Below, piece by piece: positions 1 through 64,000 of a DNA stretch of 64,000 bases (position 1 is the first letter of the stretch; each line of letters begins with the position of its first letter). The notes beneath the pieces were generated by a model, which was not told the DNA's origin, did not search any database, and saw only the letters and a list, made by a program, of their open reading frames with translations. Origin of the DNA: Opitutaceae bacterium EW11 (GTDB taxonomy: Bacteria; Verrucomicrobiota; Verrucomicrobiia; Opitutales; Opitutaceae); NCBI GenBank assembly GCA_003054665.1, contig QAYY01000010.1:372001-436000 (forward strand), read 5' to 3'. The translations under genes and the position numbers were made by a program.

Positions 1-6
1 TCACCT

Positions 7-489
7 ATGTCTCACTCGCCCTCTCTTCGGACCCTTTTCGCCTTGCTCCTCGTCGCCGCAGCTCCGCTCGCCCATGCGGCCGAGGGGCACAACCACGCGA
101 AACACTCTCCCAACGCCGAACACAGTTCGGATGCGGGGACGGAGCTGGGCGACCGCATGGACGAGATGGGCGACGCCTTCAAAGCGCTGCGGCGTCAGAT
201 CGAGGACGCTTCGAAAAACCCGTCGTCCCTCGAGCAGGTTGCGATCCTCAAGAAGAACGCCACTGCTGCGCTCAATCTCGTGCCTGCAAAAGCCGCCGAC
301 CTTCCCGAGGCAGATCGGCCGAAGTTTGTTTCCGGCTACAAGACCGAGATGAAAAAGCTGCTGGGTCACCTCGACGAACTCGAAGCAGCCTTGAAGGCGG
401 GCGACAATGCCCAGGCCGCAAAGACGCTTCGAGCCATCGGCGCCGAGCAGAAAGACGCCCACCGGGAATACCGGAAACCGCAGGACTGA
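7..489 (+). CDS. Cytochrome b562-like periplasmic protein
   Basis: 160 aa with an N-terminal signal peptide (about residues 1-25, ending AHA/AEG). It is followed by a His-rich linker and a predicted four-helix bundle of about 110 residues. The mature part resembles cytochrome b562: DRM near residue 51 lines up with the Met axial haem ligand, and AHREYR at the C-terminus puts His152 at the position of the His ligand. Both axial ligands therefore look conserved, which supports a haem-binding electron carrier rather than a haem-free relative. The ATG is 7 bases into the window, so upstream context is lost. The next gene, rsmD, is convergent. Confidence 0.75.
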   Translation: MSHSPSLRTLFALLLVAAAPLAHAAEGHNHAKHSPNAEHSSDAGTELGDRMDEMGDAFKALRRQIEDASKNPSSLEQVAILKKNATAALNLVPAKAADLPEADRPKFVSGYKTEMKKLLGHLDELEAALKAGDNAQAAKTLRAIGAEQKDAHREYRKPQD

Positions 490-494
490 GAGAG

Positions 495-520
495 CCGGCA
501 GTCCATCTCGTCGCTGCCGG
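495..520. terminator. Weak hairpin between convergent genes
   Basis: A 7-bp perfect stem (CCGGCAG/CTGCCGG) with a 12-nt loop lies between the b562-like stop and the rsmD stop. No T-run follows on either strand, so it is only a possible terminator. Confidence 0.3.
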
Positions 521-534
521 AATCCGCGGCTCGA

Positions 535-1113
535 CTACGCCAACGAGGACGTTTTCCGGAAGAAACAAACCGTCGGTTGCCGCGCGCCTTTGCCGAGGCG
601 TTTCACGCTCGTCCAACCCTCCGGCGCGAGGGTGATCTCGCCGGGCATCTCGAAAACGATCACCGGGTTCAGCTTCGGCGCGAGCATCTCGCTCAGCCGC
701 GCGAAGAGCTTCGGCGCGATTCCCTCGATCAGATCGTACGGCGGATCGACAAACACGAGGTCAGGCACCTCCGCGCCCGATGGCAGAGCCCAGTCGAGCA
801 CGTCCGATTGCGCGACGGTCAGATTCACTTCCGCGCGGCGCAGGCTTTTGCAGACGGCCCCGATGTTCTGCTTCACGCACGCGGCGGTCCGGGCGTTTTT
901 CTCGACGAACCAGCCGCCCGCGGCGCCTCGGCTGAGAGCCTCCAGCCCGTACGCGCCGCTGCCGGCAAAGAAATCGAGAAACCAAGCTCCCGGAACCCGC
1001 GCGGCGATGCTCGAAAAAACCGCCTGGCGCATCCCGTCCGTCGCAGGGCGGACCGCATCGCCTTTCGGCACAACCAAGGTGATGCCGCGCGCGTCGCCTC
1101 CACTTATGCGCAT
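535..1113 (-). CDS. rsmD: 16S rRNA (guanine(966)-N2)-methyltransferase RsmD
   Basis: 192 aa, the usual RsmD length. It carries the class I SAM-binding motif LDFFAGSGAYGLEALSRG (residues about 46-63) and the DPPY catalytic motif at residues 123-126, typical of N2-guanine methyltransferases acting on 16S rRNA G966. The N-terminus MRISGG matches the family. I chose the ATG at 1113 rather than the longer open frame because this start restores the family N-terminus and is preceded by a good Shine-Dalgarno (GGGGAGG, 9 nt upstream). Confidence 0.92.
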   Translation of the reverse strand: MRISGGDARGITLVVPKGDAVRPATDGMRQAVFSSIAARVPGAWFLDFFAGSGAYGLEALSRGAAGGWFVEKNARTAACVKQNIGAVCKSLRRAEVNLTVAQSDVLDWALPSGAEVPDLVFVDPPYDLIEGIAPKLFARLSEMLAPKLNPVIVFEMPGEITLAPEGWTSVKRLGKGARQPTVCFFRKTSSLA

Positions 1114-1122
1114 GGGAAAACG

Positions 1123-1129
1123 CCTCCCC
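1123..1129 (-). promoter_or_regulatory. Ribosome binding site of rsmD
   Basis: GGGGAGG on the minus strand lies 9 nt before the ATG at 1113. It decides the start against the upstream in-frame extension. Confidence 0.7.
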
Positions 1130-1415
1130 GCGCCCAAGTGACTCCGTCCGTCCGGAACGCCGATGTCTCTCGCTGCGCAGAGACGGCGCTCGCTTCCGGA
1201 CCGAAGGCGGCGACCCGACGAGCTGCGGGAGCGTTCCAGCACGCGGATTCTACCGCGGGCAGCGGCACGTTCGGGAGCATTTCGGAAGCGCGGTTCACGT
1301 TTCTCAGCACGGTCCGAGAGCGAAATCTTGGCAAGCCCACGGATCGCCTTCGGTCTTGCACCGCAGATGGCTTTGGCGGATTCCAGCTTCGGCCAGACCT
1401 CCGAAATCCGCATCC

Positions 1416-2393
1416 ATGCCCGAAACCCATCGTCAGACGTATCCGCTTTCCGATCACTACGACGGACGCGTCTTCTTCAATCCGGGCGATTTCCAGCTTC
1501 CGCGGTTCAGCGACATTCTCCGCTGGCAATTGAATCGGCAGGCGGCCCGCTGGCCCCGAGAGGTTCCCTTCCGCCCGCAGCCCCTTCCTCCCGCGCCCGC
1601 AGGCGGGGCGATCTCGGCGACCTGGATCAATCACGCGTCGTTTCTGCTTCGCACGGAGCAGCACAATATCCTGATCGACCCGGTATTCAGCCTCTGCTGC
1701 GGACCGTTCGGGAGGTTTGGACCGCGGCGCGTGCATCCGCCTGGCATCGCTCTGGAATCGCTCCCGCCCATTCACGCAGTCTTCGTCAGTCACGATCACT
1801 ACGATCACTGCGACCTCCCGGCGCTGCGGCAGATCGTGCGGGCGCACCGGCCCCTCGCGGTGACTCCGCTCGGCAACGGCGCTCTCCTCCGCCGCGCGGG
1901 TTTCCGCTCGATCGTGGAACTCGATTGGTGGCAGCAGCGGGCGGTTTTCCCCGAACTCCTCGTGTCGGTGGTGCCGTCTCAACATTGGAGCAATCGGCTT
2001 TCGGGCCGGCGCTGCGGGCGCCTCTGGGGCGGGTTCTACATCCAGAACCCCGGAGGCCGCCGGGTCCATTTCGTCGGCGACACGGGCTATCATCCCAAGC
2101 TTTTCCGACAGATTCGCGACCGCATGGGCGCATCGGACCTCGCGATGGTGCCGATCGGAGCCTACGAGCCCCGCTGGTTCATGAAGTCCCAGCACTGCAA
2201 CCCCGAAGAAGCCGTCCGGATTCATCGAGAACTCGGTGCAGCCGTCAGCGTGGGCATGCACTGGGGCACGTTTCAACTTACCGACGAGGCCCGTGACGAA
2301 CCGCCCGCAGCACTTCGCCGCGCGCTCTCCGATGCGGGCGAACCACAAGAGTCCATCAGGATCCTGGAACCCGGCAGTACCCTGGTCGTCTGA
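1416..2393 (+). CDS. MBL-fold metal-dependent hydrolase (NAPE-PLD/UlaG-like)
   Basis: 325 aa from the ATG at 1416; the open frame extends 20 codons further but without family similarity. The metallo-beta-lactamase motif HxHxDH is present as SHDHYDHCD (residues 125-133). FVGDTGYH supplies the later Asp ligand and GMHWGTF near the C-terminus supplies a late His. Order and spacing fit the NAPE-PLD/RomA-like branch of lipid- or lactone-type hydrolases, with two metals at the active site. There is no signal peptide, so it is probably cytoplasmic or peripheral. The substrate cannot be inferred from sequence or neighbours. Confidence 0.8.
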   Translation: MPETHRQTYPLSDHYDGRVFFNPGDFQLPRFSDILRWQLNRQAARWPREVPFRPQPLPPAPAGGAISATWINHASFLLRTEQHNILIDPVFSLCCGPFGRFGPRRVHPPGIALESLPPIHAVFVSHDHYDHCDLPALRQIVRAHRPLAVTPLGNGALLRRAGFRSIVELDWWQQRAVFPELLVSVVPSQHWSNRLSGRRCGRLWGGFYIQNPGGRRVHFVGDTGYHPKLFRQIRDRMGASDLAMVPIGAYEPRWFMKSQHCNPEEAVRIHRELGAAVSVGMHWGTFQLTDEARDEPPAALRRALSDAGEPQESIRILEPGSTLVV

Positions 2394-2477
2394 CTTCGAC
2401 CTGACTGTCCCGGCTCGCCGCTGCGCCGGAGTACACGAGCCGCACACGTGCCCAGCCGTTACCATTTCGCCATTGCT

Positions 2478-2512
2478 ACGACCGGTCGTGGCCGTTTAGT
2501 TAGGCGCCTAAC
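2478..2512. promoter_or_regulatory. Two adjacent perfect palindromes upstream of the Mla operon
   Basis: ACGACCGGTCGT (12 bp, 2478-2489) and GTTAGGCGCCTAAC (14 bp, 2499-2512) are both perfect palindromes, separated by 9 nt. They lie about 80-115 bp before the first gene of the operon. They could be operator sites, but no matching regulator is known here. A partial match, GTTAGGCGC, occurs near 8838 in another intergenic region. Confidence 0.35.
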
Positions 2513-2592
2513 GATCATCGCTCCGGGCCGGTTGCCGACTTCTCCGACCTGCGCGATGATCTTGGGCCTGACCACTTTGCTCACTGCAGACT

Positions 2593-4089
2593 ATGCGCGC
2601 GCATCCGCTAATCCTCCTGACGGGGCTGACGGCCCTTAGTACCGTCGCGTCCGCCGGCGAAGAGCGGAACAACTGGCCTGTAGAGGTCGAGCAGCCGAGC
2701 GCATTGCCGCCTGCGCGGCAGGAAACGACCCGCTCGGGCCTTGGCCCCTTCCTTTTCAGCCAGCCGGTTTCGACGAACCAGTTCTCAGGCGCAGTCCGGG
2801 CCCGCGGCTTTCGGCCGCTCTTTCTGGAAGCCGTGGATTCGCAGGGCGAGGCGGTCGAAACCGATTTTCTGTATCCGCTGTTCACCTATCGGCGGGCTCC
2901 AGACGGCTACCGCTGGAGCCTCTTTTCGCTCGTCAACCACTACTCGACCCAGAGCGCTCCGCAGGCGGCGCCAAACCAGGGTTTCGACCTGTGGCCGTTC
3001 TATTTCTCGCGCGACACCGGAAACCCCGAGACTTCCTACCACGCCGTCCTGCCGATCGCCGGCACGGTTAGGAACCGATTCGGGCAGGACAAGCTGAGCT
3101 GGATCGGATTTCCGCTCTACGCCCGTTGGGAGAAAAACAATGTCACCACGACGACCGCTCCCTGGCCGTTCATCAAGGTGCTGCAGGGCGAGGGTAACGA
3201 GGGCTTCGAACTCTGGCCCCTCTTCGGGCAGCGGGAAAAAGCGAACACCTACCGCGAGCAGTTTTATCTCTGGCCGCTGATCTTCAAAAAAGAGACGCAC
3301 CTCTGGGAGTCGCAGCCCGACGTGAAGCAGGGCTTTCTGCCGTTCTACGCCAGTTCGCGGGACGGCGAATCGCGCAGCGAAACGTACCTCTGGCCGTTCT
3401 TCGGCTACAGCGATCGGACGGCGCCGTATCGGTATCACCAGACCAATTACTTCTGGCCGCTCCTCGTCCAGGGACGCGGCGACCAACGCTACGTGAACCG
3501 CTGGGGGCCGTTCTACACGCACTCCGTCATCAAGGGCGTGGACAAGACGTGGGTCGCCTGGCCGTTCTGGCGGCAGCAATCCTGGACCGATGGCGCACTC
3601 ACCCACAACAAGCGCCAGTTCTTCTTTTTCCTCTACAACGACACGGAGCAGCGCAGCGCCTCGAATCCCGCCCTGCCCGTCGCGCGGAAGACGCACTACT
3701 GGCCCGTGGCGAGCGTTTGGGACAACGGAGCCGGCCGCCGGCAGGTGCAGGCGCTCAGCCCGCTGGAGATATTCTTCCCCAACAACGACAACGTCCGGCT
3801 TCTCTACAGCCCGTTCTTCGCCGTCTACCGGTACAACCGCGTCGGGCCGGAGGAAGTCCAGCAGTCGTTTCTCTGGAACCTGGTGAGCTACCGCCGGCAA
3901 CCGGATAGCTCGGAATTCCATCTCGGCCCGCTCTTCAGCAAGGAGCGCAACCCGGAAGAGAAGCGATACGCCGTCGGCAACGGCGTGATCGCGCTCGAAA
4001 AGAACGCCGGCGCCGGTCGCTGGCATTTCTCGTTCTTCGATTTCAAACGCCGCACGGCAAATCGCCCGGCTGGCGCCACCACACCATGA
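2593..4089 (+). CDS. Exported WPF/WPL-repeat protein heading the Mla operon
   Basis: 498 aa with a signal peptide (residues 1-21, cleavage after VASA). I do not recognise a named family. The mature part has a recurring short unit built on aromatic-WP-F/L (for example FDLWPF at 131, ELWPLF at 206, YLWPLI at 225, YLWPFF at 265, YFWPLL at 286, VAWPFW at 321), spaced roughly 20-40 residues and alternating with charged turns. The rhythm of aromatic strands and polar turns suggests an outer-membrane or periplasmic beta-structure. Its stop overlaps the mlaE start as ATGA, so translation is coupled to the lipid transporter. This makes it a candidate envelope partner of that system; the role is inference. 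Confidence 0.8.
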   Translation: MRAHPLILLTGLTALSTVASAGEERNNWPVEVEQPSALPPARQETTRSGLGPFLFSQPVSTNQFSGAVRARGFRPLFLEAVDSQGEAVETDFLYPLFTYRRAPDGYRWSLFSLVNHYSTQSAPQAAPNQGFDLWPFYFSRDTGNPETSYHAVLPIAGTVRNRFGQDKLSWIGFPLYARWEKNNVTTTTAPWPFIKVLQGEGNEGFELWPLFGQREKANTYREQFYLWPLIFKKETHLWESQPDVKQGFLPFYASSRDGESRSETYLWPFFGYSDRTAPYRYHQTNYFWPLLVQGRGDQRYVNRWGPFYTHSVIKGVDKTWVAWPFWRQQSWTDGALTHNKRQFFFFLYNDTEQRSASNPALPVARKTHYWPVASVWDNGAGRRQVQALSPLEIFFPNNDNVRLLYSPFFAVYRYNRVGPEEVQQSFLWNLVSYRRQPDSSEFHLGPLFSKERNPEEKRYAVGNGVIALEKNAGAGRWHFSFFDFKRRTANRPAGATTP

Positions 4090-4838
4090 AACAGCTCAAC
4101 GCCATCTTCGAAGGTCTCGGCAGCGCGATCCTGCTCACGACTCGCGCCTTCGCCACCCTTCCGTCCGCTCCGCGCATCATCAAGCGCGTGGTGGAGCAGG
4201 TGTTCTACGGCGGCTACGGGTCGCTTCCGATCATCTCGATCCTCAGCTTCTTCATCGGCGCAGTGCTCGCGCTCCAGTCCGGCATCAGTCTGCAGAATTT
4301 CGGCGCCAAACAGCTGATCGGCACGCTCGTCGGCGAGTCCCTGGTTCGCGAACTCGGCCCGGTGATGGTCGCCATCCTCCTCGCGGGCCGCGTCGGCTCC
4401 GCCACGACCGCCGAACTCGCCTCGATGAAGGTGTATCAGGAAGTGGATGCGCTGGTGACGATGAACATCCCGCCGGAACGTTTCCTCGTCCTCCCGCGGC
4501 TGCTCGCCGTGCTGCTCTACATGCCGGTTCTCACGATCATCGCGATCGTGATCGGCTGGCTCGGCGGCGCGGTGATCTGCAACTACGTCACCTTCATCGG
4601 CGTCGAACCCGCCCAATATTTCCAGAGCATGAAGCAATTTCTCACCACCCACAAAATGGTGGATGGGCTGGTGAAGTCCGAAATCTTCGGCTTCTGCGTG
4701 ATCTTGATCGCTTGCAACACGGGCCTGCGCACCCGGGGCGGACCGCGCGAAATCGGCCACGCCGTCACGCGCGCCGTCGTCTTCGCCCTGATCACGATCC
4801 TGGTCCTCGATTACTTCATCACGAAAGCCCAAGCCTGA
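4086..4838 (+). CDS. mlaE: MlaE-family ABC transporter permease
   Basis: 250 aa with about five membrane segments and the MlaE core (RELGPVMVAILLAGRVGSATTAELASMKV, positions about 92-120). MlaE is the inner-membrane permease of the MCE-type phospholipid transport complex with MlaF and MlaD. The start overlaps the preceding stop (ATGA at 4086-4089) and the stop overlaps the mlaF start (TGATG at 4836-4840), indicating one translationally coupled operon. No mlaB, mlaC or mlaA is present in the cluster. Confidence 0.93.
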   Translation: MKQLNAIFEGLGSAILLTTRAFATLPSAPRIIKRVVEQVFYGGYGSLPIISILSFFIGAVLALQSGISLQNFGAKQLIGTLVGESLVRELGPVMVAILLAGRVGSATTAELASMKVYQEVDALVTMNIPPERFLVLPRLLAVLLYMPVLTIIAIVIGWLGGAVICNYVTFIGVEPAQYFQSMKQFLTTHKMVDGLVKSEIFGFCVILIACNTGLRTRGGPREIGHAVTRAVVFALITILVLDYFITKAQA

Positions 4839-5641
4839 TGAAAAAAACCATCATCCAAGAGCGCAGCGGAGGCGACCGGAAGCCCGTCGGCGTCGAGGTC
4901 ATCGGCTTGTCGAAGTCGTTCGGCAGCCAATCCGTGCTGCGCGAAATCAATCTGTCGATCCATCCCGGCGAAATCTTCGTCATCATGGGCCCCAGCGGCT
5001 CGGGCAAGAGCGTGCTGTTGCGCCAGATGGCCGGGCTCGATCTTCCGAGCGCCGGCTCGATCCAGATCGACGGCCACGACCCGGCGAATCCCGACACCCG
5101 CGACCGTTTCGCCCTCGCCCTCGTTTTCCAGGCCGGCGCCCTCTTCAACTCGCTCTCCGTCTACGACAACCTCGCCCTGTATCCGCTGGAGCACCGCCTC
5201 TGCCCGAAAAACGAAATTCGGGAACGCGTCCTGCGAGCGCTGAAAATCCTCTCGCTGGAGAACGCCGCGAAGAAGTTTCCCTCCGAGCTCTCCGGCGGCA
5301 TGAAGAAACGCGTCGCCATCGCCCGGGCACTCGTGATGGAGCCGCAGCTGCTGCTGTACGACGAACCGACGTCCGAGCTCGATCCTGTCATGTCCGCGAC
5401 GATCACCGAGATCATCGCGACGCTGAAAAACGAATTCAAGGTGACGAGCGTCGTCGTTTCCCACGACCGCGATCTCGCGCTCACGATCGCCGACCGCGTC
5501 GCCATCCTGATGCGCGGCAAACTGCTCTTCGTCGGCACGCCCGCCGAACTTCGCAAGGCGACCGATCCCGCGATCACCGACTTTCTGAATCCACAAATCG
5601 ATTTGAAGAAACCGCGCTATTTACAACTGGAGGCATCATGA
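4838..5641 (+). CDS. mlaF: MlaF-type ABC transporter ATP-binding protein
   Basis: 267 aa from the ATG at 4838; the longer open frame starting at 4712 only overlaps mlaE. Walker A is GPSGSGKS at residues 51-58, the signature is LSGGM, and Walker B is LLLYDEPTSELDP followed by the switch His in VVVSHD. This is the ATPase that powers MCE-linked lipid movement between inner and outer membranes. It overlaps mlaE by one base and mlaD by 4 bases (ATGA). Confidence 0.93.
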   Translation: MKKTIIQERSGGDRKPVGVEVIGLSKSFGSQSVLREINLSIHPGEIFVIMGPSGSGKSVLLRQMAGLDLPSAGSIQIDGHDPANPDTRDRFALALVFQAGALFNSLSVYDNLALYPLEHRLCPKNEIRERVLRALKILSLENAAKKFPSELSGGMKKRVAIARALVMEPQLLLYDEPTSELDPVMSATITEIIATLKNEFKVTSVVVSHDRDLALTIADRVAILMRGKLLFVGTPAELRKATDPAITDFLNPQIDLKKPRYLQLEAS

Positions 5642-6633
5642 ACCACAGCCAAATGACGGCCCGCGTGGGCCTGTTTTTCATCATCGGACTCGCCCTGATT
5701 TGGGTGACGTTCGAAGCGCTTCACAACGGGCGCTTCGAGAAGCGGAAGGGCTACACCGTGGTCGCTCCGTTCTCCACGCTCAAGGAGCTGAAGCCGGGCG
5801 ATGACGTCCGCCTGGCCGGCGTGAAGGTGGGTTCCGTCGAGACCACCCGTCTCGCCGAGGGCCGAGCCGAAGCCGTGCTTCTCATCAACCAAGGCATCAA
5901 GATCCCGCTCGACTCCACCGGCGTGATCTCGATGGCGGGCCTGATCGGCACCAACTACGTCTCCTTCGACATCGGCCACCCCTCCGCCGGCACGGTGCCG
6001 GAAGGCGGCACGGTGCGGACCAAGGACGCCGCTGACCTGAACACGATCATGTCCGACCTCGGCAGCCTCGGGAAAGACTTCAAGAACGCCCTCGGCCAGA
6101 TCGGGGGCGCGCTGGGCAACGGCCCGGACGGCCAGCCCGGCCTGTTCCAGAAGCTCGACCGCCTCGTCTCCGAGAACAGCGGCAAGATCTCCACGACGCT
6201 CGGCAACCTCGAGGACATCACGACCAAGATCAAATCCGGCGAGGGCACGATCGGAAAGCTGGTGAACGATCCGTCCGCCTACAACGAGCTCAACGCCACG
6301 CTCGCCGAGATCCGCGGCGCCGCCACGGAAGCGAAAACCTTCGTCGCGAACGCCCAGGGCATCGTCGATCAGGTGAAGAGCGGCAAGGGCACGATCGGAG
6401 CGCTGGTTTACGACGAGGAAGCCGGCAACAACATCAAGATCGTCTCGAAAAACCTCCGCGATCTCTCCGAGAAGCTGAACAACCCGAATAGCAGCTTCGG
6501 GCAGTTGATCACGAGCGACAGCCTCGTGCGCGACGCCCAATCGACCCTCCGCAAAGTCGACCGCGCGGTCGACGGCATGTCCGACCAGGGTCCGATCACC
6601 GCCGTCGGCGTCGTCGCCAACGCGTTGTTCTGA
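5638..6633 (+). CDS. mlaD: MlaD-family MCE-domain protein
   Basis: 331 aa. One N-terminal membrane segment (about residues 10-27) is followed by an MCE domain (about 37-115: VVAPFSTLKELKPGDDVRLAGVKVG...) and a long helical C-terminal half. That half contains a repeated element: KSGEGTIGKLVND near 201 and KSGKGTIGALVYD near 246. The MCE domain forms the lipid-conducting ring on the periplasmic side of MlaFE. The long tail is typical of MlaD proteins outside the Proteobacteria and may help bridge the periplasm. Last gene of the operon, followed by a strong hairpin. Confidence 0.92.
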   Translation: MNHSQMTARVGLFFIIGLALIWVTFEALHNGRFEKRKGYTVVAPFSTLKELKPGDDVRLAGVKVGSVETTRLAEGRAEAVLLINQGIKIPLDSTGVISMAGLIGTNYVSFDIGHPSAGTVPEGGTVRTKDAADLNTIMSDLGSLGKDFKNALGQIGGALGNGPDGQPGLFQKLDRLVSENSGKISTTLGNLEDITTKIKSGEGTIGKLVNDPSAYNELNATLAEIRGAATEAKTFVANAQGIVDQVKSGKGTIGALVYDEEAGNNIKIVSKNLRDLSEKLNNPNSSFGQLITSDSLVRDAQSTLRKVDRAVDGMSDQGPITAVGVVANALF

Positions 6634-6673
6634 TCTCGAAGCGCGCGACGTCGCTCGCGCAGGATGCCTCTTC

Positions 6674-6701
6674 GAAAGGCGCGCCAACCGGCGCGCCTTT
6701 C
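6674..6701 (+). terminator. Rho-independent-type terminator after mlaD
   Basis: A perfect 12-bp stem (GAAAGGCGCGCC and its complement) with loop AACC begins 40 nt after the mlaD stop. The downstream T-run is short and interrupted (CTTTCGCGTTTC). Confidence 0.75.
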
Positions 6702-6777
6702 GCGTTTCTCGGGGTGAAAAAGCGAAGCGGCCCGGTTGGGGAGCGGCCCGGACATCCGCTTGCGCTCTCGACGGGCA

Positions 6778-6810
6778 AAAAAAAGAGCCGGGCTTTCGAG
6801 AGCCCGGCTC
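6778..6810 (-). terminator. Terminator of the three-repeat protein gene
   Basis: A 10-bp stem, GAGCCGGGCT/AGCCCGGCTC, with a 6-nt loop. On the minus strand it is followed by seven U residues, a textbook intrinsic terminator 16 nt beyond the stop at 6826. Confidence 0.88.
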
Positions 6811-6825
6811 GGGGAAAGATCTCGC

Positions 6826-8745
6826 TTATTCCGCCGGTGTCTCCGGCTCGTTGTCCGCAGGAGCCGAAGAATCCGACTTCGGCTTGCGCGGACCCCGTGA
6901 GCGGGGACGGCGCGGCGCCCTGGCGGGCTTCACGTTGAGGGTGAGGCTGCCGTTCTCGGCGTCCTTGGTCAGCCAATACGCCTCGCCTGCGTGGTCGAAG
7001 TAGGCCGGCTTTTCGTCGGCTTCGGCCGGAACGGAAAGGCCCGCGGCCTTCAAGCCGTTCAGAAGCTCGTCTTCCGATTTCCCAGTCTCGCTGGCAAGCG
7101 AGCCGAGCGGGGCCGAAGCTCCGCCGCCGCGCTTGTTCGGCTTCAAGAGGCCGCGAACGGCCGCAAGTGCGGGATCCGTCGGAGCCGCCGCACTCGCGGA
7201 CGCTCCGGACTTCGACTCCTCGCCGCTCGTAAGCTCGTCCTTGCCCTCGTCGGTTTCTTTCTCGCCTACCGGGGTCGCGGAAGCGGCGGGCACGGCCGCG
7301 CTGCCCTCGGAAGCCTGGGCCGGCTCGGCGCCGGGCTGCTTGGGCTCCACGGGTTCGACCGGTCGAGCCGACAGCTCGGCTCCGGATTCGCCGCTGCCGA
7401 CGACAGGCTCAGCTTGGCCTGCCTGAACGGGGGCGCCTGCGGTCTCCGCCGGAGCTGCGCCGGCCGCGGCAGCCTCTGCGGACTTTTCCGCGGGGGCGCC
7501 TTCGGACCTCTGGCCTTCGCGCTTTTCGCGGCCGTTGATCCAGATACCGCCACGGCTGTCCTTGTTCATCCAATACACGCCGTTGCCAATCTCCACATTG
7601 ACCGGCTTGTCGTTTTGGTTCGCCGGCGGAACCAGCCCCAGCGTCGCCAGGGCGGCGGAAAGATCGGCTTCCGAATGCCGGAGCGCACGGGCGAGATAAC
7701 CGACGCTGCCGGAATAGCCCGGGCCGCGCCGATTGCGGCGCATCATCGGACGGATCTTCTCGAGCAGCTCGGTTCCCTGCGGAAGGGGAGCGGCGGGAGC
7801 GCGCTGGGCCTCGGCCTCCTCGGCGGAAGAGGGGGCATCGGGCTGATCCGCAACTGCCGGGCCCCCCTCGCGAGCAGCCGCCGCCGCAGCCTTTGCGGCT
7901 TCCTTGGCGGCGTGACGTTCGGCCTGCTCCTGACGGCGTTTTTCGATTTCAGCCTTCTCCGCCTGACGTTCGGCAACCAGTTCGGCGGCCGCCGGATCGT
8001 CCGAAGAAAGCTTCTTGGCCTGAGCGGTGCGGAAGACCGGGCGCGGCTTTTCGCGCGTGTTGATGAAGAGCTGGCCGCGGTTGTTGCGGTTTACCCAATA
8101 CAGATCGCCCTCGAACTCGAAATACTCGGGATCCGCTTCCTCCGATTCGGGAATCGTGAACCCGCACTCCTTGAGGGCTCCCACCAAGTCGGCCTCGCGC
8201 TGCTCCCAGCGCTTCGCCAGGTAGTCGACCGCGACGGACATGCCCGGGCCCTTCTGATTGCGACGCAGGTGCGGCTTGAGCGCCTCGAAGAAGGTCGGCA
8301 ACGCGTCTTCTTCCTCCTCCCAGGAGTCCCAATCGTCTTCCCCCTCCTCCGCGTCCGGATCCAGGTCATGTTCCGTGTTCCGCATCGGCCGCAGCGATTC
8401 CTCCCGGCTCGGTTCGACGGGTTTGCCCTCGATCTGTGAAACGAGCGATTCGGGTTCGGCTTTGGCCGGCGCCGGAGCGGCGGCGGCAGGTTTGGTCACC
8501 ACCGGGGCGGCTTCTACCGGCGGTTTGGCGGGCGACGAAACCACCACCTCCGGAGGCGGCGTCCAATCGCGAGTCGTCGAACGTCGCGCCAGGCCATGGA
8601 AGGCCAGCGGATTGTTCGGAAGGGTCTGAAAATGGATGATCTCCCACTCGTCTTTCCCGAGCGCGTTGAGATGAGCCTCGAGCAGCGACGGGGACGCAAA
8701 ACCATGCGGGCCGCTCGTGATCACTTTGTATTCCCAAAGAGCCAT
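6826..8745 (-). CDS. DUF4177-like N-terminus plus three related approx. 75-aa modules
   Basis: 639 aa from the ATG at 8745 (MALWEYKVI). Residues 1-55 resemble DUF4177 proteins (WEYKVI...LNALGKDEWEIIHF). Three homologous modules follow at about residues 155-233, 330-408 and 532-605. Each has a basic start (LRRNQKGPG, MRRNRRGPG, LKPNKRGGG), a helix ending DL/EL, and an aromatic hairpin (DLYWVNRNNRG, GVYWMNKDSRG, EAYWLTKDAEN). They are separated by Ala/Pro/Glu-rich low-complexity linkers, one strongly charged (257-285). A short basic tail (RAPRRPRSRGPRKPK) follows module 3. Module shape suggests small winged-helix-like units and the basic patches suggest nucleic-acid contact; both are inference. 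There is no signal peptide or TM segment. Not a family I can name. Confidence 0.78.
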   Translation of the reverse strand: MALWEYKVITSGPHGFASPSLLEAHLNALGKDEWEIIHFQTLPNNPLAFHGLARRSTTRDWTPPPEVVVSSPAKPPVEAAPVVTKPAAAAPAPAKAEPESLVSQIEGKPVEPSREESLRPMRNTEHDLDPDAEEGEDDWDSWEEEEDALPTFFEALKPHLRRNQKGPGMSVAVDYLAKRWEQREADLVGALKECGFTIPESEEADPEYFEFEGDLYWVNRNNRGQLFINTREKPRPVFRTAQAKKLSSDDPAAAELVAERQAEKAEIEKRRQEQAERHAAKEAAKAAAAAAREGGPAVADQPDAPSSAEEAEAQRAPAAPLPQGTELLEKIRPMMRRNRRGPGYSGSVGYLARALRHSEADLSAALATLGLVPPANQNDKPVNVEIGNGVYWMNKDSRGGIWINGREKREGQRSEGAPAEKSAEAAAAGAAPAETAGAPVQAGQAEPVVGSGESGAELSARPVEPVEPKQPGAEPAQASEGSAAVPAASATPVGEKETDEGKDELTSGEESKSGASASAAAPTDPALAAVRGLLKPNKRGGGASAPLGSLASETGKSEDELLNGLKAAGLSVPAEADEKPAYFDHAGEAYWLTKDAENGSLTLNVKPARAPRRPRSRGPRKPKSDSSAPADNEPETPAE

Positions 8746-9009
8746 AAATGAAGTGTTGGGGGTAGACGTAAGGCATTCCAAATGCGGTGCCGCTTGCCCA
8801 GCCAAATCTAGCCGTAGGCGCGTCTTACCGTCCGTCGGTTAGGCGCAAAGGGGATGCGTATATCGATGCGCATGCATCGTGCCCGGAACGTCTTGAAGCG
8901 GCGACGGCCGGGCATCGCTCCAGTCTTTCCGTAACGATTGACCAGCCCGGCGGCGGGAAAACCCGTCGATCCACTTGCCGGGAGACGGTCCGCAGCGACG
9001 TTCCCGGCC

Positions 9010-10266
9010 ATGTCACGCCCGCTCTTCTGCTCCTTTCTGGCCGCCCCGCTGGTAACTCTGGCCGCGTCGGCCGCCCTCCCGAAGCCCGACACCGACAACG
9101 GCGGCATCACCCTCCCGCCGGGATTTCACGCCGTGGTTGTCGCCGACAACCTGGGGCCCCTCCGGCACCTGACGGTCGCCCCCAACGGCGACGTCTACGC
9201 CAAGAGCCGGGAGTCCGGGCTGATCGCCCTTCGCGACTCCGACGGCGACGGCCGCGCCGATATCGTCAAACGCTTCGGAAGCGGCTCGGGCACCGGCGCG
9301 GTGCTCCACGATGGCTGGCTGTATTATTCCACCAACAGCAGAGTCTACCGGTACCGCCTCACGCCCGGTGAACTCGTGCCTTCCGGCGAACCGGAATTGA
9401 TCGTGAAAGACCTGCCCGACGAGGGGCAGCACAATGCCAAGTCCTTCACGTTTGGCACCGACGGCGCGCTCTACGTCGAGGTGGGATCGCCCTCCAACGC
9501 ATTCGGAACTCCCGACCGCGCCCCGGGAGCCAAAGGCGGCGACCCGACCGAATTCCTAAAAACCCACGGCGGCATCTGGCGTTTCGATCCGGACAAAGCC
9601 GGCCAGACCCAGTCGGACGGACTTCACTACACGACCGGGCAGCGCCACATCGTCGCGCTCACCTGGAATCCGATCGCCAACGCCCTTTTCGGCGTCCAGC
9701 ACGGCCGCGACCAGCTGCACACCGTGGCGCCGCAATACTTCGACGACGAGGCCAGCGCCGAGTTGCCCGCGGAAGAAATGCACGTTCTGCGCCAGGGCTC
9801 CAATCTCGGTTGGCCGTTCACCTATTACGACCCCATGCGGAAACAGCGCATGGTCGCCCCCGAGTACGGAGGCGACGGCAAGAAGGCCGCGGAGGCGGGC
9901 AAATACCCGGAACCTCTGGTGGCGTTCCCGGCGCACTGGGCCCCGCTCGATATCGTCTTCTACACCGCCAAACAGTATCCGGAAAAGTATCACGGCGGGG
10001 CGTTCGTGACGTTCCAGGGCTCCTGGAACCGCGCGCCCAAACCCCAGAAGGGTTACAACGTCGCGTTCGTTCCCTGCGACGAACACGGGATGCCGCGCGG
10101 CACCTATGAAATCTTCGCCGACGGTTTCGCCGGGATGAAAGAAATCCCCAGCCCCGGCGACGCGCGTTTCCGCCCCTGCGGCATCGCTCTCGGGCCCGAC
10201 GGATCGCTCTACGTCAGCGACGCCCAAAAAGGCAGGCTCTGGCGTATTTTCTACACCGGCGACTAG
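9010..10266 (+). CDS. Sorbosone/soluble glucose dehydrogenase-family beta-propeller, exported
   Basis: 418 aa from the ATG at 9010, giving a signal peptide (about residues 1-22, ASAALP). The rest matches the six-bladed PQQ-dependent glucose/sorbosone dehydrogenase fold. It includes a propeller opening PPGFHAVVVADNLG, a glycine-rich Ca-type loop GDPTEF, and the late blades NLGWPFTYYD and GSWNRAPKPQKGYNVAFVP. The likely role is periplasmic oxidation of a sugar or sugar aldehyde. Substrate and PQQ dependence are not shown by sequence alone. An upstream 24-codon extension is open but would destroy the signal peptide. Confidence 0.82.
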   Translation: MSRPLFCSFLAAPLVTLAASAALPKPDTDNGGITLPPGFHAVVVADNLGPLRHLTVAPNGDVYAKSRESGLIALRDSDGDGRADIVKRFGSGSGTGAVLHDGWLYYSTNSRVYRYRLTPGELVPSGEPELIVKDLPDEGQHNAKSFTFGTDGALYVEVGSPSNAFGTPDRAPGAKGGDPTEFLKTHGGIWRFDPDKAGQTQSDGLHYTTGQRHIVALTWNPIANALFGVQHGRDQLHTVAPQYFDDEASAELPAEEMHVLRQGSNLGWPFTYYDPMRKQRMVAPEYGGDGKKAAEAGKYPEPLVAFPAHWAPLDIVFYTAKQYPEKYHGGAFVTFQGSWNRAPKPQKGYNVAFVPCDEHGMPRGTYEIFADGFAGMKEIPSPGDARFRPCGIALGPDGSLYVSDAQKGRLWRIFYTGD

Positions 10267-10312
10267 CGCGGCGGCAGAGCGGGAGAACGCTTCCGCGCGA
10301 GGTAGCCAGTTC

Positions 10313-10367
10313 GAGCGATCACTCCACGGCCCGCAGGGTGATCGCTCTCCACGGAGAGCTCTCCGTG
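10313..10367. promoter_or_regulatory. Tandem inverted repeats before the ADOP permease
   Basis: First, a 10-bp stem GAGCGATCAC/GTGATCGCTC (10313-10322 and 10338-10347) with a 15-nt loop. Directly after it comes a perfect 18-bp palindrome CACGGAGAGCTCTCCGTG (10350-10367). They lie 47 bp after the dehydrogenase stop and 43 bp before the permease start. They may be a terminator, an operator, or both. Confidence 0.4.
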
Positions 10368-10409
10368 TGCTGTAACCTTTTCTCCGCCGCCCGGTATTAG
10401 CCGGTATCC

Positions 10410-12950
10410 ATGTTCCCCCATCTGCGGTTTGGGTTGCGACAGCTCGCAAAGTCGCCGGGCTTCGCTTGCGTCGCCGTTCTCTCTCTTGCGCTCGGGATCG
10501 GCGCCAATACGGCCGTGTTCTCCGTGATGAACGCCGTCTTGCTCGCGCAACTACCCGTGAAGGAGCCGGAGCGGCTCGCGATTTTCAACTGGATCGCCGA
10601 GGAGAATGTTTTCCCGCTCTCGAGCAGCGGTTGGCAGACAACCGAGCCGGGCTCAAAAAAGCTCACGAGCACCTCGTTTTCGGTGCCGACCTTCGAGGCG
10701 TTCCGAGCCAATGCGTCGCAGTTCTCGGAGATCTTCGGTTTTTCGCCCACAGGAGAACTCAACGTGAACGTCGACGGTGCGGCCGAGACGGCGTTCGGTC
10801 AGGTCGCCTCGGGAAATTACCACACCGGCCTCGGCGTCGCCGCCGCGATCGGCCGGCTCTTTTCGCCCGAAGACGACAGAGCCGGCGCCGAACCGGTCGC
10901 AGTGATTTCCCACCGCTACTGGCAGCGGCGTTTCGGCGGAGCGGCCGACGCGATCGGCAAGACGATCACGATCAACGGCGCGCCAATAACGGTGATCGGC
11001 GTGACCGCTCCGGCGTTCACGGGGACGTTGCAGGTAGGCGAAGTCGCCGACGTCACCCTGCCTCTCTCGCTCGAACCGCGCGTCGTGCGACGCTTCGGCA
11101 GTCACACCGCGGGCAACTGGTGGTTGCGCATCATGGGCCGGCTGAAACCCGGCGTCTCGCTCGAGCAGGCCCGCTCCAGCCTCGCTGGCGTCTTCCAGGA
11201 AACCGCGCGCAACAATGTGCGCGTCCATGCGCTGCCCGGCGCTCCCGCCGTCGATCCCGCACACGTGCCCCTGCCCTTGCTTCGCACCGAGCCCGGAGGC
11301 CGCGGACTGTACGAAGCCCGGCGCAGCTATGAGAAATCGCTGCAGCTGCTCATCGGCGTGGTCGGGCTCGTGCTTCTCGTCGCGTGCGCCAACGTCGCCA
11401 ACCTTCTGCTCACGCGCGGCGCGGCCCGCAGGCGCGAGATCGCCGTCCGACTCGCCCTCGGCGCAAGCCGGGCTCGTCTCGTCGCGCAACTGCTCACGGA
11501 AAACGCCCTGCTCGCCGCGTTCGGCGCCCTGGGCGGGCTCGTTTTCGCGCTCTGGGGCGCACGGGCACTGGTTGCTCTGCAGCCTTTCGGCGCAAGGACG
11601 CTGGAACTCGATTTGTCCCTCGATTGGCGGGTGCTCGGCTTCGCATCGCTCATGGCGCTTGCGAGCGCCCTCGTGTTCGGCCTCGCCCCCGCGCTGCGCG
11701 CCACGCGGCTAAACCTGACCGGCGAATTCCAGGGCGGCGTCCGATCGCTCGGAGCCGGCTCCAAATCGACTCTCGCGAAGTCTCTGATGGTCGTGCAGGT
11801 GGCGCTGTCTCTGGTCCTGCTCGTGGGCGCCGGACTGTTCCTTCGCACGCTGCGCAACCTCCAAAACGTCGACGTCGGTTTCAACCGCGAGCAGCTGCTG
11901 TTGTTCACCATCGCCGGCACGGCCAACGGCGCCGCCGGGCCCCAGGCGACTGCAACCTACGATCGGATGCTCGAGCGCATATCGGCGCTTCCCGGGGTCC
12001 GCCGCGCGAGCTACGCGCGGGTGGCGCCGCTCAGCCACAACAACTGGAATACGGGCGTTTACGTGCCGGGTTATTCCCCGTCGACCATCGCCGACAGCAA
12101 TTCGCGGATGAACGGCGTCGATCCGGGTTATTTCTCCACGATGGAGCTGCCGCTCCTGCGCGGTCGCGCGTTCGATCCGCGGGACGGCGCGACGGCGCCC
12201 AGGGTCGCGATCGTGAATCAAGCTTTCGCGAGGAAGTTTTTCGGAACGGAGGACGTCGTCGGGCGCCGCATCGGCACGCGGCGCGACCAGACGACGGAGC
12301 CGAAGATAGAGATCGTGGGCCTGGTGCGCGACAGCGGGTATTCGGAAATCCGAGACGCCGTTCCCCCCGTCACGTTTTTCCCGTACAGCCAGCTCGGCGA
12401 GAACAACCGCCTCGAAGCGAATTTCGTGGTGCGCTTCGCCGGCAGCGAGGGCGCCGTCGTCTCCGCCATCCGCGCGGCGGCGCGCGAGGTGGACGCCAAC
12501 CTGCCCGTCGACAACGTCCGCACGCAGCAGCAACAAATCGACCGGCTCTTCACGCAGGAGCGATTGTTCGCGAATCTGTGCAGCGTTTTCGGCGGCCTCG
12601 CGCTCCTGCTCTCCGCCGTAGGGCTCTACGGGCTGATGTCCTATCACGTGCTGCGCCGCACGAGCGAGATCGGCCTGCGCATGGCGCTGGGCGCACTGCC
12701 GGCGAACGTCCTCGGAATGATCCTCCGCGAATCGCTCGTCCTGGTCGCCCTCGGCGTCGCCGTCGGGTCGGTCTCCGCCCTCGGAGCAACCCGCTGGATC
12801 GCGAGCCTCCTGTTCGGTCTTTCGCCGCTCGATCCCGTCACCTACGGCTGCGTCGCGGCGTTGTTGCTCACCATCGCAACGGTCGCGTGCCTGCTCCCGG
12901 CCCGGCGCGCCGCGAAGATCGATCCGATGACGGCGCTGCGCACGGAGTGA
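10410..12950 (+). CDS. ADOP-type ABC permease (duplicated MacB/FtsX-like)
   Basis: 846 aa. The start MFPHLRFGLRQLAKSPGFACVAVLSLALGIGANTAVFSVMNAVLL is characteristic of ADOP permeases. There are two MacB_PCD-FtsX units: an N-terminal TM, a periplasmic domain, three TMs near residues 310-430, then a second TM near 463, a second periplasmic domain and three TMs near 725-835. No dedicated ATPase lies beside it, which is normal for these orphan permeases. A role in envelope transport or lipoprotein/peptide efflux is possible but the substrate is unknown. It ends with the usual DPMTALRTE tail. Confidence 0.9.
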   Translation: MFPHLRFGLRQLAKSPGFACVAVLSLALGIGANTAVFSVMNAVLLAQLPVKEPERLAIFNWIAEENVFPLSSSGWQTTEPGSKKLTSTSFSVPTFEAFRANASQFSEIFGFSPTGELNVNVDGAAETAFGQVASGNYHTGLGVAAAIGRLFSPEDDRAGAEPVAVISHRYWQRRFGGAADAIGKTITINGAPITVIGVTAPAFTGTLQVGEVADVTLPLSLEPRVVRRFGSHTAGNWWLRIMGRLKPGVSLEQARSSLAGVFQETARNNVRVHALPGAPAVDPAHVPLPLLRTEPGGRGLYEARRSYEKSLQLLIGVVGLVLLVACANVANLLLTRGAARRREIAVRLALGASRARLVAQLLTENALLAAFGALGGLVFALWGARALVALQPFGARTLELDLSLDWRVLGFASLMALASALVFGLAPALRATRLNLTGEFQGGVRSLGAGSKSTLAKSLMVVQVALSLVLLVGAGLFLRTLRNLQNVDVGFNREQLLLFTIAGTANGAAGPQATATYDRMLERISALPGVRRASYARVAPLSHNNWNTGVYVPGYSPSTIADSNSRMNGVDPGYFSTMELPLLRGRAFDPRDGATAPRVAIVNQAFARKFFGTEDVVGRRIGTRRDQTTEPKIEIVGLVRDSGYSEIRDAVPPVTFFPYSQLGENNRLEANFVVRFAGSEGAVVSAIRAAAREVDANLPVDNVRTQQQQIDRLFTQERLFANLCSVFGGLALLLSAVGLYGLMSYHVLRRTSEIGLRMALGALPANVLGMILRESLVLVALGVAVGSVSALGATRWIASLLFGLSPLDPVTYGCVAALLLTIATVACLLPARRAAKIDPMTALRTE

Positions 12951-13105
12951 CCCGAAAGCACGCGATCCGCGGGACCGCGCCCCGCCGCGCCGGATGGCCG
13001 CAATGCCGATACCCGGACACATTTCGAACTTCCAAATTCGAACGTCTCCGCTGGCATTCTGCGGTGACGGTCCGCATCGGTGCGGTTCCGTCGCCCATCC
13101 ACACC

Positions 13106-13810
13106 GTGTCCCGCCGTCTCGATCAATGGCTCGCCAACCTCGGCTACTGTTCCCGCCGGGAGGCCCGCGACTGGATCGACGCGGGGCGGCTCACCGTCGG
13201 GGGAAAACCCGCCGACGATCCGGGCGCAAAGGCTCAAGCTGTCGCGGTGCGCGTCGATGGCGAGCCGCTCGACCATCCGGAGGGACTTCTTCTGCTCCTC
13301 CACAAGCCGCTCGGGCTCGTCTGTTCGCACGACGAACGCGAAGGGGCCAACGTCTACGGTCTCCTGCCGGAGCGCTGGCGGCAGCGAAACCCGGTGGTCA
13401 CCAGCGTGGGCCGGCTGGACAAGGATACGAGCGGGCTGCTTCTCCTCACCGATCAAACGGCGCTCGTGCACCGGCTCACCTCGCCCAAACACAAAGTCCC
13501 GAAACGGTACGTCGCCACGGTGGATCGCGAGCTTTCCGAGGGCTTGATCCCGCTCTTCGCATCCGGCGCGCTCGTGCTCGAAGGCGAAAAGGATCCGTGC
13601 CTGCCCGCGGAACTCCGTATGCTGAATTCCACCACGGCCGAACTCGTCCTGACGGAGGGCCGCTATCACCAGGTGCGCCGGATGTTCGCAAGCCAGGGCT
13701 ACGACGTGCGCACCCTCCATCGTTCCCATTTCGGCGACTTGGACCTCGGCGAGCTGGCTCCGGGGCGCTGGCGCGAGCTTCCATTGGACGCCTTCGGCAA
13801 CCTGGGGTGA
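13106..13810 (+). CDS. RsuA/RluB-family pseudouridine synthase
   Basis: About 234 aa. An N-terminal S4 RNA-binding domain (RLDQWLANLGYCSRREARDWIDAGRLTVGG) precedes the synthase domain with the catalytic Asp motif GRLDKDTSGLLLLTD and the conserved GRYHQVRRMF segment. No ATG is available near the S4 domain. The GTG at 13106 (VSRRLDQW) gives the family length and is my choice, though no Shine-Dalgarno is evident. It converts a specific rRNA uridine to pseudouridine; RsuA versus RluB/E/F type is not resolved. The next gene is YhbY, also ribosome-related. Confidence 0.87.
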   Translation: MSRRLDQWLANLGYCSRREARDWIDAGRLTVGGKPADDPGAKAQAVAVRVDGEPLDHPEGLLLLLHKPLGLVCSHDEREGANVYGLLPERWRQRNPVVTSVGRLDKDTSGLLLLTDQTALVHRLTSPKHKVPKRYVATVDRELSEGLIPLFASGALVLEGEKDPCLPAELRMLNSTTAELVLTEGRYHQVRRMFASQGYDVRTLHRSHFGDLDLGELAPGRWRELPLDAFGNLG

Positions 13811-13866
13811 ACGGCGTCGCCGTTGCCCTTGCACTCGGCCAGCTCGCAGGCAACCGTCGGCGTCGC

Positions 13867-14178
13867 ATGTACGAGTTCCCTCTCACCGGCGCACAAAAAA
13901 CCTACCTTCGCGGGTTGGGCCAACGTCTGGAGCCTGCGCTCAAGGTGGGCAAGTCGGGCCTCACGCCCGAGTTTTTCAAGGAGCTGCAGCGCGTGCTCAA
14001 CCGAGACGAACTGGTGAAGTTGCGCTTCCTCGGAGCGGATCGCGACGAGCGCGCCGAACTCTGCGACGCGATCGCCGACGAGGGCCGCTGCGTTTGCGCG
14101 GGAGCCGTGGGGCACACCGCTTTGTTCTACCGCCAGAACCCGGATCCCGAGCGCCGGAAGGTCATACTGCCCGAATAA
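13867..14178 (+). CDS. yhbY: YhbY-family CRM-domain RNA-binding protein
   Basis: 103 aa forming one CRM domain (LTGAQKTYLRGLGQRLEPALKVGKSGLT, then VGHTALFYRQNP with the conserved strand). YhbY proteins associate with pre-50S particles. I chose the ATG at 13867. A GTG at 13807, overlapping the preceding stop as GTGA, would add 20 residues without family similarity. Placement right after a pseudouridine synthase suggests a small ribosome-maturation unit. Confidence 0.87.
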   Translation: MYEFPLTGAQKTYLRGLGQRLEPALKVGKSGLTPEFFKELQRVLNRDELVKLRFLGADRDERAELCDAIADEGRCVCAGAVGHTALFYRQNPDPERRKVILPE

Positions 14179-14288
14179 CCGCGGCCGGGGCCGAAGGGAG
14201 ACTCGGACAGCCCCGTTCGTCCGGGCGGCGAACCGCTTGTTGTGGCGCGCGTGTGTCCGCCGCGCGGATGCCTTTGGATACTGTCCGA

Positions 14289-15215
14289 ATGAATACCACA
14301 ATCGCCCTTTCTGCGACGCTTGGCTGCGTCCTGGTCTGCCTTTCGCCGGCCGCCTTGGCCGCCGACATGCCGACGCCCGAACAGGAGACGCCGTCGATCG
14401 GCCTGCAACTCGGGACGCAACTGTCCGCGTCGGTGGGCAACAAATTCAAGGCGCGGGGCACGGAGTTCCGCGACGTCGACATCGGCGCGGCCGAGTTCTC
14501 GGCGGAGCAGACCTTGAAGCTCTCCGACACCGCGGCGTTGCAGGTCGGCTTTGCGCATTCGCTCTACGACGTCCACGTGCGCAAAGGCGGTGTCGTGCCG
14601 CTGCCGAAACGGATGCAGTCCCTCAGCGCGCCCTTGACGCTGAACCTCGCGCCAGGAGGCGCCTGGAACTGGACGGTGGTCGCGGCGCCCGGCTTTTCTT
14701 TCGCGGGGAATTCGATCCGGTCCGACGGCTTCGGCGTGAGCGCCGGCGCGTTCGGAACCTGCAAGCAAAGCGACACGTTCAGCTACAGCGTCGGCGTCGC
14801 CTACGACTCTCTCGCCTCGAGCCGCTACAAGGTGTTCCCCGTGTTCGGCGTCGAGTGGAAGCCGGCCGACCGCTGGTCCGTCGCCCTCGGCATCCCCCGC
14901 ACCGGCGTGAGTTTCCAGGTCAACCAGCAGCTCGGCCTCTCGCTCGACCTGAGCGGCAACGCCGGCACGTTTTACGTCAAGGACGACCCGCTGCCGAACC
15001 GGGCGGACAAACCGGACCTCTCGAAGTCGAAGCTCGAATACGCCGAGGCGCGCATCGGTTTCACCGTTTCGTACCGCGTGAACAAGGTCGTCGCACTCCA
15101 GGCCACGGCGGGCCACGTCCTCGTGAGCGAACTCGAGTATCTGAAACGAGACTACAAGTTGAAGTCCAAGGGCGTCAGCCCCTTCCTCGCGCTCGGAGGC
15201 AGCTTCTCGTTCTAG
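14289..15215 (+). CDS. DUF6268-like outer-membrane beta-barrel protein
   Basis: 308 aa with a signal peptide (about residues 1-25, cleavage AALAA). The mature region alternates aromatic and small residues in strand-sized segments (LQLGTQLSASVG, AALQVGFAHSLY, FSYSVGVAYDS, IGFTVSYRVN), ending in SFSF with a terminal Phe, the classic BAM recognition signal. This fits an outer-membrane barrel of the DUF6268 type; the function is unknown. It is followed by a LytS/LytTR pair on the same strand after a hairpin, so a signalling link is possible but unproven. Confidence 0.78.
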   Translation: MNTTIALSATLGCVLVCLSPAALAADMPTPEQETPSIGLQLGTQLSASVGNKFKARGTEFRDVDIGAAEFSAEQTLKLSDTAALQVGFAHSLYDVHVRKGGVVPLPKRMQSLSAPLTLNLAPGGAWNWTVVAAPGFSFAGNSIRSDGFGVSAGAFGTCKQSDTFSYSVGVAYDSLASSRYKVFPVFGVEWKPADRWSVALGIPRTGVSFQVNQQLGLSLDLSGNAGTFYVKDDPLPNRADKPDLSKSKLEYAEARIGFTVSYRVNKVVALQATAGHVLVSELEYLKRDYKLKSKGVSPFLALGGSFSF

Positions 15216-15226
15216 ACCGACACGCG

Positions 15227-15254
15227 AGGCAGGCCGGCGCACCCCGGCTTGCCT
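15227..15254 (+). terminator. Hairpin after the beta-barrel gene
   Basis: An 11-bp stem AGGCAGGCCGG/CCGGCTTGCCT (one G-T wobble) with a 6-nt loop, 12 nt after the stop. There is no T-run. It covers a possible TTG start at 15249 for the next gene, which argues against that start. Confidence 0.45.
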
Positions 15255-15287
15255 GGCTCGGCCGGCAAACGCCATACTCCCGCCCGC

Positions 15288-16409
15288 TTGCGATCGTTCA
15301 CGCCCATCCCTTACGCCGACGACACGACCCACCCGCTGCGGCGGCGGTGGCTGGGCACGACCTCGTACTGGGTGGCGCAGGCGTGCGGCTGGGGGCTGCT
15401 CGGCGTTAGTCTCGCTTTTTCCGCCCTGTACTCGGATCCGCCTTCGAAGAACTTGAAGCTGGACCTGCTGCTCACCGGAGGCGGGTTGGTGGTCGGAACG
15501 CTGGTCACCCACCTCGTGCGAATCCTCCTGCTGGTTCTGCGAAGGCGACAGCCGTCGTGGACCACCCTGGTGGGCGTCCTCATACCGATCTCCGTGGCCG
15601 CCGCCGTTGCCCTGGTTAATCCGGTGTTCGCCGCCGGCGCCCATTGCGCCACCACGACGGAGGACTTGGAAAAGACCACGGTCGGTTCGTACCTCTCGAC
15701 CATCTTCCTTTTCGCCCTGCTGATCGGAGTCTGGGTGTCGCTGTATCTCGGATACCAGCACTACAGCCGCGCCCGGCAGGCGGTTATCGAGCAGCTCAAG
15801 CTCGATGCGGCGGTGAAAGAGGCCGAACTGCGCGCGCTGCGTTCGCAGATCAACCCGCACTTCCTCTTCAACAGCCTCAACTGCCTCCGGGCCCTCATCC
15901 CGCGCGAGCTGAGCCGGCCGCGGGACGCCGTGACGCTTCTGGCGGACCTCCTGCGCGCGAGTCTCACGCTCGGCCAGACGCACCTGATTCCGCTCTCGAA
16001 GGAGCTGGAGATGGCGGAAAACTACCTTGCGCTCGAACAGCTCCGCTTCGAATCGCGGCTCCGCATCCATCGCCGGATTTCGGGGCCCTCGGCGGCGCGG
16101 CTCGTTCCGCCGTTCCTCGTCCAGACGCTGATCGAGAACGCCATCAAGTTCGGCGTCGCTCAGTTCGACGAGGGCAGCGACGTGGCGCTCACCGCCTCCG
16201 TCGACGACGCCCGCAACCTCGTCATCTCCGTCGAAAACGACGGCAGGCTCGACTGCGCGACATCCGGCACGGGCGTGGGCCTCCGCAACGCCCGGGCGCG
16301 TCTCGCCCTGCTTTTCGGCCCCGCCGCGACTCTCACGCTGGAACAACGAGGCGATCGCGTCGTCGCCGTCGCCACCATTCCCCCCGAGCCTCTCCCTCTT
16401 TCCGCATGA
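15288..16409 (+). CDS. LytS-type sensor histidine kinase
   Basis: About 373 aa. Four hydrophobic segments in the first 170 residues are followed by the LytS/AlgZ His-kinase box (ELRALRSQINPHFLFNSLN) carrying the phospho-acceptor His. The ATP-binding region follows, with N box LVQTLIENAIKFG and G box GTGVGLRNARARL. It phosphorylates the LytTR regulator encoded next; the genes overlap by 4 bases (ATGA). No ATG precedes the first TM. TTG at 15288 or at 15249 are the only candidates; I prefer 15288 because 15249 lies inside a hairpin. The signal sensed is unknown. Confidence 0.85.
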   Translation: MRSFTPIPYADDTTHPLRRRWLGTTSYWVAQACGWGLLGVSLAFSALYSDPPSKNLKLDLLLTGGGLVVGTLVTHLVRILLLVLRRRQPSWTTLVGVLIPISVAAAVALVNPVFAAGAHCATTTEDLEKTTVGSYLSTIFLFALLIGVWVSLYLGYQHYSRARQAVIEQLKLDAAVKEAELRALRSQINPHFLFNSLNCLRALIPRELSRPRDAVTLLADLLRASLTLGQTHLIPLSKELEMAENYLALEQLRFESRLRIHRRISGPSAARLVPPFLVQTLIENAIKFGVAQFDEGSDVALTASVDDARNLVISVENDGRLDCATSGTGVGLRNARARLALLFGPAATLTLEQRGDRVVAVATIPPEPLPLSA

Positions 16410-17140
16410 AAGCAGTCATTGTCGACGACGAGCGTCTGGCACGCGAGGAACTGCGCGGCCTTCTGCTGGAGCATCCCGCGATCGAGGTCTGCGGCGAGGC
16501 GGGAACGGTCGCTCAGGCGAAGGAGATCATCGCGGAACACAAACCCGACCTGATCTTCCTCGATATCCAGATGCCGGGAAAATCGGGTTTCGACCTGCTC
16601 GAGGCGCTTCCGCCGCCGCACCCGTTCGTGATCTTCACCACGGCCTACAACGAATACGCCGTGAAGGCTTTCGAGGCGAACGCGCTCGACTACCTGATGA
16701 AGCCGATTCATCCGAGCCGGCTCGCCCTCGCCCTTCAGAAGCTGGCCGACCGTCTGGGCGAGCCCGGCGGCGAACCGGCCCGCGCGCCGCGCTCCGGGGA
16801 GGCGCTGGGACCCGACGATCGCGTGTTCGTCCGGGAAGGCGACCGATGCTGGTTCGTGAAGGTGAAGACCATCCGGCTGCTCGAGTCGGAGGGCAACTAC
16901 ACGCGTATTCATTTCGCGGATCAGCGGCCCACGCTCTATCGAACCCTCGGATCGATGGAAGAGCGGCTTCCCGACCGAATTTTCATGCGGGCCAACCGTT
17001 CGCAGTTGATCAACCTGGACCACATCGAGTCCGTCGAACCGTGGTTCAGTGGCAGCATCAAGGTGAAGCTGGCGGGTGGGCAGGAGATAGAGTTCTCCCG
17101 GCGGCAGGCCCAGGACCTCCGGGAACGCCTCAGCCTCTAG
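16406..17140 (+). CDS. LytTR-family response regulator
   Basis: 244 aa. The receiver domain (residues 1-120) has the acidic pair DDE at 7-9, phospho-acceptor Asp in LIFLDIQMPG, Thr in FTTAY and Lys in MKPIH. A LytTR DNA-binding domain follows (about 140-244: VKVKTIRLLESEGNYTRIHF, FMRANRSQLINLDHIESVEPW). It forms a two-component pair with the upstream LytS-type kinase. Targets are unknown; the neighbouring barrel and the downstream YXWGXW lipoprotein are candidates by position only. Confidence 0.92.
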   Translation: MKAVIVDDERLAREELRGLLLEHPAIEVCGEAGTVAQAKEIIAEHKPDLIFLDIQMPGKSGFDLLEALPPPHPFVIFTTAYNEYAVKAFEANALDYLMKPIHPSRLALALQKLADRLGEPGGEPARAPRSGEALGPDDRVFVREGDRCWFVKVKTIRLLESEGNYTRIHFADQRPTLYRTLGSMEERLPDRIFMRANRSQLINLDHIESVEPWFSGSIKVKLAGGQEIEFSRRQAQDLRERLSL

Positions 17141-17154
17141 CAGCTCGGGCAAAG

Positions 17155-17170
17155 CCGCGGTCGACCGCGG
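17155..17170 (+). terminator. GC-rich palindrome after the LytTR gene
   Basis: CCGCGGTCGACCGCGG is a perfect 16-bp palindrome 14 nt after the stop, able to form a 6-bp stem with a 4-nt loop. It is followed by A-rich, not T-rich, sequence, so termination is uncertain. Confidence 0.3.
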
Positions 17171-17287
17171 AAAACACCGTCGCCGAACGAGCTGGGGAAA
17201 ACCCGGAAAACGTTGGCAACTTGCTGGTCTGAAACCGTCTGCGCATCACCCCGAAACCAGCCAGGGGCTTGCGCGTCAAATGCCCGC

Positions 17288-17752
17288 ATGAACCGCCTCC
17301 CCCACGTTTTCACCCGTTCCGGTGGCCTTGCTCGCGCGGCCGCGTACGCCCTCGTCGGCGGCGCCGGCCTTTTCTTTTCCGGCTGTGTTGTCCACGAAAG
17401 CCATCCGTATCCGCGCCGCGTGACGGTCGTGGCGCCGCCCGCGCCCCCGCCGCCGGTGGTGGTACGTGAGGTGCCCGTGCCCGCATCGCCTCCGCCGGTC
17501 GTGGTCGCTCCCGCAGGGGGAGGAGTGGTGATCGTCCGGGATGCTCCACCTCCTCCGCCCCGCGAAGTCGTGACCGTCCGTCCGTCCCACCGCCATATTT
17601 GGATCAGCGGTCATTGGGTGTATCGCGGTCGTGCATACGTCTGGATTCCCGGCCATTGGGAAATCCCGCCGCACCACCGCGCGGTCTACGTCGGACCGCG
17701 CTGGGAGCGCCGCGGCGGCGGGTACGTCTACATCGAGGGCTACTGGCGCTGA
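17288..17752 (+). CDS. YXWGXW-repeat lipoprotein
   Basis: 154 aa. The signal sequence ends in the lipobox FSGC (Cys near residue 33), so the mature protein should be lipidated. A Pro/Val-rich spacer (about 45-95) leads to a C-terminal domain with two YXWGXW-type units (HIWISGHWVYRGR, YVWIPGHWEI) plus YIEGYWR at the end. Such proteins are small envelope lipoproteins of unknown function. The ATG at 17288 gives the correct signal peptide; the open frame begins 25 codons earlier. Confidence 0.8.
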   Translation: MNRLPHVFTRSGGLARAAAYALVGGAGLFFSGCVVHESHPYPRRVTVVAPPAPPPPVVVREVPVPASPPPVVVAPAGGGVVIVRDAPPPPPREVVTVRPSHRHIWISGHWVYRGRAYVWIPGHWEIPPHHRAVYVGPRWERRGGGYVYIEGYWR

Positions 17753-17770
17753 TTCCGCCCGAGCGGAATC
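17751..17770. terminator. Hairpin between convergent genes
   Basis: GATTCCGC/GCGGAATC, a perfect 8-bp stem with loop CCGA, starts within the lipoprotein stop codon and lies just before the dehydrogenase stop at 17790. It may serve both strands. No T-run. Confidence 0.45.
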
Positions 17771-17789
17771 TCGCGTAGGGCTCCAGCCT

Positions 17790-18758
17790 CTAGACCACGC
17801 GATCGGTCATCGCCTCGCCGCGCTCAAACGCGGCGAGATTCTTCAGGAAGTGCTCGACGAGTTTTTCGTCCTGATCGCGCCTTCCGCCGGCGGTGTGCGG
17901 CGTGATGTAACAGTTGGGAGCGGTCCAGAGCGGATGTCCGGGAGGAAGCGGCTCGGGATCGGTCACGTCCAGGTACGCCGCGCCCAGCCGCCCCGAGTCG
18001 AGCGCCTCGGCCAGGGCCTTCTGATCCACCGTCGTCCCACGGCCCACGTTGTAGAACTTGGCGCCGCGCTTGCACCAGCCGAGGCGGCGCGCATTGACGT
18101 AGTTCCTCGTCGATTCGTTGTCGGGCAGGACGTTCACCACATGATCCGCGGCGGCGATGACCGAACTCAGCCGGTCCTCGGGGATCACGTGCACGCCGGT
18201 CTCGCTGTAGACCCGCCGACGCACGGCAAAGAGCTTCATGTGAAACGGCGCCAGGAGCTCGGCCAGACGCCGGCCGATGGCTCCGTATCCAAGCATCAAT
18301 ACCGTCTCGCCCGTGAGCAGGCGCGAGTCGTAGCGGCGCTCCGCGTAGTGCCAGGACTGGTCCGTGAGCTGGTCGCGATGCGAGGGAAGCAGCTGGCGCC
18401 CGAACGCGAGCATCATGGCCAGCGCGTGCTGGGCGCACGGATCGGCAAAGACGCCGGAAGCGTTGGTAAACGCCGCGCCGCGTCCACGGAGCGCCTCCTT
18501 GAACGGCTCGGTGTCGTAGCGCGTGTAGCCCGCGGTCGTGACCTCGATCCACCGCAGCTGGGGAAGCGACATCGCCTGAACGACCTCGGGCTGGCCAAAG
18601 GCGACGTCAGCCTGCTGGAGCAAGGGATCGGCCTTGCCCGCGGCCAGCACCGACTCAGAAGCGTCTTTCGAGAAGAGCAGACGATGCTGCTTCGTGCCCT
18701 CCGCCAGCGCGCGGGTCGCGGCGTCGTTGAACTTCGTGTTGCACCAGATCGTCAGCAT
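17790..18758 (-). CDS. D-isomer-specific 2-hydroxyacid dehydrogenase
   Basis: 322 aa. A catalytic-domain half precedes the NAD-binding domain with the Rossmann motif GYGAIG (about residue 157). The conserved NVGRGTTVD (Arg-type substrate loop), DVTDPEPLPPGHPLW (Glu) and ITPHTAG (catalytic His) segments are intact. It reduces a 2-keto acid to a D-2-hydroxy acid, or the reverse, with NAD(P)H; the substrate is unknown. It lies 32 nt downstream of apt on the same strand, with a hairpin between them. Confidence 0.85.
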   Translation of the reverse strand: MLTIWCNTKFNDAATRALAEGTKQHRLLFSKDASESVLAAGKADPLLQQADVAFGQPEVVQAMSLPQLRWIEVTTAGYTRYDTEPFKEALRGRGAAFTNASGVFADPCAQHALAMMLAFGRQLLPSHRDQLTDQSWHYAERRYDSRLLTGETVLMLGYGAIGRRLAELLAPFHMKLFAVRRRVYSETGVHVIPEDRLSSVIAAADHVVNVLPDNESTRNYVNARRLGWCKRGAKFYNVGRGTTVDQKALAEALDSGRLGAAYLDVTDPEPLPPGHPLWTAPNCYITPHTAGGRRDQDEKLVEHFLKNLAAFERGEAMTDRVV

Positions 18759-18766
18759 GGCGGAAA

Positions 18767-18783
18767 GACCGGCTGCGCCGGTC
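18767..18783 (-). terminator. Hairpin in the apt to dehydrogenase spacer
   Basis: GACCGGC/GCCGGTC, a 7-bp stem with a 3-nt loop, occupies half of the 32-nt gap between the apt stop and the next start. On the minus strand it is followed by CTTTCC. It could limit readthrough from apt into the dehydrogenase gene. Confidence 0.4.
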
Positions 18784-18790
18784 GGTTCGT

Positions 18791-19333
18791 TTATTCGGCC
18801 TCGGTGAATTCGCAGAGCGCGTGAACGCGAAGGCCCGCCTCGCGCAGGCGCTTCGAGCCGCCGAGTTCAGGCAGATCGATGATCGCCGCGACGCCCACGA
18901 CGTCGCCCTGCAGCATCCGGAAAAGTTTCGTCGCGGCCAGAAGCGTCCCGCCGGTCGCGATCAGATCATCCACAATCAGGATGCGGTCGCCGGGTTTGCA
19001 GGCGTCGGCATGGATCTCCACCGCCGCCGTGCCGTATTCAAGGTGGTAGTTCTCGCTCACGGTCTTGAACGGGAGCTTGCCCTTCTTCCGCACGAGGGCG
19101 AACGGCTTTCCGAGCTTATAGGCCAGCGCACCGCCCAGGATGAACCCACGGGCGTCGACCGCCGCGATGATGTCGATTTTCGGATACGCCGGATCGTTGG
19201 CGAAGGTGTCGATCACCAGCCGGAAGGCTTCCGGATCGTGAAACAGGGTGGTCACGTCGCGGAAGTTGACCCCCACCTTGGGCCAATCGCGCACCGTGCG
19301 GATACTCGCTTTGATCAATTCGAGGTCGGACAC
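18791..19333 (-). CDS. apt: Adenine phosphoribosyltransferase
   Basis: 180 aa from a GTG at 19333 (VSDLELIKASIRTVRDWPKVGVNFRDVT). The type I PRTase signature is ILIVDDLIATGGT, with upstream AAVDARGFILGGALAYKLGKPFALVRKKGKLP as in Apt. It salvages adenine plus PRPP to AMP. The open frame runs 60 codons further upstream, but that part is low-similarity and Arg-rich. The GTG gives the normal length. Confidence 0.9.
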   Translation of the reverse strand: MSDLELIKASIRTVRDWPKVGVNFRDVTTLFHDPEAFRLVIDTFANDPAYPKIDIIAAVDARGFILGGALAYKLGKPFALVRKKGKLPFKTVSENYHLEYGTAAVEIHADACKPGDRILIVDDLIATGGTLLAATKLFRMLQGDVVGVAAIIDLPELGGSKRLREAGLRVHALCEFTEAE

Positions 19334-19518
19334 GAGGGCCGAGCAGACCGGATCGCGTCCGCCAACGCCAACCTGTTTTTCGGCCGGGCAAGGCCCCGTT
19401 CGCCGACGCCGGGAGAAGACGCCGCCCATCGGCGCCGCGGGCCGCCTCCGCCCTTGCTTCGTTTCCCGCCGGCTGGCATTTCGGAGGACCCCCACAACTG
19501 CGGAGACTCCCAAGCACC

Positions 19519-22500
19519 ATGGAAGCGCTCATCGTCCTGCTTCTGCTCTTTCTTGCGTTCATCCTCTTCGTTTTTCCGATCTGGACCTTCGTCAAACTCA
19601 GCAGACACGGGGAGGAGCTGCGGCAGGCGCAGGCCGAGCAGGAGGCGTTGCGCGAAGAATTGCGGAAACTGAAAGCCGGCCTCGCGTCGGCTCCTCCGGC
19701 GAAGCCGGAATCCGCGAGCGCGGCAGAACGCCCCGCGCCTGCAGCCACCGCGGCCGTCCCACCGGCACCGGCTATCGTCGCACCCGTTTCGGAACAACGC
19801 GCGGTTCCCGCACCGTCGGCCCCGGCCGCGCCGGCGAGCGCCGCCGGCATCAATCAGCCACGCGTCGAAACGCCCACGCTTCCCCCTCTGCCTCCGCCGC
19901 TTCCGTCCGAGAGTCCCGTCGCGGTTTCCGCCACGGCGGAGCCCCCGCCGCCTCCCGTCGCCGAGCCGCCCAGTCCTGCGCGGCCGCGGCTCCCGTCGTT
20001 CAACTGGGAGCAGTTCATGGGGGTGAAGCTCTTCGCCTGGCTGGGCGGCTTCGCGCTTTTTCTGGGGGCAGTTTTTTTCCTCAAGCTCTCGATCGAGCAG
20101 GGATGGATTTCACCCGAACTTCGCGTCGCGATGGGCTTCCTGCTCGGCGTGGGCCTGGTGACGGGCGGCATGGTGCTCTCGCGAAAGAATTTCGCCGTCA
20201 CCGGTCAGACGTTGTGCGCGACCGGCGTGGTCACGCTCTACGCCATCACCTTTGCCTGCCGCGCGCTCTATCACTTCGGGTTCTTCGGACCTCTGCCGAC
20301 GTTCGCCCTGATGATCCTGATCACGACGACGGCGTTTTTCATCGCCGTGCGGCTGGATGCCCGCGTCGTCGCGTTGCTGGGCATGCTCGGAGGTTTCCTC
20401 ACCCCCGTGCTCATCTCCACGGGGCAGGACAATCCGCTCGGCCTTTTCACCTACATCGCCCTGCTCGACATCGGTCTGGTCGCGGTGGCGCTCCATCGCC
20501 GCTGGGATTTCCTCGTTCCGCTCGCGGCCATCGGAACGGCGGCGCTCGAAGTCGGCTGGGCGTCGAAATTTCTCACCAGCGAAAAGGCACTGACGGCGAT
20601 GATCGTCTGCCTGGTGTTCGACGTGCTTTTCCTGGCCGCGTTCGCCGTGGCCCAGCGAAAGGACCGCGACTCGCCGCTCTTCCGCTTCCCCGGCGCCGGC
20701 CTGGTGCTCGTGTCGTTCGCCTTCGCGCTCTACCTCGGTCAGGAGACGGCCGCGGGGCTGCAGCCAGGTCGCTGGCTGGGGTTCGTTTTTCTCTCCGATC
20801 TCTGCCTGCTCGCCCTCGCCTGGATGGCGCCCCGCGCGGCCAAGCTCCATCTCCTCGCGGGCGCCGCGGTCTTTCTGCTGCTCGGCGTCTGGACGTATTC
20901 GCGCCTCAACGCCGATCTGCTCGGCTGGGCGCTGGGAGCCTATCTGCTCTACGCCGTGCTGCACTCGGCGTTTCCGCTCGTGTTGCTGCGACTCCGTCCG
21001 GACGCGGACCCAGGCGGCTGGCATCAGGCGTTCGCCCCGCTGGCCATGCTCCTCGTGCTCGGGCCGGTGCTCAACTCGCCCTATGCGAGTTTCGCCGTCT
21101 GGCCGGCCATCCTGATCCTGGACCTCCTCGCCATCGTCCTGGCCTGGCTGACGGCTTCGGTCGCCGCGGTCGGAGCGGTGCTTGTCTTCACTCTCATCGC
21201 CGCGGCGCAATCGATCTTCCGGCTTCCCCTGGCCTCGAGCGGCAACAGCCTGCTCCTCGTCATCGCGGGTTTCGCCGTCTTGTTCTTCTTCGCCGGCCTC
21301 GCGCTGGTGCGCCGCTGGGCTCCGCTGCTCGCGAAAGGGGAAGGACAGGAGCCGCAGTCGGCGCCGAGTGCGCTCGTGCTCCAGCTTCCGGCGATGTCGT
21401 CGCTGCTGCCGTTCGTCCTGCTGATCATGGCCAGCGCGCGGCTCGCGTTGACCACGCCCAATTCCGTATTCGGTCTGGCGCTACTGCTCGTCGTGCTCAC
21501 GCTCGGGCTCGCAAGAATCCTCCGCCAGGGGCTGCTCCCGGTCTGCTCCCTCGCCGGCGTGCTTGCGCTGGTCTACATCTGGAACCTCAACCATTTCTCC
21601 GCGGCCGCTCCGGGACTGCCTCTCGCCTGGTATCTCGGCTTCTACGTCATCTTCACCGCGTATCCGTTCGTTTTCTACGCGCAGTTCCGCAGCCAGCGCC
21701 TGCCCTGGATCGTCTCGGCGGCGGCGGGGCCGCTCTTCTTTCCCCTCGTGTACGGCGTGATCAAGGCCGGCTGGCCGGGCACGGTGTTGGGCCTGATCCC
21801 CGCGGCCTTCGCCCTCCCGTCGCTCGCGTGCCTGATCGCGGTGCTCAAGGCCGACCCGGTCGAGGAGCCGCGCAGGCTCGGCCGTCTGGCCCTCTTCGGA
21901 GGCGTCGCGCTGCTCTTCATCACGCTGATCTTCCCGATCCAGTTTGAGCGGCAATGGATCACGATCGCGTGGGCGGTCGAGGGCGTCGCGCTCCTCTGGC
22001 TGTTCCACCGAGTCCCGCATCGCGGCCTTCCCATCGCCGCGCTGATTCTGCTGGGCACGGCCTTCGTCCGCCTCGCGCTCAACCCGGCCGTCCTTTCCTA
22101 CCACCTGCGGGGAGGCACGCCGATCTTCAACTGGTATCTCTACGCCTACGGTGTCGTCGTCCTCTGCCTGCTCGCGGGTGCACGCCTGCTCGCCCCGCCG
22201 AGGGAGCGCGTCCTGGGTCTGAACACGCCTCCGTGGCTCAACGCCCTCGGCGGAATCCTGCTGTTCCTTTTGGTGAACATCGAAATCGCCGACTACTTCA
22301 GCGAAGCGAATGTGACGCTCACCTTCCAGTTCTCCGGCAACTTCGCCCGCGACATGTCGTACACCCTCGCCTGGGCGCTCTTCGCGCTCGGCCTGCTCAT
22401 CCTCGGGATCTGGAAGCGCGAGCGGGCGATCCGGTACGCCGGCATGGCCCTGCTCGCGGCGACGTTGATCAAGCTGTACTTCCACGACCTCGCCCGGCTC

Positions 22501-22617
22501 GGCCAAGTTTACCGGATCGTCGCCCTGATGGCGGTCGCGGTGATCGCGATCCTGGCCTCCTTCCTCTACCAGCGTTTTGTCCCTACCGATGAAAAGAAGC
22601 CTGACGCGTCTCCGTGA
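19519..22617 (+). CDS. DUF2339 multi-pass membrane protein
   Basis: 1032 aa. An N-terminal TM (residues 1-25) and a short coiled segment (HGEELRQAQAEQEALREELRKL) are followed by an Ala/Pro-rich linker (about 60-165). Then come about 25 or more TM segments starting at the conserved FNWEQFMGVKLFAWLGGFALFLGAVFFLKLSIEQGWISPELRV. This is the DUF2339 architecture; the biochemical function is unknown. It overlaps the next gene, a DUF3999 protein, by 29 nt. These two families are commonly paired, which suggests one membrane assembly. Confidence 0.92.
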   Translation: MEALIVLLLLFLAFILFVFPIWTFVKLSRHGEELRQAQAEQEALREELRKLKAGLASAPPAKPESASAAERPAPAATAAVPPAPAIVAPVSEQRAVPAPSAPAAPASAAGINQPRVETPTLPPLPPPLPSESPVAVSATAEPPPPPVAEPPSPARPRLPSFNWEQFMGVKLFAWLGGFALFLGAVFFLKLSIEQGWISPELRVAMGFLLGVGLVTGGMVLSRKNFAVTGQTLCATGVVTLYAITFACRALYHFGFFGPLPTFALMILITTTAFFIAVRLDARVVALLGMLGGFLTPVLISTGQDNPLGLFTYIALLDIGLVAVALHRRWDFLVPLAAIGTAALEVGWASKFLTSEKALTAMIVCLVFDVLFLAAFAVAQRKDRDSPLFRFPGAGLVLVSFAFALYLGQETAAGLQPGRWLGFVFLSDLCLLALAWMAPRAAKLHLLAGAAVFLLLGVWTYSRLNADLLGWALGAYLLYAVLHSAFPLVLLRLRPDADPGGWHQAFAPLAMLLVLGPVLNSPYASFAVWPAILILDLLAIVLAWLTASVAAVGAVLVFTLIAAAQSIFRLPLASSGNSLLLVIAGFAVLFFFAGLALVRRWAPLLAKGEGQEPQSAPSALVLQLPAMSSLLPFVLLIMASARLALTTPNSVFGLALLLVVLTLGLARILRQGLLPVCSLAGVLALVYIWNLNHFSAAAPGLPLAWYLGFYVIFTAYPFVFYAQFRSQRLPWIVSAAAGPLFFPLVYGVIKAGWPGTVLGLIPAAFALPSLACLIAVLKADPVEEPRRLGRLALFGGVALLFITLIFPIQFERQWITIAWAVEGVALLWLFHRVPHRGLPIAALILLGTAFVRLALNPAVLSYHLRGGTPIFNWYLYAYGVVVLCLLAGARLLAPPRERVLGLNTPPWLNALGGILLFLLVNIEIADYFSEANVTLTFQFSGNFARDMSYTLAWALFALGLLILGIWKRERAIRYAGMALLAATLIKLYFHDLARLGQVYRIVALMAVAVIAILASFLYQRFVPTDEKKPDASP

Positions 22618-24556
22618 TCTCCTCCTGACCCTGGCCGCCAGCGCCGCCGCCGCCCTTGCGCTCGACGACGCCGATTGGAAGTTCCGGCAGCCCTTCGAAC
22701 TGGAGCGCGCCGGCGTGGTGAAGATCGCGGTGCCGCTCGAAACGCTGGACAAGCTCGAGCCCGACCTGCGCGACCTGCGGATCGTCGGACCCGACGGAGC
22801 CGAAGTGGCGTTCGCCCTCGTGAGGCCGTTCCGGCAGCCCGTCCGCTGGTCGAGCCCGAAAACCATGCAAGTGCGGCTGGAAGACGACGCCACCGTCGTC
22901 ACACTCCAGGGGGAACCAGGGGTGTCCTTCGACGCGGTCGAGCTGATCACGGCAGCGGTGCGATTCCTCAAGCCCGTGCGGATCGAAACGTCGTCCGACG
23001 GCGAACATTGGCAGACGCAGGCCGACGGAGTGCCGTTCTTTCGCCAGTTCGGCGCTTCGCAGACGGTGCTGCCGCTCGCGATCCCCACGACCGGGTGGCT
23101 GCGCGTCACGATCAAGGACCGGCGCCAGGACGCCATCGCCATCTCGGGCGTGCGGCTGCGAGAACCCGCCGCCGAGGAGATGGCGACGGATTCGGTTCCG
23201 ATTCGTATTTCCCGCACCGATACCTACGCCGCGGAAACGGTGGTGACGATCGACCTTCCGGCCGCAAACCTGGAGTTGAAACAGCTCCAGATCCAGACGC
23301 CCGACGTCTTGTTCACCCGGCCGGTGCGCACCGGCTTCTCCCGGTTCTCCGAGGGCGAAGCGCAGGAGCAGACCCTGTCCAGCGACACCGTCTACCGCGT
23401 CCAGCTCGACGAAACCGCCAAATCCGAAAAGACGGCCCTCGCCGTCGGCGCCGCGGTGCCCTCGCGGGAACTGCTCCTGCACATCGAAAACGGCGACAGC
23501 CCCGCTCTCCGCGTCGACCGGATCGAGACGACGCGGATCGTGACCTTCGCCGTATTCGCGGCCTCAGTACCGGGACGGTACGAATGCCTCTCGGGCAACC
23601 CCCGCGCCGCCGCGCCGCGTTACGACGTCGCGGCACTCGCCTCCCAGGTCCGCAACGCGCCTCAGGCGCGGCTTGCCCCCCAGCCGATCGCGCAGAATCC
23701 GAAGTTCCACGCCGCAGAACCCCTGGCGGGCATCGCGCTGGAAGGCGGCGCGCTCAACCCCGCGTCGTGGCGCTCGCATCGCGCGGTGCGGCTCGACGGC
23801 GCCGGCGTTTACCGGCTCGAGCTCGATCTGGCGGCGTTGAGCACCTCCAGCCGAAGCCTCGCGGACGTCCGCCTCGCGCGCGGCGACAAACAGGTCCCCT
23901 ACCTCGTCGAGAACACTTCCCTGCAGCGCTCGGTCGAGCTCACCGCGACGCCCGATCCCGATCGCGAGCGCCCGACGGTCAGCCGGTGGAAAGTGAATCT
24001 GCCGCGGCGAGGGGCGCGCCTGTCCGGCTTGGTGCTGCAGTCCTCAACCCGTCTTTTCGAACGGCAGATCCGCATCCTGGAAAAGCGAATCTCGTCGACC
24101 GGAGAGCCCTTCCAAACGGTGCTTGCCGAGGGACACTGGCGCCGTCTCCCGCAAGACACCGCCACCGCGCTCACGCTCGCGCTTTCTCCGATCGAGACCG
24201 GCACGCTCTGGATCGAGACGGAAAACGGCGACAATCCGGCGATCGACCTGGCGCAAGTCCGCGCGAACTATCCGGTGAGCCGCCTGATTTTCCGCTCGGA
24301 TCGCCCGGAGGGCGTGACGCTTCTCACCGGCAACACGCAGGCCGCGGCCCCCCGCTACGATCTGAGCCTCGTCGCCGGCGCGTTGCTCGGAAGCGAAAAG
24401 CTGACGGCCACGCTGGCCGCCGACGATTTGCCCGCGAAAGCCACGGATGACTCAGGTTCGAAAAACGCAGTGTACTTCTGGGCGGCGCTCGCCGTCGTGG
24501 TGGTGATCCTGCTCGTGGTCGTGGCAAAGCTGCTACCGAAGCCACCCGCCGCATGA
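22589..24556 (+). CDS. DUF3999-family exported, membrane-anchored protein
   Basis: 655 aa from the ATG at 22589 (MKRSLTRLRDLLLTLAASAAAALALDD), giving a clean signal peptide. A large periplasmic beta-rich region follows (opening DWKFRQPFELERAGVVKIAVPLETLDKL, with repeated FSRF/LLHIENGDSPAL and LWIETENGDNPAI elements), then one C-terminal TM (about 630-650) and a short basic end. It matches DUF3999 proteins encoded next to DUF2339 genes; the function is unknown. The start lies inside the preceding gene. Confidence 0.88.
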   Translation: MKRSLTRLRDLLLTLAASAAAALALDDADWKFRQPFELERAGVVKIAVPLETLDKLEPDLRDLRIVGPDGAEVAFALVRPFRQPVRWSSPKTMQVRLEDDATVVTLQGEPGVSFDAVELITAAVRFLKPVRIETSSDGEHWQTQADGVPFFRQFGASQTVLPLAIPTTGWLRVTIKDRRQDAIAISGVRLREPAAEEMATDSVPIRISRTDTYAAETVVTIDLPAANLELKQLQIQTPDVLFTRPVRTGFSRFSEGEAQEQTLSSDTVYRVQLDETAKSEKTALAVGAAVPSRELLLHIENGDSPALRVDRIETTRIVTFAVFAASVPGRYECLSGNPRAAAPRYDVAALASQVRNAPQARLAPQPIAQNPKFHAAEPLAGIALEGGALNPASWRSHRAVRLDGAGVYRLELDLAALSTSSRSLADVRLARGDKQVPYLVENTSLQRSVELTATPDPDRERPTVSRWKVNLPRRGARLSGLVLQSSTRLFERQIRILEKRISSTGEPFQTVLAEGHWRRLPQDTATALTLALSPIETGTLWIETENGDNPAIDLAQVRANYPVSRLIFRSDRPEGVTLLTGNTQAAAPRYDLSLVAGALLGSEKLTATLAADDLPAKATDDSGSKNAVYFWAALAVVVVILLVVVAKLLPKPPAA

Positions 24557-24604
24557 GTCGGTTTCGCCGCGCAGAATGTATTCTACGGCCGGTTGTGCGG
24601 ACCG

Positions 24605-25222
24605 TCAGCGCTGACGATCCGGCCGGGCGAGGCTGAACGTCTCACGAGTCCGCGCGAAAAGTTCTCCGCCCATGCGCCCCACGAGATCGAGTTTCGCCGG
24701 ATCGGGCAGGCCGTCCGAGCCAAGGACCCCGTCGGCGACGAACAAGTTTTCGATCAGCCCAATGACAATGTTCGCCGCCAGCGGTCCGGTGCCCACCGGC
24801 ACGATTTGGTGTACGCGGCATTCGAAGGCCACGGGCGATTGCGCGACCCGGGGAGGCCGGACTTTCAGAGACGGCGCCGACTCGATGCCAAAAGCAGCGA
24901 ACTCATCCTCTCCATACGGGAGCATCGCTGCGGTCGCGTTCATCGGTCCCGCCAGGGCGAACGGAACCACACTCACGACAAACTCCGGCACCTGCTCGAG
25001 GTTGCGGACTGTGTCTTTTTTGGTTCCCTCCCGCGTATTCACCGGGATGAACAGCAACGACGGAGGAGATGAAGATACGCCCTGGAAGAAGCTGAACGGC
25101 GCCAGATTCGTCCGGCCATCCGCGGAGATCGTCGAAACCCAGGCGATCGGCCTCGGCTGGATCGACGACGTCAGCCAAGCATATGCTTCCCTAGCTTTCA
25201 GCGTGGGGAGGTCTACATTCAT
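24605..25222 (-). CDS. Flavin reductase-like FMN-binding protein
   Basis: 205 aa from the ATG at 25222. The FMN-binding split-barrel motif is RPIAWVSTISADGRTNLAPFSFFQGVSSSPPSLLF, typical of flavin reductase-domain proteins of the DIM6/NTAB type. GGAGGG lies about 13 nt upstream of the ATG. It likely binds FMN; the redox partner is unknown. It is divergent from pckG and convergent with the DUF3999 gene. Confidence 0.85.
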   Translation of the reverse strand: MNVDLPTLKAREAYAWLTSSIQPRPIAWVSTISADGRTNLAPFSFFQGVSSSPPSLLFIPVNTREGTKKDTVRNLEQVPEFVVSVVPFALAGPMNATAAMLPYGEDEFAAFGIESAPSLKVRPPRVAQSPVAFECRVHQIVPVGTGPLAANIVIGLIENLFVADGVLGSDGLPDPAKLDLVGRMGGELFARTRETFSLARPDRQR

Positions 25223-25327
25223 GCCGCACCGTACCCTCCGGCGGTGCTCTCGCGAGCGTGGAATTGACCCGATTAATACGACGCCCCAGCGGCGTTTTTC
25301 TATAAGTTTTCCTACCGAGCAAAACCC

Positions 25328-25352
25328 GCGTATAGAAAGGCAGATTATACGC
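25328..25352. promoter_or_regulatory. Dyad upstream of pckG
   Basis: GCGTATA (25328-25334) and TATACGC (25346-25352) form a perfect 7-bp inverted repeat with an 11-nt spacer, centred 75 bp before the pckG ATG. It lies in the 192-bp divergent region shared with the flavin reductase gene. It could be an operator; no regulator is identified. Confidence 0.35.
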
Positions 25353-25414
25353 AGCCCAACCGACGCCCTTGCCGGTAAGCTCCGCGGCGTCACGCACTCA
25401 TTACTACTTCCTCC

Positions 25415-27241
25415 ATGAAGACACGTACGTCCTCCGCACCTCTAAGTAAAAACGAGCACCTCCTGAAGTGGGTCGAGAAAATGGCCGAGCTGACAAAGCC
25501 GGCGGCCATTCACTGGGTGGACGGTTCGCAGGAAGAGTATGATTCTCTCTGCGGCCTGCTCGTCCAGAACGGCACTTTTATCAAACTGAACGAGAAGCTG
25601 TGGCCCGGCTGCTATCTGTCCCGCTCCGATCAAGGCGACGTGGCCCGCGTCGAGGACCGCACGTTCATCTGCTCCCTTTCGAAGGACAACGCCGGCCCGA
25701 CGAACAACTGGGTCGAGCCGTTCCAGATGCGGAAAAAGCTCAAGGAGCTCTTCGATGGCTGCATGGCGGGACGCACGATGTACGTCATCGCCTACAGCAT
25801 GGGCCCCGTCGGGTCCCCGATGTCGCAGATCGGTGTGCAGCTGACCGATTCGCCGTATGTCGTCGTGAACATGCGCATCATGGCGCGCATCGGCCAAAAA
25901 GTCTTCGACGTCATCGACAAGGGTGACGCCCGCATCGTCCCCTGCATGCACTCCGTGGGCGCTCCGCTGGCCCCCGGCCAGAAGGACGTCTCCTGGCCCT
26001 GCAACAAGGAGAAGTACATCGTTCACTTCCCCGAGACCCGCGAAATCTGGTCCTTCGGTTCCGGATACGGCGGCAACGCCCTCCTCGGCAAGAAGTGCTT
26101 CGCGCTCCGCATTGCCTCGAACATCGCCCGCGACGAGGGCTGGATGGCCGAGCACATGTTGATCCTCGGTGTCGAGGACCCGAAGGGCGAAAAGACCTAC
26201 GTCACCGCCGCTTTCCCGAGCGCCTGCGGCAAGACCAACTTCGCGATGCTGATTCCCCCGGCCCCGCTGCAGAAGAAGGGCTGGAAGGTTTGGACGATCG
26301 GCGACGACATCGCCTGGATCAAACCGGGAGCGGACGGAAAGCTCTACGCCATCAATCCGGAAGCCGGCTTCTTCGGCGTCGCCCCGGGCACGTCGGTCAA
26401 GACGAACCCGAACGCGATGGCCGCTCTCTCGAAGAACACCATCTTCACCAATGTCGCGCTGACCCCCGAGGGCGGCGTGTGGTGGGAAGGCATGACCGAC
26501 GAGCCCCCGGCGGAGTGTATCGACTGGACGGGCAAGAAGTGGACACCCGCGATCGCCAAGGAGACCGGCGCCAAGGCCGCTCACCCGAACTCCCGCTTCA
26601 CGGCTCCCGCCTCGCAATGCCCCACGATCGACCCGAAGTGGGAAGATCCCGCCGGCGTTCCGATCAGCGCGATGATCTTCGGTGGCCGCCGCGCGACCAC
26701 GATGCCGCTCATCTACCAGGCGTTCAACTGGTCCGGTGGCGTGTACATGGGCGCGACCATGGGTTCTGAGATGACCGCCGCCGCTGCCGGCACGATCGGC
26801 AAGGTGCGTCGCGATCCGATGGCCATGCTGCCCTTCTGCGGTTACCACATGGGCGACTACTTCCGTCACTGGATCAAGATGCAGAAGTCCATCACCGAGA
26901 CTCCTCGCGTCTTCCACGTGAACTGGTTCCGCAAGGACGCCAACGGCAAGTTCATGTGGCCCGGCTTCGGCGACAACATGCGCGTCCTGAAGTGGATCGT
27001 CGACCGCGCCCGCGGTCGCGGCGCCGCCAAGGAGTCCCCAATCGGCTGGATGCCGCACTACCAGGACCTCGACTGGGAAGGTCTGAATTTCCCGAAGGAA
27101 AAGTTCGACGAACTGATGGCTGTCGACCGTGCCGCCTGGCGCGCCGAGGTCATGGGCCACGAAGAACTCTTCCTCGACCTCCACGACCACCTCCCGAAGG
27201 AAATGGTTTACGAGCGTGAGCTCTTGATTTGCCGGCTGTGA
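25415..27241 (+). CDS. pckG: Phosphoenolpyruvate carboxykinase (GTP)
   Basis: 608 aa, full length for the GTP-dependent class. The nucleotide loop FPSACGKTN sits near residue 270. Other class signatures are present: substrate region [18 protein letters not shown], Mg/Mn region [10 protein letters not shown], and [17 protein letters not shown]. It interconverts oxaloacetate plus GTP with PEP plus CO2 plus GDP, the entry to gluconeogenesis. Codon use is noticeably more uniform and C-ending than in neighbours, as expected for a highly expressed gene. It is followed by a strong terminator. Confidence 0.96.
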
Positions 27242-27287
27242 GCAGAAGTAGCCGGTCGTGACGCACCACAACAGCGCCGTGGTGCTT

Positions 27288-27324
27288 GAAGCCGGGCTCG
27301 AAAGGGCCCGGCTTCTCATTTTTT
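27288..27324 (+). terminator. Intrinsic terminator after pckG
   Basis: A perfect 10-bp stem GAAGCCGGGC/GCCCGGCTTC with an 8-nt loop, followed by TCATTTTTT, 46 nt after the stop. Confidence 0.88.
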
Positions 27325-27627
27325 GATAGGCCATAGATCGGACCAGGTACACGGCGCATTTGGTCCACTGCAGAGGCGCGGCAGGATATCTACGCGCAGC
27401 CACGCAGGGCGGATAGCTTTTCGCTCCTCTCTGCGTGGGCCCACTTCGGGCGAGCCATCCTGGTCGAGCCTGAGAGCGATTCTGGGCGCAAGTGCCGCCA
27501 GTCGTTGGCGTATCTACCGAGCGACGACACCTTTCCTACAACTTTCGCTTTTTTCTTACGCCCGACTGCCGGCGTGCAGGGACTCTCCTCTCAAGCGCTC
27601 CCGTCTGGTGCCGATCTCCACCAAGCA
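27325..27627 (+). other. Intergenic region with a branched RNA-fold candidate
   Basis: 303 bp without a convincing gene. Between 27382 and 27462 three nested or adjacent helices can form: CAGGAT/ATCCTG (27382-27387 with 27457-27462) enclosing CCACGCAG/CTGCGTGG (27400-27407 with 27431-27438) and GCCC/GGGC (27439-27442 with 27448-27451). This makes a small three-way junction about 165 nt before the HDOD gene start. It matches no riboswitch class I recognise. Confidence 0.3.
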
Positions 27628-28479
27628 ATGACCGTCGTCGCCCCGTCGCGCGAAAAGCTCCTGCTCGTCGCCCAACAACTGCCGGCCTCCCCGCAGGTGT
27701 TGGTGCATTTGTCGGAATTGCTGACGGACGTGAACTCAGGCCTGGACGACGTCGCGGTTCTCCTTCGCCGGGATACGGCGCTCGCGGCGCGAGTGATCCG
27801 CATCAGCAACAGCGTTGCTTTCGGCATGTGCGGCCGCGTCGAAACGGTCGAAGACGCCGTCAACCGTGTCGGCTACGCGGAAATCTATCGCCTCGTCGGC
27901 CTCGCGACGGCGGCGCAGATGGCCGAACTCAATTTGAGCGTCTACGGAATCACCGGCCCTCAGCTCCGCGACAATACCCTCGTCGTCGCTCTCGCCGTTG
28001 AAGCGCTCGCCACCCGCGCGGGTGCCGATTCTCGCGTCGCCTACACGGCCGGACTGCTGCGATCGACCGGCAAACTCGTCCTCGACCGCTACGCCCGCAA
28101 AACGAACCTCTCCTGCGAGTCGCTCACCGCGTCCGGCATGGGGCACCTCCTGAACTGGGAACAAGCCACCTTCGGCTGCACGAACATCGAAGTCGCGCAA
28201 TGGGTTCTTTCGGGTTGGCGCTTCCCCCGTTCGATCGTGGAACCCATTTGCCATCAATACTCCGCGGCCATGGAGCTGCCCGATCATGCACAGACCGGCA
28301 CCTTCCTCCGCCTCGCCTGCACGATTGCCCACGATGCAGGCTTCGGACTTTTCGGAGAACGCGATCTTCCAGAAACCACGAGTGCTGCGTTGCTTGCAGC
28401 CGGGCTCACACCGTCCCAGGTAGAAGAGAGCGCGGAGGAAGCAAAGGCGAGTTTTGAGGCCCTTCGCAGCTCCTTGTAG
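27628..28479 (+). CDS. HDOD-domain protein
   Basis: 283 aa from the ATG at 27628; the open frame starts 41 codons earlier without similarity. An HDOD domain occupies about residues 10-200 (LPASPQVLVHLSELLTDVNSGLDDVAVLLRRDTALAARVIRISNSVAFG...). HDOD resembles the HD phosphodiesterase fold but usually lacks the metal-binding residues and acts in signalling. There is no attached EAL, GGDEF or receiver domain. It stands alone with its own 5' region; the function is unknown. Confidence 0.82.
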   Translation: MTVVAPSREKLLLVAQQLPASPQVLVHLSELLTDVNSGLDDVAVLLRRDTALAARVIRISNSVAFGMCGRVETVEDAVNRVGYAEIYRLVGLATAAQMAELNLSVYGITGPQLRDNTLVVALAVEALATRAGADSRVAYTAGLLRSTGKLVLDRYARKTNLSCESLTASGMGHLLNWEQATFGCTNIEVAQWVLSGWRFPRSIVEPICHQYSAAMELPDHAQTGTFLRLACTIAHDAGFGLFGERDLPETTSAALLAAGLTPSQVEESAEEAKASFEALRSSL

Positions 28480-28557
28480 GTCAACGACGTGGTGGAAAGT
28501 CGCACGAACCTCTTGCGAGGGGTTGGCATCAGAGCACTGTACACGCGCCTTTTAGTT

Positions 28558-29247
28558 ATGGTCTCGTTTCGTGCTGTCGCCTCGTTCGCCGCGTGCGGAC
28601 TTTTTGTTTCCCTTTCCCACGCCGCCGCTCCCGCCCTGCTCGCGACTGCCGTACAGAAGCTCGTCGAGCAAGATGACCAGTGGGCTTACACGCAGGTTTA
28701 CCGCCGCGCCGACAAGCCCGAGGCCGAGACGATCGCGCGCTTCGATCCGTCCAGACCCGCGGGAGCACACTGGGAGCTGCTCAAACTCCGCGGCAAGACG
28801 CCGACCAGCGCCGAAGCTTCGAAGTGGTGCGAGCGCCGCGAGAAGCAGGTCAACCAGAGCGACGCCCGCGCCGCCGTGGACTTGCTCGACATCGACCAAG
28901 CCAAGGTCGCCGAAGAGACGGGCACGAAGGTGCGTTACGAAGTGCCGCTGAAGGATGTCACCATCGGACGGATACCGGCGGCCAATTTCATCGTGTTCGC
29001 CGAGGTGGACCGCGAAGACCAGTCGCTGCAGCGTTTCTCCATTTTCCTCCGGCAGGCCATCCGATTCGTCGGAGGCATCGCCGCGATCGAGTCGGCGCAG
29101 GGCGAAGTCGTGTTTACGTCGCTCGACGAGTCCGCCGCCACCCGGCCGACGCATATCGTCGCCAGCGGCACCGGCCAGGCCTTGTTCAAGCGGGTCAACC
29201 GTTCGGCCGAGATCATCTACACCGATCAGCGGCGGGTGAAGGGATAG
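28558..29247 (+). CDS. Exported protein of unknown function
   Basis: 229 aa from the ATG at 28558 with a signal peptide (about residues 1-22, SHAAAP). The mature protein is a compact alpha/beta domain (KLVEQDDQWAYTQVYRR, EETGTKVRYEVPLKDVTIGRIPAANFIVFAEVDRED, FSIFLRQAIRFVGGIAAIESAQGEVVF). I do not recognise the family. It is monocistronic in appearance, 78 nt after the HDOD gene and convergent with the symporter gene. Confidence 0.75.
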   Translation: MVSFRAVASFAACGLFVSLSHAAAPALLATAVQKLVEQDDQWAYTQVYRRADKPEAETIARFDPSRPAGAHWELLKLRGKTPTSAEASKWCERREKQVNQSDARAAVDLLDIDQAKVAEETGTKVRYEVPLKDVTIGRIPAANFIVFAEVDREDQSLQRFSIFLRQAIRFVGGIAAIESAQGEVVFTSLDESAATRPTHIVASGTGQALFKRVNRSAEIIYTDQRRVKG

Positions 29248-29284
29248 AGGTTCTCCGCCCGCGGCCGCGCAGCTTCCGCCGGCG

Positions 29285-30586
29285 TCAATCCCGCGTCGTT
29301 CGGTCGACGACCACGGTGGTCACCAAATCGCAGCCGACGTTTACCGCCGTGCGCGACATGTCCAGAATCCGGTCCGCGCCCAACACGATGCCGATCCCCT
29401 CAGGCGGGACGTGGAAGTTCATCAGCAGGCCCGCGATGAGTGGAAGCGAACCTCCCGGTATCCCCGCCACCGCTACGGCGCTCAGGACTGCGAGCAGCAG
29501 CAGGATCGCCTGCTGGGCGAACGAAAGGTCGACGCCGTAAACCTGCGCGACAAAGAGGACAACGCAGCCTTCGTAAAGCGCGGTCCCGCTCATGTTCATC
29601 GTTGTTCCCAGCGGAAGGACGAAGCCCGCCGTGCTTGGGCGGACGCCCAGCCGCTCCTTGGCCGCCGCGAGCGCCGCCGGAAGCGTGGCGTTGCTCGAGC
29701 TGGTGGAAAACGCCGTCACGAGCACGTCCTCGATGCTCTTGAAGAAAGCCACCGGGGAACGTTTCCCCCAAATCACCAGCCATGCGGACATGGTGCCGAA
29801 GAGGTGAATGACCATCACCACCACGCACCCGAGCACGAAAAGCAGCAGCGAGAAAAGGATCCCCACCCCGATCTTCACAACGACGCTGAAGACCATCGCC
29901 GGCACCGCATACGGCGCGAGACGCAGCGCGAAGTGGACAATCCCCGTCATCAGCTCGCTGACGAGCTCAAGTCCGTCCTGGAGTCTTCGACGTTTTTGTT
30001 CTTCCAGCTGCGTTCCCGCCGCACCGACGAGAATGGCAAACACGATCAGCGGGAGCACATCGCCAAGGCTTGCGCGGCTCTGTCCAGTGACCGCGCCGAG
30101 CAGGTTCTTCGGCATGAACATCTCAACGAGACCCGCCGGCGTGACGTCGGACTGGGTTTCCCGCGTTTCGACATGTTTCTGCGCAGCGCCGCCATACTCG
30201 GCCATCAATCGCGCTTTTGCCGCATCGTCCAAGCGATCCCCGGGCCGGAGGGTGTCCATCAGCAGCAGCCCGAGGGCGACCGCGATAGCCATGTTGAGAA
30301 AAAACAAGGAGAACGTCCGACCCGCGAGCGGCCCGAGTTTGGCCAGGCTCCCCAACTGCACCACGCCCGCGGCGAGCGAGGTGAAAACGAGCGGGATCAC
30401 CACAAAAAACAGCATCCTGAGGAATACCTGCCCCAACGGATCGAACACATAGGTTGCCAGCTTCCGAGAAACGGCGAGCACACCCGGAGCGAAGCTCCCG
30501 ACGCCGAGGACGACCACACCCGCCACCACTCCGATCACCAAACCGCGGAGAATACGATTGGCCAAGTTCGCGGGGGAGGAGGACAT
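29285..30586 (-). CDS. Dicarboxylate/amino acid:cation symporter (DAACS family)
   Basis: 433 aa from the ATG at 30586 (MSSSPANLANRILRGLVIGVVAG). About eight TMs and two re-entrant hairpins are expected. HP1 carries the family Ser-rich tip in VTAFSTSSSNATLPAAL; TM7 has the NMSGTALYEG motif (NMDGT in GltP) and TM8 the substrate-binding stretch MSRTAVNVGCDL. It takes up glutamate, aspartate or C4-dicarboxylates with Na+ or H+; which one cannot be read off. The final conserved Arg/Asp/Thr/Asn region looks intact. It is divergent from the CNNM gene. Confidence 0.92.
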   Translation of the reverse strand: MSSSPANLANRILRGLVIGVVAGVVVLGVGSFAPGVLAVSRKLATYVFDPLGQVFLRMLFFVVIPLVFTSLAAGVVQLGSLAKLGPLAGRTFSLFFLNMAIAVALGLLLMDTLRPGDRLDDAAKARLMAEYGGAAQKHVETRETQSDVTPAGLVEMFMPKNLLGAVTGQSRASLGDVLPLIVFAILVGAAGTQLEEQKRRRLQDGLELVSELMTGIVHFALRLAPYAVPAMVFSVVVKIGVGILFSLLLFVLGCVVVMVIHLFGTMSAWLVIWGKRSPVAFFKSIEDVLVTAFSTSSSNATLPAALAAAKERLGVRPSTAGFVLPLGTTMNMSGTALYEGCVVLFVAQVYGVDLSFAQQAILLLLAVLSAVAVAGIPGGSLPLIAGLLMNFHVPPEGIGIVLGADRILDMSRTAVNVGCDLVTTVVVDRTTRD

Positions 30587-30822
30587 GCCTGCAGTAGCGA
30601 AAAACGTCAGGAAGGGAGCGAGGAAGAAAATCACCGGGCACGATACCGTTGGCCACGCCTCTCGAGTAACAAAACGGTTACACCCGCGAGTCGCATCGGG
30701 GGTTCGTCCGACCTCGGATGCGACCAGGGCAGAAGGCGACAAATCCGCAAACTGCCGCTCCAGGGCAGCTGGCGGAATAGGTTGCCCGTCCGGAAGTTCC
30801 CCATACCTTGCTTCCTCTGCTC

Positions 30823-32154
30823 ATGTCGGAGGTTTCCAACGAACTCATGATCCTCTTCCTTCTCCTGGTGGCGAACGGCCTGTTCGCCATGGCGGAGATT
30901 GCGGTGGTGTCCGTGCGCAAAGCGCGTCTCAAGACGTTGGCGGAAACCGGCAACAAACGTGCCCAACAGACCCTCGACATCGCGCAGGAGCCCACACGTT
31001 TCCTTAGCACGATTCAGGTTGGGATCACCCTGATCGGCATCATGGCCGGTACGTTCGGAGGCGCCACGATCGCGGCGGAATTGGCTCCCTGGATCCAAAA
31101 AATCAGCTTCCTCGCGCCACACGCGCACAGCGTCGCACTCGGCATCGTCGTCGTCGGTATCACGCTCGCCTCGGTCGTCATTGGTGAACTGATCCCCAAG
31201 CGCCTGGGCCTCGCCTACACGGAACGCGTCGCGCTGATTCTGACGCCGATCATCAACCGCTTTGCGATCATCGTGTCGCCGCTGGTTTCGGCGCTTACCT
31301 TTGTCACCGACGGTTTCCTGAAGCTTTTCGGCGTGCCGACGAGAGCGACCGAGACGCCCGTCTCCGAGGAGGAGGTCAACATTCTGATCGAGCAGGGTCT
31401 CAACGCCGGCGTCTTCAACAAGACCGAGAAGGACATGGTCCAGGGCGTTCTCGAGCTCGACCAACTGCCGGTCACCGCCTTGATGACGCCGCGGCCGAAG
31501 ATCGTCTTTCTCAACATCGACGACGCGGACGAGCTCAACTGGCGCAAGATCGTCGCAAGCGGCCACTCCTATTTCCCCGTCTACCAGGGCAACCGAGACC
31601 AAGTCCTCGGGATGGTTGCCGTGAAGGCGCTGTGGGCCCACTCGGCCATCGGCCTTCCCACCAGCCTGAAGAACCTGCTGGTGACGCCGCTCGTGGTGCC
31701 GGAAACGCTCAGCGCGATTCACCTCCTCGAAGCCTTCAAGAAGGCCAGCAAACACATCGCCCTGGTCACCGATGAATTCGGAGCGATTCAAGGCATCGTG
31801 ACGCTGATCGATGTGCTCGAGGCCATCGTGGGCGATCTTCCCAACATGGGCCCGAAAGCCGCGCCGGCAGCCAAACAACGGGAAGACGGCTCATGGCTCA
31901 TCGACGCGACGCTCGGCACCAGCGATCTGAAGACGTTGCTTCAGCTCCACTCGCTGCCCGACGAAGACCGCGCGGATTTCCAGACGGTTGGCGGCTTCAT
32001 GGTCACCCGACTCGGCCGCATTCCGGTCGCCGGGGACTACTTCGAGCACGCAGGCTGGCGTTTCGAGGTGGTCGACATGGACCGGCATCGCGTCGACAAA
32101 ATCCTTGTTTCGAAGACCCCGTCTTCCGCCGCTCTCGAAAAGGCGGCGGGATAG
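30823..32154 (+). CDS. CNNM/CorC-type hemolysin-family membrane protein
   Basis: 443 aa from the ATG at 30823. An N-terminal DUF21/CNNM domain with several TMs (residues 1-190; ANGLFAMAEIAVVSVRKARL, VGITLIGIMAGTFGGATIA, ASVVIGELIPKRLGLAYTERVA) is followed by a CBS pair (about 210-335; VPLVV..ALVTDEFGAIQGIVTLIDVLEAIVGD) and a CorC_HlyC C-terminal domain (about 350-435). The family is linked to Mg2+ or other divalent ion transport; the haemolysin name is historical. Confidence 0.92.
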   Translation: MSEVSNELMILFLLLVANGLFAMAEIAVVSVRKARLKTLAETGNKRAQQTLDIAQEPTRFLSTIQVGITLIGIMAGTFGGATIAAELAPWIQKISFLAPHAHSVALGIVVVGITLASVVIGELIPKRLGLAYTERVALILTPIINRFAIIVSPLVSALTFVTDGFLKLFGVPTRATETPVSEEEVNILIEQGLNAGVFNKTEKDMVQGVLELDQLPVTALMTPRPKIVFLNIDDADELNWRKIVASGHSYFPVYQGNRDQVLGMVAVKALWAHSAIGLPTSLKNLLVTPLVVPETLSAIHLLEAFKKASKHIALVTDEFGAIQGIVTLIDVLEAIVGDLPNMGPKAAPAAKQREDGSWLIDATLGTSDLKTLLQLHSLPDEDRADFQTVGGFMVTRLGRIPVAGDYFEHAGWRFEVVDMDRHRVDKILVSKTPSSAALEKAAG

Positions 32155-32330
32155 GTCCGAGCGAGCGAGCGACAGTGCGGCACTGAATACTTGTCATTCC
32201 CGCCCGAGCAGGGAGGGCGGGGACGATCCCTGTCGTTTTCACATTTTTCATCCAATCGGATGCGATCTGCCGCCTTGATTCGCTCGTCCGCCGCCAGCAT
32301 TTTCCGAGGCCTCAACACGGGAGATCTCCG

Positions 32331-33257
32331 ATGGCCTTACTACCGCTCACGGTCGTGCTAGCGCCGCCAGCGCCTTGCTTGGCGGCGGCCACGGCATCGA
32401 TCGCAGTTCTCTCCGGGCTGCTGGTCGCTGGCGGGGCGGTGGGCTACGCAGTATGGCTGGAACGCCGCCGAAGACAGCTGAAACACGACTATCGCCGTCT
32501 GCGTGGCGACCTCACCCATGCCAACGAGAGGGCGGCCAGCCTCCGCGGGGAAAAGAACCAAATTCTGCGTCTCGCGATGCAGGATCTCGCCGCTCCTCTC
32601 GATCAGCTGAGCCAGGACGTGGATGAACTCGCCGGAAGGGGGCTTTCGGAAGACGCCTCCGAAACGCTGCGCCTCGTGCGCGAAGATGTGGAACGGATGC
32701 GGCGCGCTCTGGCGGCCCTGAACGAACTGCAGGCGCTCGAAGACCGAAGCCGCTCCCTCACCCTGGCCCCCGTCAACGTGGGGGCCGTTCTCGTCGAAGC
32801 GGTCGCAATCAATCGAGATGCAGCGGAAAAGAAAGAAGTTCGCATCTCCGTGCCGCCTCCGCAGCGGACGACCCTCGCGACGGCCGACGCGGACGTTCTC
32901 CGCAAGGTATTCGAAAACTTGATTCACGACGCGGTCGAGGTCACCCCCTCCGGCAGCGCCGTCTCACTTTCCGTCTATGAGACGTCCGATCGCGTGCTCA
33001 TCACCGTGAGCGACGACGGCCCGGGCGTCGCAGTGGAAGACCAGGCTCAGTTGCTCAGCCAGAGCGGGAGCAGCCGCCCGCCCATGGGGCACGCGGAACT
33101 GGGGCCCCGCCTGAATCTCGGCATGGTCCACAACCTGGTGAAGGCGATGGACGGCTGGCTCTGGACGCAGGGAGAACCGGGCCACGGCACCACGCACGTC
33201 GTGGAGCTCGCGCTGGCCCCCGCCCCCAAACCTGCGATTCCTCTGCGGAAAAAATAG
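32331..33257 (+). CDS. Histidine kinase-like protein with degenerate H and N boxes
   Basis: 308 aa. One N-terminal TM (about 20-42), a coiled segment, a DHp-like two-helix region and a HATPase-type domain. In the DHp helix the expected SHELRTPL reads MQDLAAPL (residues 83-90), so the phospho-acceptor His is replaced by Gln84. The N box reads ENLIHDAVEVTP, with Asp where the Mg-binding Asn is expected. The G1 box DDGPG remains. It therefore looks like a pseudokinase or a partner kinase rather than an active autokinase. No response regulator gene is adjacent. It is followed by a bulged hairpin and then the convergent ppnP gene. Confidence 0.8.
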   Translation: MALLPLTVVLAPPAPCLAAATASIAVLSGLLVAGGAVGYAVWLERRRRQLKHDYRRLRGDLTHANERAASLRGEKNQILRLAMQDLAAPLDQLSQDVDELAGRGLSEDASETLRLVREDVERMRRALAALNELQALEDRSRSLTLAPVNVGAVLVEAVAINRDAAEKKEVRISVPPPQRTTLATADADVLRKVFENLIHDAVEVTPSGSAVSLSVYETSDRVLITVSDDGPGVAVEDQAQLLSQSGSSRPPMGHAELGPRLNLGMVHNLVKAMDGWLWTQGEPGHGTTHVVELALAPAPKPAIPLRKK

Positions 33258-33440
33258 CGCGACGGTCCAGCTTTTTCATGGCTGGTCGCGAACGCCCTGA
33301 AGCTCGCGAGGTCGCTGCGCCCGCATGCCGCGGCGCAGTCAGAATCGGTCTCTCCCTTGCCACCCCGCCCGAGCTGCCGCCGCTGCATATTGCACCGCGT
33401 CGTCGGCGGCACGGGCCGCACCGGCAACCGGCGGCCGCCG

Positions 33441-33469
33441 CGGGTGCCGACCGCAGAGCGCGGCACCCG
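33441..33469. terminator. Strong hairpin between convergent genes
   Basis: CGGGTGCCG/CGGCACCCG, a perfect 9-bp stem with an 11-nt loop, lies 21 nt beyond the ppnP stop and serves as a likely terminator for the minus strand, possibly both. No T-run. Confidence 0.5.
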
Positions 33470-33489
33470 GACGGAAGGCCGATTCTCTC

Positions 33490-33819
33490 TTAGCCGAGAT
33501 ACGAGCAGATGTACTCGCAGACGCCGCTCGCGACGACGATCGTGAAGCCGCTTTTCCCGGCGACGTCGAAGTATTCGTTTGCGCCGTAGGTTTTCGTCTC
33601 GGACTTGCCGTCGAGCGTGACGCTGCAACTGCCGGCGACGATCTCCATGCGTTCCGGAGCGCCCGTGCCAAAGTGGTACGAGCCGGGATAGATGAGGCCC
33701 AGGGTCTTCTTGCTTCCATCGGGGAACACGACCGAGTGGCTCGCGACTTTGCCGTCAAAGTAGAGATTTGCCTTCGTGACCACGGTCACGCCGGAGAACT
33801 GGGTGGGGAGATTGGCCAT
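33490..33819 (-). CDS. ppnP: Pyrimidine/purine nucleoside phosphorylase PpnP
   Basis: 109 aa, a single cupin-like domain of the PpnP/YaiE (DUF1255) family: GKVASHSVVFPDGSKKTLGLIYPGSYHFGTGAPERMEIVAG and FDVAGKSGFTIVV...CEYICSYLG are characteristic. It phosphorolyses several nucleosides to the free base and ribose 1-phosphate. Complete, with an ATG start. It fits with apt and purB elsewhere in the window as nucleotide salvage and synthesis functions, but is not in an operon with them. Confidence 0.93.
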   Translation of the reverse strand: MANLPTQFSGVTVVTKANLYFDGKVASHSVVFPDGSKKTLGLIYPGSYHFGTGAPERMEIVAGSCSVTLDGKSETKTYGANEYFDVAGKSGFTIVVASGVCEYICSYLG

Positions 33820-33881
33820 AGGAGGGCTCGGTCATTGCAGCCGGTCCGCCCCGCGGCAAGCCGAACGTCCATCGCCGGGCC

Positions 33882-34937
33882 ATGAAGACCATCCGCGTGT
33901 TCATCACTCCGTGCGAGAGCGGGCCTGACGCCTGGACGCATCAGGCCGAACTGCTGCTCCGAGCCTTCCCGCACAACGATCCGACCCTGGCGCTGGCCGA
34001 GACGCCGGAGCAGGCGGACTTGATCTTCATCACCGACCTGCGGGACCGGAACGACAATTATGCCAGCCTGAGATGGCACCCGCTTGTTCACCGGTTTCCC
34101 CAGAGGTGCTTTTCCATCTCGGATCTGGACAACCCTCCCCGTTGGGTCCGCGGTATCCACACATCGGCGACGCGCTCTCCCCTGAACCTGCGTCGCTTCC
34201 ACACCGGCTCGTATTTCCTCTACCACCCCGACTTTCGAAATCCGTTCATCGAGAGCTACGCCGCTGGGCGCGCCTGCATGCCGACGGACAAGCAGTACCT
34301 GTTTTCCTTTCTCGGGCGCGCCTGCACCCCGCTTCGCCGGGAGTTGCTGTCGATGAAGTTCCGCCGTCCAGACGTCCGCGTCGTGGACACATCGAGCTTC
34401 AATGCCTTCACGCACACCGTCGCGGGAAAGACCGAAGCCCAGAAGCGGTACGCGGACACGCTCTGCGCGTCCAAATACGCCGTCTGCCCTCGAGGCAACG
34501 GCGCGGCCTCGATCCGACTTTTTGAAGCCATGTCGGTCGGGGTCGCTCCGGTGATCCTGTCGGATGCATGGATCCTGCCGCGCGGCCCGAACTGGCGAAG
34601 CTTCGCCCTCTTCATCCGCGAGCGCGACGCAGCTTCGCTCGAACAGGTGATCGAAGCCCATGAGTCCGAGTGGATGGAGCGCGGAGCGCGGGCTCGGGCC
34701 GCGTACCGCCAGTTTTTCACCGACGAAGCCTACATCCGCTACTTGGTGGGCTGCGCTTGGGACTTGCGACGCCGGGCCGTGCTGCCCGAGCGGCTGGTGC
34801 ATCGATGCTGGCCGGCGGCTGAATTGGCGGCACGCGCCCGCCGACGCCTGGGCAGACTCAGGCAGAAGCTTCGCGTGCCGTGGCTCGAGCATCGGCGGAT
34901 GGCTTTCGAGAGGCGGGCGGCCGGTCGGCACGCGTAG
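33882..34937 (+). CDS. Exostosin-like (GT47-type) glycosyltransferase
   Basis: 351 aa, no signal peptide. The centre carries the exostosin-type region: YLFSFLGRACTPLRRELL (about 144-161) and KYAVCPRGNGAASIRLFEAMSVGVAPVILSDAWILP (about 201-236). These correspond to the conserved nucleotide-sugar-binding segments of GT47/exostosin proteins. The C-terminus is Arg-rich. It probably transfers a sugar in surface or exopolysaccharide synthesis. No polysaccharide gene cluster surrounds it, so donor and acceptor are unknown. It is divergent from ppnP. Confidence 0.82.
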   Translation: MKTIRVFITPCESGPDAWTHQAELLLRAFPHNDPTLALAETPEQADLIFITDLRDRNDNYASLRWHPLVHRFPQRCFSISDLDNPPRWVRGIHTSATRSPLNLRRFHTGSYFLYHPDFRNPFIESYAAGRACMPTDKQYLFSFLGRACTPLRRELLSMKFRRPDVRVVDTSSFNAFTHTVAGKTEAQKRYADTLCASKYAVCPRGNGAASIRLFEAMSVGVAPVILSDAWILPRGPNWRSFALFIRERDAASLEQVIEAHESEWMERGARARAAYRQFFTDEAYIRYLVGCAWDLRRRAVLPERLVHRCWPAAELAARARRRLGRLRQKLRVPWLEHRRMAFERRAAGRHA

Positions 34938-34953
34938 GCGGCGCTCACGACCA

Positions 34954-35006
34954 CCGACTGCGCGCGCAGTCGGCCGCAAAAAAAAGCCGGCCTTTCGGCC
35001 GGCTTT
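34954..35006 (-). terminator. Terminator of PPi-PFK with an adjoining palindrome
   Basis: A perfect 10-bp stem AAAGCCGGCC/GGCCGGCTTT (34983-35006, loop TTTC) is followed on the minus strand by a run of eight T (A-run at 34978-34985), 26 nt beyond the stop. Next to it a 20-bp perfect palindrome centred on GCGCGC spans 34954-34973 and may end the plus-strand glycosyltransferase transcript. Confidence 0.85.
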
Positions 35007-35032
35007 CTTCACGTTGGAAAAACTAACTCAGC

Positions 35033-36289
35033 TCAGAGCTCGTAACCCGGGAGCAGCTTGTCGACCCGGACCTTGTCGAGCTTGGCGAAGGCAGGCAGGC
35101 CGTTCTCGTAGGGAACAGGCGTTTCTCCCTGGATCAGGGGCTGCGCGTAGCGGAGGAACTGGAAGTTCATGCTGACGCCATCTTCGTTGATCCACTCGCG
35201 CGGCAGTTTCTTCACGCCGTTGGCGATGTCGCTCAACGGGGCGAGGCCGGTTTCGCAGGTGTAGTGGTCGCCGTCGCCGCGGAGCAGCGTGACCATCTTG
35301 TCGGTCTCGCCGTCGATCGCCGCGCGAACCGCCGCCTGGCCGGCGAGGAAGGCTTCATCCGAGTCGGTCTTGGAACCGCCGTGTGCAGCGGCGCGCTGCG
35401 CGATGCCGAGACGGGCAACGCGGGCCTTGGTGCCGGGCATATGCTGCTCGACCAGACCCTTCAGAAAATCACCGGCGCCACCGAGCTGCGCATGGCCGAA
35501 CGCGTCGGTCGTCTCAGCCGCGGAAACGTAGTTGCCGTCGGCATCGATCAGGCCCTCGCCGACGACGATCATGCAGTACTTTTCGCGTTTCAGGACGCGT
35601 TTCACGTCCTCGATGAACTTCTCGGTGCTGAAAGCGACTTCCGGGAGAAGGATGATGTGCGGGGGATCGTGCGGGTGATCACGGCGCTTCGCCAGGGCGG
35701 AACCGGCGGCAATCCAGCCGGCATTGCGGCCCATGACCTCGAGGATCGAAACGAGATCGTTCTGGCCCATGGCCTCGTTGTCGCAGGCCAGCTCGCGGAC
35801 CGTCGTGCAGATGTACTTCACGACGCTGCCGTAGCCCGGGCAGTGGTCGGTCACGGGGAGGTCGTTGTCGATCGTCTTCGGAACGCCGATGACGCGGAGC
35901 TCGTATCCCTGCTGCTGGGCGAGCTTGGAAATCTTGTCCGCCGTATCCTGCGAGTCATTACCACCCGCATAGAAGAAATACCGGATGTTGTGGGCCTTGA
36001 ACACCTCGAGAACGCGCTCGAAGTCCTGCTGCTTCTTGAGCTTGTAACGGCACGTGCCCAACGCAGCGCCAGGAGTGTGGCGCAGACCCCGGATCGTCTG
36101 CTGCGACTCCGACGCCAGATCGATGAGGTCTTCCTGCAGAATCCCGAGCACACCGTTCAGCGAGCCGTAGATCTCTTCAATGCAGCTATGGTTGAGCGCC
36201 TCCGCAACGACGCCCGCCACGCTGGCGTTGATGACGGCAGTGGGGCCACCGGATTGACCCACCAAGACATTTCCTACGAGTTCAGCCAT
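35033..36289 (-). CDS. Pyrophosphate-type 6-phosphofructokinase
   Basis: 418 aa. The PFK fold opens with GQSGGPTAVINASVAG. The phosphoryl-donor loop is GGNDS (109-113) and the catalytic loop is PKTIDND (137-143). Lys in place of Gly in the P-K/G-TIDND loop is the classical mark of PPi-dependent enzymes, so PPi is the likely donor and the step reversible. The first variable residue of the donor loop is Asn rather than the Asp often seen in PPi-PFKs. VMGRNAGWIA carries the fructose 6-phosphate-binding region. It is monocistronic with a strong terminator. Confidence 0.92.
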   Translation of the reverse strand: MAELVGNVLVGQSGGPTAVINASVAGVVAEALNHSCIEEIYGSLNGVLGILQEDLIDLASESQQTIRGLRHTPGAALGTCRYKLKKQQDFERVLEVFKAHNIRYFFYAGGNDSQDTADKISKLAQQQGYELRVIGVPKTIDNDLPVTDHCPGYGSVVKYICTTVRELACDNEAMGQNDLVSILEVMGRNAGWIAAGSALAKRRDHPHDPPHIILLPEVAFSTEKFIEDVKRVLKREKYCMIVVGEGLIDADGNYVSAAETTDAFGHAQLGGAGDFLKGLVEQHMPGTKARVARLGIAQRAAAHGGSKTDSDEAFLAGQAAVRAAIDGETDKMVTLLRGDGDHYTCETGLAPLSDIANGVKKLPREWINEDGVSMNFQFLRYAQPLIQGETPVPYENGLPAFAKLDKVRVDKLLPGYEL

Positions 36290-36306
36290 GACAGATGTGT
36301 GTAGAA

Positions 36307-36330
36307 GTTAGAAACAACGTGAGGTGTCAA
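36307..36330 (-). promoter_or_regulatory. Possible promoter of the phosphofructokinase gene
   Basis: A perfect -35 hexamer TTGACA (minus strand, 36330-36325) lies 36 bp before the ATG. A -10 element at normal spacing is poor, so this is tentative. Confidence 0.3.
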
Positions 36331-36511
36331 AGAAGCGGCGGGGCCCTCCCGGTGGCAAACCCAAATTTCCCACCTGAACGGAGGGGCCGTCCCTCCGGCG
36401 CCGCAGAAGCCAAACTGCTGCCGCGCCCGCGTGGGTTCCTTGACGCACCAGGCTCGAATCCGCATCTTCCGGCGGTCGGCGGCCGCCCCTCAACTCTTGG
36501 CTGCCGACCTT

Positions 36512-37426
36512 ATGTTTCCACTTGCATCACGCAGCGCGGTTTCCGCGTTCCTGCTCGCGGCAGGAGGCTTGTGCACCGTGGCGGCCACCCCGGCCACCGC
36601 TCCGAAAGTTGAGAACGACAATTCGCGGTGGGTATTTCGTGTTTTGCCCAAGGCGTTCCAGAAGAACCCGCGGGTCGATTTGGCCGTGATCACCGAGATG
36701 ACCGAGGCGGGCAAGAAGGTCGCTCCCCCGACGGCCGGAAAACCCACCTATTATTTCGCCCAGAGCGCGGGCTTTCACGAAGAAGGTCATGGCGACGGCA
36801 CGCCGGTCAGCACCCCTGCCACCCACAAGTTCATGGAAAAGCAGGTCGAGGCGGCGCTGGCGGATAGCCATTTCATCCACGCCACGACGGAGCACCCGGC
36901 CACCATCGCGCTCTTTTATTTCTGGGGCGTGCACTCCCGGCTGAACGAGAACGTCGACGACGTCGGTTTTCGAAATCTACTCTCGCGGGCCAAGCTCGTC
37001 GGAGGCGACAAGTTCGCCCGGGAACTCGAACGCGCGATCCATTCCTCGGTGGTCAGCAACGGCATGCTTTTCGGCATCGCCGATCCCGTTTATCAGTTCC
37101 GTGAGCAGGACGACCTGCATCGAGAGCTGATGTCGGAGATCATCGACGACTGTTATTTTGTCGTCGTATCCGCCTATGACGGCGCCGCGCTCGCTCGCGG
37201 CGAAAGGCGGCTCCTCTGGCGCACGAAGATGAGCACTTCGGCCCAAGGCGTTTCTCTCGACGAAACGCTCCCCGCACTCGTCCTGGGCGGAACGCAGTTT
37301 TTTGGCAGAGACATGGGCGAAGCCCAGGTCGTGGCGAAGATCATTCACCGCACGGGCCGTGTGGATATCGGCGAACCCAAGGTGAAAGACTATTTTGAGA
37401 ACCCCGCAGCGGCAGAGAAGAAATAA
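36512..37426 (+). CDS. Exported protein of unknown function
   Basis: 304 aa from the ATG at 36512 with a signal peptide (about 1-24, VAATPATAP). The mature region (RWVFRVLPKAFQKNPRVDLAVITEMTEAGKK..., HEEGHGDGTPV, FYFWGVHSRLNENVDDV, DDCYFVVVSAYDGAALARGERRLLWRTKMST) resembles verrucomicrobial hypothetical proteins I cannot name. The late LLWRTKMST segment recurs in such proteins. No catalytic motif is evident. Monocistronic, convergent with metW. Confidence 0.75.
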   Translation: MFPLASRSAVSAFLLAAGGLCTVAATPATAPKVENDNSRWVFRVLPKAFQKNPRVDLAVITEMTEAGKKVAPPTAGKPTYYFAQSAGFHEEGHGDGTPVSTPATHKFMEKQVEAALADSHFIHATTEHPATIALFYFWGVHSRLNENVDDVGFRNLLSRAKLVGGDKFARELERAIHSSVVSNGMLFGIADPVYQFREQDDLHRELMSEIIDDCYFVVVSAYDGAALARGERRLLWRTKMSTSAQGVSLDETLPALVLGGTQFFGRDMGEAQVVAKIIHRTGRVDIGEPKVKDYFENPAAAEKK

Positions 37427-37547
37427 GCCCGTAGCCTCACCGCCAACTAAGCCTCGGGGAGTCGCCTGACCGCCGGTGGGCTTCGCCGCGAACGGAGAGT
37501 CGGGAGTGCCCGCGCCGGATCCGGGGGGGGAGGGCGAGCCGGCCGCG

Positions 37548-38162
37548 CTATTTCGCCTTCGCCAAATCGTAGAGCGCGTAGCCGGCAAACACGTTGGCGC
37601 GAAGGCGGCATGGCGTTTTCCAGTCTCCACGCAACAGCGCGCGCCGGATGGGCCGAATCCCCTTCACCGCGCAAAAATGTTCGAAATCGGCGACGCTCAC
37701 CGGATTCGAGGGGCGGCTCTCGAACCACTCCGTGGTGAAGACCGCGTTGCGCGGCTTGCGACCGTGGAGAAAGGCGTCGATCCGGTTCTTCCAATACCCG
37801 TAGTTGACGAAACCGACCGTCAAGGCGCGGCCGACCCGCAGTGCCTCGGCAATGATCGCCGCCGGATCCCCGACCTCCTCCAGCGTGCGGGAGCAAATCA
37901 CCCGGTCGAAATGGCCGGCGGGAAAGGCCCGCATGAACCCCATCATGTCGCCCTGGTACGCGGTAATCCCGCGCCTGATACAGGCGGAGATCTTGTCGAA
38001 ATCCATGTCCACTCCGACCGCAAAGACGTCCTTCGACTGCACAAGCGATTCGAGCAGCACGCCGCGTCCGCATCCCAGGTCCAGCACGCGAGAGCGCGGC
38101 TCGACCCAGTCGGAGATGATCTGCATGTCGACAGTGCGTTTGACGGCGGGCCTCAGAGACAC
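37548..38162 (-). CDS. metW: MetW-like SAM-binding protein
   Basis: 204 aa from a GTG at 38162; an ATG 12 codons in (MQIISDWVEP) is also possible. The class I methyltransferase motif is SRVLDLGCGRG. The rest follows MetW: AVGVDMDFDKISACIRRGITAYQGDM, FDRVICSRTLEEVGDP, VGFVNYGYWKNRIDAFLHGRKP and TTEWFESRPSNPVSVADFEHFC. MetW partners MetX in methionine biosynthesis; usually the genes are adjacent, but here metX lies about 3.4 kb away on the same strand. Confidence 0.85.
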   Translation of the reverse strand: MSLRPAVKRTVDMQIISDWVEPRSRVLDLGCGRGVLLESLVQSKDVFAVGVDMDFDKISACIRRGITAYQGDMMGFMRAFPAGHFDRVICSRTLEEVGDPAAIIAEALRVGRALTVGFVNYGYWKNRIDAFLHGRKPRNAVFTTEWFESRPSNPVSVADFEHFCAVKGIRPIRRALLRGDWKTPCRLRANVFAGYALYDLAKAK

Positions 38163-38635
38163 GCAAGCCAGCTAGGCCCGGCCTCGAGTCGAGGCAAGGC
38201 AGATGAAAGACCGCACTTGGCCTCCAAGGCTGGATACCGGATTTCGAAACCATCGAAGGAGGATGGCACGGGCAAACGTCCAACGACGCTGGGTCCGGGA
38301 AGCGGGAATCCTTCCGTTATGCCCGGCCGTTCCGGGGAACTCAGGCGGCCGATAAGGCCGTGGTCGATATTCTTGTCGTATCAGGATCCGAGCTGATTTT
38401 CACCCGATTGAGTTCTGGACGCGAATAGGCACGTTCTCCCAGAGATCTCAGATCGCCGCTTTGCCCCGAACCCCGTCCCTGGCGCACGACCTCAACGGCG
38501 TGAGCTCCGGCCAGACCCCAATCCTCCCCCCAAACAGATCAACTGATCGAACTCGATACGCGTTCCGCTGAGCGCGCCGGCAAACGAACTAAGCCTTTTA
38601 ATCCAGAATCAATCTGCTCTAACTTTGCAGCTTCT
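38163..38635. other. 473-bp divergent intergenic region
   Basis: No convincing gene. It serves as the 5' region of metW (minus) and the symporter (plus). Visible structure is minor: GCCTCGA/TCGAGGC (near 38178-38192) and CGGCC/GGCCG (38346-38360). No SAM riboswitch core or consensus promoter could be recognised by eye. Confidence 0.5.
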
Positions 38636-40585
38636 ATGGCCCCAACCCTCAACCTTCACGGCGTCGACTACGCCATTTTGCTGATCTACACGCTCTTCGT
38701 TGTAGGCATCGGCTTTGCGCTCAAGCGCTACATGAAAAGTTCGTCGGACTATCTTACGTCCGGACGAAGTATCCCCGCGTGGGTGACAGGACTCGCCTTC
38801 ATCTCGGCCAACCTTGGGGCGCTCGAACTCGTCGGCATGGCGGCGAGCGGCGCGAAATACGGCATCGCCACCGCGCACTTCTATTGGGTGGGCGCCATCC
38901 CGGCCATGATCTTCCTGGCCGTGTTCATGATGCCGTTCTACTACGGCTCGAAAGCCCGCTCGGTGCCGGAATACCTGAAGCTGCGTTTCGACGAACGCGT
39001 GCGTGCGCTGAACTCCATCACGTTTGCCGTGATGACGGTCTTCGCCTCGGGCATCTCGATGAACGCGCTGGCCAAGCTGCTGAACCAGCTGCTCGGATGG
39101 GACTATCATCTCAGCCTCTGGATCTGCTCTGCGATCGTGCTGGTGTACGTGCTGAAAGGCGGCCTCACCTCCGCCATCTACACCGAGGTGCTTCAGTTCT
39201 TCATGATCGTCCTGGGCTTCGCCCCGGTCGTGTATTTGGGATTCAAGGACGTCGGCGGTTGGGATGTGATGAAGGGCAAGCTCGCCGAAGTCGCCCAGCA
39301 TCCGTCGTCGCTCGGCCTCGTCGACAGCGCGAGCAAGACATTCGCCCCCGATGCCTGGTCCAGCGCCTGGAAACCGCTTCTCGGCGGGCCGGCGGCCAAC
39401 CCCATGGGCGTCGATGTGTTCGCGATGGTCTTCGGCCTCGGTTTCGTCCTCTCGTTCGGTTACTGGTGCACGAACTTCCTCGTCGTCCAGCGCGCCATGG
39501 CGGCCAAGAACATGGGCGCCGCGCGCCGCACCCCGATCATCGCTTCCGTGCCGAAGATGATCTTCCCGGTGCTCGTCATTCTTCCCGGTGTGATCGCCGT
39601 CGCACTGACCGCCACGCCCGGGAAGAACTACCGCCTGCCGCAGACGCAGATCGCCGAGTCCAAGTACCCGGCGGCGATCGCCGCGGTGAAGCAAGCCGCC
39701 TCCCAACACGTCGAGGTCAAGACCGCGATGGCCAGCCTCAGCTCGGCGGCCGACGTCAGTTTCGTCACCGCCAAAGTGGAGACGCTGCTGAAAGACGAGG
39801 CCGCCGCCCCGATGGCTGAGGCCGATCTCCGGACTCGTATCCAAGACGCGGTGGTCAACGACTACGACGGCGTCATTCTCTCGCTGGTTAAGCGCTACTG
39901 CCCGTCGGGCCTCCTCGGCCTCGCGCTCACCGCCCTGCTCGCCTCGTTCATGTCGGGCATGGCCGGCAACGTCACCGCGTTCAACACCGTCTGGACCTAC
40001 GACCTCTACCAGGCGTACATGGCCCCGAACAAGACGGACGAGCACTACATGTGGATGGGCCGGGCGGTCACCGTCGTCGGCATCCTCCTCAGTATCGCCG
40101 CCGCGTATTTCGCGCGGATGTGGACGAACGCGATGGACATCATCCAGCTCGTGTTCGGTTTCGTGAACGCGCCGCTGTTCGCCACCTTCCTGCTCGGCAT
40201 GTTCTGGGCGCGGACCACCGCCACGGCGGCCTTCGTCGGACTGCTCTTCGGCACGCTGGGATCCGCGGCGTTCCACGCCGTCACCATCGCCGTCGGCAAC
40301 ACCCCGGGCGTAAAGGGCGGCTACCTCGCCCAGCTCGCCACGTTCCCGAGCGACATGGCTCAGAACTTCTGGCTCGCGGCCTTCGCCTTCCTCGTCTGCT
40401 TCTTGCTCACCATCGCGATCTCGCTCGCGGGCAAACGCACCAAGACCGACGACGAGCTGAAGGGCCTCGTTTATTCCATGACGCCGAAGCTGGTCGACTC
40501 GCACGAAGCCTGGTACCTGCGCCCGGCCGTCGTGGGCACGATCCTCCTCGCCTGCTGCGTGGTGATCAACCTGATCTTCTGGTAA
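38636..40585 (+). CDS. Sodium:solute symporter (SSS family)
   Basis: 649 aa with about 14 TMs. The SSS core opens YAILLIYTLFVVGIGFALKRYMKSSSDYLTSGRSIPAWVTGLAFISANLGALELVGMA, typical of SGLT-like proteins, and continues with SVPEYLKLRFD and FMSGMAGNVTAFNTVWTYDLY, the Na2-site TM8 region. A soluble insert at about 325-405 lies between TMs. Substrate (sugar or other solute) is unknown. It is followed after 25 nt by a small membrane-protein gene with a good Shine-Dalgarno, then a terminator, so the two form an operon. Confidence 0.93.
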   Translation: MAPTLNLHGVDYAILLIYTLFVVGIGFALKRYMKSSSDYLTSGRSIPAWVTGLAFISANLGALELVGMAASGAKYGIATAHFYWVGAIPAMIFLAVFMMPFYYGSKARSVPEYLKLRFDERVRALNSITFAVMTVFASGISMNALAKLLNQLLGWDYHLSLWICSAIVLVYVLKGGLTSAIYTEVLQFFMIVLGFAPVVYLGFKDVGGWDVMKGKLAEVAQHPSSLGLVDSASKTFAPDAWSSAWKPLLGGPAANPMGVDVFAMVFGLGFVLSFGYWCTNFLVVQRAMAAKNMGAARRTPIIASVPKMIFPVLVILPGVIAVALTATPGKNYRLPQTQIAESKYPAAIAAVKQAASQHVEVKTAMASLSSAADVSFVTAKVETLLKDEAAAPMAEADLRTRIQDAVVNDYDGVILSLVKRYCPSGLLGLALTALLASFMSGMAGNVTAFNTVWTYDLYQAYMAPNKTDEHYMWMGRAVTVVGILLSIAAAYFARMWTNAMDIIQLVFGFVNAPLFATFLLGMFWARTTATAAFVGLLFGTLGSAAFHAVTIAVGNTPGVKGGYLAQLATFPSDMAQNFWLAAFAFLVCFLLTIAISLAGKRTKTDDELKGLVYSMTPKLVDSHEAWYLRPAVVGTILLACCVVINLIFW

Positions 40586-40610
40586 ACCCCAACCGCAAAC
40601 GGAGACTGTT

Positions 40611-40829
40611 ATGGGACTCGATATCCGCCTTCCTATCGGAATGATGTTCACGCTGGTGGGACTCATCCTCGTCATCACCGGAGCGACTTCGTCCGATTCC
40701 GCGACGCTGCAGCGTTCGCTCGGCATGAACATCAACCTGTGGTGGGGCATCTTCCTCGTCATTTTCGGCGGCCTGATGCTGCTCTTCGCGCTGATCGCGC
40801 GGAAAAAAGACGGCAACTCGCAGCACTGA
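40611..40829 (+). CDS. Small two-TM membrane protein, symporter partner candidate
   Basis: 72 aa. Two hydrophobic helices (about 8-26 MMFTLVGLILVITGA and 43-63 LWWGIFLVIFGGLMLLFALIA) are separated by a polar loop SSDSATLQRSLGMNIN, with a charged C-terminus RKKDGNSQH. The start is clear: GGAG 6 nt before the ATG. It is co-transcribed with the SSS symporter and followed directly by the operon terminator. I infer an accessory subunit. Confidence 0.8.
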   Translation: MGLDIRLPIGMMFTLVGLILVITGATSSDSATLQRSLGMNINLWWGIFLVIFGGLMLLFALIARKKDGNSQH

Positions 40830-40870
40830 TGCCTCGCGGCGGCGCTCCGCTGAGCCGCCCGCACTTTTCG

Positions 40871-40899
40871 AGCCCCCGCCCGCGCGGGGGCTTTTTTTT
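40871..40899 (+). terminator. Intrinsic terminator of the symporter operon
   Basis: AGCCCCCGC/GCGGGGGCT, a 9-bp stem with a 4-nt loop, ending in a run of eight T. Confidence 0.92.
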
Positions 40900-41053
40900 C
40901 CCCACGCGTGACCACCAGAGTGGTTCGCCACAGGCGACGATCACCGCGGACTCGTGCGGCGCCATGCCGTCACGCCACCCGCGATCATGAGCACTCTGCC
41001 CTTGCCTGCACTCACCGGAGCGAACACGAACAGAACCGCCGCAGAGGTTTCCC

Positions 41054-41474
41054 ATGGCTGAGAGGAAAACTCCCAAACTACTCAGTGAGACGACAGATCC
41101 TGCTCCGACAAACAACGAGCCGGTGGAGCCCGCGCGGCCGCCGTTGAAGCTTGGGAAGAAGTCCATCCAAGTGGACAACCCCAAGATGCCCGGCGCAGAT
41201 CCGAATTCCGTCGAGAACGCACTCGAACGAAATCTCCGCCGAGAACAGGCGGTTTCGCAGGCCGACTACGCCGAGGACCACCGGCGCTTCCGGGCCTTCG
41301 TCTGGAAGAAGCGGATGAAAAACCCTGTGCGTGCTCGTCGTCCTCGGTGCCGTGAATGGAGCAGTCTGGTTCATGCTGCACAAATCCGGAGCGAATCCGA
41401 TCGTCGGAACCGCAGCCGCGATCGTCGGAGGAGGTTTCAGCATCGGCGTCCTCCTCTACCTCTGGGTGCGTTAA
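41054..41474 (+). pseudogene. Frameshifted small two-TM membrane protein gene
   Basis: From the ATG at 41054 the first frame encodes a polar, Pro-rich N-terminus (MAERKTPKLLSETTDP..., then ENALERNLRREQAVSQADYAEDHRRFRAFVWKKRMK). At an A5 run (41318-41322) it passes into Arg-rich nonsense. Reading one base further on, the next frame gives KTLCVLVVLGAVNGAVWFMLH and then GTAAAIVGGGFSIGVLLYLWVR, two good TM helices, ending at TAA 41474. Removing one A makes a continuous protein of about 139 aa. It may be a sequencing or assembly error, a true mutation, or slippage on the A-run. No family is recognised. Confidence 0.65.
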
Positions 41475-41599
41475 TGGAGAAACCCCGGATCGATCTTCCA
41501 CGACTCATCCGGATCGACCCGGCAAACGTTCAGGAGGCCAAACACGGGCGGCGCCGCAAGCGCGCGAGGATCCGCAGCAACTCGGCCCCCCCGACCGGC

Positions 41600-42790
41600 T
41601 CACGTAGCCAGGAAGCCCCGAATGACGCCGTACAGCTCCTCCGATTCGAGGAGGAACGAGTCGTGGCCGAGATCCGTATTCAGTTCGGCATAACTCGCAC
41701 GCTTGCCGGCGCGCAAAAGGGCAAGTGCGATCTGGCGGTTCTGCTCCGGCGGGAAAAGCCAGTCGCTGGTAAAGCCCACCACCAGCGTCGTCGCCTGGAC
41801 CGGAGAGAAGGCCTGCTCGAGCGAGCCGTAGGCCGAAGTCAGGTCGAAGTGATCGATCGCCCGCGTGATGTACAGGTACGAATTGGCGTCGAATCGGTTG
41901 ATGAAACTCTCGCCCTGATACCGCAGGTAACTCTCCACCTCGAACTGAACGTCGAACGTATAGGATTTCGGATACTTCGTCGGATCCGTGGCCTTCGCCG
42001 GATCCACCGGCGTGGTCTGGCCGACCTGCCGACGGCCGAACTTCTTGCTCATGCTGGCATCCGAAACGTAGGTGATGTGCGCCATCATTCGGGCGATCGC
42101 GAGGCCCACGCGCGGCCCCCCGTTTTTCGGATATTCGCCCTTGTTCCAGAGCGGATCCTGCATGATCGCCTGTCGCCCGACCTCGTTGAATCCGATGCCT
42201 TGCGCGCTTTCGCGAGCCGTGGTGGCCATCGCCAGCATCCGCTTCACGAACTCCGGGTACTCGATCCCCCACTGCAGCACCTGCATGCCGCCCATCGACC
42301 CGCCAATGACGCAATAAAGCGAAGAGAGTCCGAGGTGGTCCATCAGGCGCTTTTGCGCGCGGACCATGTCGCGAACAGTGACAAACGGGAACGCGATCCC
42401 AAACGGCTCGCCGGTGGTCGGGTTGATCGACGAGGGCCCGGTCGAGCCCTGGCAGCCGCCGAGGGTGTTCGAGCAGATCACGAAAAACCGGTTTGTATCC
42501 ACCGCCTTGCCGGGACCAATGAGATTGTTCCACCACCCGGGCTTGCGATCGGTCAGCGCATGAATCCCCGCGCAATGGTGATCGCCGCTCAGGGCATGGC
42601 AGATGAGGACGGCGTTATCCCGCGCGTGATTGAGATGACCGTACGTCTCATACCGAAGGGTGAAGCCGGGCAGCGACTGCCCGCTCTCAAAAACGAAGGG
42701 CTCGCTCGAGACAAAATCGTGCGCCTCCACCAAGCCGACTTCGCCGGGCTCGGCGCGTGCGCTGGTCTCGATGACATCCGCGTCGTTCAT
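41600..42790 (-). CDS. metX: Homoserine O-acyltransferase (MetX)
   Basis: 396 aa from the ATG at 42790. The alpha/beta-hydrolase fold has nucleophile Ser165 in IGGSMGGMQ, a late Asp in FTSDWLFPP and the catalytic His in DLGHDSFLLE. Family markers are ALSGDHHCAG, WWNNLIGPGKAVDT and NTLGGCQGSTGPSS. It acylates homoserine, the first committed step of methionine synthesis. Acetyl versus succinyl specificity cannot be settled by eye. The open frame continues upstream past 42790 via TTG and GTG codons. It follows yebC by 226 nt. Confidence 0.93.
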   Translation of the reverse strand: MNDADVIETSARAEPGEVGLVEAHDFVSSEPFVFESGQSLPGFTLRYETYGHLNHARDNAVLICHALSGDHHCAGIHALTDRKPGWWNNLIGPGKAVDTNRFFVICSNTLGGCQGSTGPSSINPTTGEPFGIAFPFVTVRDMVRAQKRLMDHLGLSSLYCVIGGSMGGMQVLQWGIEYPEFVKRMLAMATTARESAQGIGFNEVGRQAIMQDPLWNKGEYPKNGGPRVGLAIARMMAHITYVSDASMSKKFGRRQVGQTTPVDPAKATDPTKYPKSYTFDVQFEVESYLRYQGESFINRFDANSYLYITRAIDHFDLTSAYGSLEQAFSPVQATTLVVGFTSDWLFPPEQNRQIALALLRAGKRASYAELNTDLGHDSFLLESEELYGVIRGFLAT

Positions 42791-42981
42791 GGTAACAGTT
42801 GTGAGCAGCGAATAGGGGCTACGCGGCAGGAAAGCGAGAGTACGCTTGGACGCAACGGGTGTGGCATTTCCGGGCGACACTCCGGTGCGCCGCAAAGCAT
42901 CGAGAAAGTGGATGCGGGCCTCGATGTCTTCGGCTTCCGGCGCCAGCCGCTCGAAAACCCGCCCCGCATCATAAGCTCAGG

Positions 42982-43006
42982 GTGGTACCGCGGGCCGTGG
43001 CACCAC
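42982..43006 (-). terminator. Hairpin after yebC
   Basis: On the minus strand GTGGTGCC pairs with GGTACCAC (8 bp including one G-U wobble), 11 nt after the yebC stop. There is no T-run. The wobble pair forms only on the minus strand. Confidence 0.4.
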
Positions 43007-43016
43007 GCCGGCGAAC

Positions 43017-43760
43017 TCAGGCGCCTTCGAGCGAGGGATCCAGCTCTTCGTTCGAGAAGACGTTCTGGACGTCGTCCAACTCGTCGAGCGCCTCGTGGAG
43101 TTTCTCCAGGCTCTGCGCCGCATGCGCGTCGCTGATCGGAACGGTCGTGCTGGGGATATAGGCGATTTCGGACGAGTCCGGCTTGATGCCGGCCTTGTCG
43201 AGCGCGGCGGCCAGCTTGTCGAACACGTGCACGTTGCAGCGCACGTCGTAGCCTTCGTCTGTCGTGAGAACGTCGTCAGCCCCCGCCTCGAGGGCGACCT
43301 CCATCAGCTTGTCCTCACCGACCTTGTCTTTCGCGATCAGAAACTGCCCCGCGTGAACAAACTGGAAGGCCACCGCGCCGGCGCCGGCCATATTGCCGCC
43401 GAAACGGGTGAACACGCTGCGCACCTCGGAGGCGGCGCGGTTTTTGTTGTCGGTCGTGACCTTGACGATCATGCCGACGCCGCCCGGACCGTAGCCTTCG
43501 TAGGTGACATCTTCATACGAGACGCCCGGAAGCTCGCCCGTGCCTTTCTTGATGGCACGGTCGACGTTTTCCGCGGGCATGTTCGCCTCCTTCGCCTTCA
43601 ACAGGATGGTGCGGAGGCGCGGATTCATCGCCGGATCACCGCCGCCCGCCTTGGCGGCAATCGTGATTTCGCGCGAGAAGCGCGAGAAGATCTTCCCTTT
43701 GCGTGCGTCGGTTACGGCTTTGGCGCGTTTGACCTTAGCCCATTTGTTGTGTCCGGCCAT
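43017..43760 (-). CDS. yebC: YebC/PmpR-family protein
   Basis: 247 aa, full length for the family, beginning with the hallmark MAGHNKWAKVKRAKAVTDARKGKIFSRFSREITIAAKAGGGDPAMNPRLR. The acidic second domain (VTTDNKNRAASEVRSVFTRFGGNMAGAGAVAFQF) is also intact. YebC proteins act in transcription regulation or, as recent work suggests, in translation at difficult motifs. It lies 65 nt downstream of yidC with a hairpin between, so it may be a separate unit. Confidence 0.95.
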   Translation of the reverse strand: MAGHNKWAKVKRAKAVTDARKGKIFSRFSREITIAAKAGGGDPAMNPRLRTILLKAKEANMPAENVDRAIKKGTGELPGVSYEDVTYEGYGPGGVGMIVKVTTDNKNRAASEVRSVFTRFGGNMAGAGAVAFQFVHAGQFLIAKDKVGEDKLMEVALEAGADDVLTTDEGYDVRCNVHVFDKLAAALDKAGIKPDSSEIAYIPSTTVPISDAHAAQSLEKLHEALDELDDVQNVFSNEELDPSLEGA

Positions 43761-43796
43761 GGGTACGTTGTCAGTAGAGCGAGGTTGGGGAAATGC

Positions 43797-43813
43797 CTCC
43801 GCGGGGCGCGGAG
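43797..43813 (-). terminator. Hairpin after yidC
   Basis: CTCCGCG/CGCGGAG, a perfect 7-bp stem with a 3-nt loop, followed on the minus strand by GCATTTCCCC, 12 nt after the yidC stop. Confidence 0.45.
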
Positions 43814-43825
43814 AAGGGGGCGCGA

Positions 43826-45646
43826 TTACTTAGCCTTCTTTTTCGCGGGCGTCACGTTTTTCATCGCCTTGCCTCCGGCAGCCGGAGCAGGCGTGAGCTC
43901 GCTGTCCTTCATGCGGTTGATGATCATCTGCTGACCGATCGTGAAGAGGTTGCCGATGGTCGAATACAGAGCCAGCGCGCAGGAGAAGTTGTAGCACACC
44001 AGGGCGAAGAAATACGGCATGAACTTCATCATCTTCGCCTGCGCATTGTCCGTGGTCGGCGTCGGAGCGAGGTGCATCTGGATGATCATCGTCGCACCCA
44101 TCAGGATGGGCATGATGTTGATCGGCAGAAACCCGAACAGACGCGCCACAGTATCCGGCGCCGAGAGGTCCTTGGCCCAAAGGAACTCCGCGAAACGGAG
44201 TTCGGAAGCGCTCTGGAGCATGACGAAGAACGCGATGAAAAACGGGATCGTGATGAGGATCGGGAGGCAGCCGCCCATCGGATTCACCCGATGCTCCTTA
44301 AAGATCTCAAGCGTGGCCTGATTCAGCTTTTGGGGGTTGTCCTTGTACTTCTCACGCAGTGCCTGCATCTGCGGCTGAATCTTCATCATGCGCTTCGACG
44401 ATTTTGCCGCAGCCAGCGTCAGCGGCATGAAAAGCGTCTTCAGGATCAGCGTCATAATGATGATCGCGACGCCGTAGTTGTGAACCCAGCTGTCGCAGAG
44501 GTTCATCAACCAAAGTAGGAACGGAGCGATGTAGCGGCTGAAGAAGATGCGGTTGAAGAACCAGCGGTCGAACTGCATGACGCGCTCCTGATCCTTCCCC
44601 AGACGTTCGAGCCGCTGGTATTCCTTCGGGCCAACATAGAGGCTAGCTCCGAACGTTTCGGAGGCGTTTGGCGCGAGTGGCTTCAAATCAAAGCGCGCCG
44701 AGCCGGTGATGCCGATGCTCGCCGTGTTCGTGCCGGGGAACGGAGGCAGCTCCACACGCCGCGTGATGACGCCGACACCGGGCTGGTCAGGCGTGAGAAT
44801 GCTGGCGAAAAACTGGTTCTTCACCGTGGCCCAGGTGAAACTGCCGTCAGATTCGACGTAGGCCTTCGGTTCCTTCGAACCGATGCCGAAGTTGGCGAGG
44901 AAGCCGCCGCCTTGCAGCTGGCCGCGATCGACGAGCGTGAGGTCCTTCCCGCTGTAGGCGCCGACGTTCAGGTACTGGCCATAGTCGCTGGCATTGACCG
45001 GTGCGGCCGTGCCGAGGCTAAAGCCTGCGCGCGGCAAAACCGTGGTCTGATCGGTGAGGTTGCGGAACGTCGTTTCGTGGCGGAGCTGATAGGGATCGCC
45101 CTTGCCGTCCTGCGGTCCGTTCGGGCCGATGATGTAGCGGCGGGTGACTTCGATCCGATTCTCAAAAACAGTGCGAAAGACCACTTCCGTGGCGGTCTGC
45201 GAGACCAAGTCGTAGCGCACGCTGCTATCGAGTCCCGGGAACGTATCCCGCGTGAACGCCAGCATCGGGTCGGCATGCTCGCGGTTGAAAACAAACGGCT
45301 CGGGGCTGTTCTTGTATTCCGGATACTTCTTCAGCGCGACGCTCTCGACGGCACCGCCGAAATCAACCAGCCGCACTTCGATAAAGTCGTTGGACAACGT
45401 GACCGTCTTGGCCGAGCCGTCGGTCTGCCGCAGCGCCGCAAACGTGGCGTTGTCGGGCGTGGTGGCGGGCAACGTGCTCGTGACCGGCCCCGGGGCGCGA
45501 TTCGGGCCGACCACAGTGCCGGGCGACGCGGGCTTCCCGATTTCCGGAGCGGCCGGAGGGCGCGGCGTCGTCTTCGCGCCGAAATACATCAAGACGAAGG
45601 CGGCGACGAGCAACAGGGCGCCGATAAGCGTGTTCTTTTTGTCCAT
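43826..45646 (-). CDS. yidC: Membrane protein insertase YidC
   Basis: 606 aa, the long Gram-negative form. There is an N-terminal TM (about 6-24), a large periplasmic P1 domain (about 60-350), then the conserved 60KD_IMP core with five TMs. The core contains NYGVAIIIMTLILKTLFMPLTLAAAKSSKRMMKIQPQMQALREKYKDNPQKLNQATLEIFKEHRVNPMGGCLPI, which includes the hydrophilic-groove Lys/Arg. It inserts and folds inner-membrane proteins with or without SecYEG. The start is 15 nt after yidD. Confidence 0.96.
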   Translation of the reverse strand: MDKKNTLIGALLLVAAFVLMYFGAKTTPRPPAAPEIGKPASPGTVVGPNRAPGPVTSTLPATTPDNATFAALRQTDGSAKTVTLSNDFIEVRLVDFGGAVESVALKKYPEYKNSPEPFVFNREHADPMLAFTRDTFPGLDSSVRYDLVSQTATEVVFRTVFENRIEVTRRYIIGPNGPQDGKGDPYQLRHETTFRNLTDQTTVLPRAGFSLGTAAPVNASDYGQYLNVGAYSGKDLTLVDRGQLQGGGFLANFGIGSKEPKAYVESDGSFTWATVKNQFFASILTPDQPGVGVITRRVELPPFPGTNTASIGITGSARFDLKPLAPNASETFGASLYVGPKEYQRLERLGKDQERVMQFDRWFFNRIFFSRYIAPFLLWLMNLCDSWVHNYGVAIIIMTLILKTLFMPLTLAAAKSSKRMMKIQPQMQALREKYKDNPQKLNQATLEIFKEHRVNPMGGCLPILITIPFFIAFFVMLQSASELRFAEFLWAKDLSAPDTVARLFGFLPINIMPILMGATMIIQMHLAPTPTTDNAQAKMMKFMPYFFALVCYNFSCALALYSTIGNLFTIGQQMIINRMKDSELTPAPAAGGKAMKNVTPAKKKAK

Positions 45647-45661
45647 GAAGAAAGGGATGGG

Positions 45662-46003
45662 TTAGGAAGCTGCGTGGGGGCTGGCTGCGCGCACACACCG
45701 CGGACGCAGCGCACCGCGCGGCGGCACAAAGTCAACACCCCCGGGATTCCAGGGGCCGCACTTGATTATACGTCGGACCGCGAGGTCCGCTCCGTGCACC
45801 GCTCCATGCACGCGAATCGCCTCCGCCGCATAGGCCGAGCACGACGGATAGAAACGGCAACCGAACCTCGGGCCGGCGACGAGATGGAGCGGCGTAGAAA
45901 TCAGATTCCGATAGAGCCAGACTCCGCCTAGCAACAGCCGCGACGCGGCGCCCGGCGCCTCGTCCACCTGGGGGGAATCGGAGTTGGTGGCAGAATCGTT
46001 CAC
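45662..46003 (-). CDS. yidD: Membrane protein insertion efficiency factor YidD
   Basis: 113 aa from a GTG at 46003 that overlaps the rnpA stop as GTGA, showing translational coupling. The core [65 protein letters not shown] holds the three conserved Cys and the CGPWNPGG motif. It assists YidC, encoded next. Confidence 0.93.
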
Positions 46004-46404
46004 GGTTTTGGAGCGAAAAGGCGCTGGCAGGCGTCGACGAATCTCCGTTCAATTTCGGAGTATTCCAGCCGGTTCAGCGAATTCCGCGCGACCATCAGCA
46101 AATCACAATCGGGCGGAACCAGCGTCTGGTTTTTCCGGAAAACCTCCCGCATCCGGCGCTTCGCGCGGTTCCGCAGGACGGCGCACCCGACCGCCGCGGT
46201 CGAAGCAACGACACAGACGCGGGCAACGACAGGCGTGGCAACGGACGAATCGACGATACCCGAAGGGGCGGCGGCGCGTTCCGGAATACCCGGTCGCCGA
46301 TGACACCAAAGCGTGAAGCCGCCGCAATCGATGCGACGGCCTCGTTCTCGCGCCGTGCGAATATCCAGCTGCCGACGCAATCGCTGCTCGGCGCGGAAAC
46401 GCAT
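46000..46404 (-). CDS. rnpA: Ribonuclease P protein component
   Basis: 134 aa. The RNR motif reads [19 protein letters not shown] (about 75-93), flanked by the usual beta-sheet ([28 protein letters not shown]). The N-terminus [34 protein letters not shown] is family-like. With the RNase P RNA it processes the 5' ends of tRNAs. It lies 34 nt after rpmH and overlaps yidD. Confidence 0.93.
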
Positions 46405-46438
46405 GGCAATTCAGACGCGCACCGGACGGTGCGCCAGG

Positions 46439-46576
46439 TTAGACGACGGTCAGGCGTTTCCGGCCTTTGCGACGACGGGAGGCGATAACCTTGCGGCCGC
46501 CTTTGGTGGACATCCGGGCGCGGAAGCCGATTTTGCGGGCGCGCTTTTTGCGGTGTGGGCGAAATGTCGGTTGCAT
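46439..46576 (-). CDS. rpmH: 50S ribosomal protein L34
   Basis: 45 aa, basic: [22 protein letters not shown] then [23 protein letters not shown]. Length and sequence match L34. The ATG at 46576 is preceded by a clear promoter; a longer frame reading 18 codons upstream would run through the promoter region. First gene of the rpmH-rnpA-yidD-yidC operon. Confidence 0.97.
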
Positions 46577-46601
46577 ATCTAAAGTCGAAAAAGAGTTGAG
46601 A

Positions 46602-46630
46602 GATACACCGGACGCCCTCGCAGGTGTCAA
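46602..46630 (-). promoter_or_regulatory. Sigma70-type promoter of rpmH
   Basis: A perfect -35 TTGACA (minus strand, 46630-46625), a 17-nt spacer, and TGTATC as a fair -10 (46607-46602). The 5' leader would be about 20 nt. It is the best promoter by eye in the window. Confidence 0.68.
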
Positions 46631-46837
46631 GGCCCGGATTTTTGCGGCTAATCGGCCTTAGCAGCCGGGAGCGTCAGCCGGCTGGATCGGAGCCCCCAGC
46701 GACTCGGCAGATCAATGTGCTGCCCCGGAGACCCTGCGAGGCAGCCCGGCACTGGGACAGGGCATCCCGCGTGGAGAATCCTCCTGTCCGATTTTCCGCA
46801 CGCTTGGCGAATCGCGAAGAAACCGTAGCTTGGCGCC

Positions 46838-48220
46838 ATGCGTACGTGGTGCTCGGCGTTTCTGATCGCGGCGGCAGCTTTGACTCAGGCCCAACCACCG
46901 CCGATGACGCCACCCGCTCCTGCCGTGCGGGATCCGGACATCGATCGAATCGTGGCGGAGATTTCGCCCCAGGCCATCGAAGCCACTGTTCGCACCTTGG
47001 TGGGTTTCCAAACGCGACACACACTGTCCGACTCCAACGATCCGAAGCAGGGCATCGGCGCCGCCCGAAACTGGATCCAGGCGGAGTTCGAACGCATGAG
47101 TCAGGAATCCGGCGGACGCCTCCAGGTCGAGCTGGACCGCTTCACCCAGCGCCCCTCGCCGCCGCGCATCCCGCGGCATACGGAAGTCGTGAATGTGGTC
47201 GCCACCTTGCCTGGCCGACAGGCGGAATCGAAAGACCGCATTTATGTCGTGAGCGCGCACTACGATTCTCGCGCCACCGCCCCCAACGACGCCGATTCGG
47301 CCGCTCCGGGTGCGGACGACGACGCGTCCGGCGTGGCAGCCATGCTCGAGTTGGCGCGCGTGATGTCGAAGCGGGATTTCGACGCCACGATCGTGTTCAT
47401 GGCCGTGGCCGCGGAAGAACAGGGTTTGCAGGGCGCGCGCCATTGGGCGGAGAACGCTCGCGACCGGAAACGCGACATCGCAGGCATGATCACCAATGAC
47501 ATCGTCGGCAGCCCGGTCGCCGCCGACGGTACGGTATCGCGCAACGTCGTGAGGCTTTTCGCCGAGGGCGTTCCGCCGCAGAAAAACCTCCCGGAAGCCG
47601 ACCTCACCCAGATCAAGACGGGGGGAGAAAACGACTTCCCTCCCCGCCAGCTCGCCCGCGCGATCCGCGGCGCCGCGGAGCTTTACGTGCCGCACATGAC
47701 GGTGCGGGTCGTGTATCGGCGCGATCGCTACCTGCGCGGCGGCGACCATGCGGCTTTTCTCGACGCCGGCTTCCCCGCGGTTCGTTTCACCGAACCGTCC
47801 GAGAACTACGCGCACCAGCACCAGGACGTCAGGGTGGAAGACGGCGTGCAGTACGGCGATCTCCCCGAGTTCGTCGATTTCGCCTACCTGGCCGATGTCG
47901 CCCGCGTGAATGCCGCCGCACTGGCGACCCTCGCCCGGGCTCCAGCCTCTCCGGATAACGTCGAGGTGGAAACCGCGCGGCTCGAGAACGACACCGAACT
48001 CTCGTGGTCCGCCAACCGCGAACCCGATCTCGCCGGCTACCGGATCGTGTGGCGGGAGACCACGGCACCTTTCTGGGAACAAGCCGTCGACGTGGGCGTC
48101 GTGACGAAGTACATCGTCAAGGGGCTCTCGAAAGACGATGTTGTCTTTGGTGTGGAGGCGGTGGATACAGCTGGGCACGCCAGCCCGGCCGTCTATCCGA
48201 AGCCTTACCGGCCCCGCTGA
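46838..48220 (+). CDS. M28-family zinc aminopeptidase, exported
   Basis: 460 aa with a signal peptide (about 1-19). The M28 domain contains VVSAHYDSR (His/Asp), GADDDASGVAAMLELARV (bridging Asp), AAEEQGLQGARHW (Glu-Glu catalytic/zinc) and, near the end, GGDHAAFLDAGFPAVRFTEPSENYAHQHQ (His). A C-terminal fibronectin-III-like domain (about 370-460; PDNVEVETARLENDTELSWSANREPDLAGYRIVWRET) completes it. It probably cleaves peptides outside the cytoplasm. Divergent from rpmH. Confidence 0.9.
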   Translation: MRTWCSAFLIAAAALTQAQPPPMTPPAPAVRDPDIDRIVAEISPQAIEATVRTLVGFQTRHTLSDSNDPKQGIGAARNWIQAEFERMSQESGGRLQVELDRFTQRPSPPRIPRHTEVVNVVATLPGRQAESKDRIYVVSAHYDSRATAPNDADSAAPGADDDASGVAAMLELARVMSKRDFDATIVFMAVAAEEQGLQGARHWAENARDRKRDIAGMITNDIVGSPVAADGTVSRNVVRLFAEGVPPQKNLPEADLTQIKTGGENDFPPRQLARAIRGAAELYVPHMTVRVVYRRDRYLRGGDHAAFLDAGFPAVRFTEPSENYAHQHQDVRVEDGVQYGDLPEFVDFAYLADVARVNAAALATLARAPASPDNVEVETARLENDTELSWSANREPDLAGYRIVWRETTAPFWEQAVDVGVVTKYIVKGLSKDDVVFGVEAVDTAGHASPAVYPKPYRPR

Positions 48221-48261
48221 GTCCAATCCCATCGGCAGCCCTCGTTTCTTTCCCCACTCCC

Positions 48262-48699
48262 ATGCGCATCGCGGTGTTTTCCGACACACACGACCGTTGC
48301 CCGAAAGGCCTGCCAGAACGCATGCGCGAGGCGGACGAGATTTGGCACCTTGGGGATGTCTGTGATCCCTCCCTGCTGGTCGAGTTCGAACAGCTCGGCC
48401 CGCCGCTGCGGGTGGTCCTGGGCAACTGCGACAGCTATCCCCGCTGGCCTTTGAAGCTGTCTCTGCAGCGCGAGGGCGTGCGTTTCCACCTCGAGCATAT
48501 TCCGCCGCTGAAAACACCGACGAACTGCGACGTGCTCCTGCACGGTCACACTCACGTGCCGCGCGACGACATCGTCGACGGTGTGCGCTGGCTCAATCCG
48601 GGCTGCATCACGCGCCCGAATCGAGGAGCGCCTCCAAGCTGGGCTTGGCTGACCGTCAACGGCGGCCGGGTCGAGCGTTGGGAATTGATGCGCGCCTGA
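48262..48699 (+). CDS. YfcE/MJ0936-type metallophosphoesterase
   Basis: 145 aa from the ATG at 48262. The calcineurin-like motifs are complete: FSDTHD, HLGDVCD, LGNCD and LLHGHTHVP, followed by LNPGCITRPN. It is a small cytoplasmic phosphodiesterase of two-metal type; the natural substrate is unknown. It follows the M28 peptidase by 41 nt and precedes a GNAT gene by 32 nt. Confidence 0.9.
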   Translation: MRIAVFSDTHDRCPKGLPERMREADEIWHLGDVCDPSLLVEFEQLGPPLRVVLGNCDSYPRWPLKLSLQREGVRFHLEHIPPLKTPTNCDVLLHGHTHVPRDDIVDGVRWLNPGCITRPNRGAPPSWAWLTVNGGRVERWELMRA

Positions 48700-48731
48700 C
48701 GCGTTGGCATCGCCGCTGCTCGTCTCGGTGC

Positions 48732-49265
48732 ATGCACCGCCTGGTTTCCCTCACCGCCCCGGTTTCGCCGGATGACTTGGCGGCGCTCGTGCGCTTGCTT
48801 GCCGCCTGCGTGGAAGGAGGAGCTTCCATCGGATTCATGGCGCCGCTCGCACCGCCTGAAGCGGAAGCGTACTGGCGAAAGGTGATCGCGGACCTTCCTG
48901 CCGGAATACGCCGCATCCTGGTGGCTCGCGACAACGCCACAGGCGAAATCATCGGCTCGGCCCAGCTCGCTTTCGAAACCCGCGCCAACGGCCGCCATCG
49001 GGCCGAAGTGCAAAAAGTCATGGTGCTGCCCTCCCGTCGAAGGCAGGGCATCGCGGCCGGTCTGATGGCCGGGTTGGAACACGCCGCCCGCGAGCGCAAC
49101 GTGACGCTCCTCTTTTTGGATACGAGCGAAGGGCGTGGCGGCGCACGTGCGTTCTACGAAACCCTGGGATATCGCTATGCCGGCGGGATTCCCGGCTATG
49201 CCCTGGATCCCGACGGCGCGCCCGCGGCAAACGCCATCTTCTACCGCACCCTCGGTCCTGCCTGA
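48732..49265 (+). CDS. GNAT-family N-acetyltransferase
   Basis: 177 aa from the ATG at 48732. The acetyl-CoA loop is VLPSRRRQGIAAGLMAGLEHAARE (motif A, about 99-122), with LFLDTSEGRGGARAFYETLGYRYAG as motif B. An aminoglycoside- or amino-acid-type substrate is possible but not determined. The N-terminus MHRLVSLTAPVSPDDLAALVRLL fits known relatives. Confidence 0.87.
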   Translation: MHRLVSLTAPVSPDDLAALVRLLAACVEGGASIGFMAPLAPPEAEAYWRKVIADLPAGIRRILVARDNATGEIIGSAQLAFETRANGRHRAEVQKVMVLPSRRRQGIAAGLMAGLEHAARERNVTLLFLDTSEGRGGARAFYETLGYRYAGGIPGYALDPDGAPAANAIFYRTLGPA

Positions 49266-49459
49266 GCACTGCATCGAGCGGACGGCGCTCCGCCGGGGAG
49301 CTCGGGCGCAGGCCCTCACGCGACCGCACCGCTCTCTCGGGGCCGCGGACGTGCCGCGCGAACCGCCGCCCAACGCGTCGGAAGAGCCGCGCTTCCTGTC
49401 CGGCAGCCGCTCGGCACGCAGCCGGAACCCGGCGGTTCGGCCAGAGTTCACATTTCCGC

Positions 49460-50158
49460 ATGAATCCGAGGATTTCGTCTGCCGCCCGCCACCTCTGGGC
49501 CAACTGGGTCCGGCCTCTCGGCCTCGCCGCTCTTGTCGTTCTTCCTCTCAAGTCCGCCGTCGCCGACTGGAACTGGGTGCCGTCGGGTTCGATGCGTCCG
49601 ACGATTCTCGAGGGAGAGTTGATCGTGGTGAACAAACTCGCCTACGACCTGAAGGTTCCATTCACGACCCGGCACCTCGCCGAATGGAGCGATCCGCGCC
49701 GCGGCGAAATCGTGGTCTGTTTCTCGCCAAACGGAGGAACAAGGCTCGTGAAACGCGTCGTCGGACTGCCGGGCGACCGCATCGTCGTCCGCGGCGCGCA
49801 AGTATGGGTGAACGGAGCGCGCGCCGACTACGGCCCCATCGACAGGCGCTGGTCCGACCATCTCACCGCCAGCGAACACCGCGACGCCGTCGTTGCACAG
49901 GAGGCGCTCGGTCTCGTGAGGCATCCCGTCTTGGTGCGTCCCGAGCATGAACTCTACGCCACGGCTCAAGCTTTCGTCGTCCCGGCCGGGGAATACTTCA
50001 TGATGGGCGACAACCGCGACCTGAGCTTCGACTCCCGCTATTTCGGCTCGGTCCGCCGAGATCAGATTGTCGGCCGGGCTGTCGCCGTCGCGCTTTCGTT
50101 CGATCCCGACCACGCTCTCCTTCCGCGCCTCGATCGCTGGTTCGGGAAGCTGATGTAG
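49460..50158 (+). CDS. lepB: Signal peptidase I
   Basis: 232 aa. One N-terminal TM (about 18-35). The catalytic Ser44 is in VPSGSMRPT, general-base Lys98 in RLVKRVVGLPGD, and the S26 box is GDNRDLSFDSRYFG. It releases exported proteins from their signal peptides at the outer face of the inner membrane. No SD is evident; the ATG at 49460 is the only sensible start. Confidence 0.93.
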   Translation: MNPRISSAARHLWANWVRPLGLAALVVLPLKSAVADWNWVPSGSMRPTILEGELIVVNKLAYDLKVPFTTRHLAEWSDPRRGEIVVCFSPNGGTRLVKRVVGLPGDRIVVRGAQVWVNGARADYGPIDRRWSDHLTASEHRDAVVAQEALGLVRHPVLVRPEHELYATAQAFVVPAGEYFMMGDNRDLSFDSRYFGSVRRDQIVGRAVAVALSFDPDHALLPRLDRWFGKLM

Positions 50159-50200
50159 AAACGGCCGAGGACCGTGGCCGCCATCCCGCGCTTTCTCGAA

Positions 50201-51277
50201 TCAGCCGAACAGATCCAACTGAACGCCGCCCGGCCGGCGAAAGTGCTCCGCCGAAAGCTCGCGCGGATCTTCGTTCAAACGGAGCCGGCGGGCGGTCACT
50301 TTGAAGAGATCGTTGAGTTGCGCGGCGAAGATCCCCTCGCCTTTGAAGCGGGAGTACCACTCCGCCGACGAGAGTTTTCCGCCCCGGAGGTCCTTCAAAC
50401 GCGAAAGGACGCGTTCTTTCTTTCCCGGTTCGTGCGTATCCAGCCAATGGATAAAAACGTCCTTCACCGAATAGGGCAATCGCAGGAGGATGTACCCTCC
50501 CCGTGTCGCCCCGGCCTCGGCCGCCGCCTCGAGGATCGACGGCAACTCGTGGTCGGTCAGCCCGGGGATGACGGGAGCCATCATGACTCCGACGGGCACG
50601 CCGGCTTTGGCCAGCTCCCGAATCGCCGCCAACCGGTACTGCGGACGCGACGCGCGGGGCTCGAGCCGGCCGGCGAGATCGGCGTCGAGCGTGGTGATCG
50701 TCAAGAAAACGGACGCCCCGTTGAAATGGGCCAGCTCTGACAGCACATCGATGTCTCGCGTGACGAGATGGTTTTTCGTGATCAGGCCGACCGGATTCCT
50801 GAACTCCGCCAACACCTGCAGGCATTTCCGAGTGAGCTGGAATTGCCGTTCCGCCGGCTGATAGCAGTCCGTCACGCCGCTCATCCCGATTGGCTGCGGC
50901 TCCCATTTCGGGGACGACAGTTCTTTCCGCAGCAGGTCGGGAGCGTGGACCTTCACCATGATCTTCGTCTCGAAGTCGATGCCGCTGCCCATCCCGAGAT
51001 ACTCGTGATAGGGCCGGGCATAGCAGTAAGCGCAGCCGTGCTCGCAGCCGCGATACGCGTTGAGACCATAGCGGTAGGGCTGCACGTCAGGGCTGTCGTT
51101 CCGTACCAAGATCGACTGCGACGCGTCCGTGAGAAACTGAGTGCGCGGGTCCGGGCGCTCCTCCGGCGGGCAATCGGGATCCGCCGTGACAATCAGCCGC
51201 TCGAAGCGATTGTGCGGATTGAAATCCGCACCCCGACCGCGCAACGGCGCCGGCATAGACTGGCCCTGAAAAGGCAT
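50201..51277 (-). CDS. PA0069-family radical SAM protein
   Basis: 358 aa. The radical SAM cluster motif is CEHGCAYC (Cys78, Cys82, Cys85). Family sequences include AYRGCEHGCAYCYARPYHEYLG, TDCYQPAERQFQLTRKCLQVL, and MAPVIPGLTDHELPSILEAAAEAGA. It is related to spore photoproduct lyase-like proteins of the PA0069/Rv2578c group. The reaction is unknown. Convergent with lepB. Confidence 0.9.
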   Translation of the reverse strand: MPFQGQSMPAPLRGRGADFNPHNRFERLIVTADPDCPPEERPDPRTQFLTDASQSILVRNDSPDVQPYRYGLNAYRGCEHGCAYCYARPYHEYLGMGSGIDFETKIMVKVHAPDLLRKELSSPKWEPQPIGMSGVTDCYQPAERQFQLTRKCLQVLAEFRNPVGLITKNHLVTRDIDVLSELAHFNGASVFLTITTLDADLAGRLEPRASRPQYRLAAIRELAKAGVPVGVMMAPVIPGLTDHELPSILEAAAEAGATRGGYILLRLPYSVKDVFIHWLDTHEPGKKERVLSRLKDLRGGKLSSAEWYSRFKGEGIFAAQLNDLFKVTARRLRLNEDPRELSAEHFRRPGGVQLDLFG

Positions 51278-51475
51278 CGCTCAAATAGTGTTCAAATGAA
51301 CACATCGACGCAACCCTCGGCGAACGATCCGCAGGGCTTTTTCTCCCGGCAGCCGGCCAGGAGCCGAACGGAAGTTCACGTTTGGAAGTTGCCGACGAGC
51401 GTGTGACCATCGCAAGCGTCGCCTCTCCAAAGCCTGTGGCACCCTGCCACCTTCGCCTTGTCGCATTTCACCCGC

Positions 51476-52360
51476 ATGATGCTCCGCTTCCTTCTCCTCG
51501 CCTGCCTGCTTCTCGCTGCACCTCTCGGACTTCGCGCCATCCCGGCGGGAGACGCAGACGGAACCCTGAAAGCCCTCGTCGCCCGTCAGAACAAACTCTT
51601 CGCCGAAGCAGAAAAGCAGGGCGACCAGCTCGATCAGGACAACTTCCGCTCGCAGCTCCAGCAGCTCTGCAACGACTACGACGTCCTCTTGCGCGACTAT
51701 CCTAAACTCGCCGCGGGTTTCGTCGCTTACGGCATGCTCCTCAACAAAGTGGACATGCGAAAAGAGGCGGCGGAGATGTTTCTTCAGGCGAACAGAATCG
51801 ATAAGAACATCCCGCTGGTGAAGAATCAGCTCGGCAACTACCTCGCCGAGGAGGGCAAGCCCCTCGAGGCGGTGAACTACTATCTCTCCGCGATCCAGCT
51901 CGAGCCGAAGGAGCCGCTGTACCACTACCAGCTCGGAACCCTGCTCACGGAGGCTCGCGACGATTTCCTGAAGAGCGGCCAGTGGACGCGCGAGACCCTC
52001 GACAAGGCCATGCACGAAGGTTTCCGGCAAGCGATGGAGCTCTCGCCGGGCAGCGTCACCTACGCGTACCGGTACGGGGAATCGTTCTACGATCTCGAAC
52101 ATCCGGACTGGGATGAGGCGCTGGAATTCTGGAGAGCGCTTGAGCTGAAGGTGAATCCGGGGGTGGAAAAGCAGACCATCCGTCTCCACGAAGCGAATAT
52201 CTTGATCAAAGAGGACAAGATCGATCAGGCGAAAGACCTGATGGCCACGGTCACGGAACCGGTGCTGCAGAAACAAAAGCAAAAGCTGATCGATCAGCTG
52301 CCGAAGCCGAAGGCCGAGGTTGAGAAAAAACCGGCGCCCGCGGTTCCGGAGAAGAAATAA
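51476..52360 (+). CDS. Exported TPR-type protein
   Basis: 294 aa from the ATG at 51476 with a signal peptide (MMLRFLLLACLLLAAPLGL, cleavage after LRA). The helical body has at least three TPR-like units (GFVAYGMLLNKVDMRKEAAEMFLQANRID, PLVKNQLGNYLAEEGKPLEAVNYYLSAIQLEP, PLYHYQLGTLLTEARDDF). The C-terminus is Lys/Pro-rich. Likely a periplasmic scaffold; partner unknown. The ATG pair at 51476/51479 gives the signal peptide; a TTG 18 nt upstream is less likely. Confidence 0.83.
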   Translation: MMLRFLLLACLLLAAPLGLRAIPAGDADGTLKALVARQNKLFAEAEKQGDQLDQDNFRSQLQQLCNDYDVLLRDYPKLAAGFVAYGMLLNKVDMRKEAAEMFLQANRIDKNIPLVKNQLGNYLAEEGKPLEAVNYYLSAIQLEPKEPLYHYQLGTLLTEARDDFLKSGQWTRETLDKAMHEGFRQAMELSPGSVTYAYRYGESFYDLEHPDWDEALEFWRALELKVNPGVEKQTIRLHEANILIKEDKIDQAKDLMATVTEPVLQKQKQKLIDQLPKPKAEVEKKPAPAVPEKK

Positions 52361-52485
52361 AACCCGTTCGCCGAGAGCGCCGAGGAGACAGCCAGAATGC
52401 GCGCGTCGGCAGCCGCATTCGGCCCCGCTTTCCGTGGGTTTTCCTTTCCCTGGCTGAGCCGGAGCGGCTAAGACCTTCCCAACAC

Positions 52486-53295
52486 ATGTCTTGGTTCAAC
52501 AAGCTCGAGCGGAAGCTCGAACCCATCGCCATCACCAACATCACGCTGTATTTGGTGATCGGCCAAACATTCGTCTATTTGGCGAAGATGTTCCGCCTCC
52601 TGGATGAGAGGCAACTCTGGTTGGTGCCAGTGCTCGTGACGCACGGGCAGATCTGGAGATTGGGCACTTTCGTATTCGTTCCGGAGCCAACCCATTGGGC
52701 ATTGGTCGCCTTCATGCTGTATTTCTTCTACTTCATCGGAAGCGCGATGGAAGCAGCATGGGGAACCCTACGCTACAACCTGTTCCTTCTGGTCGGATAC
52801 TTGCTCACTGTCGGGGCTGCGTTCGTCACGCCGAATATGGCAGCAACGAACCTATTCGTCGGCTTGGCGGTGTTTCTAGCCTTCGCATACCTGAACCCCG
52901 ACTACGAGATCCTCGTCTTCTTCATTCTGCCAGTGAAGATGAAGTGGCTTGCTCTGCTCGACTGCCTGTATCTCGCGTATACGTTTGCCATCGGAGATTT
53001 CGGAACCCGCCTCGCCGTTATCGCGGGCGTCGGCAATTTCCTGATCTTTTTCGCGCGAGACCTCTGGCTCGATCTGCGCACCGGACAACGCCGGATGAAA
53101 GCCAACGCGCGCAACGCGGCCAAGAGCGCCGAGCGCGAGCCGCGCCACCGCTGTTACGTCTGCGGCAAAACGGACATCAGCCATCCCGATCTCGACTTCC
53201 GCTACTGCTCGAAATGCGCCGGCGACCAGTGCTACTGCCCGGAGCACATTCGGAACCACGAGCACGTGCTGACGCCGACGGAGGGCCCCCGTTGA
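52486..53295 (+). CDS. Rhomboid-like membrane protein with C-terminal zinc ribbon
   Basis: 269 aa with about six TMs (residues 20-185) in a rhomboid/Der1-like layout (ITLYLVIGQTFVYLAK, HGQIWRLGTFVFVPEPTHWALVAFMLYFFYFIGSAMEAAWGTLRYN). The catalytic GxSG is absent (TNLFVGLAVFLAFAYL at the expected place), as is the TM6 His. A cytoplasmic basic linker leads to a Cys/His cluster (about 222-258: CYVCGKTD, YCSKCAG, CYCPEH). It is therefore probably a pseudo-rhomboid that binds zinc and clients. Its stop overlaps the prmB start as TTGA. Confidence 0.8.
   Translation: MSWFNKLERKLEPIAITNITLYLVIGQTFVYLAKMFRLLDERQLWLVPVLVTHGQIWRLGTFVFVPEPTHWALVAFMLYFFYFIGSAMEAAWGTLRYNLFLLVGYLLTVGAAFVTPNMAATNLFVGLAVFLAFAYLNPDYEILVFFILPVKMKWLALLDCLYLAYTFAIGDFGTRLAVIAGVGNFLIFFARDLWLDLRTGQRRMKANARNAAKSAEREPRHRCYVCGKTDISHPDLDFRYCSKCAGDQCYCPEHIRNHEHVLTPTEGPR
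53280..53285 (+). promoter_or_regulatory. Ribosome binding site fixing a TTG start
   Basis: GGAGGG, 6 nt before the TTG at 53292, inside the end of the rhomboid-like gene. It supports the unusual TTG start of prmB and translational coupling. Confidence 0.7.
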
Positions 53296-54215
53296 AAGCG
53301 AGCGCATCGACGCTCTTCCGCGGCTCGCGCAATTTCCGCACGCTGGGAGAGTGGCTAAACCACGCCGTCGCGCTCTACGACCAGCACGGCCTAGCCGTTG
53401 GCCAAGTCGCATCCAGCCCGCACGACGAAGCGCTCTACCTCCTCCTGCGCACGCTCGACCTGCCGCTCGAAAGCCCAGCCAGCGTCCTTCGCCGCAAACT
53501 CACCCCAGAGCAAACCGACCAGATCAAGGATGTGCTTGCGAAGCGGATACTCGACCGCACGCCTGCCGCCTACCTGACGCGCGAGGCCTTTCTGGGGGAA
53601 TACCGATTCTACGTGGACGAGCGGACCATCATTCCGCGCTCGTACTTTCTCGAAATCATCCCCGGCCAGCTGGACGACTGGCTTCCGAAAGACCTTCGTC
53701 CAAAGCGCGTCGTCGACGTGTGCACGGGTTCGGGCTGTCTGGCGGTCCTGCTCGCCCACCATTTCCCGGAAACGAAGGTGGACGCGATCGATCTCTCGGC
53801 GGATGCCCTCGCTGTCGCTCAAATCAATGTCGAGGCGCATGGCTTGGAAGACCGGCTGCGGCTCTTCGAGAGCGACGTTTTCGATTCCGTCCCGCGAGCA
53901 CGCTACGACGTGATCCTCAGCAATCCGCCGTACGAACCTTCGGCTCATGTCGACGCCATGCCGCTCGAATACCACCGGGAACCGCGCATGTCGCTCGACG
54001 GCGGCAAAGACGGCCTCGTGATCATCCGCAAGCTCCTCGCGCAAGCCCGCGAGCGGCTGCAACCGCACGGCATTGTGATGATCGAGGTGGGTGGACTGCG
54101 CGAAGCGATGGACAAGGAATTCGCCGCGCTGGACCTCCATTGGCTGCACACGCACGACGGCGCCGATTGCGTCTGCGTGATCCACGCCCAGCGGCTGCGC
54201 GCCGCAAGAATCTGA
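53292..54215 (+). CDS. prmB: 50S ribosomal protein L3 glutamine methyltransferase PrmB-like
   Basis: 307 aa from a TTG at 53292. The N-terminal helical domain (LGEWLNHAVALYDQHGLAVGQVASSPHDEALYLLLRTLDLPLE) and the linker FYVDERTIIPRSYFLEII are PrmB-type. SAM-binding VVDVCTGSGCLAVLLAHHFP and catalytic SNPPYEPS follow. It methylates the N5 of a glutamine in L3. The motif and N-domain favour PrmB over PrmC, but the assignment between the two is by similarity only. Confidence 0.88.
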   Translation: MKASASTLFRGSRNFRTLGEWLNHAVALYDQHGLAVGQVASSPHDEALYLLLRTLDLPLESPASVLRRKLTPEQTDQIKDVLAKRILDRTPAAYLTREAFLGEYRFYVDERTIIPRSYFLEIIPGQLDDWLPKDLRPKRVVDVCTGSGCLAVLLAHHFPETKVDAIDLSADALAVAQINVEAHGLEDRLRLFESDVFDSVPRARYDVILSNPPYEPSAHVDAMPLEYHREPRMSLDGGKDGLVIIRKLLAQARERLQPHGIVMIEVGGLREAMDKEFAALDLHWLHTHDGADCVCVIHAQRLRAARI

Positions 54216-54293
54216 CGCGTCGCCGGGCGTTCGCGATCCGAATGCCGCCTGACTGTTTTCCCGGCAGCGTCCGCGCTTGGAGGCGTGCCTAGC

Positions 54294-54527
54294 CTAGGCG
54301 GACCACTGGCTCAGGTTGCCGCTGTCACGTTCTCCCGGCTCGAATTTCGTGCAGTCACGCCCTTCCGACACGGGCGCTCCGCCGTGCGCGAGACGAGGGT
54401 GTTCGCAGTAACCCCAGCTCCCGCCAGGATCGTCGCCGATGCGCCGGAAATAACGGCAGTCGGGGCCGCACGGCAGCATCGCTGTTGCCCATTCGGCATC
54501 GGTGAGGTCGCGGACGTCCAGGTTCAC
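54294..54527 (-). CDS. Small four-Cys protein
   Basis: 77 aa from a GTG at 54527. It contains CGPDCRYF, a lone Cys in GYCEHP and Cys in RDCTKFEPG (Cys20, 24, 41, 59), a pattern seen in small metal-binding proteins. It lies 69 nt downstream of the TPR membrane-protein gene on the same strand, so it may belong to that operon. Start uncertain (GTG, or ATG at residue 17). Function unknown. Confidence 0.5.
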   Translation of the reverse strand: MNLDVRDLTDAEWATAMLPCGPDCRYFRRIGDDPGGSWGYCEHPRLAHGGAPVSEGRDCTKFEPGERDSGNLSQWSA

Positions 54528-54596
54528 GACCCAGAGCTAAACGCGTGGCGGCGGTGAGCCAATCCATTTGCCGCGACACGCCGTCTCAGGGGCGCG

Positions 54597-55832
54597 TCAC
54601 CGGCCAACCACATTCGCCGCGATTTGCAGAGCGAGAAAACCAAAACCGAAGGCCGTGAGAACCGTCATCGCCAGCGCTCCGCCACCCGCCGCGAGGACCA
54701 GGCCCGTGACGCCAACCACCGCCAGAGCCGCCGTGCCCAGCGCGAACCAGAGCCGTTGCCGGCCGCGGCGCGACGCGACGATCGCCACGCCGATGGACAG
54801 GATCGCGGCCACGATGGCGACCAGCATCCCGAGTTCATCGCGCCACGCCCACCACGCGAGGCCGCCCAGCGCCACCATCAGGCAGCCGCCAAACCAATAG
54901 GATGCCCGGCGTTCGTCTCGCGACAGAACGTAGCGGCCGAAGCGGTCGAAAAGGAGCATCAGGTTGAACATCGGCACCGACGTCCACGAAAGGTACACGA
55001 AGAGATAGAAGAAGATCACCAGCGGCCACAGCACGACGCCCCAGGCCGGTCTCGTTTCGGCGGCTCCCCGCATCAGGCGCATCACGAGATACGTGCCGAT
55101 GATGAACACCGCCTGCATGCGTCCGCTCTGGCGGCCCATCCAGAGGAAATACGCCAGCATTCCGCGATAGACGGGATTGCGGGCTTTCAACGCTTCCAAC
55201 ATTCCCTGGCGCCCGTATTCGAGTTCTGGATCCAGCCGCAAGGCTTCGCGGAAATGCTCCTGGGCTCGACGCGGATCGTTCCGATGAAGACAGTTCCAGC
55301 CCTGGTTGGCGTGGGAAACGGCATTTTCCGGGTCGCGTTCGAGGGCGAATTCGACCGTTTCCATCGCCTCGGTCTTCCGGCCGAGCCGCACCAAGGCCAT
55401 CGACCGGAGATTCGCGCAGCCCACGTCTTCCGGATTGAGCGCCAATCCTCGCTCGGCCGCCTCCAGCGCCGCGGGCCAGTTGCGGAGAGCGAGATGAATG
55501 GACGCGAGAAGTCCGAAATGCCGCTCCTCGTCGGGATCGAGCCGAATAGCTTCCTCCACCTCGGCTTTGGCTTCGGCGTCCCGGTCCGCACGATGGAGCA
55601 CCGACGCGAGCACGTAGTGGAAGTACGGAACGTCCGGGGCCAACCCAACCGCCGCCTGCGCCGATTGCACCGCCTCCGCCGCCTTGCCCTGATCACTCCG
55701 GCTGAGCGCGAGGAACGCATGCGCCAGGGGATGCTCGGGCGTCTGCGCCAACGCGAGCATGGCCTCGCGCTCGGCGTCAGCCGGACGCGACTGCTGGAGC
55801 AGCAACTGCGCACGTTCCAGGTGGACGCTCAT
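54597..55832 (-). CDS. TPR protein with C-terminal membrane domain
   Basis: 411 aa. About five TPR units fill residues 1-215 (MSVHLERAQLLLQQSRPADAEREAMLALAQTPEHPLAHAFLALSRS ... NWPAALEAAERGLALNPED ... DPRRAQEHFREALRLDPE). Six TMs follow (about 240-405; VFIIGTYLVMRL, VVLWPLVIFFYLFVYLSW, SYWFGGCLMVALGGLAWWAW, MLVAIVAAILSIGVAIVA, WFALGTAALAVVGVTGLVLAA, TVLTAFGFGFLALQIAA). The start overlaps the AAA gene stop as ATGA. It probably recruits or anchors the AAA ATPase. Confidence 0.85.
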   Translation of the reverse strand: MSVHLERAQLLLQQSRPADAEREAMLALAQTPEHPLAHAFLALSRSDQGKAAEAVQSAQAAVGLAPDVPYFHYVLASVLHRADRDAEAKAEVEEAIRLDPDEERHFGLLASIHLALRNWPAALEAAERGLALNPEDVGCANLRSMALVRLGRKTEAMETVEFALERDPENAVSHANQGWNCLHRNDPRRAQEHFREALRLDPELEYGRQGMLEALKARNPVYRGMLAYFLWMGRQSGRMQAVFIIGTYLVMRLMRGAAETRPAWGVVLWPLVIFFYLFVYLSWTSVPMFNLMLLFDRFGRYVLSRDERRASYWFGGCLMVALGGLAWWAWRDELGMLVAIVAAILSIGVAIVASRRGRQRLWFALGTAALAVVGVTGLVLAAGGGALAMTVLTAFGFGFLALQIAANVVGR

Positions 55833-57289
55833 TTCTTCGCGATCTTCAGGTACGCGAGCACCTCATCGTAGAGTCCGCTCTGGTTGGCGTAGAGAGCGTA
55901 GTTGCGCGCGGTATCGAACCAATCGCGAACGGAGGGACGATGACGTTTCACCGCCTCCAGCAGGTCCTTTTCCGTCACCGGCTGCACAGAGCCGGCTTTC
56001 ATCGCGGCCCGCAGCTTCTCCTCGACGGCCAGATCGACGACCGCCTTGAGGTCCGCGCCGGAAAAGCCGTCAGACTTCTTCGCCACTTGGTCGAAGTCGA
56101 TTTCGGTCACCGGCTTCCCGCGGAGCATCAGCCGGAGAATCGCCGCCCGGGCAACGGCATCGGGAGGCGGCACGAACACGATGCGATCAAAGCGTCCCGG
56201 ACGACGAAAGGCCGGATCCAGATGCCACGGCGCGTTTGTGGCGGCGAGGATCAGAACGCCTTCGTTGTTGGACGTGACGCCGTCCAGCTCCGCGAGGAAC
56301 TGGTTGATCATCTGCCGTCCGCCGCTCTTCAGCATGTCGGTGCGGTTCGCGCCGAGCGCATCGACCTCGTCGAAAAACAACACGCACGGGCGATTCGCTC
56401 GCGCTTGGTCGAAGATCGCGTGGAGGTTCTTTTCGCTCTGCCCGATCCACATCTCGAGCACGTCGCTGATCCCGACCGCGAGAAAGCGCGCTTTCACTTC
56501 GCCCGCCGTCGCGCGGGCCAGAAAAGTCTTTCCGCATCCAGGAGGCCCATACAACAGGATGCCGCCGCCTACGCGCTTGCCGTAGGCCTGGAACAGCTGC
56601 GGTTGCTGGAGAGGGAGGATGATCTTCATCCGGATCTCCTCCTTCACGGAGTCCATCCCGCCCACATCCGCGAAACCGATCTGCGGCAGCTCGAGTTCGG
56701 CGGCGCCCGAGCCGATCGGAAGGTCGCCGGACGGAACCGCCTCGGCACGTTCGGGATCCAGCCCGAAATTGTAGTCGGTTTCCTCCGACGCTTCCTCCCC
56801 TTCGTTCTCCGACAGCGGCAGAGGCGCGGGCGCGGCCGGTTTCGGCGCCGAGCGCGGACGCTGCGGCAGGAACTCTCTCAAGTCCTCCTCGAGCGACGCG
56901 TCGGCCAAAGACGGCTCGGCTTCGCAGGCCTTCAGGTACTGCTGGGCGGCGAGCCGAAGCTCGCCAGCCTGCACCGCCAGCCGGGCATGCAGAAGGAAAG
57001 CCCGCGGCGGCGCCTTGGGATCCTTGAGCAACGACTCCACGATGACGAGGGCCGCCGAGGACTTCCCTTGTTGGAAAAACGTCGAGACGAGCCCCAGCTT
57101 CGCCGGCACGCTCGTTGGCTCCAGGGCCAGCGCCCGCTTGAACAACACTTCGGATTCCGCAAGTCCGCCGTTCTTCAGCACCGTATCCGCTGCGTGGAGC
57201 AACAAGGGGGTGTTGTCGGGAGAGAGGCGCAGCGCCTCCCGCAGCGCGGGAGGAATCAGGCTCGAGGCCAGCGGATCATCGGCGGACAT
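55829..57289 (-). CDS. TPR-AAA ATPase (meiotic-clade-like)
   Basis: 486 aa. N-terminal TPR-like helices (about 25-125), an acidic linker (160-200), then one AAA module. Walker A is GPPGCGKT (248-255), pore loop LEMWIGQSE (W281), Walker B VLFFDEVD (303-310), sensor 1 Asn352, and FRRPGRFD with the arginine fingers (362-366). GFADVGGMDSVKEEIRMKIILPLQQPQLFQAYGK and the small domain GFSGADLKAVVDLAVEEK match the Vps4/katanin/FtsH-AAA type. There is no protease domain or TM, so it likely unfolds or remodels a client. ATGA overlap with the TPR membrane gene. Confidence 0.92.
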   Translation of the reverse strand: MSADDPLASSLIPPALREALRLSPDNTPLLLHAADTVLKNGGLAESEVLFKRALALEPTSVPAKLGLVSTFFQQGKSSAALVIVESLLKDPKAPPRAFLLHARLAVQAGELRLAAQQYLKACEAEPSLADASLEEDLREFLPQRPRSAPKPAAPAPLPLSENEGEEASEETDYNFGLDPERAEAVPSGDLPIGSGAAELELPQIGFADVGGMDSVKEEIRMKIILPLQQPQLFQAYGKRVGGGILLYGPPGCGKTFLARATAGEVKARFLAVGISDVLEMWIGQSEKNLHAIFDQARANRPCVLFFDEVDALGANRTDMLKSGGRQMINQFLAELDGVTSNNEGVLILAATNAPWHLDPAFRRPGRFDRIVFVPPPDAVARAAILRLMLRGKPVTEIDFDQVAKKSDGFSGADLKAVVDLAVEEKLRAAMKAGSVQPVTEKDLLEAVKRHRPSVRDWFDTARNYALYANQSGLYDEVLAYLKIAKK

Positions 57290-57500
57290 GGCGGCAACGT
57301 GCAGAGCGAGACCCGGCGGGGCGAGCGTTTTCAGGCACGCTGGAGGCAGAGGAATTCGTACCCCTCAAGACCCTTGCCGCGAAGACAACGAGCGCCCCGT
57401 TGGATTTGCCGATATCTCATTGAGGCAGGCAGGCCGTCCCCCTCGAGACGCTGGAGGCGGACCGGCCATCGCGCCGCCGGAGAAAACGGCCCGGAGCGGC

Positions 57501-58922
57501 TCACAGCAGCTTCCCGGGAACGTACTCCTTGGCGCCCTTGACCTTGCGCGCAGCGCGATTGGCTTCGGCGACGAACGTGTCGACCTGCTGCGGGGCCGCC
57601 CCGACGAACCGTTTGGCGTCGGAAAGCACCGCCTGTAGCTTGGCTCGCGGAAGCCCGAGGCGGGCGTCGCCGGCAAGCCTGCCGATCAGATCGGCATCGC
57701 CCGAGCCGGAACGCAGCGCCTTCGCCGCGGCCAGCGCGTGCTCCTTGATCAATTCATGCGCGGTTTCGCGGCCCGCACCGGCTTTCACGGCTTCCATCAG
57801 AATGGTCGTCGTGGCGAGGAACGGCAGGTTGCGCGCGCTTTCCGCCGCGATCGCCGCCGGGAAAACGTCCATCTGGCGTAGCACGGTGACAAACGTCTCG
57901 AGCAGTCCGTCGATTGCGTAAAACGCGTCCGGCAAGGCAACGCGGCGCACCACCGAACAAGAAACATCCCCTTCGTTCCACTGATGGCCGGAAAGCGAAG
58001 CGGTCATGGCAACGTACCCGCCGAGGATGGTCGAGAACCCGCAGATGCGCTCGCAATTGCGGGCGTTCATCTTGTGGGGCATGGCCGAAGAGCCGACCTG
58101 ACCTTCTTGAAAGCCTTCCGTGACGAGCCCCTGGCCCGCCATCAAGCGAAGGGTCGTGGCAAAGCTGGCAGCGGCGGCGCCGACCTGATGCAGCGCGGAA
58201 ACGACGTCGAAGTCCAAACTGCGCGGATACACCTGCCCGACCGCATTGAGGGCGGCCCGGAAGCCGAGATGCTTGAGAATCCGGGCTTCGAGCTTCGCGA
58301 CCTTCCGAGGGTCGCCGCCGAGCAGCGTGAGCTGGTCGAGCTGCGTGCCGACCGCGCCTTTTACCCCGCGCACCGGATAGCGTGCGATCAATTCATCCAG
58401 ACGCTGGAAGGCGATCAGCATCTCCTGACCGCCCATCGCCACGCGTTTTCCGAGGGTCGTGGGCTGCGCGGGAACGTTGTGGGTGCGGCCCGTCAGCATC
58501 AGGTTGCGGTGGGCCCGGGCGCGCTTGGCCAGGGCCAGCAGCGCCGCGCCGACCTTGACCCGGACGATGGCAAGGGATCGAAACACCTGGAGCTGCTCGA
58601 CGTTCTCCGTCAGATCGCGGCTCGTCAGGCCCAAGTGGATACTCTCCCGGCCCGCCAAATCGTTGAACTCCTCGATCCGCGCCTTGACGTCGTGAAGCGT
58701 CTTCCGTTCGCGGTCGGCGATCGAATGCAGGTTGATCCGGTCCTTCACCCGCTCGTAGTCGGCGATCGCCGCTGTGGGAATCGCCACGCCCAGGTCGCGT
58801 TGCGCCTTCATGACCGCGATCCAGTAGTCGCGCTCGATCGCGATGCGGCCTGCCGGGGACCAGACGGCTTTCAGCTCGGGCGAGGCATAGCGCTCGGCGA
58901 GCACGTTCGGAATCGAGTCCAT
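57501..58922 (-). CDS. purB: Adenylosuccinate lyase
   Basis: 473 aa from the ATG at 58922 (MDSIPNVLAERYASPELKAVWSP). The fumarase/aspartase signature is SSAMPHKMN, with the catalytic-base region GLTSRDLTENVEQ and TGRTHNVPAQPTTLGKR. It makes fumarate plus AMP from adenylosuccinate, and AICAR from SAICAR. An ATG 11 codons upstream (58955) is possible. The longer open frame to 59099 is not family-like. AAA gene 211 nt downstream on the same strand. Confidence 0.94.
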   Translation of the reverse strand: MDSIPNVLAERYASPELKAVWSPAGRIAIERDYWIAVMKAQRDLGVAIPTAAIADYERVKDRINLHSIADRERKTLHDVKARIEEFNDLAGRESIHLGLTSRDLTENVEQLQVFRSLAIVRVKVGAALLALAKRARAHRNLMLTGRTHNVPAQPTTLGKRVAMGGQEMLIAFQRLDELIARYPVRGVKGAVGTQLDQLTLLGGDPRKVAKLEARILKHLGFRAALNAVGQVYPRSLDFDVVSALHQVGAAAASFATTLRLMAGQGLVTEGFQEGQVGSSAMPHKMNARNCERICGFSTILGGYVAMTASLSGHQWNEGDVSCSVVRRVALPDAFYAIDGLLETFVTVLRQMDVFPAAIAAESARNLPFLATTTILMEAVKAGAGRETAHELIKEHALAAAKALRSGSGDADLIGRLAGDARLGLPRAKLQAVLSDAKRFVGAAPQQVDTFVAEANRAARKVKGAKEYVPGKLL

Positions 58923-59139
58923 GGCAGCAGATTTCTGGGAGCGGTCGTTCGGCATGACACGCCAGTAAGACAAAAGCGACCGCCGTGGGCCACTGGAAAA
59001 ATGTCCCTTCGCCGCCGATGAAATGCAGCTGTCTGACGGCGTCTGGAGGGAGCAGCCCGTCTCGACCACGGTCGAGCAGGCGCTGCCGGAGACGCACACG
59101 TTCCCGGCAGCCGATGTTCCGAAGGCGCTCCGGCTTCGA

Positions 59140-61476
59140 TCAGCGCTTTTTGTTCAACGCCGCGCTGAACCAGTCGCCGTTGAGCGATTGCTGCGGACGA
59201 GGAGCGGGAGCGCCAGCGCCGCGGTTGCCACCGGAACCGCCCGAGCCTGGGCCGGTGCGGCCGCCGCCCGGCGCGGACTTCGGCCCGATCTCCGGCTTGC
59301 TGCGCATCGAGAGGCTGATGCGTTTCCGCGGCAGGTCGACTTCGGTGACGGTGACTGTCACGCGCTGGGAGACTTTCACGACCTCGGCGGGATCCTTCAC
59401 GAACGTATCCGCCAGCTGGCTCACGTGCACCAGACCGTCCTGGTGGACACCGATGTCAACGAACGCGCCAAACGCCGTGACGTTCGTGACAATGCCCGGA
59501 AGCTTCATGCCTGGCTTGAGGTCTTCGGGCTTGTTGACGCCGTCGGCGAAGGAGAACGCCTCGAACTTCTGGCGGGGGTCGCGCCCGGGCTTCGCCAGCT
59601 CGGCCATGATATCGTTCAGCGTCGGCAACCCCACCTTCTCCGTGACGTAGGTCTCGAGCTTGATCTTCTTGCGCAGATTCGCGTCGCGCATGAGGTCGGC
59701 GACGGTCACGGCGAGATCCGCGGCCATCTTTTCGACGATGGGATAGCTCTCCGGGTGGACGGCGGAGCCGTCGAGCGGATGCTCGCCGCCGCGAACGCGG
59801 AGAAAGCCCGCAGCCTGCTCGTAAGCCTTCGGGCCAAGGCGGTCCACCTCGAGGAGTTCGGCGCGCGACTTGAACGGCCCTTTTTCGTTTCGCCGCGCCA
59901 CGATGTTGGCCGCGATCGAGGCGTTGAGGCCGGATACGTAGCTGAGCAGCTGCTTGGAGGCGGTGTTGAGTTCGACGCCCACGCCGTTGACGCAGGAGAT
60001 CACGGTGTCGTCCAGAGAGCGCTTCAACCCGTTCTGATCGACGTCGTGCTGATACTGCCCGACGCCGATGCTCTTCGGATCCAGTTTCACCAGTTCGGCC
60101 AGCGGATCCATCAGTCGCCGTCCGATGGATACCGCGCCGCGAACCGTCAGGTCATGGTCGGGAAACTCTTCGCGGGCGACTTCGCTGGCGGAATAGATGG
60201 ACGCGCCGGACTCGTTGACCATCACGACCGGGATGCTCGGCGGGATTCCCAGCGAGCGAACAAAGAGCTCGGTCTCCCGTCCGGCGGTGCCGTTTCCGAT
60301 GGCTATCGCCTCGATCTGAAAGAACTTCACGAAACCCGAGAGTTTCTCCTTCGCCTCCTCCGTCTTCGCGATTCCTTGGTCGGGATAAACGACGTCGTTG
60401 TGCAGCAGTTTGCCCTGACGATCCAGGATCACGACCTTGCAGCCCGTGCGGAATCCGGGGTCGATGGCGAGGACGTTCTTCTGCCCGAGCGGCGAAGCAA
60501 GGAGGAGTTCGCGGAGGTTTTCGGTGAAGACCTTGATGGCGGTTTCGTCGGCGCGCTTTTTCGTCTCGAGCCGCATTTCGGTCTCCATCGCCGGGGCAAG
60601 CAGGCGCTTGTACGCGTCCTGCGCGGCGAGCTTGACCTGCTCGGCGCAGCTGCCCGGGGTGGCTTGGCCCTTGACGAAAAGGGGCTCGATCTCGGCCAGC
60701 GCCGACTTTTCGTCGACGGTGATCCGCATCATCAGCACGAGTTCCTTTTCGCCGCGGCGCATGGCCAGCACGCGATGGCTGGGCGCCTTGGCCAGCGGTT
60801 CGCTCCAGTCGAAGTAGTCCTTGAACTTCGCGCCCTCGGCTTCCTTGCCGGCGATCACCTTCGAGGAAATCACGGAGTGCTGCTGGTAGATCGCGCGGAG
60901 CTTGGCTCGACCGGCGGCATCGTCGCTGATGCGCTCGGCGAGGATGTCGCGAGCGCCAGCGAGCGCCTCGTCGGCGTCGGCGATCTTCGCCTTCAGGTTC
61001 TTGCCGTCGTCCGGCGTGTATTCGCGTCCCGCATACTCGGCTGCCGCCGCCTTCGCGTTCGTGGCCGGGTCCTGCGCGAAGAGAAGATCGGCCAGCGGCT
61101 CCAGGCCCTTCTCCTTGGCGATCGTGGCCCGCGTGCGTTTTTTCGGGCGGAACGGCAGGTAGATATCCTCCAGCGCATTCAACGTATCCGCGCCGGCGAT
61201 CTTCTTGGCGAGATCGTCGGTGAGGAGGTTGCGCTCTTTCAGCGAAGCGACGATGGCCGCACGGCGTTCGTCGAGCGCGGCCAGCTGCTCCAGGCGGTCG
61301 CGGATCGCGGTCACGGCGACCTCGTCGAGTTCTCCCGTCGCTTCCTTGCGGTAGCGGGCGATGAAGGGGACAGTGGCGCCCTCCTTCAGCAGCTGAGCGG
61401 TCGAGGCGACCTGGTGAACTTTGAGTCCGAGCTCCTGGGTGATCCGGAGCACGTGATCGGCGTTGGGCAACTCCAT
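59140..61476 (-). CDS. tex: Tex-family RNA-binding transcription accessory protein
   Basis: 778 aa from the ATG at 61476 (MELPNADHVLRITQELGLKVHQV). Tex domains in order: N-terminal HTH-like, YqgF/RNase H-like (LAIDPGFRTGCKVVILDRQGKLLHN), HhH (NVVARRNEKGPFKSRAELLEVDRLGPKAYEQAAGFLRVRGGEHPLD), and S1 (PGMKLPGIVTNVTAFGAFVDIGVHQDGLVHVSQLAD, about 650-720), then a Gly/Pro-rich tail. It binds RNA and helps transcription or termination. The open frame to 61521 lacks a good start. Confidence 0.95.
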   Translation of the reverse strand: MELPNADHVLRITQELGLKVHQVASTAQLLKEGATVPFIARYRKEATGELDEVAVTAIRDRLEQLAALDERRAAIVASLKERNLLTDDLAKKIAGADTLNALEDIYLPFRPKKRTRATIAKEKGLEPLADLLFAQDPATNAKAAAAEYAGREYTPDDGKNLKAKIADADEALAGARDILAERISDDAAGRAKLRAIYQQHSVISSKVIAGKEAEGAKFKDYFDWSEPLAKAPSHRVLAMRRGEKELVLMMRITVDEKSALAEIEPLFVKGQATPGSCAEQVKLAAQDAYKRLLAPAMETEMRLETKKRADETAIKVFTENLRELLLASPLGQKNVLAIDPGFRTGCKVVILDRQGKLLHNDVVYPDQGIAKTEEAKEKLSGFVKFFQIEAIAIGNGTAGRETELFVRSLGIPPSIPVVMVNESGASIYSASEVAREEFPDHDLTVRGAVSIGRRLMDPLAELVKLDPKSIGVGQYQHDVDQNGLKRSLDDTVISCVNGVGVELNTASKQLLSYVSGLNASIAANIVARRNEKGPFKSRAELLEVDRLGPKAYEQAAGFLRVRGGEHPLDGSAVHPESYPIVEKMAADLAVTVADLMRDANLRKKIKLETYVTEKVGLPTLNDIMAELAKPGRDPRQKFEAFSFADGVNKPEDLKPGMKLPGIVTNVTAFGAFVDIGVHQDGLVHVSQLADTFVKDPAEVVKVSQRVTVTVTEVDLPRKRISLSMRSKPEIGPKSAPGGGRTGPGSGGSGGNRGAGAPAPRPQQSLNGDWFSAALNKKR

Positions 61477-61848
61477 GTTAAAGGGGGACGGACATAGCAC
61501 CTGTCCGCGCCGCGCATTCAAGAGGAAACCACGGCTGCCGCGTTCGGCGCTCTGTTAGGGCGTGTTTGCAGAATGGGAAGCAGAGCGTGGAGGAAAGAAT
61601 CGAGGGGCTAGGCGGGCCGAAAAGCGGTGGGCCTGCGGCCCATGCTTTTCGGCACAACTCTGCTCGCTCTGCTCCCAGCGCTCCGTTTCCCGTTCTGCAA
61701 ACACACCCTAGGGACCCCACCCTACTTCCGCGGCCACAAACACCCAGCCAGCACCGGCAAATCCATCATTTCGCGCATTCGCCTTAATTTTGCGTCACCC
61801 CGTTCGCTATTCACGTGACCGCGCCCTTCACGGGTTGCGGAGACTCTC
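61477..61848. other. Intergenic region with a 155-bp inverted repeat
   Basis: 372 bp between divergent tex and the TonB-domain gene. It is largely filled by the palindromic element at 61556-61710 (see the separate entry). Downstream of it, 61711-61848 holds the presumed promoter of the TonB-domain gene; nothing else is recognised. Confidence 0.6.
61556..61710. repeat. 155-bp nested inverted-repeat element
   Basis: The 24-nt ends (61556-61579 and 61687-61710) are inverted repeats matching at 22 of 24 positions and start/finish with TAGGG/CCCTA. Inside, GCAGAGCG (61580-61587) pairs with CGCTCTGC (61665-61672). The centre has GCCGAAAAGC (61616-61625) pairing with GCTTTTCGGC (61644-61653), plus a GC-rich TGGGCC/GGCCCA apex. 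The whole element can fold into one long, imperfect hairpin. It resembles a MITE or a REP-type (BIME-like) element; no transposase is near. Confidence 0.8.
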
Positions 61849-62217
61849 ATGATGAAAAGCAAACGACTCCTCTCCACTGCATTTGTGCTCGGCGCCATCT
61901 TGGCGACGGTCACGCTAGCTCCCGCACGTGCCGCGGACGCCGAATTCGATCAGCGGCCAGTTCCGGTCAAGACGCCGCCGCCCGAGTATCCCGCGGCGAT
62001 GCGCCAGGAAGGCGTTGCCGGCACCGTCGCAGTAAAAGTGGTCGTCGATGAGACCGGTGCGGTCACGGAGTGCACCGTGAGCAAGTCCACGAACCGCGCT
62101 TTCGAGGAGCCCGCGCTCGCCGCTGTCCGCACATGGAAATTCAAGCCGGCCACCAAGGACGGAACGCCCGTCAAGGCCCGCTTCATTCTCCCGATCCAGT
62201 TCAACCTGGAGTCGTAA
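61849..62217 (+). CDS. Exported TonB C-terminal-domain protein
   Basis: 122 aa. A signal peptide (about 1-28, ARAAD) is followed directly by one TonB_C domain (PVKTPPPEYPAAMRQEGVAGTVAVKVVVDETGAVTECTVSKSTNRAFEEPALAAVRTWKFKPATKDGTPVKARFILPIQFNLES). There is no proline-rich spanning region, so it is not a classical energy transducer. It may be a periplasmic or self-standing TonB-box binder; function unknown. The start has two adjacent ATGs (61849 and 61852). Confidence 0.88.
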   Translation: MMKSKRLLSTAFVLGAILATVTLAPARAADAEFDQRPVPVKTPPPEYPAAMRQEGVAGTVAVKVVVDETGAVTECTVSKSTNRAFEEPALAAVRTWKFKPATKDGTPVKARFILPIQFNLES

Positions 62218-62284
62218 GGCTCGTTTTCCACCGCAGCTTCATCGTCGCGCTGGCGTTCCGGCTTCGCCGGGGTAGCGTGCGGCG

Positions 62285-62782
62285 ATGAAGCTGCTTTTTT
62301 ATTCCCTTTTTCTGGCGGGATTGGTCGTCGCAGTTCCCGCGCAGAGTGCGGAGACGACAACGACGGATGTGGAAAAGGAGGTGACCGCCGCGGTCAAAAG
62401 CAGCCGTGTGACCATCGTCCACCTCTGGGCTCCGTGGTGCCCGAACTGCATGTCCGAGCTGAAGAACCACGGCTGGCGGGATTTCCTCTCCGTCAACCCC
62501 GATGTGGGTGTGATTTTCGTCACGGTATGGAGCTCTGCGGACGGAAAAGCCGAACTCGAGAAGTACGGGCTGACCGAGCAGGAGAACTTCGAGTGGTTTC
62601 ACCATCCGAATACGTCCCGAACCAAAGAGGAGCGGCTGAAGACGTTTCTCGGCCAGCCGATCGTCTGGATTCCCTCAACCTGGATCTACAAAGACGGCCA
62701 GCTGCGGTATGCGCTGAACTACGGCGAAGTGCGCTTCCCTCTCCTGCAACAACTCGTGAGAGACGCCGAAGCGAAGTGGTGA
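62285..62782 (+). CDS. Exported thioredoxin-fold protein (TlpA/ResA-like)
   Basis: 165 aa with a signal peptide (about 1-21, PAQSAE). The redox centre is WAPWCPNC (CPNC) in the thioredoxin fold; FVTVWSSADGKAELEKYGLTEQENFEWF and IVWIPSTWIYKDGQLRYALNYGEV complete it. It likely reduces or shuffles disulphides or serves in cytochrome maturation. The cis-Pro precedes a Ser (IPST). No ccm genes are nearby. It follows the TonB-domain gene by 67 nt. Confidence 0.88.
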   Translation: MKLLFYSLFLAGLVVAVPAQSAETTTTDVEKEVTAAVKSSRVTIVHLWAPWCPNCMSELKNHGWRDFLSVNPDVGVIFVTVWSSADGKAELEKYGLTEQENFEWFHHPNTSRTKEERLKTFLGQPIVWIPSTWIYKDGQLRYALNYGEVRFPLLQQLVRDAEAKW

Positions 62783-62929
62783 ATGACGCGCCGAGGCGCG
62801 AGAAGCGGGTAATGGGTAGTTGGTGACGGCAGCCGTTTCGCGCACTTCTGTGCTCTGCGAGACTCCCGCCCACGAACTGCAGCGACGCCCGTCGCCAGAC
62901 GCACCTGTTTCCAACTTCCGACGCCTCCC

Positions 62930-62947
62930 CGGCGCGAAACCGCGCCG
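62930..62947 (-). terminator. Hairpin after the AEC gene
   Basis: CGGCGCG/CGCGCCG, a 7-bp stem with loop AAAC, lies 3 nt beyond the stop of the AEC gene. No T-run. Confidence 0.4.
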
Positions 62948-62950
62948 CGG

Positions 62951-63895
62951 CTACAACACCCAGGCGAGGCCAAACCGAAGCCAAAGCGGGATCAGAAAAA
63001 TGCCGAGCGCCGTCGTGCCAATGACGACCCGGACGGCGACCAGCGGCTGACCACCGTAGTGTTTGGCAATGACGATCGGCAGAATCCCCGCCGGCATCGC
63101 ACCCTGCACGACGAGGACTCGTTTCAGCTCGATCGAGCACGGCAGATACTTCGCCAGGACGACGTAAACCAAAGGAAACGCCCCCAGCCGTAACAAGCTG
63201 GAGAATACGGATACTCGCGGTTCGAAAAGCTCGCGAGGACGTTCGAAATACGGATCGAGCGTGCCACCGATCAGGATCAGCCCGAGCGGAATGGAGCAGA
63301 TCGCGCACTGATGGATGACGCTGTTGACGACTTCCGGCACATGCGGACCGACGCGACTGAGATTGCCCACCAAACCGAGCACCAGCGCGATCACGGGCGC
63401 GTTGAAAAGCTTCTTCCAACCCTCGCGCAACGAGAGACCCGACAGCACCAGGATGCCGACGGTCCAGATGGCCGCCTCGCAACCGACGTTGTGGACCATC
63501 AGCATGCCCAGACTGTCGGTCCCAAAGAGCGCCGCCATGAGCGGAATTGGGACGTAACCGTAGTTGTTGATGCCCGACGCAAAGGCGAAGGTTCGGAGAC
63601 CATGTCCCTGAGTGAGCCCAAGCAACCGCCCGGCGTACAAAGCTCCGAGTATAGTGAAAACCATCGCCCCGAACCCGACCGCTGGAGCGAAACCAAGGTT
63701 AGCGGGCACCCGCAGCGCGGCGTTGTTTAGGACGCTCTCGAAGATCAGGCACGGATAAAGCCAGTTCACCACCATCTTCAGCAGACTCGCGTCCGCCTCG
63801 GTCGTCATCCACCCGACCCGGCGCAAGACCACACCGATGCCAATGAGCCCGAACACGGGCAGAATGAGCATCAGGAGCTGCCAATAGGACATCAT
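62951..63895 (-). CDS. AEC-family (auxin efflux carrier-like) transporter
   Basis: 314 aa with about ten TMs (LLMLILPVFGLIGIGVVLRRVGW, MVVNWLYPCLIFESVL, GFAPAVGFGAMVFTILGALYAG, FAFASGINNYGYVPIPLMAALFG, VIALVLGLVGNL, PLGLILIGGTLD, VVQGAMPAGILPIVIAKHYGG, VVIGTTALGIFLIPLWL). The conserved NYG-x-P and GAMPA segments fit AEC permeases, which export or import small organic acids. Substrate is unknown. Starts at an ATG at 63895; convergent with the thioredoxin-fold gene. Confidence 0.9.
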   Translation of the reverse strand: MMSYWQLLMLILPVFGLIGIGVVLRRVGWMTTEADASLLKMVVNWLYPCLIFESVLNNAALRVPANLGFAPAVGFGAMVFTILGALYAGRLLGLTQGHGLRTFAFASGINNYGYVPIPLMAALFGTDSLGMLMVHNVGCEAAIWTVGILVLSGLSLREGWKKLFNAPVIALVLGLVGNLSRVGPHVPEVVNSVIHQCAICSIPLGLILIGGTLDPYFERPRELFEPRVSVFSSLLRLGAFPLVYVVLAKYLPCSIELKRVLVVQGAMPAGILPIVIAKHYGGQPLVAVRVVIGTTALGIFLIPLWLRFGLAWVL

Positions 63896-64000
63896 GGCGG
63901 AGCGTCGACTGTCCGGGATAACCCCAACCCTACAACGAAAAACCCGCCATCCCCTGCCCTGCCAGCCGGCCCGTCGTCCACGCTGCCTGGAAATTGAAGC

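Follow-up and report, generated by a model that had tools for sequence, protein, structure and literature searches.

P1, a WP-repeat exported protein encoded in one operon with mlaE, mlaF, and mlaD, is in our judgment probably (roughly 0.6) a component on the periplasmic or outer-membrane side of an MlaEFD lipid transporter that has a long MlaD, works without a shuttle, and occurs widely in Verrucomicrobiota. Because P1 is co-encoded with MlaEFD, exported, found phylum-wide, and nearly exclusive with MlaC/MlaA, it is a direct candidate for the missing outer-membrane link of such transporters. If this is true, the outer half of Mla would have been invented more than once, and relatives would swap whole systems.

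The operon occupies nucleotides 2593–6633 (+) of the window, i.e., the whole 64,000-nucleotide stretch of Opitutaceae bacterium EW11 analyzed here (Table 1). The open reading frames and the junction letters agree with the preliminary description of this DNA, in which an exported 498-residue product comes first and its stop shares the letters ATGA with the start of mlaE; the next junctions read TGATG (mlaE/mlaF) and ATGA (mlaF/mlaD), and the measured overlaps of 4, 1, and 4 bases match its statement that all four genes overlap by 1–4 bases. A promoter scan detected none. The inverted repeat 3' of mlaD possibly marks the transcript end; it is missing from the output of a terminator scan that performed at chance level.

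Table 1. Coordinates of the P1-mlaEFD operon, its subfeatures, and its 3' flank in the window.
Feature	Position	Strand	Basis
P1, 498-aa exported WP-hairpin repeat protein	2593..4089	+	ORF; no Pfam, NCBIfam, or PDB-sequence match; homologues phylum-wide
P1 putative signal peptide, ~residues 1–23 (cleavage site guessed)	2593..2661	+	Hydrophobic N-terminus
P1 hairpin units, ~24 of ~20 residues, core L-W-P-[LF]-[YF], W-P at turn	2662..4050	+	Co-variation, 209 homologues; residue profile
mlaE, permease, 250 aa	4086..4838	+	PF02405, 4.5e-72; TIGR00056 above cut-off
mlaF, ABC ATPase, 267 aa	4838..5641	+	PF00005, 2.4e-33
mlaD, long form, 331 aa, MCE domain at residues 37–111	5638..6633	+	PF02470, 4.8e-14
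MlaD conserved hydrophobic C-terminal segment, last 14 residues, final F	6589..6630	+	C-terminus comparison of MlaD sets
Perfect inverted repeat 3' of mlaD, 11-base arms, 4-base loop, three T	6675..6700	+	Read by eye

P1 was found in 178 of the 387 genomes of the phylum Verrucomicrobiota. Among the 195 loci with a flank of 3 kb or more, 176 have it directly 5' of mlaE (177/207 in a stricter count), the gap being within 200 bases in 165 of these 176. The linkage was also seen in other classes (32/40 loci). The loci of these neighborhood counts were hand-picked from match lists and are thus a non-random sample, in which near-identical P1 loci were counted once (237 reduced to 209) and then deduplicated again by sequence. 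The co-occurrence with mlaE/F/D proposed as a check in the preliminary description was borne out by these numbers, and the contrary outcome that it named, homologues located mostly away from mla genes, did not occur. About 30 of 207 P1 loci do not adjoin mlaE. MlaE is nevertheless carried by all 32 P1 genomes among 57 related genomes, and in the searched genomes with unlinked P1 (n = 14; four further genomes lay outside this search) a P1-type MlaE is encoded elsewhere in 10, while the other four hold unclassified MlaE copies.

Neither MlaC (PF05494) nor MlaA (PF04333) had any match in the whole genome, which is 99.99% complete, in searches that do find the MlaC and MlaA of E. coli. The earlier claim that MlaB and MlaC are absent is therefore upheld genome-wide for MlaC and, by inspection, within the operon for MlaB; the second MlaE of the genome gave a STAS_2 match of 19.5 bits, below the 29.2-bit cut-off. 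In the 57 related genomes, P1 hardly ever coexists with MlaC/MlaA (31 with P1 only, 15 with MlaCA only, one with both, and 10 with neither). A kinship-corrected test of this exclusion was underpowered (none the same way and two to three the opposite way, of just five pairs; p = 0.25), its marker tree, built on the second MlaE, being poorly resolved and leaving out the 16 of 57 genomes for which no second-MlaE stretch was retrieved. At the class level, P1 occurs together with an MlaA match in 14 of 384 genomes vs. 25.7 expected, and 12 of these 14 are long MlaA frames. The MlaE proteins linked to P1 and those linked to MlaCA form separate lineages, and the P1-linked lineage tracks taxonomy across the phylum; judging from this, whole Mla systems appear to have been exchanged, with no gene-for-gene replacement, and in this group the P1 type is apparently the old one. 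The proposal that P1 replaces MlaC/MlaA in this lineage thus keeps its footing in the near-exclusion and the mlaE linkage, but not as a single-gene swap.

The form of MlaD differs with the partner. P1-linked MlaD is long (254–463 residues, median 324, n = 113) and MlaCA-linked MlaD is short (148–168 residues, n = 17), genes cut by a stretch end being left out of these counts, and the final residue is F, L, or Y in 113/113 of the former vs. 0/17 of the latter. The canonical Mla system of E. coli (MlaFEDB, MlaC, and MlaA) likewise has MlaE, MlaF, and a one-MCE-domain MlaD in one operon, but it possesses MlaA, MlaB, and MlaC where P1 is found here, and its MlaD is reported to have 183 residues (PMC10665443). 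The 331-residue MlaD of the window, in a genome with no MlaA or MlaC match, fits a transenvelope MlaEFD with a long MlaD such as that of Veillonella, for which the lack of MlaA/MlaC and an elongated MlaD are described (Grasekamp et al., 2023; PMC10665443). The Veillonella MlaD described there has 419 residues, 88 more than that of the window, and a ten-stranded C-terminal barrel, and its operon continues with tolC and tamB, whereas the operon here carries P1 (PMC10665443). The same survey states that most MlaD proteins are long and that the C-terminal barrel is completely absent from PVC, leaves open how barrel-less long MlaD, PVC included, reaches the outer membrane, and mentions as yet unidentified proteins (PMC10665443).

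The N-terminus of P1 looks like a signal peptide, since its most hydrophobic 19-residue window (Kyte–Doolittle) lies at residue 3, and the highest 19-residue mean beyond residue 30 is only 0.51. Of the nine WP in P1, seven continue with F or L (such triplets had a mean of 0.26 and a maximum of 4 in 10,000 letter shuffles), in line with the at least six aromatic-WP-F/L units noted earlier, but the preceding aromatic residue is loose, with L before WP in four of the nine cases and N, P, F, A, and Y in one each. Besides P1 itself (Table 1), 38 of 38 family members matched no Pfam family at E 0.01, MORN included, and the hairpin repeat looks like a protein family absent from the searched libraries. 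A soluble enzyme fold unrelated to lipid transport, which was the other contrary outcome named at the outset, did not emerge, and we saw no sign of an enzyme. No P1 relative was found on viral contigs (25 pattern stretches, none confirmed) or on plasmids, and a second match in its own genome (E 0.29, with an internal stop) was judged to be chance. A literature search returned no paper on P1, which is weak evidence of novelty given its thin coverage of subscription journals and lack of bioRxiv.

Co-variation over 209 P1 homologues shows a continuous meander of short antiparallel hairpins, about 24 in number, with W-P at the turn. Residues flanking W-P on both sides co-vary with each other, and both ladders of the hairpin meander lie above all 200 jittered controls; at unit offsets 2–13 there were no clear contacts of the kind that betray a spiral. 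AF2 models of the full-length protein and of residues 122–392 (10 sequences each) reached a pLDDT of ~50, and with these low-confidence models Foldseek gave no match at E 0.001 and VIA-align gave only middling scores, barrel proteins being among the matches. On the structure prediction suggested in the preliminary description, AF2 was of low confidence, and the co-variation speaks for a short-hairpin meander and against a classic long-stranded outer-membrane barrel.

We propose the following arrangement, in which the location of P1, its contact with MlaD, its lipid handling, and the direction of transport are all presumptive. MlaE and MlaF would form the inner-membrane pump, and MlaD, taken as a hexamer like other MCE proteins, would send its long C-terminal region into the periplasm, each subunit ending with a short hydrophobic segment. 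P1 would be a sheet of ~24 β-hairpins, whose stacked W-P turns may form one hydrophobic edge; it would join MlaD to the outer membrane and help the lipid onward, so that the MlaC shuttle and MlaA would be unneeded.

In a first reading, P1 was taken as a large integral outer-membrane β-barrel of ~24 long strands, i.e., a separate-gene counterpart of the Veillonella MlaD C-terminal barrel or of plant TGD4. The export of P1, the ~20 residues per W-P unit, the richness in aromatic residues (17.7% F/W/Y), the C-terminal aromatic segment present in many family members, and some weak matches of the low-confidence models to barrel proteins would all suit a barrel. It is contradicted by the co-variation, however, because the W-P flanks pair mutually and the through-proline ladder expected for long strands is at background (0.09 vs. 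0.04); the hydrophobic stretch is also confined to positions of about −2 to +2 relative to the W-P proline, with polar residues elsewhere, and we regard such a barrel as very unlikely. The stacked L-W-P-[LF]-[YF] turns could make P1 a lipid transfer protein of a new, bridge-like class: they would line up as an uninterrupted hydrophobic rail alongside the MlaD needle, carrying lipid between the membranes, and in one order an HpnN-like exporter would share this rail. At 4.8 Å per strand, an extended sheet of ~46–48 short strands would measure ~220 Å if fully extended, near the width of the periplasm; we hold this extension of the proposal to be rather doubtful.

Among loci for which 2.5 kb of 5' sequence was available, an HpnN-like RND gene lies directly 5' of P1 in 40 of the 103 linked to mlaE and in 7 of the 15 that are unlinked, one of the seven unlinked cases resting on an 88-residue match. 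The best NCBIfam model for this neighbor is HpnN; the score of 595 bits falls short of the model's cut-off, 752. Because this neighbor recurs in one order, P1 may not be dedicated to Mla, and its earlier designation as a dedicated partner fits the mlaEFD linkage but is not strict, seven of the loci with an HpnN-like neighbor being without mlaEFD. P1 might even serve mainly an HpnN-like RND exporter of hopanoids/sterols, or be a general outer-membrane lipid acceptor for several transporters, in which case its adjacency to mlaEFD would reflect a shared outer-membrane lipid pool; lipid export by an RND protein is described for the HpnN hopanoid exporter and the Bst sterol transporters (PMC10942540). 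All 47 such loci, however, are in genomes of one order, and elsewhere the upstream gene differs while the mlaE linkage persists, as in the window, where no RND exporter gene adjoins P1 and the 5' gene encodes a metallo-β-lactamase-fold hydrolase (PF12706), unlike HpnN/Bst modules. Since this explanation also gives no reason for the exclusion of MlaC/MlaA, we consider it improbable. An accessory role without lipid contact, as an assembly factor, scaffold, or collar that anchors the MlaD needle to the outer membrane, would agree with the linkage of P1 to long MlaD and has a parallel in PqiABC, in which the PqiC toroid on the PqiB needle is reported as such a separate outer partner of an MCE protein (PMC10897342). 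None of the observations clearly separates this role, which seems unlikely to us, from lipid transport; the hydrophobic turn edge would suit lipid contact as well as packing. PqiC is described as an outer-membrane lipoprotein (PMC10897342), whereas a crude lipobox pattern was present in only 6/125 P1 sequences, and lipoprotein nature as a P1 family trait was dropped on this count.

The continuous antiparallel short-hairpin meander that co-variation indicates for P1 is shared with MORN repeats, TCP10/G-box, and OspA single-layer sheets, and sheets of the MORN/TCP10/OspA type were weak fold matches of the low-confidence models (Z 8–9.5, rmsd 4–20 Å). The P1 repeat, with its L-W-P-[LF]-[YF] core and no MORN Pfam match, is unlike the MORN repeats.

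The window holds four overlapping genes, P1, mlaE, mlaF and mlaD (Table), of which P1 encodes the 498-residue exported protein with WP-hairpin repeats. The preliminary description had noted this repeat gene with mlaEFD, overlaps of 1-4 bases and at least six WP-F/L units, and these observations were confirmed: the overlaps P1/mlaE, mlaE/mlaF and mlaF/mlaD measure 4, 1 and 4 bases, and the protein has seven WP-F/L motifs, where 0.26 are expected from shuffled sequence. MlaC is indeed absent from the operon, and a genome-wide search found neither MlaC nor MlaA in the window's own genome (6.4 Mb, 99.99% complete), which carries one P1 (a further match, E 0.29, was judged to be chance) and two MlaE copies. 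A long MlaE resembling the second copy is present in many relatives. P1 represents a protein family without description in the libraries searched: the window's P1 has no match in Pfam, NCBIfam or PDB sequences, none of 38 family members (0/38) matches Pfam, and the family profile found nothing among PDB sequences.

P1 was detected in 32 of 57 genomes (own and relatives). Wider searches detected it in 106 of 384 genomes from the class, in 182 of 215 from one other order and in 178 of 387 from the phylum Verrucomicrobiota (some of the last matches weak). The sets overlap, and their counts are not additive; the plasmids and viral contigs searched contained no P1 relative. The class count includes two weak partial matches, in open frames of 738 residues (L145, G382:C15; 29.6 bits) and 879 residues (L146, G190:C9; 18.5 bits), with no mla genes near either.

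P1 homologues lie mostly beside mlaE. At 176 of 209 distinct P1 loci mlaE follows downstream on the same strand, in 165 within 200 bases. Of the remainder, 19 lack mlaE over 3 kb or more of flank, and in 14 the flank is shorter. One of these 14 (L025) has P1 and MlaE in a joint open frame; eleven show no mlaE in 1.39 to 2.84 kb (eight being close relatives, family f77), two of the eleven (L027, L030) being unlinked also where longer sequence covers the locus (L147, L174); and two stretches are too short for judging linkage. With L025 added and these two set aside, a strict count gives 177 of 207. Linkage also holds for 32 of the 40 loci retrieved from other classes of the phylum. The 19 unlinked loci represent 18 genomes, and the MlaE search covered 14 of these: ten hold a P1-type MlaE elsewhere (best match to P1-linked MlaE, 60-84% identity), and the remaining four hold further, unclassified MlaE copies. 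The joint P1-MlaE frame of L025, in genome G010, lacks the last part of P1 and reflects either a fusion of the two genes or a faulty assembly.

It had been proposed that P1 replaces MlaC and MlaA (MlaCA, the E. coli-type shuttle and outer-membrane lipoprotein). Of the 57 genomes, 16 have MlaC, and exactly these also have MlaA; 31 genomes have P1 only, 15 MlaCA only, one both (G024, 3% contamination) and ten neither (Fisher p 1.8e-6, kinship ignored). Among five independent pairs from the second-MlaE tree, 0 changed in parallel and 2 to 3 in opposite directions (p 0.25, significance being out of reach with five pairs). At class level, P1 and an MlaA match coincide in 14 of 384 genomes versus 25.7 expected (p 0.001, kinship ignored); in 12 of the 14 the MlaA frame is long (642-769 aa), in G255 it is broken, and in G265 it has normal size but no mlaEFD around it (L142). 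The long frames occur in G103 and 11 more P1 genomes; in G103 about 400 residues follow the MlaA domain, with a GYSMG motif and, by eye, an alpha/beta hydrolase look, and this part has no Pfam match. In genome G040, MlaC adjoins MlaA with no mlaE, mlaF or mlaD match in the surrounding 10-kb stretch, and elsewhere only long MlaE is present.

The near-exclusion agrees with the proposal, but judging from the MlaE tree and the type of MlaD, the genomes differ by an entire system and not by a single swapped gene. In a quick tree of 69 MlaE rows (49 P1-linked, 17 MlaCA-linked), P1-linked MlaE is set apart from MlaCA-linked MlaE, with supports of 80-96 on the group-separating branches; two other MlaE with long branches group with the P1 side, and the MlaCA-linked L173 is placed at the base. 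The P1 side divides into phylum, class and order groups matching taxonomy, the pattern expected of an old system inherited mostly vertically. P1-linked MlaD has 254-463 residues from profile-match start to stop (median 324, n=113) versus 148-168 in MlaCA-linked MlaD (n=17). The last residue of P1-linked MlaD is F in 100, L in 11 and Y in 2 of the 113, and none of the 17 MlaCA-linked MlaD ends in this way; a C-terminal segment motif drawn up in this analysis occurs in 101 of the 113.

According to the survey by Grasekamp et al. (2023; PMC10665443), long forms account for 85% of MlaD, the PVC group completely lacks the C-terminal barrel known from Veillonella MlaD, and only Proteobacteria have short MlaD. 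Short, E. coli-like MlaD with MlaC and MlaA occurs in genomes of this phylum (L141, L155-L163, L165-L168, L171-L173), and these 17 would be an exception to that rule as worded there.

P1 is built of about 24 units, on average 19.7 residues apart, with a core L-W-P-[LF]-[YF] in which positions -2 to +2 are hydrophobic, giving way to polar residues towards the loops; for four units of the window's P1 that have no proline, the position was set from the spacing. Mean-field couplings were computed from 209 sequences (effective number 187). Their averages across units, compared with 200 sets of jittered unit positions, revealed pairing within units symmetric about W-P (0.97 versus 0.41 +- 0.10, maximum 0.73) and pairing between neighbouring units, from the second arm of one to the first of its successor (1.21 versus a control maximum of 0.74). 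Of the 23 units that could be scored, 19 have a within-unit ladder above 0.4, the signal being weak at P154, 346, P390 and P407. Couplings on the ladder make up 28 of the 100 strongest, versus 1.0 expected; the alignment has few sequences in relation to its length, and single contacts are therefore not to be trusted. As a whole, P1 might be a ribbon, a ring or a closed barrel of short strands. Long strands running through the proline were rejected, their expected ladder lying at background (0.09 versus 0.04). The two AF2 models have low confidence (49.8 and 49.6) but trace the same short-strand meander in their better part.

MlaFED-type complexes are inner-membrane lipid ABC transporters. We consider it very probable that P1 partners with MlaEFD. 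The earlier interpretation as a whole is supported in part, and it extends far past the coordinates given for it. A long MlaD would make the MlaC shuttle unnecessary, and P1 would be the outer contact, the role held elsewhere by MlaA; we are less sure of this mechanism. As a whole, P1 acting in a long-MlaD MlaEFD transporter, outer contact and lipid path included, is the best explanation, with a probability of roughly 0.6. Characterised MCE proteins are described as hexamers in PMC10665443.

The supposed dedication of P1 to Mla is not strict, given a second, HpnN-like neighbour, and more than one lipid transporter may use P1. Among loci with 2.5 kb of upstream sequence, this RND/MMPL gene lies directly upstream of P1 at 40 of 103 mlaE-linked and seven of 15 unlinked ones, the match at one of the seven (L076) covering 88 residues only. 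Its best NCBIfam model is HpnN (595 bits, below the cut-off of 752), and all 47 loci belong to genomes of the one order counted separately above (P1 in 182 of 215).

Table. Positions of the P1 operon and of other features discussed
Feature	Position	Strand	Remarks
P1, mlaE, mlaF, mlaD (331 aa)	window 2593-6633	+	four genes, each overlapping the next
Metallo-beta-lactamase-fold hydrolase	window 1356-2393	+	upstream of the operon; PF12706, 4e-42
Second MlaE of own genome	G000:C2:221901-222524 (L154:3881-5308)	-	N-terminal extension, weak STAS_2 match under cut-off
P1-MlaE single frame	L025:922-3516	+	genome G010; 865 residues
HpnN-like RND/MMPL exporter gene	L130:2995-5727		directly upstream of P1; 46 more loci alike
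Long MlaA frame	L170:4488-6539	-	genome G103; PF04333 at residues 83-287 of 684
MlaC adjoining MlaA	L164 (G040:C1:548000-558000)		stretch fetched
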